NCBI GenBank assembly: GCA_033439255.1
Contig: JAVRDV010000016.1
Coordinates: forward strand, 372,001-436,000
From: Hericium rajendrae
Taxonomy: Eukaryota > Basidiomycota > Agaricomycetes > Russulales > Hericiaceae
Direction: 5' to 3'
Length of the DNA: 64,000 nt
Below, in pieces: positions 1 to 64,000 of this stretch. The position numbers were made by a program, and so were the translations under genes. Within the stretch, counting starts at the first letter, position 1, and every line of letters starts with the position of its first letter. A model generated the notes under the pieces. It ran no database searches. It was not told the origin of the DNA and saw only the letters and a program-made list of their open reading frames with translations.

Positions 1-1301
1 CAACTTCAAGGTCTTTCATGATGACGCACTCTGGAGTCGCATACAATGGCGCTGGCGCACGGGGCGACGCGGCGCGGACGTACAGCGTCGTTCTCGACCC
101 GCATCACATCTGAGTACGTTCTTGGGCACCCGATCGACACAAACTCACGCCGCCAACACGCCGTCCCGGACTGGGTTGGGTACAAGTGCAACCATCAGCG
201 CATGTACTTACCGCCCGAAGAATCATTTCACTATGCCGCCGCATCTCGAAAATCCGTCTTTCAGACATGCATGGGTGCTGCTGTGGAGACGAAGTGGGCC
301 AGCCGCATCCCCGATCTGCCTTTGCGAAGTAAGCAGAGCTGCCATTATAAGGTTTTCGACGCGGACAGACGCCCGAGACACCTCGACGAGGACTCAAAGT
401 GCTTGGAGTCTGCCCGCTTTGGGATGACAGCCGCCACGTATCCCATCACGCACATCTTCCAATTGGCGGCCTGCCCAGTGTCCACCCTCACTCGGATGAC
501 ACATCCTCACCTTCGGTTTAGTCTGATGTACGGGCACGTACGGCCAGCATCCGTTCAGCGGTTGAACATGTCGGCGGCCGATGTGTGGGCAAAAGGTGAG
601 CATGGGCCCACGTATCATTTGTGATTCAAACAGTGTCGCGTCTTCAAATGCAACAAAGATGCGGCGCGATTGCACGCGCATTAGCGAGAGTATACTGGCA
701 AAGCATCGGGTGATGTGAGCAGCTAAGAAGTCTGTGCAGGGAGTAAGTCGACAAAGTCAGAAATGCAGCAATTGGCAAGAAGTTCTGACAGGTATTTTAC
801 TACCCGCCGCGCCGGGCATACCGTTGCATCCGTTCATTCCGCTTCTGCACGACGGCAGCCTTCGTACTTCATCATTGCTCCCAGTTCTCGAGAACGATTA
901 ATTCCTGCAGGACAGTCTTCAGCACCTTCAAGTTGATGCAGTCCAAGCATAATGACTTGCGCTGTTTGTCACAGCCCTCTGAGGAACTTCCACTTCGTAC
1001 AGAATCTTATGAACTCCTGTATCCATTTCTATATTTCTGAGGCGCGCAGAGTTACTGTCTCGTCTAGAGGTGATGTTTCTGTGTTCTTTAATATTTATCT
1101 CGACGAATACTGCAGAGGCGCCGAACCTTTGGCTGGAGCCTTGCACCCGTTTCCCTCCGGCGGCCTCGGCAATCCCGGCCATCAAGATTACATACCCCGC
1201 TTGACCCCGCCAACTGGCGAGTGCTCTCGTAGACATCGATCAGCAAGTTGAACAACAAGCAAGGCTGACACGTTGAACAGAGACACGGGCTCGGGCTCAA
1301 G
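1..1301. other. Window start, no recognisable gene
   Basis: No frame gives a recognisable protein. The longest open frame (46-624, + strand) has no domain-like pattern, no matching splice structure and overlaps equally long open frames on the other strand, so it is not called. The last few hundred bases before 1302 would hold the promoter and 5' leader of RPC1; no clear TATA box is seen. The edge of a gene lying to the left cannot be excluded. Confidence 0.5.
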
Positions 1302-6673
<5,372 letters not shown>

Positions 6674-7977
6674 TTTCCGTGCTCTTTGTTTTAGATACCC
6701 CTTGTATTTTGGAATGCTGTCATGTTTTGCACACTGGAATGCTATCGTTTGCTTTGAGACAGATAGACAGCCCATTCAGTCCTTTTATGGATCTCATGAG
6801 GAGCCAGACGTTCTGCCAAGTGGTGTGGCTATTACGGCTTAGACCCGAGGCGCAGTGTCTCCACGGCCGAGCGGGATGACCTGTGATATAAATTTTCAAG
6901 GATGGCGATAGATCTGGACGTACTGACACAGAACTCCTGCCTCGAAAGACGGGGATCGACAGGGGAAGGTCGTATCGGAAGCCGCGCAGCGGCGATCAAG
7001 AACCTGCAAATCCGCTTTTTTGCGTCCTCTGGATTTTCCCCATCCATCCATGCGTCCTTCGACGGAATGCTCGTTTAGGCCTTGAATGCTTACATCTAGA
7101 CGCATGGAGATGCGTTGTCGGACGTGCGATTTGACCGCACGTACATGTATTCAGATGGGGAAGCTATGGTTCAGATGCTTCGCGTCTAAATTGAGATCCT
7201 AGGAAGTCCAAAGACGGAGACGCTACTCAGGGATACTCCTCAAAAGAGCACGACCGGTGTTTTGAGGCGACGCACGATAAGACCTGTCTTTATCGCTGTT
7301 GGTGTGACGTGGCGTGAACGCCTGCCAGCCGCCCGCTGCTGTTGAAGAGCATATTCACCGACCGGACAAGACGCCCTAACTGGAATCACCGGCGCCGTCC
7401 TGGGATTCGGCCACAGCACGGAGTTCAGAAAGCTTTTTGGCTTACTTAGAAGGTTTGGGTTGCGACTGGTAGGTGATCTAGTTGTTACGAGCTCGAGCCG
7501 GAGCGATACGCCATGGCCCGAGGGAGTCCTGTAGGACGAAGATTGGGTCAAGTGTCTACTCTGCCAAGGCAAGGCAAGCGCAAACCCAGATTCCCTGCAA
7601 GATCTAGGTTTGATAGACCTGATGTGTCATGAAGACAGAAACAGAAACACTGCACATGGGATACGTACCATATTCGAGTCCTGCAATACCCGTTTCTGGG
7701 GCGAAGAACGCACGATCAACTCCTACAACCTCCATGACTCGTGCATTAGCTCACCGCTGTTTGCAGATATGTGCTATCGGCCGAATGAGCTGCGGAAGAA
7801 TGGTGGAACCAGAAATACAGCACAGACATGTGTGGGGAAGCAGTGCAACCTGCTGCAGCGCCCTGCCGGGACCATCTCGCAGCGGCCAAAACAGGCAAAT
7901 GACGCAGATCGCGCACAGCATGCGCTCACTATAAAGCATCCAGCGCTCTTGCTCTCGACGCCAACCACCCATAACCT
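6674..7977. other. Intergenic region between RPC1 and the 7978 gene
   Basis: About 1.3 kb lying downstream of RPC1 and upstream of the next gene on the same strand. Open frames here (for example 7240-7572 on the minus strand and 7610-8149 on the plus strand) have no protein-like features. The last 100 bp before 7978 is pyrimidine/CA rich, as expected for a fungal 5' leader. Nothing else was seen. Confidence 0.5.
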
Positions 7978-9372
7978 ATGCCCTCATCCCCCACGACCGC
8001 CCTGCCCGTCCACGACAGTGACGGACGCCTCACCGAAGACTACGTGCAGAATGCGTTCCATAGCTACCTCAAGTCGTCGCTCGCGCAGGCTAAAGCCGAG
8101 CGCCTCGTCGATGTCGACATGCTCAGCAGCGCAGAGGGCGATCTTATGATCACAGGTTCGTGGCAGGGCGACATCTATTTCGTGAACCCTTTGTGCCAGG
8201 CTTTATCGACAATTTGGCACAGACGATTCACGATGTAGAGAGGCAGATTACCCCTCTCTACGGCACCTACCAGCTACTAACTATCCTCCCCAGGCCCTGC
8301 GCTCTGCCTCTACTTCGCCGCACTGCGCTGCACGACCAACCCGCCCTCCGTCCCCCTCCCCCGCCTCTCCAAATCGACCCCCGCCCTCGACCTCTCCCCC
8401 CAGAACTGCCCGCGCACCTTCCTCCCCTTCCTGCACATCTGGTGCACCACCGTCCCCGACATCCAGACGCTCCCGCCCGAGCAGCAGCACGACCTCGCGC
8501 GCACGATCTGCGGCCTGCCGCCGCTCGCGCCGCCGCAGCCGCCCGCGCTCGCGCGGCTCGCCGCGGACCTCAAGGCCGTCGCGATCGAGATCAGCCAGCG
8601 CCGCTCCTTCCAGGACCGCTACGCGCTCGACCTGCAGGCCGCGCTCGACGCGGGCGGCGGCGGCGGCGGCGGCGTCGCGAAGAAGGCATCGTTCGTCCCC
8701 CCGCCGGCGTACACGCCCTCGCCCACCGCGTCCGACTTCTCCCTCCCCCCTCCCGCGAAACCCCCGCCCGCGCCCGCGCCCCTCACGCTGCATACCCAGC
8801 GGCCGGAGCCCGAGCCGCAGACCCCCTCGCTCCTATCCCCCGGCACGCCCGCGATCGCGCTCATCCGCGAGACGCTCTACGCAGCCCTCGGCGACGTCCT
8901 CGAACACACGCCCTCCCTCCGCCTACTCCTGCACACCGACCCGCCCCGCGCCTACTTCGCCGCCGTCGCGCTCGCCGTCCTCCGCGCGGCCCCGCGCGCC
9001 GGGCCCGTGCGCGGCGTGCTCGGGCAGGCGCTCACGCTCTCGCAGTGCCCGGAGCGGCTGCGGCCGTTCATGGCGGAGCTGTGCGCCGTGGGGCGCGAGG
9101 CGGCGCGCGTGGAGGGCGAGGACTCGGAGGCGGCCGTGCGTGCGCTGAGCGCGGGCGCGGACATCGAGGTGCCGCGCATGGAGCGCGTCGTGCGGATGCT
9201 CGAGCACGGGACGGGGAGCGCGGAGGCAAGGCGGGGCGCGCGGAGGAGCGTCGAGGGGCGCGCGGTCGCGTTTGCGAACCGCGTGAATGCGCTCGCGCTG
9301 GGGATGACGCGGCTGCCTGAGTTTCGCGAGCGGCAGAGCGAGGTGTTTAGGGTACTCGCGGGGGTGCAGTGA
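7978..9372 (+). CDS. Unrecognised protein of about 420 residues
   Basis: I do not recognise this protein. The first exon starts MPSSPTTALPVHDSDG at 7978 and runs to 8155 (ending DLMIT plus one base). A single phase-1 intron of 138 nt (8156-8293, ending ctccccag) leads into GPALCLYFAALRC, and the second exon is open to the stop at 9370-9372. The middle has a run of glycines (about 8651-8675) followed by a Pro/Ser-rich linker, then an Ala/Arg/Leu-rich, probably helical, C-terminal domain (about 8845-9370). There is no signal peptide or membrane segment. Exon 2 is extremely GC-rich at third positions, which makes long shadow frames on both strands; frame 1 is chosen because it continues exon 1 and gives the least biased protein. 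Its 3' end faces the LEU5-like gene, about 100 bp away. Confidence 0.75.
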
Positions 9373-9475
9373 TCTCTATACCCGCATTTTGTGTTATTGT
9401 GTTACCTTATTCTTGTGTATTGATACGAACTGTAGCTAATGCAATGCGAGCGGACCATGTATGTCTGTATGTACA

Positions 9476-10714
9476 CTACACCTCCAACACCCGCTTCATC
9501 CCGACCCACGTCGCAAAGCTGACCGCATTCATCGGCACGACCTTCAGATACCCAATGCTCAGCCCGACATAAAACGCGCGCCACCCGCCGCGCGCCCACA
9601 CCGCTTGCACGGTCTCGCCCCAGCGCAGCCAGCGCTCCGGCCGCGTGAGCCCGCCGACCTGCATCTGGCGGCGCACGACCTCGAACGGGTACGACACCGT
9701 CTGCGCGAGCGCGCCGCTGAGCGCGCCGATCGCGAGGTCGTGCGCGGGCGTCGGCCGGCCGTGCGGCGGGAGGAAGTGCGCGCGCAGCGCGCCCCACGCG
9801 AGGAACGCGGTGCCCGCGTAGGGCACCATGCCCGCGAGGCTGACGGTGAAGCCGCGGTAGAACTTGAGGAGCGGCGCGCGGAAGAAGAGCGCGCGGGTGC
9901 TGGGGGCGGGCGGGAGGCTGCCGCCCTCGTGGTAGATCGTGTGTGCGGCGGAGAGGAAGGTCGGGCGCGGGGGGAGCGGGTGCGCGGTGGGGAGGCGGGT
10001 GTGCGGCGGGGTGGCGATGGAGGGCACGGCGCGGGTTTGGAAGGCCATGCGCACGCGGATGAGCTCGAGCGGGTATGTGAAGAAGACGGAGATGGCGCCT
10101 GTGCGCGCGTGAGTAGCGTTGGGCAGCGCAAGGGCGGGCGGGCGTACCGGACGTGGCGCCTGCGGCGAAGCGGCGGAAGTTCGTCTCTGATGCGCGCGTG
10201 GGCATGAGGATCTGTGGGCTGTGAGTCGGGGAAGACGGGCGGGGGGAGCGGGCTGACGGAGTGCATCTTATCGTATGCTACGAATTTGACGGCGGCGTAG
10301 GGGAACACGCGGATGAGTGTCGCGGAGTGGCCCTGCAGCAGACCGCGGACGCCTGATTCCCTGTATATCTGTGAAGCCGCTCTGAACGCGCCGCTCCATG
10401 TTCCTGCAGCCCATGAGCAAGATGTCAGGGCACACGACGGAGCACGCACCTGCGTATTTCTGGAAATCAGGATTCGATGCCTGGAAGAGGATTTTGACTC
10501 TGTCGAGAGGCGCAACCACCGTCTTTGCCTGCAAATATCATGTCCATATATCAGCGTGCAAATGCGAGATTAGATGAGCACGCACGACGCAGCCTGCGAC
10601 GCCGCCGGCGATGCCTGAGCGGACAAAGTGGGGGACAGTCTGGAGCCTTGCGGACTTGCGTTTCTGTGCGCTCGTGCTGGGCTGTGCATCGAGTAGGGCG
10701 GCATCTGAACTCAT
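9476..10714 (-). CDS. LEU5: Mitochondrial carrier, LEU5/SLC25A16-like (probable CoA or CoA-precursor transporter)
   Basis: A six-helix mitochondrial carrier family protein of the inner membrane. The start at 10714 gives [20 protein letters not shown], then [17 protein letters not shown]. After a 57-nt intron (10529-10585) it continues [16 protein letters not shown], the first PxD-x-x-[KR] signature. The second repeat carries YPLELIRVR and the third [12 protein letters not shown], so all three carrier signatures are visible. It ends GMKRVLEV at 9476. Four introns restore the frame. The opening signature and overall order match the yeast Leu5 / human SLC25A16 (Graves disease carrier) group, which is linked to mitochondrial coenzyme A; the exact substrate is inference. 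A Pro-rich insertion lies between helices 3 and 4 (about 9900-10050). The gene is divergent from HOP2, with 199 bp between the start codons. Confidence 0.88.
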
Positions 10715-10913
10715 GGAACGACACTGGCGAGCAGCCCTGCACGTCCCGACGCTGAGGGTGGAAGATAAAGTGTCGTGTGGGGCTCCACACGCCCGCAGCT
10801 GATTTCATGACTCACGTGCCTTGGCGACCGACGCGACGCGCTCCGGCCGCGGATCTTCTTCTTGCCATCTTCACCATCGACCACCACCAGCTGACCTCTT
10901 CAAGTCTCTAACG
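10715..10913. promoter_or_regulatory. Short bidirectional promoter between LEU5-like gene and HOP2
   Basis: Only 199 bp separate the divergent start codons at 10714 (minus) and 10914 (plus), so both genes must share this stretch for initiation. The half nearer HOP2 is rich in CCACC/TCTTC pyrimidine tracts. No TATA box was seen. Confidence 0.5.
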
Positions 10914-12020
10914 ATGTCCAAAGCCAAGTCGGATGTGAAGGTGATAAAGGGCCAGGAAGGTGCGTGGGGCATTGATCTCCCGTCGCGGTCGACGCTCACA
11001 TCCTCCCGACAGCCGAAGACAGAGTCCTCGAATACATCAAGCGGGTATGTCTGTTTCTTTTCTTGCGTCTATGCGAAAAATCACAGCGCATGCCGTCAGA
11101 TGAACCGCCCCTTCGGCGCCGTCGACGTCTCTGCGAACCTCAAAGGCGCAGTCCCGAAAACAGCAACACAGAAGATCCTGCTCGCACTCTCGGACAAGGG
11201 TCAGGTCACGCAGAAAGTATACGGTCAGTGCGTCCGTCACAATTTAAGTGAACTGAGCGCATATATGCGCCTGTCATATACAGGCAAGACAACATTCTTC
11301 GTCGCGAACCAGAATAATGTCGAAGCGATGCCGGATGAGAAGGCCAAAGCGATAGAAGCGGAGACCAAGACGCTCGAAGAGGATAATAGGCTGCTAGTAG
11401 CGGAGATCAAGACTGCGACTGCTGGTGCGTGGCCGGCATTCTTCCCGTCTGCCCTTATTCCCGCGTCTCACCATATGCTATATGCGCATGCCCTATATCT
11501 GTTCGGCGCCGGAACGCAGAACTCTCCAAACTCAAGAGCACACCCACGGACGCAGAGCTCGCGGAGAAGATATCCGAAACCGACGCGACGGTGCGTGTGC
11601 TCTTTCTATCCCCAGCGCGCCCTGTATCCATCTACGCACCCGCAGACCGAGAAGCTCCTCAAGCACCTCGAGCCCCTGCGCTCGGGCACCCCGCTCGTCT
11701 CCGCTGCCGAGCTCGAGCTGCTCGACGTAGAGTGGACGAAGTGGCGCGCCGAGTGGGTGCGGCGACGCAAGATCTTCCTGACGTACGTTGCTCATTTTTG
11801 TCTCCTCCCGCTCTTCTCGTGGTGCTTTCTTCCGTACCGGAAGCATATAGACGTGCTTCTCCCTTTTGTCTGCAGGTTCTGGTCCCTTGCATCGGACAGC
11901 CTCTCACCGCAGGACGCGAAAGAGCTCGCGGAAGACCTCGGCATCGAGTACGACACGCCTGAACATGTTACTCTCGAGCGCGGGCCGCTGTGCGCCATTT
12001 CAACTGGCAGGAAGAAATGA
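10914..12020 (+). CDS. HOP2: Meiotic homologous-pairing protein HOP2 (TBPIP/PSMC3IP family)
   Basis: Hop2 acts with Mnd1 in meiotic nuclei to help Dmc1/Rad51 pair homologous chromosomes. Joining exons over five short introns gives about 230 residues: MSKAKSDVKVIKGQE, then the winged-helix domain (EYIKRMNRPFGAVDVSANL ... ATQKILLALSDKGQV), then the KVYGKTTFFVANQNN strand that is typical of the family. A coiled coil follows (KAKAIEAETKTLEEDNRL ... AELSKLKSTPT), and the C-terminal region EWTKWRAEWVRRRKIF ends in ISTGRKK at 12018-12020. The order of winged helix, coiled coil and basic C-terminus matches Hop2 and its length is normal for the family. The start at 10914 is the first ATG in frame with the winged helix. 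Nothing in it looks broken. Expression is expected in basidia during meiosis, from family knowledge only. Confidence 0.92.
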   Translation: MSKAKSDVKVIKGQEGAWGIDLPSRSTLTSSRQPKTESSNTSSGYVCFFSCVYAKNHSACRQMNRPFGAVDVSANLKGAVPKTATQKILLALSDKGQVTQKVYGQCVRHNLSELSAYMRLSYTGKTTFFVANQNNVEAMPDEKAKAIEAETKTLEEDNRLLVAEIKTATAGAWPAFFPSALIPASHHMLYAHALYLFGAGTQNSPNSRAHPRTQSSRRRYPKPTRRCVCSFYPQRALYPSTHPQTEKLLKHLEPLRSGTPLVSAAELELLDVEWTKWRAEWVRRRKIFLTYVAHFCLLPLFSWCFLPYRKHIDVLLPFVCRFWSLASDSLSPQDAKELAEDLGIEYDTPEHVTLERGPLCAISTGRKK

Positions 12021-12467
12021 GGGGCATCGAAGGTCCTCTTCTCCGACTTCCGGAGACTAGCGCTCGACTTTGCTTTTTTACAGAGGTTGACATCTCGCCC
12101 CTCTGTTTTGCTCTGGCTCTCTTGCTGCTGCTATCCTTGTTCTTCGACTGCTCGCTTTTGCTCTTGTCCATTCGCTCTGCTCTCGAATCTGCTTTGCCCG
12201 TCCCGCCTTGTATGCTGTATCTTTCATCCCGACGTTACACGCACAGAACGCAGCATGTTCTATATCACACAGTAGCAATATCAATAACCTAAAACCATGG
12301 CTACAAAACCAGACAATGACATTCGCACAAACGGACAGAATCGCAGAAAAAAGAAATAAAAGTGAGCAACCGACAGAAAATCCAGCAAAGCGACAACAGG
12401 GCAGAGATAGAGTGAACGCAAGGGAACGGGATATACAGCATGTACAGATATAGACACGATACCGGCC
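12021..12467. other. Convergent 3' region between HOP2 and DSN1
   Basis: 447 bp holding the 3' untranslated regions of two converging genes. The part after 12290 is A-rich on the plus strand, with T-rich mRNA sense for the minus-strand gene. No further gene was seen. Confidence 0.5.
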
Positions 12468-14589
12468 TCAGCGCGTGCGCCGCGGCGTCCCCGGCGGCTT
12501 GCGCGGCGTCGGCGGCGGCACGACGCCCGCCGTGAGCCGCCGCTCCGCGAGCGCGCCGCCCCCGCGCGCGACCTCGCGCTGCGCGCGCCGCGCGGCGTCG
12601 CTCACCTGCCCCGGCGGGCGCGCCATGTCGATGCGCGAGAGCGCGCGGAAGAGGTCGATGGGGTCCGCCGCGGGCGCGGTGGGCGCGCGCAGCGGGAGGT
12701 ACGCGGAGAGCGCGGAGGGGGGCGCGGGCGCGGCGGGCGCTTGGGTGCGCGCGTGCAGGGTGAGGCTGAGGAGCGCGAAGCGCTGGTCGAGGTCGATTTC
12801 TGCGACGGAGGTGATTTGCGCGGAGGTGTGTGTGAGGGAGTGCAGGTGGTCGATCTAGTGTTAGCTGAACGATTAGCTAGGGAAGGATGTGAGAAAGGAT
12901 GTCGACGTACGGTGTATGGCAGGCCATTTATTCGTCTGCTCAATGCGCTCTCCTCGTTCGAACCCTCCGCGAGAACCCTGCGCGCGAGCTGGACCCCATC
13001 CTCGCCTCGGAAAACATCCGGCAGCTCGGCATCGCGTGGCTCGAAGTCATCTAGCGGATCGGCGCGCTGCTTGCCTTTCGCCTTGGAAGATCCCGAGCGC
13101 GATTGTCGACTGCGCTCGATGTCCGCGACGACAGCCGCCTGATGTGTGTTGTAGAACTCCGTCACTTCGCGCCAGGCCTCCTCCTCAGCGTTCGCCCTGT
13201 CAAGTGGGCAAATTGTGTTAGATCAAATAGCGATCACCGAATCGAAATAAGCGCACTGAGCAATGTCGGCGGAAAACTTGACCTCTCTCGCCCTGTTCTT
13301 CACGTTCTGCTCATTCTCCTTCAATTTTGGGGGTATCTCGCCCTCCGGCGTCGACGGACTCATACCGCCCACGTCGATCTGCCTATCCGCCAGCATCCTG
13401 ACCACATCGTCCATCGCTTCCTTCAGCAGTTGTTTCCCTTCCTCCGACAACGGTGGATCTTTCCCATTATCCTTTAACGTATGCCGTTTTGACGGTGTTG
13501 ATGTCGGGTCGGGGTATCGTTCGGATATCGAGCGCGATGCACACCAGATGAGGAGCTGTCGCTGTCTGAGTGCCTCGGGCTGTTCAGCGTCGATGTGCTT
13601 GAAGAAACTGGAGTCGCCGACTGACGAATGGGGGGTTGCTGAGTGCGAGAAATAAAGCATAAAACAAAGGCGTTGAGCGCATCGCTGGGGAAACGGACAT
13701 ACAGTCTAAAGCGAGGGAGGACTGCTCACTGATGATACCCTGCGTCGCAAAGCTAGTACTCGTCCGCTTCCCGCGCATGCTGAGGGAGCTCCGCCGTCTG
13801 TGTCCCGATGCCGATGCCGGTCCCGCCCCAGAGCCCGAGGGCGCCTGCGACGCCTCCCCCCGCATCGCCTTGTTCTTCTCGATCTGGGGCGTCTCGCGCG
13901 GCGCAAGCGGCAGCAACGTGTCTTCGTGCTGCGGCTGTTTCGACTTCGAGCGGGGCTTGGACGTGGAGGGCGGCGGAAGGTGCAGGCCATTCATGGGCAT
14001 CGCGGGATGCGCGCGCGACTGCGACTGCGACTGCCGCCGCAGGTCGTCTGTCTCGGTCTCCATCTGGCGCACGTCCTCGTCGACGTCCTGCTCCGGCCGC
14101 GCGCTGCCGGGCACATCGCGCTCCTTGCCTTTGCGAGACGGCCCAGGCTCGGGCGCAGCTTTGAATCGCTTCGCGGTGGGTGCGTGGCGCGCGGGAAACG
14201 GCTGGCTGTGCGGGAGTGGCGGCGTGTGGGAGGACGTGCGGTCGGGTGGGGGCAGCGGCTGGCTCGCAGATGGCGCCTTGGTGGCTTGCGCGGACGGCGG
14301 ACGCGAGGGCTGCGCGCGGACAATGACGAGTCCGCCGGGTTGCTCTTCGCCGTTGAGCACTAAGTGGGGCATGGAGCGGGTGCGGGTGAGCAGGATCAAA
14401 TGGGTGCAGGAGCGCGAAAACGCGTACGTTTCCGTTTGTTCGACGCGCCATTCTGCGTGAAACCGCGTGAACAAGCGTTGAGAGAGGGAAAACAAAGAAA
14501 CACACGTCTTTCTTGGGTCGTTTCATCGCGTTATTGAGCGGGTTGGTGTCGTCCGCCTTCCGCTTTCCGGGAGGTTGACCGGGTGCCAT
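12468..14589 (-). CDS. DSN1: Kinetochore protein DSN1/Mis13 (MIND/Mis12 complex subunit)
   Basis: DSN1 is part of the Mis12/MIND complex, which links centromeric chromatin to the Ndc80 complex at the outer kinetochore. The start chosen at 14589 gives MAPGQPPGKRKADDTNPL. Two introns later the N-terminal half is Ser/Pro/Gln-rich and disordered (about 13750-14350). It is followed by the family's basic serine motif HRRRSSLSMRGKRTS, the kind of site regulated by Aurora B in yeast and animals. After an intron comes the Mis13 core: SSFFKHIDAEQPEALRQRQ then LLIWCASR (about 13560-13625). Helical segments continue through LKENEQNVKNRAREVKF, NTHQAAVVADIERSR and DHLHSLTHTSAQITSVAEID. The protein ends TPRKPPGTPRRTR at 12468. 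At least five introns are needed. An overlapping upstream reading frame near the start is described in the findings. Confidence 0.88.
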
Positions 14590-17500
14590 GAGGGTGTTGA
14601 GAGGGCCCCAGGAAGGTAAAGGTAGGTGAATAGGGGATGTAAAGGTCGTCGTCGTGCACGCCGTTGGCGGGGATGGCGGGATAGATGGCGGCAACGGCGG
14701 CGGGGTCGGCGGGGATGCGGATGGCGGTGAGCAAACCAACGCACAGTCGGAGTTTGAATGTACTTTCTCACCGTTCCTCTTCAATCAACGAGCCTCGCCG
14801 AGTCTCCATCTTTTACTCACAGACTCAGAGTCCACTGCTATATCGTCTTCTAGCCAGGTGCATGTTGGCGTGCATTACCTCAGTAAGCAGTCGTAAGTCC
14901 TGTGGACGTCAAGATCCAAGAACTATTGAATGCGCTCTCAGCACGACGTTGCTGCAGCGTTGATTGCTTGTGCGTCAGTCCGTCCACATGCGGATAATCC
15001 AACAGGCTCCGCATCCTTTGCTCTTCCCAGAATCGGCTCCGAGCAGGTACGTAGTTCCGAGTCGTGCTCACTTTGTAGCTGCTTCTCATGCAAGGATATG
15101 ACCCGTGCGTGATTGGTGGATGAAACAAACGAGATCAACCACTGGATGTTGACTTGAATGAGGCCTCAATTCATGGCATAGATATTCCCTACATGCAGGC
15201 CACGAGCCTGAGGCTTGGCTATCGGAAGGAGAGAAAACATGTTTCTATTTTGCGGTACGATGACCTGCCATCGACCATCGCTCAGGCCTTTCTTCAGACA
15301 GACGCCATTGGCGATGTCCCTATACTGCACATCGCAGAACTTCGATTGCAGTGATGGTCGTCCTGCCTGCCTTATGTCGTTTTATTTCTCTCACCGCCTC
15401 GGTGACCCGCGGCCTTGCTACGTGAAGAAATCGTTACAGTCAGGGGTACTGTCAAATCTGTTACAGGATACCAGCTAAGGACCATTTCCCTGATCCATGC
15501 GCTTCTTCACCGCCATTTCGATCTGAAGGCCGACGAACGCGTCATAGCGGCCCAGCTGACCGCGACCCCGTGGACAGAGGCCGCCATCGCTCTCATCAAC
15601 GCTAGCGGCCTGGGGACCGTTGCACCCCCCGTCTTGGATGCTGAGCGAGGACGGCAAGGTTCTTCCGTTCGAATACATCCTTAGGACCGCGGCGAAGGGA
15701 GCGAGAGCCCGTCTGTTGGCGAAGAGGCTACGCAGGAATTCCTCGATGATGTGTTCAAAGTCATTTGAAACTATGATCTCGAAGGTGTGCTTGGACTCTG
15801 CAGCCGTCCTGCTTGAAATATTCCCCCGACCTTGGGGTTTACCGTTGGGTGAGTGAACATCAATATTCTCAACCCTGCGACGAATGAACGCTTTTTTTTA
15901 TCTACTCATCCCATGCGTTTTTCACCCTCTTCATCTGCTGGCCATATCCAGGACTTCAAGAGCATCCCGATTGGTTGGTTTTCCGGGCCAACCAAGAGAG
16001 CGTCGCGCAAATGCATATAGCAAGGCATCATTTAAAATGGCTATCATCGCGGATTCCCCTATTCTTGAGTGGGCGTATCCACGCCGTCGGCGAGCGTTCC
16101 TTTTATCTTCCGTAAGAACAGGTAGTTCCGTTTGAATTGTTTCTTGTTGCATTGTCTCGAGCTTTGCTGTGATCACGAATGTACTAGTACTCCTGATTCG
16201 ATGAAGAACGATAGATATGTTTTCAGTGCGTTGTTGTCGATTTGATGGTCCGATTCACGCGAAGCAAGATCAACGCAGGCTGCTATCGTCTGTGGAGATT
16301 AGGCTAGTACAGCCCGCGCATTGCCCAGGATGGTCAACGGCTTCGCTGCTGTGGTAATGGAAGATGTCTTCAGACGGAATGATAGCCTTTCAACATCAAG
16401 ACAGGCTGATGACGGGCCGGTTGAATGGAAGGCACGTCAAGGACGGAGGTGACGCTGAGATGGAAAATGATCCGAAATCATGAACCGACGTCGATCTTGT
16501 TTGAATATAAACAAGCTCAGAAAGAATGCATAGTAGCAAACCACGATGAGCAGGACAGGAGAAAAGGTGGCCAGGCGCATCCTTGTATGGATTACCTGCC
16601 TGAAAGTTCTTCAGGAATGCGAACGTGGACGCATGGCGTGCATGAGCGTGCATCCTGTTCTCCTTGTGCTATCAATTGTGCAAGCTGTTGTGGGACCTAT
16701 GATGCCTCAGGAAGATCAGCGCTAGGTGCCAAAGAGCAGCACGCCCGACTATATACGATGCAATGGGCCTGCTCATCGCCGCTCGAGGTGCAAGCCCGCA
16801 GCATGTCGCGGGCCTGGGGCAGCCTGGCCTCGGAACCTGGCAATACTAAGTACGTCAATCCATGAATAAAGACAGCTGCTTACTGCAAGATCAACATCAT
16901 AGAGCATCATCGTTCTGCGTCATCGTTATGCGCAGGGACAATCTGCTGCATTGAAGCTGTCAATCTGAATAGGCTGGCATCTGCTGGCATCAGTGCGACA
17001 GGGCCCGATCTGCGAGCCTGCGAGTTGTCCACGTTTTAGGAAGATGGGATTGTCGTTGAGGTCGTCGGCGGTGATGCATTGATGGTGCAGACAACAGAGA
17101 CAGGTCGTAGTGGGAGACGCGAGCGTCATGAAATTGATGATCATTGGGCACCTGCCTATGCACCACGAGCTCGTCGCGGAGCAACATATGGACGTCTGGT
17201 GGCGGTCTCAATGCTGATTTCTAGTCGATGACTATTTCCTGTCTCTGGGTGTTGTGGAATTTATGAGCTGGGCTGCTGGTTGTGTAAGGTCTGCGGACTC
17301 GGGTAATTAGAATGTAGTGTTGCATGCGACCATGAGGCTGTTCCACCGTGAAGCACTTATACCCTTGACGGAGGCTTTGCCGAGTTGTTGTATTCAGTTT
17401 GCTTGTCACTACCCAGGCCCTGGTCCGATCCTGGGGATGCGTGGTGATTGTTCTGCTGTGTCCGAGCAGTGACGTGAAGAACGCCGAGACGAACTTCTGG

Positions 17501-17639
17501 AGCCGTGGCTGTACTAGCGAGGCGGAGCAGTTGCATCTGGTGCCATCCTCATCTAATCCCCCATTGCATCCGCCCATCCCCTCTTTCCTCCTCCCCTTTT
17601 CTTTCCTCACAACGACGACGACAAACAATCCTTCTTGCT
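14590..17639. other. Three-kb gene-poor region upstream of PSD2
   Basis: No recognisable gene. The first 200 bp would be the DSN1 promoter and leader, with a 67-codon minus-strand open frame at 14531-14734. Between 15415 and 15860 two short plus-strand frames (starting in an exon-like stretch with TVKSVTGYQLRTISL and then LSEDGKVLPFEYILRT) look mildly protein-like but cannot be joined into a gene or matched to a family; they may be a decayed remnant. 16400-17220 shows nothing. The last 100 bp before 17640 is CT-rich (cccctctttcctcctcccc), a typical fungal promoter/leader pyrimidine tract. Confidence 0.45.
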
Positions 17640-20600
17640 ATGGTTGCCGCGGCAAAGAAGGGCCTCAAGCTCGGCCGCAATGCCCTGCGGTCTGCTGCTC
17701 GCCTCCCAGCTCGCGTCTCCGCCGGACGCGGTAGTGGCAGGAACACCTTCACCCCCATCCCAGGCGAACTTCCTCTCGTTCTTCTTCGTGTTCAGATACT
17801 AGGCTGCTGCGACCTTCTGGCAAAGGACAGAGGCGGCTATAGCGATCCGTATGCCATTGTCGCTGCCCTAGCGCCCTAACCACGCTCACCACCGCGCCAC
17901 TTTAGATTCGTCGTCGTGTCTGTCCTCAGCAAGAGATACCACACTCCTGTCGTCAAACGCAACGTCAACCCTGTGTACGCTGCCAAAGACGCGACTTTCG
18001 ACTTTCCCATCTACCTTTCCCTCGCGGAGAAGCTCGGAGTAGTGGAGCTTGTCGTTTGGGACAAAGATACTTTTAGGAAGGACTACCTCGGCGAGGTCGC
18101 TGTTCCCCTTGAAGACTGGTTCAAAGGCAGCGCCTTTGCATTTGACGATCCGAACAACGAGGTGTGTATTTCTGCTTCACTCGTATATCGTGCGCGTGCA
18201 TTCGCCTTCCGGTGGCGCATAGAGATCATATGCGATATGAGGATTTCGTTTCTACTTTCGGCGCGTGCTGTGTTGTCGTCCGTGCATTACATGTGTGCAG
18301 TGCGATTAGGGCCATTGCCCATATGGGCCCCGCCCCGTCTATTTTTGTGTCTCATCACTCCCGACTTCGTGTTAACTTGACCCCCAGCCCTTCTCGGTCC
18401 CTCTCGTATCTACGCGTACGAACACCAGTGCATCCGGGAGCATTCGCCTCAAGCTCGGGTTCATGAACCCGCCCGATGTGAACAACCTCGCGGAATTCGG
18501 CGAGACGTATCACGAACTCGTCAAGCGTTCCCGACCGAGCCTTGTCTCTGCCCCTCCTGTGCGTTCCCGCTGCTTCTTCAGCCATTCTTAGCTGATTCTC
18601 ACGTGTCATTTCCACGCACGCTCATGCTCTTAAACGTGTCGTGTGACAGACTGAGGGCGTGGGCACCATCCGCTCGCATCAGACGGGCCCAGAGTACGAG
18701 GACGACGGGCTCAGCTCCGACGAGGGTGAGCCAGACGGCGACAGCGACGACGACGAGTTCTTCTCGCCCCCCTCCTCCTCTGCTTCGCCGCGCTCCCTAC
18801 CCAATCTCGTCACCACCTCGCCGTCGCCATCGCTCTCCCTAACGCCGACGCCGACGCCAATACCCATGCCGTCCGAGGTGGCGCCGAGCCCCAAGACGCC
18901 TATACCCATCAGCGTCAGCCCGCCCTCGCCCGTGATCGCGAGCCCGAAGCCGCCCTCGCCCTCGCCCAAGTTGTCATCGCCCGGCTTCTCCATCCCACGC
19001 AAGATCTTCCCGCGCCGCCCGTCAATGCCAATCTCGCAGGGCTCGTGGGACTCGACGCTCGCCAGCACGGGCACAGGCACCGCGTCGACGCCCGCAACGT
19101 CAGTCGGTCGGGAGCGCAGCTCGAGTGCGGGCTTCGCGCCGACGCCGAGCAGCTCGAAGAAGAAGCGCTTGCGCAAGTCGTGGGGCGGAAACAAGAAGAA
19201 GGACTTTGACTTCAATGCGGACAACGATATCGTGGGCATCGTGATGCTCGAGATCTCAAAGGCCACGGACCTCCCGAAGCTACGAAATTGTGCGTATGCC
19301 ATCTCGTCGCGTGAGCGCTTGCTGACGCGTGTACAGTGACGCGGATGGGCTGGGACATGGACCCTTTTGTTGTCATCTCGTTCGGGAAGAAGGTGTTCCG
19401 GACGCGCGTAATTCGCCATTCGTTGAACCCCGTCTGGGACGAGAAGCTGCTCTTCCACGTCCGGCGTTATGAGACGTCCTTCCGCGTGCAACTCACCGTG
19501 CTCGATTGGGACAAGCTCTCGTCGAACGATCACGTCGGCGACGCGAGCTTCGAGGTCGCGCAGCTCACTGCCAACGTGCCACAGAAGGACCCGGAGACGG
19601 GGCTCTACCCGCGCGAAGAGGACGGGCGCCGGACGTTCCAGGAGTTCACCGTCCCGCTGCAAACCGCGAAGGAGATGCCCTGGGAGGCGAAGCACAACCC
19701 GGCGATTACGTTCCGGGCCAAATACCAGCCGTACGACGCGCTGCGGCAGCGCTTCTGGTACCAGTGCCTCGAGCAGTACGACACGGACGACACCGCGACG
19801 CTCTCGCACCTCGAGCTCACGTCGATGCTCGACTCGCTCGGCTCGACGCTCTCGAGCCAGACGCTCAGCACCTTCTTCACGCGCTGGGGCAAGAAGCCGA
19901 CCGAGGACGAGATCACGTACGAGGAGGCGATCCAGTGCCTCGAGGCGGAGCTCTGCCGCCCGCAGAGCGAGAAGCGCCGCATCGCGCACGACGACCCGCG
20001 CGGCGACACCAGCACGGCGGTCACGCCCGCCGCGGGCGCGCTGGGCCCGACGCTCGTGCTCGACGAGCTCGACTTCTCGGGCCCGCCGCTGAACATCCAC
20101 GAGCCGCCGAATGGCACGGCACGGCCGCACCCCGCGCCGCCGGCGCCGCACGCGACGGAGCCGATGCAGAAGCAGCTGGACTGCGCGAACGGGGTCGGCG
20201 CGGATGCGCAGGGGGCGGACTGCCCGGACGCGGCGGACCCGGTCGTGGGCGAGAAGGAGCTCCCGCCGCGCGCGCCGGGCATCCTGCAGCAGCAGGCGTC
20301 GACGTCGTCGTCGGACGCGGAGGACTCGTCGGGCTCGGGCTCGGGCGGGTCTGGGAGCGGCAGTGGCTCGGGCAGCGGGGACTACTCGGGCTCGAGCGGG
20401 GACGAGTCGTTCGAGCGCGTGATCAACGTGAAGAACTGCCCGCTGTGCCACCGCCCGCGGCTGAACGCGAAGGCGGAGCGCGACATCGTGACGCACCTCG
20501 CGGTGTGCGCGAGCCAGGACTGGGCGCGCGTGGACCGGATTATGGTGGGGAATTTTGTGACCGCGAGCCAGGCGCAGCGGAAGTGGTATACCAAGGTGAT

Positions 20601-21860
20601 TTCGAAGGTGTCGGCGGGGAATTATAAGCTCGGCGCGAACTCGGCGAACATCATCGTGCAGAATCGCATGACGGGGCAGTTGGAGGAGGAGAAGATGCAG
20701 GTGTATGTGCGGCTGGGTATCCGGTTGCTTTACAAGGTTCGTAGGTCTAAGAATCTGGTTACGGGTGCGCTGGGCTCACTTGACACGCATAGGGTGCTCG
20801 TGGCAAGATGGAAGGTGCAAGAGGTGTGTTTGGGCATTGTCTTTAATGAATCCATCCTGACTTTTCCTCTAGCTCGTCGATTGCTGAAGTCGTTATCTAT
20901 AAAACAAGGAGTTAAATACGATTCCCCGGAGTCCGCACAAGATATCCCAACTTTCATTGCATTCCATAACCTTAAGGTCGAAGAAATATTAGAGCCTATC
21001 AGTTCATTCAGTGGGTGCTCTGCCTCTCTGTGCTGGACAGCGTCTAATTCAGACTCTTCAGAAACATTCAACCAATTTTTCTACCGAAAGCTCAAACCCG
21101 AAGCCCGACCGGTGGAGGAGCCCGATAACCCCTACCGTCTCGTTAGCGCTGCAGACTGCCGTCTCATGACGTTCGAGACAGTGTCCGAGGCGACGCGGCT
21201 GTGGATCAAGGGCCGCGAATTCACGGTCCCGCGGCTGCTTGGTGAGGCCTACAAGGACCAAGCAGAGCGTTACAGCGGGGGCGCGCTCGCTATTTTCCGG
21301 CTTGCACCGCAGGACTACCATCGCTTCCACGTTCCCGTCGATGGCACAATCGGCCCAATGACGGACATCCATGGCGAATACTATACCGTCAACGTCAGTT
21401 TCGTTGCTACTGTGATAGAGACAGAGACCCAGCTGACTTTCGTTGCGATGTAGCCGCAAGCCATCCGGTCCCCGTTGGATGTGTATGGCGAGAACGTGCG
21501 CAAGATCGTGCCGATCGACAGCCCGCAGTTTGGACGCGTTATGGCCGTTTGTGTGGGTGCGATGATGGTCGGGAGCATTAAGACGACGGTCGTGCCTGGG
21601 CAGCAGGTCAAGCGAGGGGAAGAGTTCGGCTATTTTGCCTTCGGTGAGTCGAACGTTTCGCATTTCGTGTTATAGGTCCTGACGTTTGCATAGGCGGCTC
21701 GACCATTGTTATGCTGTTCGAGAAAGGCGTGGTGGAGTGGGACGAAGACTTGCTCATTAATGGACGCGCATCTTTGGAAACGCTGGTGCGCGTTGGAATG
21801 GGCATTGGCCGACGACGGAACGTCCCTCTCAGCCTGACAAACGGCAGCCCCAAGGCCTAG
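17640..21860 (+). CDS. PSD2: Phosphatidylserine decarboxylase proenzyme 2 (C2-domain, PSD2 type)
   Basis: PSD2 makes phosphatidylethanolamine from phosphatidylserine at endosome/Golgi membranes. The start at 17640 gives MVAAAKKGLKLGRNALRS. Domains in order: a first C2 domain (PLVLLRVQILGCCDLLAKD ... GVVELVVWDKDTFRKDYLG, about 17760-18170); a long acidic and Ser/Pro-rich linker (18660-19190); a second C2 domain (DPFVVISFGKK then NPVWDEKLLF ... LDWDKLSSNDHVGD, about 19230-19560); an EF-hand-like loop DTDDTATLSHLE (about 19782-19817); and a Cys/His cluster CPLCHRPR ... THLAVC (20437-20511). The decarboxylase domain follows (TFNQFFYRKLKPEARPVEE, RLWIKGREF, HRFHVPVDGTIG). The self-cleavage motif FGGST lies near 21690-21705, split from the upstream exon by an intron. 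The Ser of GGST becomes the pyruvoyl group. All catalytic parts are present. Base composition changes sharply near 20550-20730. Confidence 0.95.
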
Positions 21861-22299
21861 TTACCTGTACTGATCACACATGGATTTCTTCTGCACATTG
21901 ACTGGACTGCTTGCAATACCCGTATGCACTTTTGTGGAAATGGAACGTCACCCATTGCAGTTTCCGTTTCGTGCTTTCATTGTTGTCCTTCGCTCACTCG
22001 CGATTTCGCATCCGCCCATAGTCTTGTTTACTCTGATGTACGCATAATCCACACCTACATATCCGGAATGGTCAGTTGCTGTTGTTGCTATACCCGATGA
22101 TGCACTGGAGAGCGATACTGTGGTCTTCCTGTAAATCCATCTACATGAACGAATCGAAATCGCGGTATGTGCTCGTGACAGAATGTTGTTGTCACGTGCA
22201 GAGGTGTAGACGCGTGGATTTCGCAAAGTGCATGTGGCTTGTTCTCGTCCATGTCAGGTTTCTCTCAAACACTGTTCCCTAACCATTCGAGGCATCGTA
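21861..22299. other. Intergenic region between PSD2 and the C2H2 gene
   Basis: 439 bp with the PSD2 3' end and the promoter of the next gene. No TATA box and no further gene were seen. Confidence 0.5.
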
Positions 22300-24366
22300 A
22301 TGTCAGCAGGTGATGATTATTTGAAGAATGTACAGTGAACAGTCACTTATTATACAGCAGAGGCACCCACAGCAGACGATGGCGAGGAGTGGAACGAAGA
22401 AGACGAGGATTACGATGAGGAGGAAGAAGTCGATGCGGATGCAGAGGCCGAAGAGATCGCACGACGGCTGAACGACCAGCTCTGGGCGGAAATTAGCAAG
22501 GCGCAAGCTGAGGCTGCGGCGACTGCTGCTGTGCCCGTTTCTCAGGTCAGCGCTCCCCCTCCACCCTCTGGCCCTACGACCGCACCGGCCGCCACTGCTG
22601 CCCAGCACGGCGCAGGTACCCAATTACATCCAGGTACTGCTCCTTCAAAGACAAGGCATACGAAGCTCGAGGAGGCTCTTACGACCATGAAGGCCATCCT
22701 CGAGTACACGGCCAAGGATCCTCTAGCCCAGTCTACCCTACGCACGACTCTCGTCCCTAATTCTGATGGATCGAATGTCCTTGATATCCTCAATTCTACT
22801 GTCGCCTCTGGCTCACTCTCGAAAGACCTCGCCGGTCGGTTCAGCCATCTCCTCGTATCGCTGGCTCGCTCCGAGACTTTATTTTCGTCCCTCCGCCACT
22901 CAAATGCGTCGTCTATTCAGCTGGAGCAGGGAAAACGGAAGAGGGAAGAGATAGAGGTAGAAATTTCGGACCCGCGCACTGCGAAGCGGCCGATGTACCA
23001 ACCACCTCCATCCTATGATCTTCATCACCAAATCAACGAGGCCAGCCGTATCATCACGAATGCATTGACACCTCTCGCACACCCGTCAAGCAAGGACCAG
23101 CCATTAGACCCAAGAGTCATCGCATCCACACAGCTGCAGCTCCACCAAGTTTTCTTATTCGCCGTCACATCGGCGGCACAGGGCGGCCACGCGACTCATG
23201 CACTACAGGAGATTGGTGGCCTCATACAAGTCCTGGGCGTATTGAGCGGCATCCAGATCGGAGGCCCATCTGCTCCCCCACCTCCCCCAGGCTTCCCGCA
23301 CGACCCCTCTGCGCCATGGATACCCCCAGGCCATCCCTCGCCCTTCACGCACGACATCGGCACGGCCGTCTACTCTTGCCCATTCCCGAACTGCTCCAAG
23401 ACCTTCTCGCGTCTCTTCAACATGCGCACGCACCATCGCGCGCACACGACCGTCCGCCCATTCCACTGCCGCCACTGCCCGGCATCCTTCGCGCGGAACC
23501 ACGACCTCAAGCGGCACGTGCGACTGCACGGCGGGCGCGCGTGGAAGTGCGCGGGGTGCGACAAGGTCTTCTCGCGGCGCGATGCGATCATGCGGCACAA
23601 GAAGAGCAGCGGACTGCGCGCCGCAGGGAAGGGCGGAAAGGGCGGGAAAGGTGGCGGCGAGGCGTGCGTCGGCGCGGAGATCGTCGAGGTGCAGGTCGAC
23701 CGCCCGGACGACGACGAGACGCGGCACGCGCGCCTGTGGAGCGGCGTCACGGGGGGGATGCCGCCGAACACGCAGGGGCTCGCGCCGCTGGGGCCGGAGG
23801 CGCTCGAGGAGGGCGAAATTCGGCCGGAGGTGCTCAGGGCGGCGCAGCTCGCGGTGCTCGCGCTGCATCCGCTGCTGCAGGCCTGCGTGTCGCACTCGTC
23901 GGGCGTCGCACCTGGGCCGATGGCCGTGGCGCCTGGGGGCACGCTGAGTGCGCCAGAACTACACACCGGGCAGGCGACACTGGCGAGCATCATTGCGCGC
24001 ACGCAGCTGCAGACAGTCGCGACGGCGGAGGCAGCTCAAGAGCAGGGCGCGGGAGCGGAATCCTCGCAAGAAGCTGCTTCTGCATCCGCGGCGATGCAGA
24101 GTGGCACGTTTCCAGACCACCATGTGGAGGACAAGTTTCAGGGGCGCGATCGGACTGTCGATGCCGCTTCTTCGAATGCCACGATGCCGTCGCTATCGGT
24201 CTATGGTTTGTCGGACGAGCAGGCGCAATTGCTCCAGATGGCGATAGCCAATGCAGCCTCCGCCGCACAGCTGCAGGCTGAGGCTGAAGCGGCCCTCGAG
24301 GAGCAGGAAGATTTTGACGATGATGATTTCGAGGGAGAGGAGAGCGACGGTGAGCATGCTGGATGA
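22300..24366 (+). CDS. C2H2 zinc-finger transcription factor
   Basis: A probable nuclear DNA-binding regulator with unknown targets. The start is at 22300 with a tiny first exon (MSA plus one base), then an intron to about 22350 ending tatacag. This leads into the acidic stretch EAPTADDGEEWNEEDEDYDE and a helical segment RRLNDQLWAEISKAQAEA; the remaining exon is uninterrupted to 24366. The zinc fingers lie together. Finger 1 is YSCPFPNC ... RTHHRAH (C-x4-C-x12-H-x3-H, about 23371-23442) and finger 2 is FHCRHCPASFARNHDL ... RHVRLH (C-x2-C). A third, WKCAGCDKVFSRRDAIMRH, lacks the usual second His at its end and may be degenerate or use another ligand. Finger 1's PNC spacing resembles the Zap1/Rim101 style of fungal fingers. 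The C-terminal tail is acidic (EEQEDFDDDDFEGEESDGEH), a possible activation region. Confidence 0.88.
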
Positions 24367-24720
24367 CGATTCGATATTCTGCCTGTAGCATAAGGTATAC
24401 TGGTGTAATGAGAACGTGGGCATTTCTTTGATCATATGTTCACTGGTGCGAGTCTGGCCGTCTATTATGGCGGGCCGCGGAGCCACGAGATCTCGTGCAG
24501 AAATGCTAATATGCTCTGTTCCTAGGTTCGTAGCATGCGTCAGGTGTGGATTTCCCATGGTTTCTATATTGGCTTGGTTACACGAGCACGTTTGCTTCTT
24601 CGCGGCTGCCGAGTGAAGATTCGTCTAATAATGTTTGTCTTTGAACGTGCGTTTGCGTCCGCTTTTCTTGTCCTTTAAATTTGAGCGTACGGTGTCTGCC
24701 ACCTCCCCCAGACCACAACG
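24367..24720. other. Intergenic region upstream of sphingomyelinase
   Basis: 354 bp. A TTTAAAT element near 24675-24682 lies about 45 bp before the start codon at 24721 and may serve as a TATA-like element. Nothing else was seen. Confidence 0.4.
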
Positions 24721-27275
24721 ATGCTCGTCTTTGTGACTCTGCTTCTCGCTCATACTTTGCTCGTTCGGGCAAGCTTGCAGGACGACATTATCTCAGCCTT
24801 ACAAAACGCCGCCGATTGTGCAGCTTGTCATGCCATTCTCCTTCCTCCGTTGCAGGCACTTGCTCACTTGGGTAATGATGCCTTCGCGGGCACTATAACC
24901 TCCATATGCCAGACTCTGCATGTAAGTTCCGCATGCATGTCTTGATCATCCTGAACCCTGGTGTTTGCGCACGCCTACAGTTTGCCGACGACGACGTTTG
25001 TGCGGGTGAAATGAATCGCACTGGAATCATTATGGCGCATTCTCTCCGTCTCTTCACTATTGGCGGAACCACGGCGACAAAGTTCTGTGAAGCGAGTTTC
25101 GGTCTATGCCAGGTCTGTCTCCCGCATGCCTCGGTTTGCCTTATTCTTGGATAACTTTGGCCTACAGCAACCTCCCGTCACGCCGTTCACTATGCAGTTC
25201 CCTAGCCCGCGTCCCTCCCAGCCGCAGACCTTCACCTCCAAGGGACGCACTCCATTCCAGGTAGTGCATCTGTCCGACGTGCACATCGATAGGCAGTACA
25301 CGGTGCGCTGCAGTCCTCCTTAACCTGTGTAAGCTGACGAATTGCTAGTAGGTCGGCGCCGACGCGAACTGCACGAAGAGTATCTGCTGCAGAAACTACG
25401 CGGACCAGACCGGACCCATCACAGAGCCGGCCGGGCCGTTCGGGAACCACGACTGCGACTCCCCCAGCACGCTTGCGGAGAGCTTGGTTCAGGCCACGAA
25501 CACCATCGGAGCCAAGGCCGCCTTTTCGATCTTCACTGGTGACATTGTCGAAGGTGAGCGCCTGGATTGTGAGAGTATACAATGGGTGTGCTTGACGCTG
25601 CGTTTTGTAGGTGCAACCTGGCTTATTACCAAAGAGTTCGTTTAAGTGAGACTATCTCGCTGAATCACCTTCTGAACCATCCGGCAGTGAAGTCAGTGAT
25701 GACCTTGTGGCCTGGGATGTCCAGATGTCACAAGGCATCAACATTACTGTATACCCTGCTATCGGTACGCTGCTCTCTCTTGGACCCATAGCCATTAAGC
25801 TCCTGACGATGGTTTACTCTTACAGGAAACCAGTACGTTATGTTGAACATTGCAGGGGCGCCCGGTCGGAACTTACGAACCCGCCCATAGCGACACCGTT
25901 CCTGTCAACAGCTTCTCGAGAAACATTACGAATACTACCCTGGACCCCCAATGGGTGTTCGACATTCAGAGTGCTCAGTGGGAGGTAGGCTTGTCGCTCT
26001 GCAGGCAATTGTGCAGCTCATCGAAGTCCCGTGTGCAAGTCATCCATAGGCTCGGACGCAGCGAAGCAGACGCATGACATCTCTGGTTCCTACGCTGTGC
26101 AAGTGCCTGGCACCAATCTTCGGTACGCGCATTTAGATTTTTATTTGACGATGTCGCGGCTTCATCAGTCGTGCGCAGCATTCTTTCCATGAACACGCAA
26201 TATTGGTACAAAGAAAAGTATGTCGAAAACTGAAATTATCAATCTTCTCGCTTCGCTTACGACTGTACATCAGCCTCTGGCTCTATGATCGCGACGAACA
26301 AGTGTATGTCGTCCGTCGATAGTTCATCCTACGCACTCACCGTCGGTATAGTCCAGATGCGAACGGCCTGTTCGCATTCATGGTCGAGCAACTGCAGATT
26401 GCGGAGGACGCAGGCCAGCGCGTCTGGATCATCGGCCACATCCCGTCTGGCAAAGCAGACTTCGCCCACGACCCGGTGCGTCTACAACCGATTGATCCAG
26501 AGCATCGCTGAGTTGGTGTCGCAGTCGAATTATTACGACCAGATCGTGCAGAGGTACAACAACACCATTGCGGCCCAGTTTTTCGGCCACAGTCACAAGG
26601 TTCGCACCTCAACGTCAATCACTGCATTGTATTCAATTTTGCTGACTTGCTGCAAATAATCCAGGATCAGTTCGAGATCGCGTACTCCGATTGGGAAAAC
26701 CGCAACGCCGACACTGCGGATAGCATCCTCTTCATCGGGCCCGCGCTGACGCCTACCAGTACGTCGTCTCCTCGTCGCCGCCGTCTCTATTTCGTGAACA
26801 GCGGTCTTTAGGTGGCAATCCTGCGTTCAAGCTCTACGATGTCGATCCGGACACGTACGAGGTGATGGACATGAAGGTCTACATGAGTACGCGCAACCCT
26901 GCGCCCGTGTCACCAAACTGATGAAAGTCCGTAGCAAACGTCTCGAACCCGAACTTCCAGACGAAGCGTGAGTAGGCCTGCCGAATGGTAGCAAGTCATG
27001 CTGAAGTCGCCTTCTCAGCGACCTGGGAGCTGTACTACTCGGCACGCGAGTCCTATGGCCCGCTCGTCGGCCCGCTGGGCCCCACAGACTCGCTGAACGC
27101 GTCGTTCTGGCACCAGCTGACGGACGTGTTCGCCGCGAACGAGACGGCGTTCCAGCTCTGGAACACGCGCATCAGCCGCGGCGGCGCGATCAGCGCGTGC
27201 ACCGGAGCGTGCATAGACACGACGATATGCGACATGCGGTCTGCGCGGTCGGAGAATAATTGCGTCAGTACTTAG
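24721..27275 (+). CDS. Secreted acid sphingomyelinase-like phosphodiesterase (calcineurin-like metallophosphatase)
   Basis: Hydrolyses sphingomyelin or related phospholipid head groups using two metal ions; probably secreted or vacuolar. MLVFVTLLLAHTLLVRA at 24721 is a signal peptide. A saposin-like Cys-rich region follows (ADCAACHAILLPPLQAL, TSICQTLH, FCEASFGLCQ). The metallophosphatase core shows D-x-H in VVHLSDVHIDRQY (about 25261-25299), FTGDIVEG (near 25540), GNHD, IIGHIPSG (near 26430-26450) and FFGHSHK (about 26580-26600), so all the metal-binding blocks are present. GNHD is split by an intron (exon ends AACCA, next exon starts CGACACC after cccatag near 25890), giving GNHDTVPVNSFSRNITN. 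The C-terminal region (WELYYSARESYG ... ISACTGACIDTTICDMRS) matches the acid sphingomyelinase C-terminal domain, ending at 27275. About a dozen introns interrupt it. Multiple N-glycosylation-type NxT sites agree with secretion. Confidence 0.92.
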
Positions 27276-29186
27276 ATTGTCGTGGTGTCGATGTCAATGC
27301 TGACGAGCGCGCGCAGGATGTGGCGACGCCTGGTCTTCAGCTCAAACGCAGCGAGGTGGGAGATGTCCATCTCGAGGCTGACGAGTGCGAGGGACAGAGC
27401 GTAAGCTCCATGCTGAAGACGTTCATCAGAGGACGGCAGGGTTGAAGCACTGCTACACGGCATTCATGCTACAAAGGTTATACAGGTTCGTTACCTAGGG
27501 TCAACCTACGGTTGTTGATATCGGCGATTTTAAATAAGTCACATTTCTTTCTCGAATGTATCGTGCCCCGAAGTTATACACTGTCACGTCTCCTCAGCTC
27601 TGCCCAAATCATATGGACGATATTAAATACGCACCACATGCGCCGGCGACGTGCTTGTTCTGCACAGCCCTCTCGACGCACGCGCCGTTGCGGTTTTGTT
27701 GTTCGCGACGACAAGACGCGTGTGACGGCTAGACCATCACGGAGGAGGGCACCGTGCGCGCGCGCAGGGATCCTGCTTCTGGCGCGAAGACGTTCTTGTC
27801 GATTCCCAGCTCCATTCTTCTAGCGCACCGCCCCATCGCTGGGGCTCCGTGACCGGCCTTCTTCGCGTCGGCGACGGTCATGGCGATTCTCCCCGTTGAG
27901 AGCGGGGGCAGAGCGGGGGATGCCGCGCGCGACGGCAGCAGCGCAGGGAGAGCGCATAGTCGATCCGTTCGCCGACGATGCTGGCGATATGCGCATGTTG
28001 TTGAGCGACCTCTGATCCATGACGTGGTACCGGGCCTCTGAATACCAATCACTCGCTTTACGTGGCCTCGTGCCCGAGCAATGAAGGCGCGTCCGCCAAA
28101 TCGTTCCTCGGACGCTCAAGCGAGATGCCTCCATCGTGCCCCTCGAGACGTCACCATCTGTGTCAGTGTATAGATCGCTGCGACGTGCACGCATGGTTCG
28201 AGGTCTGTACACGGTTCATTGAGCGCGTCGTAGATGGGCATGCGAAGCTGCCAGAGCAGCCACGGCGGTCGGGCACACGACATGAGCAGACGGAGCACTC
28301 CATGCGAAGCTGGCCCGTATCATCGTGAGGTCCTTTAAACAAGCAGCGCACGACCTACTCTGCGCTTCTCCCGCCCCGCCGGGCAGTCGCCGGGCCCACA
28401 GCACAGTGCAGAAATGGGCCGTCCAAGATGAGCTACGGCTGAGCGCACCGTAATCTTTCTCCACTCTTCGGAGATGCGGCGCATAGGCGCTGGCTCTGGC
28501 TTGAAGTCTGTCGTCCACGCTGGCCTGTGATTACTGTAAGGGCTGCTGTTTCGAGGACACGTCGCCGATATTTCCATTCCGCTTCCTATGGCCTGGTATG
28601 CTCACCGGCACCGCTCTTGAGCTTGACATCGGCAGAACAAACCGCTGAACAGCCCCAGAGACGGAAAAGCCTAGACCGTCGCCAGGCCCCCTTCGTCGAC
28701 GTGGTTCGTGTGGAGCCACGATGGCTTCTGGCCTTCGTGCCGATCCATGACACGCGCGCGTTTGACGTCTGATATACTTATTGATGTCCAAATTCACCCC
28801 GTCTCCACGCGACACGTGCACAGCAGCACGAAGTCGACATGCATCACCGCCCAATTTTAGCCCACTGCCACCGCAAACCAAAGAAAGAATCGACGGACTG
28901 GGTATCAATCACACAAACGCCAGAAAAAGGGAAAAATAATTGGGAATAAGTCCATCGTTCCTAAAGGTCCAGTAAGAAGAGCAATGGGCAAACTAGGATA
29001 TAATAACGTTGGGTAACAAAGTTCGGCGGGTGCAGTGCGGTATCGATAGCGGTCTATGGCATCGGACCTCGTTCTCATCAGCGCCACCACCCCATCACCA
29101 CCCAACACGGCGACTAAGAGAATCCAGTAACATCACCAGGTCATTACGTGCGTGTCCGAAGCGTCGTTCGCGAAAGAGGGACTCGC
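27276..29186. other. Gene-poor region with overlapping GC-rich frames
   Basis: About 1.9 kb without a recognisable gene. Around 27700-28500 several open frames overlap on both strands (for example 27820-28212 minus and 28062-28328 plus), but none has a family motif or clean splice structure. A plus-strand stretch ending ERIVDPFADDAGDMRMLLSDL (stop near 28014) is the most protein-like piece and could be the tail of a decayed gene. Nothing firmer can be said. Confidence 0.4.
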
Positions 29187-30472
29187 TTAGGCGAGGAAGA
29201 CAACGGAGAACGCGACGCCGGCGAGCGAGGCGATGGCGGAGACGGCGAGGGACGCCGCGCCGCTGGTGTTGCCGTTGGTACCGGTCGGGGACGCACTGCC
29301 CGCAGAGCCGGAGCGGGAGGCCGCGGCACTGCCGCTCGACCCCGCAGTGTTCGAGCCGGTGGCACTGGCGCCAGAGGAGGTCAGACTGGCCGAGCCGGTG
29401 GGCTGCGCGAGATCGGTGTAGATCTCAGACGACTGGTAGGTGATGCAGTTGGAGCTCGACGGCGTGGTGACGGTGAAAGGAAGGGTCGTGATGGGGCCGA
29501 GCGACTCGTCGGGCTGCGAGTAGGTGATGGTCTGGCCGTTGGACGTGTAGACACCGGGGAGATCCTTGAGCGCACCGTCGCAGACCTCGAAGGTACCGCT
29601 CTGGGCGTTGTTGGGCGAGTTCACAGCACAGCCGAGACGGTCGAGCGTGTTGCGGCAGTAGCCACTAGGGTTGGTGCCGCTGTCGGGGCAGATGGTGAAG
29701 CAGAACCCGCCGCCGCCAATGAAGCTGTTCCACTCGGTGATCTGGTCAAAGGTGCTGTTGGAGGTCTGGAGCGAGTTGGAGTACACGAGACCACCAATGG
29801 GGTTACCACGCTGTCAGGACGCCGTGAGCAAACTGGCGAAGGCAGTGCAAAAATAACACGCTTACGAGATCCTGACCGTGGGGGTCGAGCTCACCACCAA
29901 AGTCATCGCTCTGCAGGTTGAACAGGGTCTGGTCGATGAAACCAGCGAACTGCCAGTACTGCGCGGTCTTGATGAGCTGGACACCCTTGAGCGCGCCCGC
30001 GGGGATGATGCGGGTACCACGGCCCTTCTTGGTGCACCACGCAACCTCCTCACCCTCGGTATCGGCGATGGTGGAGTTGGGCTTGGAAGGTGCCCACAAG
30101 CAGAAGTCTGATATCGACAAACGTGTTTAACACATGTGTAGTAAACCGCACAAATCACACTGACCGTCAATGTGGTTCATAAACGCGGTCTGGCAAAGAG
30201 AGTCGGATCCTTCGGTGGTGGAGTTACATTGGTTGTAGCCAAATTGGGGGCCACGACCGAACGTGTCGGTGTCGGCCTGGTACGGCTGAAAATGGCCAAA
30301 AGATGATTTTGAGCACGACAGCATTCAACAAAAGCGGGAAATCACTTACGACACCAGAGGGGTATGAAAAATGCTTGTTGGCAAGGGGGGTAGCGGGGAA
30401 CTGCACGGACTGGGCAGCGACGTAGGTGGAGGAGGCGACAGCCAAAAGAGCGGAAAGAGTGTAGCGTGCCAT
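29187..30472 (-). CDS. GPI-anchored surface protein, macrofage-activating-glycoprotein-like
   Basis: A secreted, probably GPI-anchored cell-wall protein of a family common in mushrooms and often annotated as macrofage activating glycoprotein; its function is unknown. The start at 30472 gives the signal peptide MARYTLSALLAVASSTYVAAQ. The mature part (FGYNQCNSTTEGSDSLCQ, FCLWAPSKPNSTIAD, AWCTKKGRGTRIIP) is Cys-rich with several Asn-glycosylation sites. The conserved QYWQFAGFIDQTLFN ... GGELDPHGQDL block precedes an intron (about 29810-29870). The next exon holds IGGLVYSN and FIGGGGFCFTICPD, with paired cysteines. The C-terminus is a Ser/Thr/Gly-rich stalk (about 29250-29400) followed by the hydrophobic tail SLAGVAFSVVFLA, the usual GPI-attachment layout. 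At least three introns lie in the 5' half. The gene is divergent from the HMG-box gene. Confidence 0.88.
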
Positions 30473-30770
30473 TGCAACGGCGGGTAGGGCGAAAGAGAAG
30501 GAGGACAGGAGAGGGAGCAAAGCAGAAGGATGGGAGAAAACACGAAGGGCCGCGATGATCCTAAATAGCGCACAACTCGGCCTTCTCCTCCCGCCAACAC
30601 CGCCTATTTTTAGCCACGCGACATGATGCTGCGCACGGACCTTCACGTGACCCCGTCGCGTCGCGTCCTTTGTTGAACGCGTTCCTTTCAAACCCCGCTG
30701 CCAGTCCTTATTAGGAGCCGACCTTCGTTCCAGGCTTTCAACTTCATTCTCCTCTCTACATTTCCCCACA
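30473..30770. promoter_or_regulatory. Bidirectional promoter between surface protein and HMG-box gene
   Basis: 298 bp separate the divergent start codons at 30472 (minus) and 30771 (plus). On the HMG side a pyrimidine-rich leader (ttcattctcctctctacattt, about 30742-30762) precedes ACAATGG at the start codon. On the minus side, CT-rich sequence at about 30480-30535 leads into the surface-protein start. No clear TATA box was found. Confidence 0.45.
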
Positions 30771-31252
30771 ATGGCCAAAACTGCGACTGGTATGTCCGTC
30801 TCTCCTTTTCGGCTCTTATCCCGCGCTCACTGCGTGCTGCCCAGAAACTACCACCAAGTCCGCGACGCGTCGCGCCACTACCAAGACGTCAAAAGATGGT
30901 CCGTCCCCTTTCATGTCCCTCTGCGCCACCCTAACACGTCCACAGGCAAAGCAAAAACCAAACGCGCGCCAAGCGCATACAACCTCTTCGTGAAGGCAAA
31001 CATGAAGACTTGGCTTGCCGAGCACCCGGGCCAGCCTGTCAAGGAGGCCATGGCGGAGGTCCGTCTTTCTTTTTGCCTGTTCTTGCGCAGAGGCTCATGT
31101 ATGCGCCCGAACAGATTGGCAGCATGTGGAAGGATGCACCCGAGAACCCAAAGCGCGGCAAGGATACCGAGGCCAAGGCCAAGAAACCAAGCTCGAAGAA
31201 AAAGGCCGCGTCGGTAGAGCCGCCCCAAGTCGAGCCAAGCAGCGACGATTGA
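30771..31252 (+). CDS. Small HMG-box-like chromatin protein (107 residues)
   Basis: A small basic protein, probably a DNA-bending chromatin component in the nucleus. Four exons join as MAKTATETTTKSATRRATTK, then TSKDGKAKTKRAPSAYNLF (introns near 30791-30842, 30898-30945 and 31059-31108), then VKANMKTWLAEHPGQPVKEA and MAEIGSMWKDAPENPKRGK. The PSAYNLFVKAN ... IGSMWKD pattern is that of HMG-box helices 1 and 2. The third helix, normally about 25 residues, is replaced by a short Lys-rich stretch (EAKAKKPSSKKKAAS) and an acidic end PSSDD. The box is therefore incomplete compared with Nhp6/HMGB, unless an alternative splice extends it; the stop at 31250-31252 directly follows the tail. The divergent neighbour is the surface-protein gene. 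Confidence 0.82.
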
Positions 31253-31866
31253 CCGTCAGTCTCGCCCCACTTCACTGCATATATGCGTGCTCTAACTGCG
31301 TTTACTGGCAGGTTCGACGCTGGCCGTGTATTCTGATCCCTGTCTGTCGCATTCTTATTGTTTCATACTCGTTGCGAGCCTGTCGTCGGCACTGTATAAT
31401 ATTATCGTGCTTCTTGCCATCTAATGCATTTTCCGTGATGCCCCTTGCCTATTCCTTGGTTCAGCCGCAGCGTAGCTTCTGAGTTCGACGCGCATCTGCT
31501 GGCAACGCGGCTACGAATGTGAATAACATGCGTGCAGGGCGCCGTATTGATACCCACTGAATCGCCCCTGCCAGCATGTTATTGCCTGTCTCTGTACGTG
31601 TATCTTGGGTCTCATTATAACTTGTCGTTCCTTCAGACATAGTCAGAAACTGAACGCAGATGTCGTCGCGCTCAGCTCCAATAGGGGCGCGCTGGTCACG
31701 TGAACACTATTACCAATCATGTGACACTGATTAAGTGGCGACGGCCCCAGCATCGCAGCCCTTGTCTTCGACGCCGACGTCGTCTATCGTGTCTCACTAC
31801 CTCCACCTCCACAACACCGACGACACACCCCAAACCTAATAGCATCACCCATCTGCGTGACATACC
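31253..31866. other. Intergenic region upstream of TFG2
   Basis: 614 bp holding the HMG gene 3' end and the TFG2 promoter. The 60 bp before the ATG is CA-rich. A GTCACGTGAACAC element (about 31695-31707) contains the CACGTG E-box palindrome and could be a promoter site for TFG2; this is inference from the motif only. Confidence 0.4.
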
Positions 31867-32963
31867 ATGGACGACATCTTGCTCGAAGACGAGAAAAAGC
31901 CGTTCGACGCCTTCGGTCCCGAGGACGAATCGCAGCCCGACCCGGACGAGCAGATCATGCTCGAGTCCGGAAACGGGCGCGTCTGGCTCGTCAAAGTACG
32001 CGTCCCCCTTCCTCCCCCTCTATGCTCCTAACTCCCCGGCCCAGATCCCGCGCTTCCTGATGGAGCGCTGGTCCGCCGTTGACGCGGAGGGCGTCCCGCT
32101 CGCGACGATCCGCATCTACGACCAGACGGCACCGGGCCAGCCGCCGCGCATCTTCGTGCAGATCCCGAACGACGGCGACGGCGGCCCGCCGGACACGTAC
32201 GAGATGGACATGCTCAACCAGGACGTGCCGAACCAGATCGTCGTCGCGGAGCGCGAGACCGCGCCCGGGAGCCGCGCGCGCACGACGATCATGACCGGCA
32301 AGGTCAAGCACGAGTGCAATCTGCGCCCGAGCTTCAGCGAGGCGTATCGGGCGCGGATGAAGGAGCGCTCGAGGACGGCGAATACGCCGCAGAGGCAGAT
32401 TCGCATGATCGAGGAGGCGGTCGCGGGCGGGCGGGGCGGCATCAATCGTCTCAGCAGCGGCGTCACTGCCGCCGCTGGGTTCGCGGAGCAGCTTGTGAGT
32501 CCCCGCGCGCTCGTGTTTGCGGTGATGCATGCTGACGCACGCTGTAGAAGGCGAAGCCGAAGGTGGCCAAGGGTGCGTTCGAGCGCATGGCGCGGATGCC
32601 GCGCAACCAGCTGCTCGACCTGCTCTTCGGGCTGTACCGCGAGCGCGAGCATTGGCCGATCAAGGTGTTGCGCGAGCGCACGCAGCAGCCGGAGGTGTAC
32701 CTCAAGGAGGTGCTCAGCGAGATTGCGTTCCTGCACCGCAGCGGCGAGTTCAACGGGATGTGGGAGCTCAAGGAGGTGTTCAAGGAGAACCTTGCGGTGC
32801 GTGGTTTGTTTGTATGTCGATGGGTGGGATGTGCTGATGCGTTGGGCAGGCGAAGGCGGAAGGGGCGCATATCAAGGTCCCGGAATCAGAGGAACCGTCC
32901 TTGCAGGAATTGGAGGAGTATGAGGAAGAAGAAGAAGACGAGGAGATGGAGGAGGTCTCATAG
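31867..32963 (+). CDS. TFG2: General transcription factor TFIIF subunit beta (Tfg2/RAP30)
   Basis: The small TFIIF subunit binds RNA polymerase II and helps it enter the preinitiation complex. The start at 31867 gives MDDILLEDEKKPFDAFGPED. Exon 1 ends GRVWLVK, the usual start of the TFIIF-beta dimerisation domain, and a short intron (about 31996-32042) leads to IPRFLMERWSAVD. The dimerisation domain continues to TGKVKHECNLRPSFSEAYRA. After an intron at about 32494-32548 the C-terminal winged-helix domain is clear: RNQLLDLLFGLYREREHWPI then LRERTQQPEVYLKEVL and EIAFLHRSGEFNGMWELK. An acidic tail (EELEEYEEEEEDEEMEEV-like, after another intron near 32796-32850) ends at 32961-32963. Length and domain order are normal. 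Confidence 0.95.
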
Positions 32964-33520
32964 CACATTCTGTGGGGATGTTATACGTGGTTTCTGTATT
33001 TATATGTCTTTCTGTTCTTTCATGATCCGCACTACTGTATCTACCACATGCAAAGATTCGTTTACTTCGGGCTTGCATGAAATGGTGTGAGAGTTTACCG
33101 CGTTGTCGACTTGCCGAGTATTGTGGGCGTCTATGATGGACACGGGCGCTTGAGACACTCGCTTTCCCTTTGTTCCTGTCATGGATCACAATAGTCTCTC
33201 TTCAAAGCGACTGTACCACACATACCATCACAACAGCATACCCTGATCAAGGATACCTTGTATTTCTTTGACATTCCGCCCTTGCGACAGGCAGTTGTGA
33301 GTCAGTGAAGTCGCGCTCGGAGCCGCCACTTTGCCCGCTTTGAAGGCCGGTCACAGCGACGACAATTATTGTTTCAAAGCGACGACGACGAACCCATTTA
33401 ATATCTCCTCCTCTTCTCATTCTTTTGTGTAACCACCCACAGACCGTCCTTCTAGACGTGTAAAAGGACTATACCGTGTACAGCACCAGCACCACCCCAC
33501 CCTGCGCGCAAGCAACCCCC
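32964..33520. other. Intergenic region upstream of the repeat-rich gene
   Basis: 557 bp. The last 60 bp before the ATG at 33521 is CACCA-rich. Nothing else was seen. Confidence 0.4.
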
Positions 33521-34060
33521 ATGTCCGCGAATCGTCCCGCGTCCGCACATTCCCCCAACGACAGCCGCCAGCGACCCGGAGGCCTCCCTCCTGCGAGTCC
33601 GAGCGCAAACGTCCGCGGTGTAACGCGTACGTTCTCATTTGTCTTTTGACGCGCACATGCTCGTCCTTAACGATGTGCGCAGCATCGCCGGCAGCCGCAC
33701 AGGCCACCCCCGTGTCCGCGCCCGCACATGCCCGCACCGATAGCCGCCAGCGGTCCGGAGGCCCTCCTTCTGCGAGCCCGAGCGCAAACGTCCGCGGTGT
33801 CACGCGTACGTTCTGATTTGCCTTCATACGTGCGCATGCTTGTTCTTAATGATGTGCGCAGCATCGCCGGCAGCCGCACAGGTCACCCCCATGTCCGCGC
33901 CCGCACATGCCCGCACCGACAGCCGCCAGCGATCCGGAGGCCCTCCTGCAAGCCCGAGCGCAAACGTCCGCGGTGTCACGCGTACGTTCTGATTTGCCTT
34001 TATGCGCGCGCAGGCTTGTTCTTAACGATGCGCGCAGCATCGCCGGCAGCCGCTGCATTG
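33521..34060 (+). repeat. Tandemly duplicated exon-intron units
   Basis: Exons at 33521-33626, 33683-33805, 33862-33981 and the start of the exon at 34038 are copies of one another. They are separated by three introns at 33627-33682, 33806-33861 and 33982-34037. All three introns are 56 nt, all begin GTACGTTCT, all end CGCAG and all are phase 1. Exons 2 (123 nt) and 3 (120 nt) differ by a few substitutions and one codon. Confidence 0.9.
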
Positions 34061-37000
34061 CAGACGCCGTCCAGCGCGTTCAGCATAAGTGTCGCGCCAG
34101 GGCCATACCACGCTCCGCCACCCTCGCCCACCGTGCCCGCGCCCGGCCCTCCACCCGGTGCATTGCATCCCAGTGCGTCTCAGCCTCATGCATCCCAACT
34201 CGCTGCATCCCAACTCGCTGCATCCCAACTCGCTGCATCCCAACTCGCTGCATCCCAACTCGGTGCGTCCCAATTCGGTGCGTCCCAGCCCCGTACGTCC
34301 CAGCCCCGTCCCCGTACGCGCGCACACTGACGCCTCTCCCAGCGCCCGCGCCCGCGCCACCCGCGCCGCCTCCCTACGCGCCCCCAAACGCAAATTGGGT
34401 GCACGTGCGCGCCAACCCCGCCGACGCGCTCCCGGACATCCTCGTCCCCGACCCGGGGGATCCCGCGCGGCCATTTAACTACCGCAGCGTTACGTGTCTG
34501 CCGGAGTACGCGCATGTGTCGTTTGAGGTGCGTGTGTGTTTTTTTGGGAAAGGTGGGCGTGGGCTGATGGGGTTGTAGGAATTGCGATTGGTGTGGTATG
34601 CGCAGGAGGGTCGGTCGAAGCAGCAGCAGCAGCCGGCCCAGCCTCAACAAGCGCTTCAACAGCGTTTTCAACTGGCCCCGCAGCGTTTTCAACTGGTCCC
34701 GCAGCGTTTCCAACTGCCCCAGCAGCCACCACAGCCACCACAGCACTACCATTGGGACACTGTCGAGGTGTGTATTGATACAGGCTGGTATGAATACCAT
34801 GTAAAGAAGATATCTACAGGGACAGCGTTTATGGCAGCACGCCCCCACAGGTAGTGCAGCGAGTATCCCAACCCTCCCATCGCGGCCTGCACAACCTCCT
34901 CAGGCTCAGCAGCAGCAACAGCCGCTGCCTCAGCAGCCGACCCAGCCCCAGCAAGTGCTCCAACGGCAGCCGCAGCCGTTTCAACAGCTCCAGCAGCCGT
35001 TTCAGCATCCGTTTCAACAGCCCCAGCAGCCACAACAACCACAACAGAACTACCATGGGAACACTCCAGAGGTGTGTATTGTCACAGACTGGTATAGATA
35101 CCGAGTACAGAATATATCTACAGGGACAGCGTCTAAGGCAGCACGTCGCCTCCAATGGTAGTGCAGCCAGTATCGCGACGCTCCCATCGCAGCCTGTACA
35201 ACCTCCCACCCCCGGTAGGCTGCAGTACCTCGCCCCCAATGGAATAGCCAGCATCTCGACGCTTGTACCGTCACCTGTACAACCGCCCCAGCCCGTACAA
35301 CCTCCCGCATCGGGTACGTCTTCGTTTTCTTTTCCATGCGATTGCACTTCCTGACCCGAACGCGAAGTTGGCCTCGTGATCCTGCCGTCGGGAAATGTGT
35401 GCACGCTGGCAGATATTGTTGAAATCCAGAAGCAAGTCATGGAGGGTCTGGGTACGAAGCAACGTTCTTCCTCAGCGATTGAGCTTGACGGGTTTCTTGC
35501 AGAGCTCCTCCGTGAACCTGCACCGGCGGACCAAGAAGCTGAGACTGCCGACAGTGGTATGTGCATGCTGTATCATTCCTCAGATACAAGTTCACAGGAT
35601 TATTGTGGATGTAGACGATGACGAGAGGTCGCCTTCACCCCCTCCTCGTCGCAAGCACAGGCACAGAGACAAGCGAAGTTCGGACAAACTGAAGCACCGC
35701 GTCAAGCGCATAGAGAAGATGCTCGACAGACTGCTGTTGGGTATGTCTCCGTCGGCACATTGGAAACCCGATACTTACGAGGTCTATAGAGTCAGAAACG
35801 ACGGACACGCCGTCGCCTTCAATTAAGGAGGAAGCTGCCTCAACCTCAGCTCTACCCAAGGACGAACCAGCGCCGCTTCTGCACGAAGCCGTGCCCCGAG
35901 AGCAAAACTTGGAGGACGAGAGCTCCAAGGCCCCCACGCGAGATGACGTCTTCTCCCTGATCGCGCTGCATGGGGAGCCGCTCACCACATCTGAGCATGA
36001 CGGGCCACCAACCCGCACTAGAGATCCGTCCTCCATCTCCAGCACGTTCGCGTCCATCATCGAGTTCACGCGTTGCCCGGAGGTGCGGCAGTTCCTCGAG
36101 CGTGCGGCGCGCTTCCCAGGCCTGCGAAGCACGCAGTTGTTCAACTTTCCGTGGGTGCTGGACAATCTATTCGACGTGCACGGCGGGGTGGGTGTCTCCA
36201 TCTACTACACGAGGCGCATCTGACATGTCTCCGCCTAGATCCTTATGTACTGGCTCGACCAAAGCCTCGACCTGATGCAGACACTCGTCTCGTCAGGCTC
36301 TTCGCTCGAAGTTTGGGACGCGTCCCTACTCCACAAGATTGACACCGTTTACTGCGACACGCTCCGCCCTGCAATCGGGCACGACGGCCGCCCAGACGAC
36401 GAGCTCAAGGCGGCGTGGAGGACGTACCGCCACGGCGTACTGCTTTGCCTCACCGAACACGCCCCACCATTCGACGCGGCGCGCGCCCGCGCGCTGCTCC
36501 CCGCAGAAGCGGAGCCGTTCGTAGTGCCGATCTTGACGGCGTCGTTCGTCCATGACTTCAATGACATGTGGTGCAGCGTGGACATCGCGCTAAAGGAGGT
36601 GAGCCGCGCTGCCCTGCCTCCGCCGTGGGCCGCGCTGACGCATGCAGATCGCGCGGTGGTTCGAGCCCTTCATCGACTACGGCCCCGATTACCACCGCCG
36701 CCAACCATTCCACGACGCAACGCTGACCATCGCGCGACACATCCGCGCAGACACAGCGCTCGCCGATCCCGAGCAGGCCGTCACACTGGTGCGCCCGCCG
36801 CCCATGCCTCCTGCTCTGCTCAACTGACATCATGTAGCTGTGGACGTTCCTCCGCCGCGAGCGCGCGTGCTTCCTCGCGGTCCTGCGCGCCAAGATGCAA
36901 CACGCCGCGGCACCGCATGCCGCGCTGCGCAGCCAGCCCGTGCTGCCCGCGCGCGACGCACACCCGACACTACGCAGCCTCCTCGCCTCGCCGCCCGCGC

Positions 37001-37227
37001 TCGCGGCCGCGATGGAGCTGCGCGCGCTCGACGCGACGCAGTGGGCGTGGGCGGACACGGACTGGGGCGTGCGGCTCGCGGGCGCGCTGCGCGAGGCGGC
37101 GCTCGTGCGCGCGTACCGGCCTGCGCTGCTCAAGATCCCGCAGGTGGAGTATATCCGTGGCGCAGTGCTCGCTGCGTGCCAGCGGAGCGCGTTCTGGGAC
37201 GGCTTGGAGGCGGGAGCGGACTCGTGA
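33521..37227 (+). CDS. Unrecognised repeat-rich protein, possibly nucleoporin-like
   Basis: I do not recognise the whole protein. It opens MSANRPASAHSPNDSRQRPG at 33521, followed by tandem copies of an exon of about 41 residues (SPAAAQATPVSAPAHARTDS ...), ASQLA pentapeptide repeats, then a unique segment NWVHVRANPADALPDILVPD with RSVTCLPEYAHVSFEELRL. The CLPEY ... SFEELR pattern weakly recalls the EELR motif of plant/fungal Nup98-type nucleoporins. A Gln/Pro-rich middle has three QRFQLxP repeats and two to three copies of a GQRLxQH ... GSAASIxTLPS unit. The 3' half is unique: GLVILPSGNVCTLADIVEIQ, a basic stretch RRKHRHRDKRSSDKLKHRVK, then a helical domain (about 36010-37200, with RSTQLFNFPWVLDNLF, WTFLRRERACFLAVL and RALDATQWAWADTDWGVRLA) ending at 37225-37227. 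Many short introns interrupt it. It has no signal peptide or membrane segment. Some middle splice joins are uncertain. Confidence 0.7.
34190..34309 (+). repeat. 15-bp minisatellite encoding ASQLA-type repeats
   Basis: Eight consecutive 15-bp units of the form GCATCCCAACTCGCT; the first four are identical and the last four are progressively diverged (CGGT, then CAATTCGGT, then CAGCCCCGT). In the coding frame they give ASQLA, ASQLG, ASQFG and ASQPR. The diverged unit at about 34293 creates a GTACGT splice donor. Confidence 0.92.
34735..35260 (+). repeat. About 304-bp exon-intron duplication, 2-3 copies
   Basis: The stretch from TACCATTGGGACAC through GAGGTGTGTATTG (34765) and ATATCTACAGGGACAGCG to CCTGCACAACCTCC (34899) reappears at 35053-35207 with the same exon/intron order, about 304 bp later. 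A third, partial copy of the coding end (CCCCCAATGGAATAGCCAG ...) follows at about 35225-35285. The repeated protein unit is GQRLxQH ... GSAASIxTLPSxPxQPP. Confidence 0.85.
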
Positions 37228-37357
37228 AGTTGCGTGGTGATGGATTGTATTGGTAGATAGTGATATGAATAATGTAGTATAATATGAGATGTCAGTGAGA
37301 CTGCCTTTTTTACCTTTCTACTTCTGGCTGCCATCAGGCAAACAAGATGCTCCGACC

Positions 37358-38806
37358 CTAAGCGGCGTCGTCGAGAATGGCACCGGCCGTCTGGTCGCGC
37401 ACGCCCTTCAAAAACCGCACGAGCTCCGTCCCGCCCGTGCCCCGCAGCGGCGACGCCTCCGGCTGCTGCTGCTCAGCCGGGTCCCTGCCCGAGCCCTGCC
37501 CAAAGCGGCGCGCCGGCACGACGATGTACATCGTCACGATGCGCATGTGCGCGTCGCGGAAGCGCTTGAGCGCCTGCACGGCGGCGTTGTACGCGGCGCG
37601 CAGCTCCGCGTCGCCGGCGTCCTCGACGGCCGCGCGCAGCGGGCGCGGGTCGGCCGCGAGGTGGCGCAGGAACGCGCGGTGGTGGCGCGGCATGTAGGCC
37701 TGCATGCGCGCGAGGAAGGAGCCCTGCGCGGTGCCCGCGCGCCCGCTGAGCGCGTCCGCGTGCGAGTACGCGCTGACGCCGAGGAAGATGTCGAGCGCGT
37801 GCACGAGCGCGCTCTGTGCTGCGCTCGGGCCGGACAGCTCGCTCGGCGGCGCGAGCTCCGGGTGTGCGGCGAGGCCGTCGAAGACCCACTTCTGCTTCTG
37901 CGCGCCCGAGTCGGCGCCGCAGAACCACGGGCGGATGGTGCGGTAGAAGGTGTCGGGGTCGCAGCCGGCGCGGACGCTGAGGAGGAGGGTCTGCAGGTCG
38001 TCGATGATGGGTGCGAGGGCGAGGAGGTAGCGCGTGATGCGGCGGCGGGCGAGGGCGTCGCCGACGAAGAGCTCGTCCATCGTTGCGCGCATGATGTCGA
38101 GCGCGGCGACGCCGCGCAGCTCCATGCGCGCGCTGGTGAGGTAGAAGGCCTCCTCGTCGGGCGTGCCGCTGAAGAGCGTGAGGGCGCGCAGGTTGTCGGG
38201 CGACGGCGGGGTCTGCGCGGAGGGCTGCTTGAGCGCCCAGTTGTAGAGGACGTCGTCGGAGTAGGTGACGACGGGCGGGAGCTGGAGCTGCACGCAGATC
38301 TGGAGGAGGGGGATGGTGATCGGGGCGGGGATGTGGATGTCGGCGTCGGAGGGCGGGAGGGAGTGGATGTAGAAGTGCATGAGCCATGCTAGGACGTGGT
38401 GCGCCCGTCGCAGCAGCAGCTCGGACTGCATCAGATCCGTAGTGGGTATTGTAAGAAGCTATTTACGATGCAATCAGGACGTTGTAGACGCGGAACAACG
38501 GATATAGCCTACCTCGCGAACACGGGCCCGCCATGATTCGGACGTTTCCTTCTCTACATCCGTGATGTCAGGCTTGCTTCCGAGCTGCAGACTCTGCGCC
38601 TGCGCTTCATCGAGAAGCACCTCCCAGGGTTCAGATAGCTCTGGCAGGCGCGTCATAGGGGGTTCAGGCGGCATGAAACCCGTCCGGGTATCGACATCGT
38701 AATCGTGGGCGGCAAGGGTGGTGGTGTCGACCACTCCCGCCGGCGGACCGTCAACGGTGTCCGGGCGTGGCTGGGACAGGAAATGGCTAGGCAACAGCAA
38801 GTCCAT
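37358..38806 (-). CDS. IDO: Indoleamine 2,3-dioxygenase
   Basis: A haem enzyme that opens the indole ring of tryptophan to N-formylkynurenine, the first step of the kynurenine/NAD route. The start at 38806 gives MDLLLPSHFLSQPRPDTVDG. Exon 1 runs to about 38516 (ETSESWRARVRE), and one intron of roughly 85 nt ends gatgcag. Exon 2 starts SELLLRRAHHVLAWLMHFYI and is open to 37358. The family blocks are visible: IPAPITIPLLQICVQLQLPP with TYSDDVLYNW, ARMELRGVAALDIM, and YMPRHHRAFLRHL. The last carries the proximal haem-ligand His in the HRxFL motif. The C-terminal GTGGTELVRFLKGVRDQTAG is strongly conserved. Fungi often have several IDO copies; which subtype this is cannot be told by eye. The gene is convergent with the repeat-rich gene, 130 bp away. 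Confidence 0.95.
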
Positions 38807-41800
38807 GTCTGCGTAGAGGTGAGAGTGAAGGCGAGTCAGAAGGGACTTGGTGGTTTATAGCGGAGATGGGAGGATGTGTAAGACGATGATCACCATACCC
38901 AAAATTGCGCTGGATTGCTCCAGAACGCGGCCGATCGCCGACTCGACCATCTCCTAAGTCGTCCAATCCTTCATTCGATTTTTCGCACTCGCTGAAGACG
39001 GGAACATCGTTTTATCAGATTGCAGCACCGCCGGATCTCGGCCCTGAATCGAGAGTGCGTCATGGGCACGCAACGTGGCCGGCAAGCTTGTGGGCGCGCA
39101 TGGACCCTTGGTGGGCCAGCAAGATGGTCACTAATAGTACAGTAATACCGCAGGAATCGCCGTCAGCAGAAGCAAAGGCGCACGACGTGCTAACAAATCC
39201 AGTATGCCTATCGTCCACGCTTTCTGTCAGCAGTTGCGTCATCGCTGCCTCAGATTCAAGTGGAAGCGCTCTTCGAGCTTTACACACGAGACGCCTGGAA
39301 GCTCGGACCGATGCTCTGAATAAAATATGGGCAGAGTTGGAACGCAGGAACACTGTGCGGTCGGATCAAGAGCGATACTCGGGCATACATGAAAACGGGG
39401 CATGTCGGGAGGTAAAGAAACAGCCGAACGCCGTTCAGCCAATGTACATTTCGGGGAAGGCAGGAAGTGTACAGGTCAAGAGCAGGAAACAGTGTATGGC
39501 ATGAGAACACGGAGCTCAACTCCCCGAGCAATTGCGAAATAGAATCTGGGCCGCTTCCGTACAATGGCCTTACTAGGATCAATCCTGTTGGAATTGGCTG
39601 TCGAACAGCTCAATGGTCCGGGGTAGCAGGGAACCCTCGCAAACGCGCGAGGGGGTCTTTCGTAGCTACTGTTACCTTGCGTGGAGCAAGGTTTCTCTCA
39701 CCCCCGAAATTACCAGGCACCGACCGACACGTGCCCTGTAACGTCACGTCGTCACTCCCATACGTGACATGTCTATCGTCACACCAAACCTCAATGAAAG
39801 GGAGGATTTCTCTTCACAAGACGCATTATAAAACCAGTCAGAGATGTTGGTGCAATTTCTATACCTCATTACCTGCCGACAGTTGAAGAATAACATATGC
39901 GTGACGGGTGTTGCAAGTGACGTGACAGGTCACGGCGACGCGTTGCGAGTCGCGTCCTGTCACATCCTATCGCGTCGTGCGGTCAGTAGTGCTCCGCATT
40001 CAACAGTCGACAAACACTAGGGAAGTGCCGACTGCGTCGGCATAAACCTTGCTCGTCTTTATGAAGAAACAGCTTCGTCATATAAGAGGTTCTTATGGGT
40101 GTTACATAAAGCTTAAGAGCATTGAAAAGTTTGGTTGCGATGTGTCTGTGGTCTTATTACAAGTAACTCGAAAAATATTTCATCCCTCTTATGTATAACG
40201 AGCTCGGACATTGCACGCTAGCACATATTCCCCAATGATTGTTCTCTGTCTTCATTTAAGTCAATCACGGGCTGAAAAGCAAGGGTGGGCTTCAAAATCA
40301 TGAATTTACGATAGGCCATGCGGTGCCGGTGAATGCCTCATTTGTGCAAGCCATGAATATTGAATCTGCAGACCAGAGGATCTCGGGCGAATAGCAGGAG
40401 CAGCAAGGCTGCCCATGGACCTCAGCATCGTCATCGCGCCCTTGCCAGCAAGCCCCAGCACGCCGACTCGTGGACCCCGTCGGACGCCCTCGTTTTGCCC
40501 GTGTTCTCCTTCGCTGCCGGTCGCGCTTGCACACGGACTCTGAGGAGTGACCGATCACTTTTCACACCTGGTCCCGCAGAGGGCGTGATCTAGGTGATTT
40601 TGGAGGCTGAGAAGAAATGCTGCATGTTGCAGACATGCGTAAGTCTGGAAGACACACCTTGAGACCCTGTCGGAGATCGTCCCGTGCGTGCTCAGCTTAT
40701 GCAATGTTTCACCCAGGGAGCTTGCGAGTGAGTGTCGGGGGGACAATGAAGCTGGGATCAAGCAGTTTGCTGAGGGATTGGACCGTGTGCAGGTGCACGC
40801 CGGGTCTGCGGTCTGCTAGGTGAGATTGCCACCGGCATAGGCACGTTCATATTTGCTGCAGGAGCTGTTAGATTACTCACCTCAAATTCACTTGTTGATT
40901 CATGGGATGTCGAAGATATGCACTAGGCAGCACCGACTGCTCTGGATGCTGGTGAATTGTAGGATCATTGTCGAGAAATGGGAGCTGTGACTGAAGTCAC
41001 CGATTGTGCGACCGGTCACAATGTCGGCTCTTCGAGTTGTAAAAAACTTCTTGCCCGTCCAATTTTAAGACAATGAAGGCGGTATATATCATTTTAAGCA
41101 TAGAAAGATCAAGAACGACGAGAGAAAGGGTTCCGATACATGACTGGAGTGCTAGACAGAATAGTAGGTGTGCCGAGCCTTTGTTTGTTCTTGTTGACGA
41201 TGTGAGTCGGGGCGCTAATAATTACGGGGGTGCGAGATACCTTGACAAGCAAGGTAACTTTGTCTTTTATCTCAATTGTTCATACACTTAGGGACACTGT
41301 TATCAGTCTCCCAACATCACTCAGCTCATATTTTTCTATCTGAATGTTTCCACCAATTTGTTGCAGTCACATAAGATGTCAAGTAACACTAATTGTCACT
41401 TGAGAAAAAACAAAATGTCCGGAATCCCATTCCAACTCACTATTGAGAGTTCTGATGGCTTAGGATCTTCGAAATATTGTCTATCTTGCTCAGCAATACA
41501 TAGACGAGCAGAAAGCTATTACTATCAGCACACACTCTTGAGCTTCTCGACTACTCTATATCCATGCAAGGTTTCAGCCGGCGCAGCCGGAGCTTCCCGA
41601 GTAGACTAAATACAGGAAATCATCAGAAAATTGTAATCTAATCTATCTTATCTGTTACCTAATCACGCGCGCCACGGCTCGATATCCAATCGACCGACAC
41701 CGATTTCAACAAATCCCCCTTCGGACGTGCACGGCACGACGACCCGACAATGAGATGGAGATATTTAAGCAAGGAAGATAGGGAAATGCTGCCCTGCGGC

Positions 41801-43710
41801 CCGAGCGCCATGCACAAACGGAACCGGCTAGGAAAGTCAGCACACTTCCGAAGGGCGCTCAGTCAGTTTTCCGTGTAGGTAAAATCGAGAGAAACGCATG
41901 GCATTACTCACCATGTTTACAAGGTGACAGCGAAGATCCCGAAGACGTTAAGTGGAGAAACAAGCTGCATGGCAAGATGCCATCGACTCCCGTTGACGAG
42001 GAAACCGTTCTGGTCCAGACCTTACACCGCGACGCAGGTCAATTCCCCGAGCAAGTGTGAAGTGAGATCAAGGTCTCCACCACTTTCGTGCAGTCGCCTC
42101 ATCATGATCAATCCTTCCGTACCTGCACGGTGTACGGATGATTCCATGATGAGGGGGAGATAGTGGGCAGGGTTATGCAAAATATCTGCTCTGCTAGGGA
42201 AGCTAACACACCGCCGTAGGATGTTCAATCAGTTCGTCATATGGTAAACCTGGGAGGAACGCACGGCATCACTTAACCGGTCCACAAGGTAGCCGCAAAG
42301 GAAGGGAGGCGTCTCGGGCGCCGGAACACCTATCTTCGTGCGTCCAAGTGGGGAAGCAAGCTGTAGGGGGAGATGGGTCATTGATTCCCATTAATGAGGA
42401 AACTGACGGACTCCAATAGCCTTCCTTGTCTAGACCTGAGATACGAGACAAATGCACTGACCGCCACAGAAAGGATCACGCACTGCACGACATAGCTTCG
42501 CAAGCAGAGGGCAGGTAGAGCGCTATTCCCAGGACAAAATCAGACGTAGAGAGTAGAACAGAGTCAGCATCCCAAAGATCTGAAGCAGAGAAGCTTGTAT
42601 AGGTAGATAAGTTGGACAGATCTCTCGACAGACTGACAAAAAAAAAATGCTCGAGGCCTGGCACCGCAACATAAAACGCTCCCAGACGTAGGGTTTGACT
42701 TACCAGAAACGTCGTTCCGTGCTTCATCAATCTTCACCCGCGGTGATATCCCTTAGGAACTTCGCGAAGGCCAGATGGCCCACTAAAATTGACAACCCCG
42801 CTGCTGATGACTAGAAGGAGAGATGCCACAATCAGACGGAAGATGGCTTTCATTAACATCTATCTCATTGTATGGCTGTGGAACAAAAGACTGTGCAGCC
42901 GTCATGGCTGTCTTCCTGCATCGCGAATTTCAAAACCTTCACGGCCAGATGCATCCGAGCACAAAGAGAACGAGTTAGTCGGATGTCGATCAAGTAGGTG
43001 TGGGCTAGTTTCAGAAGACGTATGGTATGGGTCCAGGGGGTAAGTTCATGGCGTGAATCTGCGATGAAACGATCAGTGAGGCCATATAAGGTTCAGTATC
43101 CCAGGTACTGTAACGAAGCAAATGGACACTTCTAGCTCCACCGACGCGCCGATTCCAAGTATCCCAAAGGGCGGCGACGGTAAGCTAGCCGACCCAGACG
43201 CAGAGCTGAAGGATCCCAGCAGAAGGCGGGCTATGGATTCTGTGACGTGTGGCCCACAAAGGCCCGTTAATTCCGTGATGGGTGTCTTGGTATGATGAGT
43301 GTCTTATGGAGAAGAATACGACAGACGGTGATTAACAAAGCTCTGGAAACACGTCGGAAGTAAGCAGGAACAAGTCCAATTGTCTTTGGGCCAAGCAGGC
43401 GCCAACATACTTACTATATCCGGGAGAGAGCTGATGCTTCTTTGCTGTCTTTTGTTTCGCGCTTTCACGCGTCGCACCATGTCTCTCCTTGCTAATTGTC
43501 TTTGCAGCCTTGTCGAAGCCCATCGCTCCTTGGGACGTGGAGATGTCTACGCAGCAACACAAAAGACTCGCTTTTTGGCGCCGTCCGCGGCGTTGTCCAG
43601 AGACATTCGAAGCAGCGCACTTTTGTTTTCGACTTGAGATCACACATCGCCCTGGCACACCGCAGATCTAGTTGCCCAAAGATAGATCTCAACTCCAGCT
43701 GAGACGTTGG
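38807..43710. other. Five-kb gene-poor region with diverged repeats
   Basis: No recognisable gene. It is more AT-rich than the flanking genes. Open frames such as 38905-39504 (+), 40298-40558 (-), 42269-42457 (-) and 42476-42730 (-) lack family motifs. It holds a GTGAC/GTCAC-rich palindromic patch (39720-39965), diverged direct repeats (39516-39585, 41828-42114 and 42194-42300) and a 57-codon open frame with an upstream CATATAAG element (43122-43295). It may contain old transposon or gene debris, but no terminal repeats or domains allow a family name. Confidence 0.45.
41828..42300. repeat. Pair of diverged direct repeats (about 107 bp each)
   Basis: 41828-41934 and 42194-42300 align over their whole length (CTAGGAAAGTCAGCACAC against CTAGGGAAGCTAACACAC; ACGCATGGCATTACTCAC against ACGCACGGCATCACTTAA), roughly two-thirds identical by eye with no net length change, 366 bp apart. 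A separate block, TCAACTCCCCGAGCAATTG at 39516, matches TCAATTCCCCGAGCAAGTG at 42039. The family and origin are unknown. Confidence 0.6.
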
Positions 43711-43719
43711 CTATATAAC
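43711..43719 (+). promoter_or_regulatory. TATA box of the MYND gene
   Basis: CTATATAAC lies about 79 bp upstream of the start codon at 43790, a suitable spacing for a TATA box with a leader of about 45-50 nt. Confidence 0.5.
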
Positions 43720-43789
43720 TCGTAGCCAAGATGGCTGTGTGCCGCACCGAACAACAAGAGCTCTCTCCCAGACAACTGTCGCGATCGCT

Positions 43790-44767
43790 ATGGCCTACTA
43801 CTCTACCCCTGCCGCCGCGAACTTCTATTCACCTCCGTCGCACTCGCATAAGCAGCGCGGCATGCGCCTCTGCGACCAGTGTGGAGCCGTCGAGCAGCCC
43901 GGTATCAAGCAATTCCGTCTCTGTGGCGGCTGCGTAAGTCCCCGACCCCGGCTCCTCGTCATCCAGACATTGACCATCTCCCTTCCCCGAACAGATGACG
44001 ACCAATTACTGCGTAAGCATTCCACCTCTCATAGGCGACCTACACCGAACTGACTCTGCTTACAGTCTCCCGATTGCCAAAAGGCCCATTGGCCATCGCA
44101 CAAGGCCATCTGCCAGCATACCACCGCACAGATCTCGGCGGCCAAGCAGCAGCCGATAAGCGCCGAGTACCCCGACGAAAACCTCGCAAAGCTCCTGCGC
44201 AAGTTCACGTCCATGCACGCTTCGGTGCTCGGCTGGGCCGGATTCCAGGCGCTGCAGCTGAAGCGCGTGCCGTCCAATGTCCGGCAGCACGCGCTCCTCG
44301 TCGAGCTCAGCTTCAGCCCGACCGGGGACTCGCACCGGCAGTCAGCACCTTTCCTCCGCCGCCTCGATCTTTTCGCTGACTTACCCCGCCGTCTTTAGAT
44401 TCGTCATCAGCGGCACGCACATCGTCCCCCGCACGTACGTCACGAGCCGCGACCCGCTCGTCGCCGCGGACATCCAGCGGCGCGAGGAGCGCTGCCGCCG
44501 CGCGGGCGGCATCGGCACCGCCGTCGTGCTCATCCAGTGCGGCGGCATCAGCCAGGTGATGCCCGTCGAGGTCGACCCGCCGAGCAAGATCACGTGGGAC
44601 GCGCGCGAGGACTGGGCGGACGTGCTCAACCACTTCGTCGCGTCCGGCCGCACGGACTTCAAGCCGATATCGACCACGGCGCGGGGGTGAGCTTTTGGCT
44701 TGTGCGTTGGCGCGTCCGTTCACGCGTTGACGCAGTGCTGGTCTCTTGCAGGGTTTATTACGGGTGA
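43790..44767 (+). CDS. MYND-type zinc-finger protein
   Basis: A protein-interaction zinc finger followed by a fungal domain of unknown function. The start at 43790 gives MAYYSTPAAANFYSPPSHSH. The MYND finger is CDQCGAVEQPGIKQFRLCGG then C, with NYCSPDCQKAHWPSHKAIC after two introns (about 43934-43994 and 44013-44065). All Cys/His ligands are present. The rest (SAEYPDENLAKLLRKFTSMH, SVLGWAGFQALQLKRVPSN, then FVISGTHIVPRTYVTS) is seen in many basidiomycete MYND proteins. Intron 3 is 44341-44398 (donor GTCAGC, giving SHRQFVIS). A last intron after TTARG (donor GTGAGC, about 44689-44751) leads to a tiny final exon ending VYYG at 44765-44767. Without that splice the frame would stop at 44688-44690 with an almost identical product. 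Confidence 0.87.
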
Positions 44768-45255
44768 TTGGGTGCCCGCGCTGCTGTGCGCTCGTGTAGA
44801 CGCGCTGGGCGCTGGCATGCCCGCGTTGCAGGATCGTCGTTTCGCTGCCGCGCCTTCTTTCTGGATTGGATTGGATCTGCGTGATGGTGCTCCCTGGACC
44901 TCTTATTGTACACCTGTCGGGCTTATTGTTCTTTCTTGCTGCCCTCCCGGCTCACTAGCAGGATCTTCGTCGCTTTCGTCTTTAGCATGCTTCATATCAC
45001 TGTATCATTATTGCATTACTCGGCTGTACTCCTATCCCCTGAACATATTATAGTCTCATACCAAAAACCCGCGAGACCATACTGCTAAGTTGTTGTCGTC
45101 CGAGTGTGATCGTGGAATAATGTTTCACCGCGGATTCAAAGCTAGGATCGGCGGTCCGGAGGCGGGCCGTTCACTTGAGCGTCGGCCCAACACATGCTCA
45201 CGAGTCACCACCGCATCGACGACGTTGTCCTCAGCACTGCCAGCAGTGTTGTTAC

Positions 45256-45348
45256 TGACCCGGGTTATAACCAATATGGTCATTTCGAGAGTCAATTGAT
45301 CCTGAATTGACCCCAAATAACCCCGGGTCAGAGCAGTCAAAAAGGTCA
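45256..45348. repeat. Nested inverted repeats with GGTCA half-sites
   Basis: TGACCCGGGTTAT (45256-45268) faces ATAACCCCGGGTCA (45317-45330). GGTTATAACC (45263-45272) is a perfect palindrome. GTCAATT and AATTGAC (45291-45311) make an inner stem. Five TGACC/GGTCA half-sites occur at 45256, 45278, 45308, 45326 and 45344. Confidence 0.7.
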
Positions 45349-45385
45349 ATTCATTCTTCATGCTCATTCTACTATCTAGAAACTG

Positions 45386-45906
45386 TTACGCCTCATCTAC
45401 GGCCTCAATCGGGTTCCCTGCAACCTTCCTCGCACCTGTCACGCCAGAAGTAGGTGTCTCGGAACTGCTAGTGCCACCTTCAGCAGACCCCTTCAGTTCA
45501 GCGATATACATCTTCAAGTTCCACACAATGGATCCATAGCAACTACAAGAAAATGTCTTTGCTCCTACCGTCAACTTCACTAGGCGTCTGTCCGTAGGTG
45601 CAGCTCTTGCGGCGTCGGCGTCGGGCATGCGCTTCACGCTGCCGACCAACTCATAAACCTATGTCTTTCAGAACGCCGATGGTGTCTACATGCCCGAAAA
45701 CTGTCCGTAAGCGTTGATACTAAGCTTCGATATGAAATAGGCTTCCGTCTGCCCGTGCCGGTGCGCCGCTGCCAGCTCAGTCGCGTGGTGAGCACCGAAC
45801 TAACTTTCCGGGCGCTTTTCGCGCGATACTCGGTGCCTGTTCTCATGCATGAAAGGACAGTCAGACGTGTCCAGATGACTTTCCTGTACGCCTTCTCATC
45901 GAACAT
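45386..45906 (-). pseudogene. Possible gene remnant or unknown small gene
   Basis: Two overlapping minus-strand open frames (45634-45906 and 45386-45649) give MFDEKAYRKVIWTRLTVLS and RRLVKLTVGAKTFSCSCYGS, then WNLKMYIAELKGSAEGGTSS. The switch between frames could be an intron or decay. No family is recognised and no function is proposed. Confidence 0.22.
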
Positions 45907-46594
45907 CTATTCTGTCCGCATGACGCACTGATGTGTTATCTCACAGCTGTTCTCGCCGGTGTTCCTATACAGTCTTTCTCCCATACAGTATAGAGGCCAT
46001 ATCGCGATTAAGCTTCCACATGGAGCTTGCATCTACGAGTGTTGCTTCATGACTTTGCTCGTCTGCTGGGAACCGTGTGAGCCACGCGCCGGCCATCCCA
46101 CGCACATATCGACGCGGCACCGGCCAGCAGCAACCCGCCCGACCAGCGATGCCCCCTCTGGTGCAGCGAGCGTCAGATAGTGCGAACGGCATTATGGCAA
46201 AACAAACAGGCATGTGGTTTCCCCTCTCGAATCCCACTTGGCTTCTGTTCTCTGCTCTGCGTGCCAGCGCACCGCGCAACTGCTGATACCATCTCTAAGT
46301 GCGTCTTGCTTCGAGCTGCCTAACTACGCATCTGCGCTGTCATGCCAGCAGGAACCACATGCGCCGCTGCTGCCACGTATGCTGCACTCCTGTATTTGCT
46401 GGCACCAGCTTCCGGCGCGACCACTCGCAAAGGGCGTATCTCGGAGCAGATGGTTCTGTGCATATGTCTCATGCGGTGCGTTCATCCATGGCAAAACTCT
46501 GGAAGCGGGGGGTCGCAATTCCATAAAATGGTGGGAGAACGTCAGTTCTGGACAGGCGGATTCTTCTCCTCTCTGGGCCTGCGCGCAAGCCGAC

Positions 46595-48211
<1,617 letters not shown>

Positions 48212-48714
48212 ACCAGTGTATCCATAACTGTTTTCGGGGTTTATTGTGTCTATGCTTTGTTGTATTTTATGGGAAGAGCAGATTCAATTCTGCATTTGTT
48301 CTGGGAAGTAGCCTCAATCTCAATGTATTTGTACGAATGAAATGACACACATACTTTTCAAGAGTTGAGCCGTCGGATAGCACCAGTTCCTATATGATTC
48401 TGTGTGCGTCGTTGCGTCGTTCAACCGTCAATCTAACTTCAACGCGTTTGATTTGCGCTGCTCAGCTGGTGTTCTGAACTTGAGTTCGGGTCCTCCGCGA
48501 AGAGTCGGAAATGGCTTGGGCGCTTGCTCGGAGGCTCCGCACACAACGTGCTCACGTAATCCATCGGCGTCTTCCGAGAACTTCCGCCGGGCGCCTACCA
48601 GTGCCTCCTCGGCCCTTGACTTCGTGACCCTTCCTGACTACAACCTCCACCCCTCGTCCCGAACGCACTGTTCAGTACTGCCTCATCTTCTGATCAGACA
48701 ACCCTGTATCCATT
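48212..48714. other. Intergenic region upstream of YPI1
   Basis: 503 bp with the chitinase 3' end (T-rich just after the stop) and the YPI1 promoter. Nothing else was seen. Confidence 0.4.
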
Positions 48715-49253
48715 ATGTCTAACCTAGCAATGCGCAGCAGGACCTCTGCTTCCAATCTTGCCGATGGTTCGCGCACTGTCACACTTGAGGAGGTACAACC
48801 ACGCCAAGAAGGCCTTGAGGCGTCTGCAGAAGATTCGACAGCCGGAACGTTGAGGCTGCATGGGGGCCCGCGTAGTCAGCAAAGGGTAGCTTGGGTGGAG
48901 GAAACCGTTGACAATGAGTCGTTGGGCAGAAAGAAGACCAAGAGTGCGTTCTCTAAGATCCGTGCTGTGCCTGTCAGTGGGGCAGCTTGCTAATGATTCC
49001 TTCAGTCTGCTGCATCTACCACAAGCCGAAGAAATTTGACGAGTCGTCTGATGAGGAATCTTCGGACTCGGATTCTGACTCGTCGTGTGATGGCCACCAT
49101 CCTCACGACCACAATCATGTTCATGCGCGACGTCACCGAGATGAAGATGCTGAGCACGTTCACACAATACAGCACGATGAGCAGGAGGTCAATGCGTACG
49201 AACGACTTCCAAAAGAAAAGGGTAAAGGCAAGGGCAAGTGCACGGACAATTGA
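48715..49253 (+). CDS. YPI1: Type 1 phosphatase inhibitor YPI1 (PPP1R11/inhibitor-3 family)
   Basis: Binds protein phosphatase 1 (Glc7) and regulates it, mainly in the nucleus. The start at 48715 gives MSNLAMRSRTSASNLADGSR. The conserved core QRVAWVEETVDNESLGRKKT then KICCIYHKPKKFDESSDEE is split by one intron (about 48942-49006, after the first base of the Ile codon). RVAW is the PP1-docking RVxF-type site, and CCIYHKPKKFDESSDE is the family signature. A His-rich run (HHPHDHNHVHARRH) and a Lys-rich C-terminal tail ending CTDN complete it. Length and motif order are normal. Confidence 0.95.
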
Positions 49254-50116
49254 GCAATAAGCAATCAATGTTCGTGATGCATTTGGCGCGGCTTCCTGTT
49301 ATACTTGCTGATCTTCCTGCCCAAGGCATTTCAGCTTTGTATATACCCCAATTTTCGACCTATCATGACGTCGTGTTTTCATACTGTAGGTCCGTGTAAT
49401 ACTTCGTAGTGTATTCAGGCTACGGCAAGCCCAATGTCTTTTGCAGTGCCATTGTAAGCGTCAACTGTCATCGGCCGTCTGCTTCAAGCCACAACGTTTC
49501 CTGTTCATTTCAGCCCTTCATAGCGTCCCTGCATTCGTGAGAGGTCGGGCGATGTTCGAGTTACCGACAGATGCCCCCTAGCACCATAAGGTCTACGCGA
49601 CATGATCTCTCAAACCTGGATCAGAGGACGGCTTTCCTACTACCTCCGACCGCATAGTGTCGGCGTGGTGTACTGTGTAGTTTATCGCAATCTGCGCAAA
49701 AATCCTGCGCGGGTGCCTAGCCTAGAATGGCTAACGGAAGAGAAATTGTTCCGACGCTGACGTTGATTCCTTCGCCGACGTCCAGTTGTCGTTTTCACAG
49801 CACACAGCATTAAGCACAGCACTATCATTATCCCGGCCGATCTCGCGAATGGGTAACTTACATACCTATGTATAGAAGAGAAGACTTCTATGACCGAGCC
49901 GCTATTCACAAGGCTGTGAAGCCCCACCATTGGCCAACGCCTTCCACTGAGGGACAATAAAGCAAACCAACCTCAGTCCTGTGCATGTTGCTCCCACAAC
50001 TTTTCAGACCCCCTGCACACCTGCAATTGCTCAAGTTGAAGTCGGTGAGCGGAATTCACCGTCTTGATTGCCATGATCGGGGCTTATTTACGATCATCCG
50101 ACGTTGCAGGACCTTA
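49254..50116. other. Intergenic region upstream of the first Zn2Cys6 gene
   Basis: 863 bp. The open frame of the next gene extends upstream in phase to an ATG at 49985, but the added residues are not conserved-looking, so 50117 is preferred as the start. Nothing else was seen. Confidence 0.4.
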
Positions 50117-52513
50117 ATGGATTCGCGTCCGTCTAATAAAAGACCGAGTCCGTCTCCGCAGGCGGGGTCGTCTAGCAAGCGGCCCAAATCCCTCCGAGCT
50201 TGTCTGGCCTGTCGCAAGCAGAAATGCAAGTGCGAATACAAGCTAGGATATGACCATACTTGCCAGCGCTGCCGCACGCTCAACCTCGTCTGCACGTTCA
50301 ACAACGATGAAGACACTGTCGCGCTGCTGTCTATAGATGCGCGACACGGTTCAGACCAGCCCAACAGTCCGGACGAGTCGTCTGTAGAGATGGCAGCGCG
50401 CATCGAGACCCTGGAGGCGGCTGTCCAGTCTCTCCTGGCCGCGCAAGGCTACGAGTCTCTCGACGCGTACCGACTAAATTTCGAGGAGCTTGCTGCGTCC
50501 TCTCCCGCGTCTTCCCAGCCCGCCGCTCAGTCGCCAGACTCGATTCCTATGAAGTCAACTTCTGACTCTGACATTCTGTCCATCCCGATACACCGATGGT
50601 CGGTGCCGTCCCTGGCAGTCCGCGACTTCATCCTGAATCAGAGAGGCCCGCAGTCTCGCTCGACCTCCGGTGTGAATTTGACTTTGAGCGGCCTCATAAC
50701 ACCGAAGCTCAGCGAGGATCTTCTGCGTATGTGCGTAGGACCGGGGTCTTCAGCTCATCCGTAATGTCTGACAGTCGCATTGTTCTTCTAGATTCGGGCA
50801 GCTGTACCAGCCATGGCTGCCATATACAGTGCCGCTACCACCGTCCTCCATCCTGCTCCTCCTGACCGTCTACGTGCTGGCCTTCCGCCACCTGCCCGTA
50901 TCGGCGAGGCGCGCATCACTGTACCAAGCGGTCTTGCAGCGGTTCTACAACTGCCTGATGGCCTCGCTGATGTCGTTCTGCACGGAGGTCGAGACGGTCT
51001 TCGCGCTCTCGATCATCTACAAGTGGGCACCGCCCGCACCGCCCGGCACGGACATTAGCTACTGCCAACCTGCGTTCTTGCTCGGTGTTGCGTCCCGATT
51101 TATGACTAGCCTCGAAGTCGACCACGCGCCGGCGATAGTGCTTCAGACCAAGCGGAATCCCACGGCGTTTGGGAATCTGTCGGCAGAGGAGCTGAACGCT
51201 GTTCTCGAAAAGGCGCGCCTGGTATGTACGCCATCGTGATTCCATATCCACAATGAACCTAACGAGTTTCCTAGCAATATACGATCTCCTTAGATAGGAA
51301 CGCGTGAGTACCTTCACTTTACGGCTTGTAAGGTGCCAATTCAACCGCTAAATCATCATTTCACTTCAGAGCAATACTTGGCACAAGCCTGCCTCCAATT
51401 CCATTCCCAGATCCACAGCCTGCCTTGGTTCTGGGCCCGCCAGACGTCAGCAACCCGGAAAACTGTCGTGATGCTCGCATGATCTACTATTTTGCTCTCC
51501 TGCAGATCGCCACCGAGGGCATGGAGATTCCTGGGCCCGGTGCTTCTGCCGTGGGGCCTGGACCTGGCTGGCTGAACGCCCTCGTGCAGCACGGCGACGC
51601 GGTGCTTCATAAGCTTGACGAATGGGACGCGGACTTCACTCGTGTGCTTGGTAGGCCGAGCCCATTGCCCTTTGTCAGTCGCTCGGCGCTGATTAAGACT
51701 CGCACAGCGAACGTCCCCGATTCCCAGGTCTTCTACTTCCGCGTGCTCCACTGGGAGTACTGGGGCTACCGCCTCATGATCCTGACTCGCCTTATCGTTG
51801 CGTGCAGGCATGGAGATTCTTCCGACCTGCCGTTGAATGCCATCGGCTATCTTCACGAGACGCGCTTGGCGCATTTATCGCGGTGGAGCTCGCTATCGGG
51901 CCCCGTTGCAGAGGCCATCGTGCGCGACGCCGTAGTAGGCGACGAGCTCCTGGATATTCTAGCCGTCGTCCCCGACCACGTCTTCAATACGGTCATGTTC
52001 GCTACTGCGTACATCATCAAGGGCCAGACCTGGTCGCTCGATTACACCGTCGGCGAAGTCAAGTACGAGGAGACGGACGCCATCGTGAACCGCCTCGTCG
52101 AGATGCTGGACAAGATCTCGCTCCGGAACGACCACCTACCGAAGAAATTCGTCGCTCTGATTCACGCACTCATGCGCAGCTGGAAGGAAAAGCGACGGCG
52201 GCTGCGAAGGGCCGCGGAACGCTGGGTCTCCACGCGACCGGGGAGATCGAGCGACAGCCTGAGCACGAGCTCGACCGCCGGGCCTGTATCGCCTCTGAAT
52301 GGCGTCGTTGGCGATGTCTTCAACCTGCCATCCTTCGACGTTATGGCTTTCGATGGAGATCCTATCATGCAGTACGCCGGTGCTCCGGATGTTTCCCTCG
52401 ACCAGTTGGTGGACATGTTTGGGTACAATTTCTCCCAGCCGTCGCTGCCATCTCAACCGCAGTACGCCCAGTCCTCACCGCAAGCACAGCACTCATTCTG
52501 GCCGCCGGCCTAA
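50117..52513 (+). CDS. Zn2Cys6 fungal transcription factor
   Basis: A probable nuclear regulator with unknown targets. The start at 50117 gives MDSRPSNKRPSPSPQAGSSS; an in-frame ATG at 49985 is possible. The binuclear cluster is LRACLACRKQKCKCEYKLGY then DHTCQRCRTLNLVC, with the C-x2-C-x6-C-x9-C-x2-C-x6-C spacing plus one extra Cys inside the basic loop, all in one exon. A short coiled coil (MAARIETLEAAVQSLLAAQG) follows. The fungal-specific middle region spans about 50785-52180: FGQLYQPWLPYTVPLPPS, VFYFRVLHWEYWGYRLMILT and VMFATAYIIKGQTW. An intron after LLR (donor GTGCGT near 50732) and small introns near 51223-51370 restore the frame. The C-terminal end is Pro/Gln-rich (SLPSQPQYAQSSPQAQHSF). 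It lacks the micro-exon arrangement of its downstream neighbours. Confidence 0.9.
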
Positions 52514-54629
52514 GAACTTCTTGCCAGTCTGTGGCGCCGTGTATATATTTATCCCCTTAAAAGACGGGACTCAACTTAGGTACGGCCTTTACAGACCGTC
52601 GGTCTATCTTCGTGTCACTCAAGCCGCCGCGTTTACAGGTGCTTGGCGGGATCATAGACGCGGCACTGGACGGATCGACAACTTGTCAGGGTCGGAAGCA
52701 TCCCTGCCGCTGTTTTTGCCGTAGTATTCCCACCCCGTCCACTCCACGCCCGAGTAACGCCTGCCAGCTAGTGCAGTGCTAGCGCGCAGACCAGAAGAAA
52801 CGTCAAGTAGATATGTACTACTACCAGTGCTCGATATGCCCATGCGATGAATACCCTGGACTCTGTACTGAAGCGACGCGAATATGCTCGGCCCTGAATG
52901 GACTTCACAAACCGATCGCGAGTGCCGATGCTCTGCTCTCACGAATTACAGCGGGATCTTGTGGCCTCATGTGTGGGGCAGAATTTCGCGATGTTCCATG
53001 CCGTGTCATCGCGCGTACAGCAATGCGCTTTCCACATTACCCCATGCGGGTCAATTGCAGCCCCACACACCGGTTGTCCTCCGTCCGCCATTTGCGCCCA
53101 AGTTGCGCCCTTCCTCCAGGCTTCTTGCGCAGTCTGCTGTGATGGACGTCTCCGGCGAAAATTTCCTCCGTCTAGAGCGGAGCAAGGGTTTTTCCGCTTT
53201 CTTTGCCTTCCTGGACTCCTTTGATGCAGAACGAGGAAACGGCAAGGTCAGATCCGGACACAGCTCTGTACGTTCCTAGCTGCGGAGTGCTCAATTTGAG
53301 TTTCCCCGTCGTATCGCCGGGTTTTGCTGTGTTGGTCGTCGCCATAAACTACAAGGAACGATCACCCAATGCGGACACCACAAGGAAGCATCGAGCCACA
53401 AGAAGACTGCGGAGACGGTCTCGTCTGGCCTCCTGCACCGGTGACGACGGTGTCGTGGCTGCACAGGAACTGATACATTTCGACTCGAATTCTTGTTAAA
53501 TGGCTGTACATGGGGGCAAATTATTTACGTGGCTTGAAATGCTTTTCCAAGAAGGAGGAAAGAATGATGCGTATTCCGCAGTGACCCCAATGAAGAGTAA
53601 AGCGGTCGCGCGCACGATAGCCAGAGATACATTTGAATGACGATAAATGGCATTGAATTTTTGGAAAAAATCAAGAGTCGTGTCTCAGCGGACGAGAATT
53701 CTGTCCCCAGTCACTGAGTCAGTGTTGATCCCATCCAACGACGCCACAGGCCACCGTTGTTCTACAACGCGAAGATCCGCACGGTGGGTTCAATTCTGTA
53801 GAAACGGCGGTATAAACTGAACTCAAAATAGCGAGACGAGATCAGATATCAATTGTTTCGACTTTCTTCCGACGCCTCGTGATCTGTGGCATGCTCAGAT
53901 CCGAAGTATAAAATATATCGGTCGCTCACAACGTCGGCCGTAGCATCGCACTTCGAAAGTCCTTCAGGAGGGACTTACCCGAAGTGGTTAAGGACTATTG
54001 AGCTGTCGCTCGCCGCTGATTTGAAGGATGCGAAAACATGGGGCCAGAGCATCGATTCTTGCAAGACCTCACCGATCACCGGCCACCATGCAATAGTGCA
54101 CAGCAGCTTCAGAATCTAGAGCAATGGACAAGCCAAGGGCCCTGGGAAGTGTACGAGCAAAGAGACTTGCTGCTGCTCTCTGTATTTCTGGGAGTGAGCC
54201 CATCGTGGATCGAACCATACATAATGCAATATGAAATCTTGTCATAGATGTGCTATTTGACTCACTTGAGAACGATGGGTCCATGTGGAACATGCCAAGG
54301 GGGCCAATAGGGACCTTGTATAGGATAGGAGTAGGGACAAAGTGACGTCGTGCACGTTGAACAGACGAAGAGAACGATACGATGGATCCACCTGGATCTA
54401 GGATGAATGAAACCAGTCCATTTGACAGGAACGAAAAATTGAATAGACGAGGACCGCTTGGCGCCGAAGGGAAAGGCTTACGAATCCTCAGCCGAGATGA
54501 GCGAGGAGTCCACCTTTACAAACCACAGGCTTCCGAGCCTGCTTCAGCCCAGTTCCTCTCCCTCCCACTGGGCTATCTTTCGCCTGTGTACTCTCATCAT
54601 CTGCTCGTCAGCCCACGAATAGCGATCCC
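52514..54629. other. Two-kb gene-poor region
   Basis: No recognisable gene. CACTGAGTCAGTG (53712-53724) is a perfect palindrome around TGAGTCA, the Gcn4/AP-1 core. An open frame ending near 53279 (MDVSGENFLRLERSKGF) has no support. The last 100 bp before 54630 is CT-rich. The rest shows nothing. Confidence 0.4.
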
Positions 54630-57600
54630 ATGTCTTCAGCGGACGAAGATCCTAACGAGAATGAGAATGCCCAGAACGCGAAGAAGCGGAGGGTCCAGAG
54701 AGCCTGTGATGTTTGCAGGCGAAAGAAAAGTACGTGTTTTCTGACTCGGATCTAAGTACATATGCTCATGTTATTGGTAGTACGATGTAGGTTGCCATGC
54801 GCAAGATGGTGGTATCTAATTCCAAATTCCTAACGGTTCTTTCAGGTGATGGAGGTCAGATGCCGGGTAACAGATGCTCGAACTGTATCGCGTACAACTT
54901 CGAATGCACGTATGTCGAGGCAGCCAAGGTATGTACTCCTAACGGTTGATATCCATCCGAACGCTCTAAACGACCGTCCGATGTAGAAACGCGGGCCTCC
55001 GAAGGGGTGCGTACATATTCCACTATCATACTTCCGCATAATTCACCCCTTTCCCGTAGGTACGTCGAGAGCCTCGAGTCGCGTCTAGAGAAGATGGAGG
55101 CTCTGCTGCAGCGGGTACGCCGTTTCATCCTGTACTCCGAATTCTGAGTCATTGACAGAGCCCCAGCTATGCCCCGATGCCGATTTCTCACAAGAGCTTG
55201 GCATGCAGTTAGACCGAGATAGCTGGCCTCGTGACGGTCGTGCTGTCGACAGACCACCTGGTATCACCGTCAACAGTGGCTCAAACCTCACATCATCTCG
55301 TATGCCCTCCCCGGCTCCTAAGGCAGGAGAGAGCAGCGAGGCTACTCCTGGCAACGATGAATTGGAACCTAGCGACGACGAATACGTGCAAACGAAACTT
55401 CTGCAGGAGCGAATGCGAGAACTCTCTATCAACCCAATGCAGAATAGATTCTTCGGCAAGTCCAGCGGCGTGAGACTCGTCCAGACGGCTCTTGATCTCA
55501 AGTCTGAGTATTCCGGGAAAGAACCGCAAGATGCTCATACCGATATGCTCCGACGACCTGAGTTCTGGACGCTACACCCAGTCAGTACGGCTTTTCTGCT
55601 ACCGAGGCGATACACTAAGCAGTCTTTTGCAGTGGGAACGCGTGGAGCTTCACTCGGATACAGGCAAATACACATATCCAACACAGGAACTGATCCTGGA
55701 TCTCGTCAACCTATATTTCAAGCATATCAACGTACTTCTACCGCTCTTGCACCGCCCAACGTTCGAAGCGGCCCTTGCGGACGGCCTTCATCATCGTGAT
55801 GAAGGCTTCGGCGGCGTGCTGCTCCTCGTCTGCGCTTGCGGCTCCCGATATTCCAACGACGAGCGCGTTCTACTCGAGGGCACGGAGTCATGGCACTCTG
55901 CCGGATGGAAGTGGTTCTCACAGGTGCAGATGGTCCGCAAAGCCCTTCTGACGGCCCCATGTTTGTATGACCTGCAGATGTATTCGGTACGTCTGTTATC
56001 ATCTTGCGATGGTCGGCGGTGGCTCAGGCATTTGGGTAGCTGGCTGTATTGTATCTCCAAGGTTGCTCTGCGCCGCAAGCGTGTTGGACTATGGTCGGTA
56101 TCGGAATACGTGTCGCGCAGGATGTTGGTGCCCATCGGCGAAAAGTCTATAATGCGACGATCACTGTTGAAGATGAACTCTGGAAGCGGGCATTCTGGTA
56201 AGCCTATCCTTGGTCTTGTGTGGAGCAACGTCCGCTGACCTAATTGATTAGGATTTTGGTTGTTTTAGACAGATTAATGAGCTCTTCGCTCGGCCGACCT
56301 TGCGCCATCCAGGAGGAAGAGTCAGTCCATTTGTTACTCGGTCATACACCCCAATCTGATTGACATACTTATCAGTTTTGATATCGATTTTCCAACTGAA
56401 TGCGACGATGAATATTGGACCCATCCTGACCCCGAGCAAGCATTCAAGCAGCCGCCGGGGAAGGAGACTTACATGTCTTATTTTATTTGCTTTTTAAAGC
56501 TTAATCAGATCCTGGCTTTCGCTTTGAGGACAATAGTGAGCACAGCATGATTCTTGCTTTGCGTAATTTCTAATCGTGTCCGATTTAGTACTCCATCAAC
56601 AAGTCAAAGATCCTGCTGGGTTTTGTGGGCCAGCAATGGGAGCAGCATACCGTTGCGGAACTTGACTCCGCCTTGAATAAATGGATAGATTCCGTCCCAG
56701 ATCATTGTATGTTCAGATCAGATCTGACAAGGTCTATACTGACTTTGGTGATTCCGTCAGTGCGTTGGGATCCTACTCGAGAGCATGACATATTCTTCCT
56801 GCAATCTGCCAGCCTCTATTGCACATACTACCACCTGCAAATCCTCATCCACCGCCCCTTCATCCCCTCGCCTCGAAAACCATCTCCACTGTCTTTTCCG
56901 TCCCTTGCCATTTGCACTAATGCAGCGCGATCATGTAGTCACGTCATCGACATCCAGCGGCGTCGCACACCCGGTACACCGTTTCCTAACTTACAGGTCA
57001 GATAAACCTAATCCCCTTACCCCCTTCCAGGCTTATATGGCTCATTGATCCTTGTCCAGCTGCCTGTCTTCACAGCTGCAGTCGTGTTGCTGCTGAGTAT
57101 ATGGGGTGTAAAGCGATCAGGCGTGTCCATTGATCCTGTCAAGGAGATGGAAGACGTACATAAGTGCATGCGGGTGCTCAAGGATGCCGAAACTAGGTAC
57201 GTACTGGCCCTACTCATATGATCAGCTTCTGATACAACGGTCTCATAGATTCCATGGAGCCGGGAGACTATGGTATGTTGTCAGAGCGCTAAACTGTGGA
57301 ACTTCTGATGCATTTTTTGTGAACACATCTAGGGATGTGCTCTACGAGTTAGCCTCGGTAGGCGACTTGCCCTTGCCGCAGCCCAGTCCCGCTGCGTCCG
57401 TCAAGCGTGAGCGGGACTCCGACAGCGTTTCAAACAACTCTTCACCTGCAGCTGCCGTCTCTTCGCCGACCACGCCACAATCGCAGGATGCGCCACGTAA
57501 CATCGCAGGCTCAAGACGAGTCTCCACCCAGACTGCCTCTAGATCGAACAGTTTGTCAATGCGCCAGTCTTCGTCGTCCACCACGCAGCCACCCGTGGTG

Positions 57601-58240
57601 CCATCGCAGCAAATACACACTTCTCCCCTCGCCACGAATCCCTATTCGTACACCTCACATCCCATGAGCAGTGATGAACTCGGGCGGATGCCTATATATC
57701 CTAATATTCCCCAGGCTCCCGCATCTATGGGTCCGTCCATCGACTCTCTCACCAACATGTGGTACATGCACAGCGGACATGGACCCGAGGCGGCGTCTGG
57801 CAGCACCCATCGCTATGATCGGGCCGATGACCTCGCAGGGATGTTCCCCGTCGACCAGCTGGTGGGCGAGGCCATCTTCACGCAGGGCCTCGATATGCCC
57901 CTGGGTGGCCCGTGCATGATGGGCGGCACACAGCAGGCGAACGGATACGGCTACCACGGGATGTCGTCGGGACAGAGCGGGCACATGCAGCCGTCGGATC
58001 CCGGACGATCGACCTACGGGATGGTGCAGGACCCACAGGGAAATACACGCGCCGTTCCGAGCCAACAGAGCGCTGCCCCGTGGGCTGCGGCGCCTACGGG
58101 CTTCGAGTGAGTCTTCGGGTAACGTCCTTGCGCCAAGCCACTCACACTTCCCCGCCCGCAGGTTGGACGACTGGGACGCGTATCTCGCGACCATATCGGG
58201 CATACAGCAGCATATGCCGGGCGCTCCGCCTGGACATTAG
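54630..58240 (+). CDS. Zn2Cys6 transcription factor with 6-nt micro-exon (paralogue A)
   Basis: A probable nuclear regulator. The start at 54630 gives MSSADEDPNENENAQNAKKR. The zinc cluster is CDVCRRKKIRC, a nine-residue spacer, then CSNCIAYNFEC (Cys at residues 26, 29, 36, 46, 49, 56). Residues 34-35 and the first base of Cys36 come from a 6-nt micro-exon, TACGAT at 54781-54786. A coiled coil follows (YVESLESRLEKMEALLQR). The fungal_trans region includes FFGKSSGVRLVQTALDLKSE, FKHINVLLPLLHRPTFEAAL, GFGGVLLLVCACGSRYS and LQILIHRPFIPSPRKPSPLS. A 24-nt mini-exon at 57249-57272 encodes FHGAGRL. The long Ser/Gln/Met-rich C-terminal region may activate. A last small exon gives LDDWDAYLATISGIQQHMPG and ends at 58240. 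At least 13 introns are needed. It is the tandem paralogue of the gene at 59018, with the same domain order and intron positions. Confidence 0.92.
54781..54786 (+). other. 6-nt micro-exon in the zinc cluster (paralogue A)
   Basis: TACGAT lies between an intron at 54730-54780 (GTACGT ... GGTAG) and one at 54787-54845 (GTAGGT ... TTCAG). It completes the codons Ile, Arg and Cys, restoring the C-x6-C spacing of the zinc cluster. Skipping keeps the frame but removes the Cys. Confidence 0.85.
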
Positions 58241-59017
58241 ACAGCGTTTTTTTTTGATCATCGTGGTGTAGCGTTCGTTTCGCCCTCGTAGCTGTCGCAC
58301 TGTTGTCTCTTTATACTTCATTCACGCTCTTCGTTCGTATACTAATGCTCCCCGTGTATCAATAGTTCCATCCGGAGATTATCGCGTGTATAAATAGCGA
58401 AGCTTTCTCCTGCTGCCATAGACGATCTTGCATGTGAATTTTGCATCGGGCAATATGAGGATACCGATTTCTGCACGTTGTTAGACGCTTGTTGGATGAT
58501 CCGTGGTTCGAGGACCCATTGTGCGCGATTCCATTGGATTTGTGGTTTCATGTCTGCCAATCATCCACAGCGACGGGCGCCGTGCTATAGTGACCGCCGT
58601 TCGGTATCGTACAGTGGGCTTACGCGCTCCTCTGCCTGGGTATGGGGTCAAAGAAAACTCTGCTGGTTGCACTCTGGTGTACTGCGTGCCGCTCTGGTGT
58701 ACTACGTGCCGCCTTGTCGGACAGTCAAGCCGAACGCTGACTTTGGCCTGACTCTGCCTGACTCGGCTGAAAAATATGTAACCAGCACAGTTCTGTTTGC
58801 TTCTTTTTTCCACTCATTGGATTCTTGACATCCAATCAGCCTCGTCAGCGAACTGCCCGAGGGCCGAAAAGGACACGATCGAACAAATGATCATTTACGA
58901 GACCTGCCATATATAGGGCACGATGCCGGAGTAGACGCGGCCCCGGAAAGGGCCTTACATTCGGAACAGCCTCCCGCGGCAGTAAGTCCCATTGCCCATT
59001 CTGTCTCATTCTTCAAC
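58241..59017. other. Intergenic region between the tandem paralogues
   Basis: 777 bp. It contains a 20-bp direct repeat (CTCTGGTGTACTGCGTGCCG at 58672-58691 and a copy with one change at 58692-58711). TATATAG at 58910-58916, about 105 bp before the start codon at 59018, is a candidate TATA box. Confidence 0.5.
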
Positions 59018-62000
59018 ATGTCGTCTGGAGAGGAAGACTTCAGCGAGCGCGAAACCGAGAAAGCCAAGGAGTTGAAGAAGCGGCGGGTACAGAGTCAGCG
59101 TGCGTGCGATAGATGTAGGCTCAAGAAAGGTGCGTCCCTGAGTTAAGACTAACTGTATGACGATCATGTGCTGACGGTAGTTGGCGAACCACGATCTGCA
59201 GTCCGATGTACGCAGAATGCTCTGCTTCATACTGCTCACCAGTTGACACGGCTGTGTAGGCAATGGCGGCCAGGAGCTCGGAAAGAAGTGTTCGAATTGC
59301 GAAGCGTATGACTTCGACTGCACATACAACGAGGCCACCAAGGTGCGATGTTCACTCATGCAGGGGAGCCTGGTGTCTTATCATAAATGCAGAAACGTGG
59401 GCCATCCAAACGGTTGGTTGCTTACTGCATTCGCGCCGTAGTTCGTTAATTAATGGACGGAAGATATGTGGATAGTCTCGAAGCTCGGCTCGAGAAAATG
59501 GAGGATTTGCTGAAAAAGGTGTGTCTGGAAACAGGTATTCTTCGATTGTCCAGTGACATGTTATATCTTCCAGGCTTATCCGGAAAGTGATGACTTGCTC
59601 GCTCAGGCCGGACCCTCCCAAGAGGCACAAGCAGGAGGAGCAAGCACACCATCAACCGATTACTACAGCGACGATGACTTCGAGCCTAGCGAAGCCATCC
59701 AACAGAAGCTCAGCGCAATGTGTCTGCACCCAATGTCCAACCGCTTCTTCGGGAGATCTAGTGGCGTCATGCTGTTGCAAACTGCGTTGGAGCTCAAATC
59801 AGAATATTCCGGCGTCGACCAGGGTAAGTTTGACACCACTCACGGGCCCCATCGAAAGGACAGCTGGGCAATGCATCCCGTGAGTCCGCTATGGGCATCA
59901 TCAGCTATTCATGCTCATTGCCATATCTTCGGCAGTGGGAGATAGCCAATTTTATGCCAGAACGGCAAAAATACGATTTCCCTGAAGCAGACCTTCTGGC
60001 CCATCTTATTGACTTATACTTCAAATATGTCAACATATTTATGCCCCTCCTTCATCGCCCAAGTTTCGAGAAAGCCCTCGCGGACGGTCTCCAATATCAT
60101 GACGAAGGTTTCGGCAGCGTGCTTCTCCTGGTTTGCTCCACAGCGGCCAGATATTCCTCGGACTCGCGCGTACTCCTCCCCGGAATTGATAACTGGCAAT
60201 CATGTGGCTGGCGATGGTTCCGGCAGATCAGGCTGACGCATAGGTCCATCATCGCCGCCGGTTGTCTTTGCGATTTGCAACTTTACGCAGTAAGCGCACG
60301 CTGACCAGTGATATTCGAGCCGTTCTAGCTCACGCAGCATTCTTATAGCTATCTATCTTATTCTTACATGGTTGTTCTCCTCCGCATGCTTGCTGGACCA
60401 CCGTTGGCATCGGCATTCGTCTGGCGCAGGACGTGGGTGCTCACCGCCGGAGAATGTATTCTAACACGCCGAATGCCGATGATGAGCTATTGAAGAGAGC
60501 ATTCTGGTAATGTCTTTCAAATATTTCCCTCATATAGCGCTCTTATGTTCATGCTGGAAAAGGGTACTTATTGCTCTGGATCGTTGGATGAGTTCTATTT
60601 TGGGCCGTCCGTGTGCCATATCGGAGGAAGAGTGAGCAATAATCCTCCATCACAAATTCTCGCCATATCCTTATTCATCCCAACAGCTTCGATGTGGAAC
60701 TTCCAATTGATTGCGATGACGAATATTGGGATCATCCAGATCCCGAAAAAAGGTTCAAACAGCCTCCAGGAAACCCATCGAAACTGTCCTACTTCAACGC
60801 TTTCCTGAAGCTGACTTCGATACATGCCTCCACGCTTAAAACCATTGTCAGTGCCACTTCCAGTTCAGGTGTATCCGCACTTACCTTGTTGTCCCGCAGT
60901 ACGCGACCAATAAGTCACGGGTTATGCATGGTTATGGCGGCGAGGAGTGGGAGCAACATGTTGTCGCCGACCTGGACTCGCAGCTCAATAGCTGGGTAGA
61001 CAACATTCCCCAGCATCGTAAGTTATTCTTCCTGCATCCCTTTTCTGTCTAATCTGGCGATAGTCCGTTGGGATCCAACAATGAAAAGCCATCTCTGGCT
61101 CGCGCAGTCAGGAAGCCTTTATTTGAGCTATTACTACCTACAAATTCAAATCCACCGCCCCTTCATCCCCTCAGTACGCAAGCCATCGTCCCTTTCTTTT
61201 CCATCCCTTGCCATCTGCACGAATGCGGCGCGGGCGTGTAGTAACATGACCGAGGTTCTGCGCGTCCGTCTGAAGCATCTTTATGCGCCGAATTTCCAGG
61301 TAAGTGTGGATTCATAGACATTGCGGCTATGTCCTTCGTCTGACATGCTGATGAAGGTACCTGCATTTGTTGCGGGTGTTATCTTGCTCGTGAGTATATG
61401 GGGTGCGAAGCGGTCTGGGATGTCGCTCGATCCGGCAAAGGAGATGCAAGACGTTTATAAATGCATCAAACTGCTGAATTTATCGGAGGCAAGGTATAGA
61501 GATGTTTTGCAAGTCTTCCGTCTGCATTTTGCTCATGCGATTTTAGATGGCATATTGCGGGGAGATTACGGTACGCGCGCCTTGTGCATCTCCAGGAGTT
61601 CCTATTGACAACCGTCCGTGACGAATTAGTGATTTATTGTGCGAGCTGGCTACCATCGGAGAGTTGCCACTGCCGGAACCCAGTCCACCATCATATAAGC
61701 GGAGAGCAGAGGACGATTTTCCTGGCGTCGGCCAGCCCCTCAGTCCTGCCTCCTCCACGACCACCCAATCTTCGCCTGCAGCCGACGCCCTATCCGAGGG
61801 ACAGCGTAAATTTGCTGGCTCCCGTCGTGTCATGCAATCGTCTTCAAGTCAGGCCCCGTACCCTGCGCAGACCTCCATGCAACAGCAAAAGTACACGTCC
61901 TCTACGCCCTTCGACACCGACCAAGAGCTCTCTGACTCTGCTGGATACTCCTATCTGAACACGCCTACCCCGGCGGCCACGGGTCTCCGCCGCACACAAG

Positions 62001-62590
62001 AGTCCACCGCGAGCCCACCTGTCGCAGGGCCAGCATACCATTTTCCGCCGTCTGATCCAAAGCGGCGGCACGTCAACGGGTCGCGGTATAACATGGACCC
62101 CGCGCCGGGCTCAAGCAGGACAGGCGCGTTCAACCCACCACCACAGTTCCATGCCCCGGCTCCGCGCACCGCGTTTGGTGAGATGGGCCCCACCTCCCTA
62201 AATGTGCCTCCAGAACTGGACAAAATCCCGGGGATGTCGTATTTTAGCCAGGACTTGGGACCCGCGCCCGCTGCTGCCCCTGCGCCCATGCAATATCACG
62301 GAACAGCAGCTGTGAACCCGGATCCGTTGGCGTCCTTTTCGGAGCAGCCGTTCGATCCGCAGGACCGGGCGGCGTTCGAGTATGCGTTGGAGGACTTGGC
62401 GACGGACGGGCAGTTTGGGGTGGACAGAGACACGATGATGATGTGGTCTACGCTTCCGGTGGCGGTCGAGTGCGTTCTTTCTTGTCTTACGGGTGTTGCT
62501 CGATGCTGACGATTCGCATGTAGCGGCGAGGACTGGGACACGTTCATGTCGAATGCTGCTGGCTGGTCGAATTTCCCCAGTCAACAGTAG
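59018..62590 (+). CDS. Zn2Cys6 transcription factor with 6-nt micro-exon (paralogue B)
   Basis: A probable nuclear regulator. The start at 59018 gives MSSGEEDFSERETEKAKELK. The zinc cluster is CDRCRLKKVRC, nine residues, then CSNCEAYDFDC (Cys at residues 30, 33, 40, 50, 53, 60). Residues 38-39 and the first base of Cys40 come from a 6-nt micro-exon, TCCGAT at 59202-59207. The coiled coil is YVDSLEARLEKMEDLLKK. The middle region (FFGRSSGVMLLQTALELKSE, FKYVNIFMPLLHRPSFEKAL, GFGSVLLLVCSTAARYSSD, LQIQIHRPFIPSVRKPSSLS) closely follows paralogue A. A 24-nt mini-exon (61547-61570) gives WHIAGRL. After ELATIGELPLPEPSP comes a long disordered Pro/Ala/Met-rich tail. A last small exon gives GEDWDTFMSNAAGWSNF and ends at 62590. 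Several middle introns near 60300-60520 and 60860-61090 are hard to place by eye. It lies about 500 bp upstream of galactokinase on the same strand. Confidence 0.9.
59202..59207 (+). other. 6-nt micro-exon in the zinc cluster (paralogue B)
   Basis: TCCGAT lies between introns at 59130-59201 (GTGCGT ... TGCAG) and 59208-59259 (GTACGC ... TGTAG). It encodes Val, Arg and the first base of the third Cys, at the same position as in paralogue A. Confidence 0.85.
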
Positions 62591-63087
62591 ATCTCGCGCG
62601 GACTTTCACGAATAGATTTCTCATCCCGACACGTCGGCTTGCTTTTTTATCTTATTATCCTCTGTTGTCATGACTTTCTCGTGCTTTGCATATAATATCA
62701 AATATTGTCTGTAGCAGTATAGTTTGCTGCCTGGCTCGAATCGTCGCTCCATCCTACACTCTCCTCCGTTTGCTTGCGGGATCTACTGACATCCTTGGGA
62801 GAAGGCATTTTCCTTGGCTTAAATAGTGCAGATAGACGATACCCTTTTTGAAGGTTCTAGTCATGTCGCCTGGGGATCATCGTATCGTTCCGCAGTGTCT
62901 GGCCAGATGCTCGAGCACACCGGGCCCATCTGTCGAAGGGTGATCCGATCCGAGATTAGATATCGGACGTCCGTTGCTCGTCCAGATGACCTCAGGACGA
63001 GAAATTAGAATTGCCAGCTTCACATGGAGCGACTCATTTGTAGAGGTCTGATCATGTCGGGACACCTTTCGTTTGTTTTAGACCGTC
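62591..63087. other. Intergenic region upstream of galactokinase
   Basis: 497 bp. It holds the 3' end of paralogue B and the galactokinase promoter. No clear CGG-N11-CCG (Gal4-type) site was recognised by eye. Confidence 0.4.
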
Positions 63088-64000
63088 ATGGCTGCTCAAC
63101 TCCCTATACCCATCTACGATTCGCTCGATAAACTGTACGGAGATCTGGGCAGCGCTGCAAACCATGCGTACGTATCGTGACGATCTATCCAGTGAAACAA
63201 ATGGTAATGTTTCCCAGGGTGCGATGGAACCATCTCACTGAAGAGTTTGAGAAACGATTTGGGCGGAAGCCAGCCTTCATTGCCCGAGCTCCAGGCCGTG
63301 TGAAGTGAGTAGTCTGTGCGCAGGGCCCCGACGATTTATGCAGCCGCGGGTCATTAACATTCCCGTGTTTCTAGTCTCATCGGTGAACACATCGACTACG
63401 CTCTTTTCCCTGCGCTGCCTGCTGCCATCGAGCGTGACATCCTGATCGCATGTGCCCCCCGCGCGTCCTCCTCCCCAGGCCATGTCCATGCACAGAACCT
63501 ATACGAAAAGTACAAACCCACGACCTTTACGCCGAAGAGAAGAAGGTCAGTCACGGAAGGCCCCAGCGACGAGGAAGTGCACCTAGAAGAATGGGAGCTG
63601 GGCATTGACAGGAAAGAGCTCAGGTGGGAAAGCTACGTCAAGGCGGGATATTATGTCCGTGGACTTTCGTGCAGCGGACGATTCGTCGTTCTTATCTATG
63701 TTTCCAGGGCGTGCTCAATCGGTTCTTCGCGCCGGAAGCAGGATCCCTGCAGACTCAAGCCCCGGTCCCAGTCGATCTGCTGGTGACGGGGACCGTGCCC
63801 GCCGGCTCGGGCCTCTCATCGTCTGCGGCGATGGTCGTAGCGTCTACGCTCGTCTTCCTGGCAGTGAACAACAAGCTCGAAGGGATCAGCAAAGGCACGC
63901 TTGTCGAGATGGCCATGGAGAACGAGAAGCGCGTCGGCGTGAACAGCGGTGGGTGCGTACACGTCGAGCACCCGCTGTTAAGATGCACACTGATGGTCCT
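63088..64000 (+). CDS. GAL1: Galactokinase, 5' part (continues beyond window)
   Basis: A GHMP kinase that phosphorylates galactose to galactose-1-phosphate in the Leloir pathway, in the cytosol. The start at 63088 gives MAAQLPIPIYDSLDKLYGDL. Three introns follow: about 63169-63217 (AVRWNHLTEEF restored), about 63304-63373, and near 63653-63707. The galactokinase signature APGRVNLIGEHIDYALFPAL is split by intron 2 after V, and the ATP-binding GHMP motif PAGSGLSSSAAMVVASTLVF lies near 63796-63855. MAMENEKRVGVNSGG follows, ending in a GT donor (GTGCGT at about 63952), after which the window cuts the gene. A Lys/Arg-rich insertion (TPKRRRSVTEGPSDEE, about 63531-63580) sits between the first two motifs. 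No defects are seen. Confidence 0.93.

Follow-up and report, generated by a model that had tools for sequence, protein, structure and literature searches.

In Trichoderma virens, a glucose-dependent microexon switch is reported to remove the Zn2Cys6 domain of the regulator Xlr2, with isoforms described as condition-dependent, which points to regulation as a possibility for Zn2Cys6 microexons in fungi (PMC11121469). Condition-dependent splicing is also reported to disrupt the Zn2Cys6 DNA-binding domain of Neurospora crassa fluffy (PMC4821360). Very short exons have been described in other fungal genes. The Rhizopus delemar protein I1CF81 has a two-residue exon in its Zn2C6 domain, and misprediction of this exon leaves five of the six cysteines (PMC10141177, the CeGAL study). 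Fusarium CYP621A requires a 1-nt exon and the Phanerochaete P450 CYP5141A1 an 8-nt exon, each reported to lie inside a conserved motif and to be needed for the complete protein (PMC12940212), and exons down to 1 nt are reported in Cryptococcus neoformans (PMC3990503).

The window analysed here, a 64,000-nt stretch of Hericium rajendrae DNA in which all positions are counted from its first letter, carries two neighbouring genes of this regulator class. Gene A (54630–58240, plus strand) encodes a Zn2Cys6/Fungal_trans regulator of 928 amino acids in 16 exons, hand-built as a single open frame with 15 GT-AG introns. Gene B (59018–62590, plus strand) is a paralogue of A, also hand-built, with 914 amino acids in 16 exons (exon 9 starts at 60563). 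Both exon-intron models were read by hand from genomic DNA, with intron placement in each guided by the other paralogue. Gene A scores 40.7 bits for Zn_clus (cut-off 21 bits) and 108.7 bits for Fungal_trans (PF04082, cut-off 23 bits); the corresponding values for the first 679 residues of B are 37.5 and 94.4 bits. A and B are Zn2Cys6-Fungal_trans (CeGAL) proteins on both counts, the six-cysteine Zn_clus and PF04082.

In each gene the zinc cluster is split by two introns that enclose an exon of six nucleotides. Exon 1 of gene A (54630–54729, plus strand) carries the start codon and cysteines 1 and 2 of the cluster (CDVCRRKK), and is followed by a 51-nt intron 1 (54730–54780). The micro-exon, TACGAT (exon 2, 54781–54786), finishes an Ile codon, supplies a whole Arg codon and begins the codon for cysteine 3. 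After a 59-nt intron 2 (54787–54845), exon 3 (54846–54928) encodes the remaining zinc cluster with cysteines 4–6. Gene B, on the same strand, is built in the same way: exon 1 runs to 59129, intron 1 (59130–59201) has 72 nt and is the longest among the 30 introns, and the micro-exon TCCGAT (exon 2, 59202–59207) finishes Val, supplies Arg and begins cysteine 3. A 52-nt intron 2 (59208–59259) and exon 3 (59260–59342), with the remaining zinc cluster, follow. Apart from intron 1 of B, the introns flanking the micro-exon are ordinary in length. All four are GT-AG introns of phase 1, which bears out the earlier note's description of a 6-nt micro-exon between same-phase introns in both genes. Inclusion of the micro-exon gives the protein sequences CDVCRRKKIRCDGGQ (A) and CDRCRLKKVRCNGGQ (B).

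How easily such an exon could be read into the DNA by chance was estimated from dinucleotide shuffles of the intronic stretch, scoring any AG-6nt-GT exon that had at least about 40 nt of intron on either side and gave [ILVM][RK]C. Only 23 of 20000 shuffles for A and 51 of 20000 for B yielded one, and under the same rule the real sequence has one AG-6-GT site per gene, the micro-exon itself. The 6-nt exon is confirmed computationally as real in both genes, and chance alone would seldom produce it.

Skipping of the micro-exon would keep the reading frame, as the earlier note had proposed. Translation replaces Ile-Arg-Cys by Ser in A and Val-Arg-Cys by Gly in B, giving the predicted proteins CDVCRRKKSDGGQ (A) and CDRCRLKKGNGGQ (B), and alignment with GAL4 upholds the loss of zinc ligand 3: in the PDB alignments 7uik, 1d66 and 3coq, the lost cysteine stands opposite Cys 3 of the GAL4 DNA-binding domain. 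The stretch encoded downstream, GYVESLESRLEKMEALL, which also aligns with GAL4, stays in frame after the predicted skipping. N-terminal fragments that include the micro-exon, with six cysteines present, score 45.6 (A) and 41.7 bits (B) for Zn_clus, and those without it 29.0 (A) and 27.0 bits (B), above the cut-off; for comparison, a 50-residue fragment with an uninterrupted six-cysteine domain from the same window reaches 31.8 bits, and the 267-residue frame that contains this domain reaches 27.8 bits. The Pfam score was dropped as a test for a dead skipped domain, since the skipped forms exceed the Zn_clus cut-off. For the same reason a missed micro-exon would escape domain annotation, so the locus is relevant to annotation even if the exon is constitutive: a model without these six bases is short of one zinc ligand and would not be flagged by the cut-off.

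The micro-exon belongs to a gene architecture common to the two paralogues. All 15 intron positions coincide, and 12 of the 16 exons are identical in length, including those of 6, 20 and 24 nt. The 20-nt exon 4 lies at 54987–55006 in A and 59393–59412 in B, and the 24-nt exon 14 at 57249–57272 and 61547–61570, all on the plus strand. The sequences themselves have diverged, with 428 of 870 aligned residues and 75 of 199 four-fold sites identical. When 15 introns were placed uniformly at random in 2787 nt, 37% of trials contained an internal exon no longer than 6 nt, and 14% an in-frame one. With every intron position and three tiny exons common to A and B, the 6-nt exon is best read as inherited architecture. 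The presence of the micro-exon in both paralogues was rejected as a sign of selection for a switch, again because the other intron positions are equally shared, and a switch is not required to account for exons this small in A and B, since the 20-nt exon is not a multiple of 3 and cannot be skipped in frame. Relatives sought with the A/B alignment were not confirmed in viral contigs (40 pattern matches) or in bacterial and archaeal genomes (591), a result that does not imply rarity, because the collections scanned were viral, bacterial and archaeal.

The 6-nt exon is most probably constitutive, a micro-exon that is normally always included, in a pair of intron-dense genes (probability about 0.82). 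The 1-nt and 8-nt exons of the P450 genes and the exons down to 1 nt in C. neoformans speak for this reading. For this organism we infer intron definition: the flanking introns, of 51–72 nt, would each be recognised as a unit and removed separately, from which normal inclusion of the six bases would follow. The included bases would complete the Zn2Cys6 cluster. Both introns are probably older than the duplication behind A and B, and the pair would have been retained because a gene without the six bases would no longer encode an intact DNA-binding domain. Any skipping that does occur would be splicing error at a low level, yielding a protein without zinc ligand 3.

The earlier note had instead proposed regulated skipping. 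Under some condition, splicing would run directly from exon 1 to exon 3, and the resulting protein, its coil and Fungal_trans domain kept and its zinc cluster broken, would dimerise with the full form and thereby block it. Frame retention and loss of cysteine 3 in both genes are in its favor, as is the regulated Zn2Cys6 microexon reported in Trichoderma Xlr2 (PMC11121469), and splice-site strength provides a further line of evidence. Among the 30 introns of these two related, hand-modelled genes, the intron 1 donors are among the strongest (rank 28 in A, 29 in B), the micro-exon acceptor is middling (20 and 18) and the micro-exon donor, that of intron 2, is weak (4 and 6). Ranked from the skipping-prone end by inner minus outer score, the micro-exon is second (A) and sixth (B) of 28 internal exons. 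Strong outer sites with a weak micro-exon donor, in both genes, count for regulated skipping and against the constitutive reading. However, the weak donor score is partly due to the coding sequence, which imposes GAT on the exon side; scored on the intron side alone, the donor ranks 6 (A) and 13 (B) of 30, and the inner minus outer comparison with the donor's intron side only gives ranks 6 (A) and 9 (B) of 28. Skipping would also need fused introns of 116 nt (A) and 130 nt (B), and all 30 introns measure 46–72 nt; the fused lengths are not impossibly long. Conservation of the micro-exon, moreover, is explained by the 15 conserved intron positions, and a search of the 15 A/B intron pairs for a conserved intronic control element found none clearly above shuffles, the top z, 1.41, belonging to intron 1. 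Data from other basidiomycetes and from Xlr2 also weigh against the switch. Exon skipping is reported as 1% of coding-region alternative events in Schizophyllum commune (PMC5034255). For C. neoformans a cassette-exon fraction of 0.02 is given and intron definition is predicted (PMC2397502), and Xlr2 itself is reported to have no reads joining exons 1 and 3 (PMC11121469). Other figures from the same surveys count against the constitutive reading: the S. commune junctions include 1,527 coding-region exon-skipping events, against 7,851 alternative sites there, skipping makes up 21% of events once UTRs are included (PMC5034255), and the cassette-exon fractions for Ustilago maydis and Neurospora are 0.21 and 0.20 (PMC2397502). 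A micro-exon inherited with every intron position, and no intron pair that stands out as conserved, leave the switch proposed in the earlier note unsupported; its dominant-negative product is likewise unsupported, and regulated skipping is decidedly unlikely. Even less probable is a broader version, in which the 6-nt exon would be an ancient in-frame cassette of the regulator family, with skipping regulated in both paralogues to produce a zinc-dead dimerisation partner. In its bolder form, the Rhizopus two-residue Zn2C6 exon would be the same exon, whose origin would then lie before the Rhizopus and mushroom lineages parted. Regulated skipping, if real, would mean that DNA binding by both paralogues is controlled by the same minimal switch at the RNA level.

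A different form of control would be conditional retention of intron 1 or intron 2 rather than skipping, lowering the amount of full-length regulator through an early stop. Such a stop follows in four of four cases, with either intron retained in either gene. Retention is reported as the commonest event type in S. commune (PMC5034255), Neurospora fluffy is reported to keep its intron 1 at pH 8.0 with the zinc cluster broken (PMC4821360), some T. reesei transcripts keep Xlr2 intron 1 (PMC11121469), and late splicing of at least one flanking intron is reported for 50 of 69 constitutive plant microexons (PMC8831610). Against this stand the intron 1 donors, which at ranks 28 and 29 of 30 are among the strongest, and conditional retention is unlikely. 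The remaining alternative concerns gene B only. An AG at 59179–59180 (plus strand) in its intron 1 would, on a purely mechanical reading, compete with the acceptor at 59201 and create a 27-nt in-frame exon and the reading CDRCRLKKVGEPRSAVRC, lengthening the stretch from zinc ligand 2 to ligand 3 by seven residues, so that skipping would not be the relevant variant. This acceptor has a branch-like CTAAC 28 nt upstream, against CTGAC 27 nt upstream of 59201. It scores 3.3 against 5.8 for 59201, both by a matrix to which the 59201 site itself contributes; the leave-one-out score of that site is 3.9. Its use would break the C-X6-C spacing, and a counterpart in gene A was not noticed, though without a systematic search. 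Competition from 59180 is the most improbable of these explanations.

As an analogue rather than an established orthologue, and from an ascomycete, Xlr2 resembles A and B in being a fungal Zn2Cys6/Fungal_trans regulator with a microexon inside the zinc cluster that is needed for the DNA-binding domain (PMC11121469). Unlike the exon in A and B, which has 6 nt and contributes to one cysteine, the Xlr2 microexon has 20 nt, is not a multiple of 3 and encodes PCRRCE with two cysteines; and unlike in-frame skipping, the glucose response of Xlr2 is reported to involve two separate transcripts (PMC11121469). The earlier note knew of no described system of this kind for fungal Zn2Cys6 regulators. That statement gives way in part, because the Xlr2 switch had already been published as removing the domain and a two-residue exon in a Zn2C6 domain had been reported from Rhizopus. 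In-frame skipping of a microexon to a Cys-less isoform of a fungal Zn2Cys6 protein was not recognisable among the open-licence literature matches listed, most of them judged by title and abstract start. Possible exon skipping of RGS1 in Magnaporthe (PMC10041150) was left aside because RGS1 is no Zn2Cys6 protein. Fluffy shares with the switch idea the disruption of its domain, but by intron retention, and the available part of its report mentions no micro-exon (PMC4821360). The I1CF81 exon, likened here without its exact position in the domain, is reported as an annotation error and not as regulation (PMC10141177). CYP621A and CYP5141A1 are P450 genes rather than Zn2Cys6 regulators, the C. neoformans genes are unnamed, and a skipping switch is not reported in the available parts of either source (PMC12940212, PMC3990503). 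Judged from its sequence, the micro-exon of A and B is a very short exon between canonical introns that is required for a conserved motif, as in constitutive fungal micro-exons.

Skipping of a 6-nt exon has been proposed as an in-frame switch that would abolish DNA binding in two neighboring Zn2Cys6/Fungal_trans paralogues, genes A (54630-58240) and B (59018-62590), arranged head to tail on the + strand. Each hand-built model has 16 exons, 15 GT-AG introns, and a single open frame, and both genes have Zn_clus and Fungal_trans domains. A galactokinase gene (63088-64000, + strand, continuing beyond the window edge; GalKase_gal_bdg 80.3 bits for its first part) begins ∼500 bases after the end of gene B. 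Upstream of gene A, a third Zn2Cys6 domain (RACLACRKQKCKCEYKLGYDHTCQRC; 49961-50761, + strand) has its zinc cluster in a single uninterrupted reading frame.

The micro-exon is exon 2 of both genes, TACGAT in A (54781-54786, + strand) and TCCGAT in B (59202-59207, + strand), with phase 1 introns on either side. Its six bases finish an Ile (A) or Val (B) codon, encode Arg, and begin the codon of the third Cys, which is matched to Cys 3 of GAL4 in the PDB alignments shown. Without it, three residues become Ser (A) or Gly (B) and the downstream model frame is unchanged; on size, phase, in-frame skipping, and loss of the third Cys, the earlier note is exact for both genes. Among 20000 dinucleotide shuffles of each gene's intronic stretch, any AG-6-GT arrangement arose in 2287 (A) and 3272 (B), and an in-frame 6-nt exon with [ILVM][RK]C in 23 (A) and 51 (B). 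Because shuffles seldom give the latter, the predicted micro-exon appears, on this evidence, to be real coding sequence.

Conservation of the micro-exon between the paralogues fails as an argument for a switch, since all 15 intron positions are common to A and B in models for which either paralogue guided intron placement in the other. Exon lengths are identical for 12 of 16 exons, and the genes also have in common a 20-nt exon 4 (A, 54987-55006; B, 59393-59412; + strand) and a 24-nt exon 14 (A, 57249-57272; B, 61547-61570; + strand). The 20-nt exon encodes a piece of the linker 3' of the zinc cluster and would cause a frameshift if missed or skipped. A and B have diverged, with identity at 428 of 870 aligned residues and at 75 of 199 four-fold sites. 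Similarity does not clearly exceed that of shuffles for any of the 15 intron pairs (top z = 1.41, intron 1). When 15 introns are dropped at random into 2787 nt, 37% of trials contain an internal exon of ≤6 nt, 14% contain one that is also in frame, and 23% contain three or more internal exons of ≤24 nt; exons this small therefore call for no special explanation.

Splice-site strength was ranked against the other introns of A and B, 30 in all, a small and non-independent sample. The exon 1 donor (ranks 28 in A and 29 in B) and exon 3 acceptor (26 and 24) are strong, the micro-exon acceptor is middling (20 and 18), and the micro-exon donor is weak (4 and 6; 6 and 13 on its intron side alone). 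By inner minus outer strength, counted from the skipping-prone end of 28 internal exons, the micro-exon ranks 2 (A) and 6 (B), or 6 and 9 with the donor's intron side only. This pattern is permissive rather than diagnostic for skipping, because much longer exons of the two genes (exon 6 in A; 6, 13, and 15 in B) rank similarly. The fused introns, 116 nt (A) and 130 nt (B), would exceed the 46-72 nt range of all 30 introns, yet this length does not exclude skipping.

Should splicing here be regulated, skipping and intron retention are about equally likely. Retention of intron 1 or 2 gives an early stop in all four cases, and in Neurospora, retention of fluffy intron 1 at pH 8.0 is reported to break the Zn2Cys6 domain (PMC4821360). 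Intron 1 of gene B (59130-59201, + strand), the longest of the 30, also has a plausible second acceptor at 59180 with its own branch-like motif; its use would add seven in-frame residues. The gene structure suggests that the window derives from a basidiomycete. Figures published for other fungi point both ways. Exon skipping makes up 1% of coding-region alternative events in Schizophyllum commune (PMC5034255), and Cryptococcus neoformans, for which intron definition is predicted, has a cassette-exon fraction of 0.02 (PMC2397502); these values count against skipping. Contrary figures are the 1,527 coding-region skipping events from S. commune junction analysis, the 21% of all events when UTRs are included (PMC5034255), and the higher cassette-exon fractions given for Ustilago maydis (0.21) and Neurospora (0.20) (PMC2397502).

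On balance, the 6-nt exon appears to be real and looks constitutive, and the two genes that carry it are ordinary zinc-cluster regulators arranged in tandem. The micro-exon switch is a fair, testable hypothesis, its sole apparent hint being the permissive splice-site pattern. The skipped readings score 29.0 (A) and 27.0 (B) bits for Zn_clus, above the cut-off of 21, and gene models lacking these six bases would thus pass in annotation as normal regulators of the zinc-cluster type. The 59180 reading of B scores 28.8 bits, and another zinc cluster of the window, one with no interruption, scores 31.8 (fragment) or 27.8 (longer frame).

Required exons of tiny size are known from other fungi, which likewise counts against skipping: C. 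neoformans has exons as small as 1 nt (PMC3990503), and Fusarium CYP621A needs one of 1 nt (PMC12940212). In Rhizopus, a two-residue exon within a Zn2C6 domain is on record (PMC10141177). The earlier note's claim that no similar system was known needs narrowing: in-frame skipping of a microexon in a fungal Zn2Cys6 domain is not recognizable among the literature matches listed, but Trichoderma virens Xlr2 is a close precedent. According to that study, Xlr2 has a microexon inside its Zn2Cys6 domain, of 20 nt versus 6 nt in A and B, that is present without glucose and absent from transcripts with glucose (PMC11121469). It differs in not being in-frame skipping, with zero reads linking exons 1 and 3; the authors propose a form without the DNA-binding domain under glucose and caution that upstream start codons may hinder its translation (PMC11121469).
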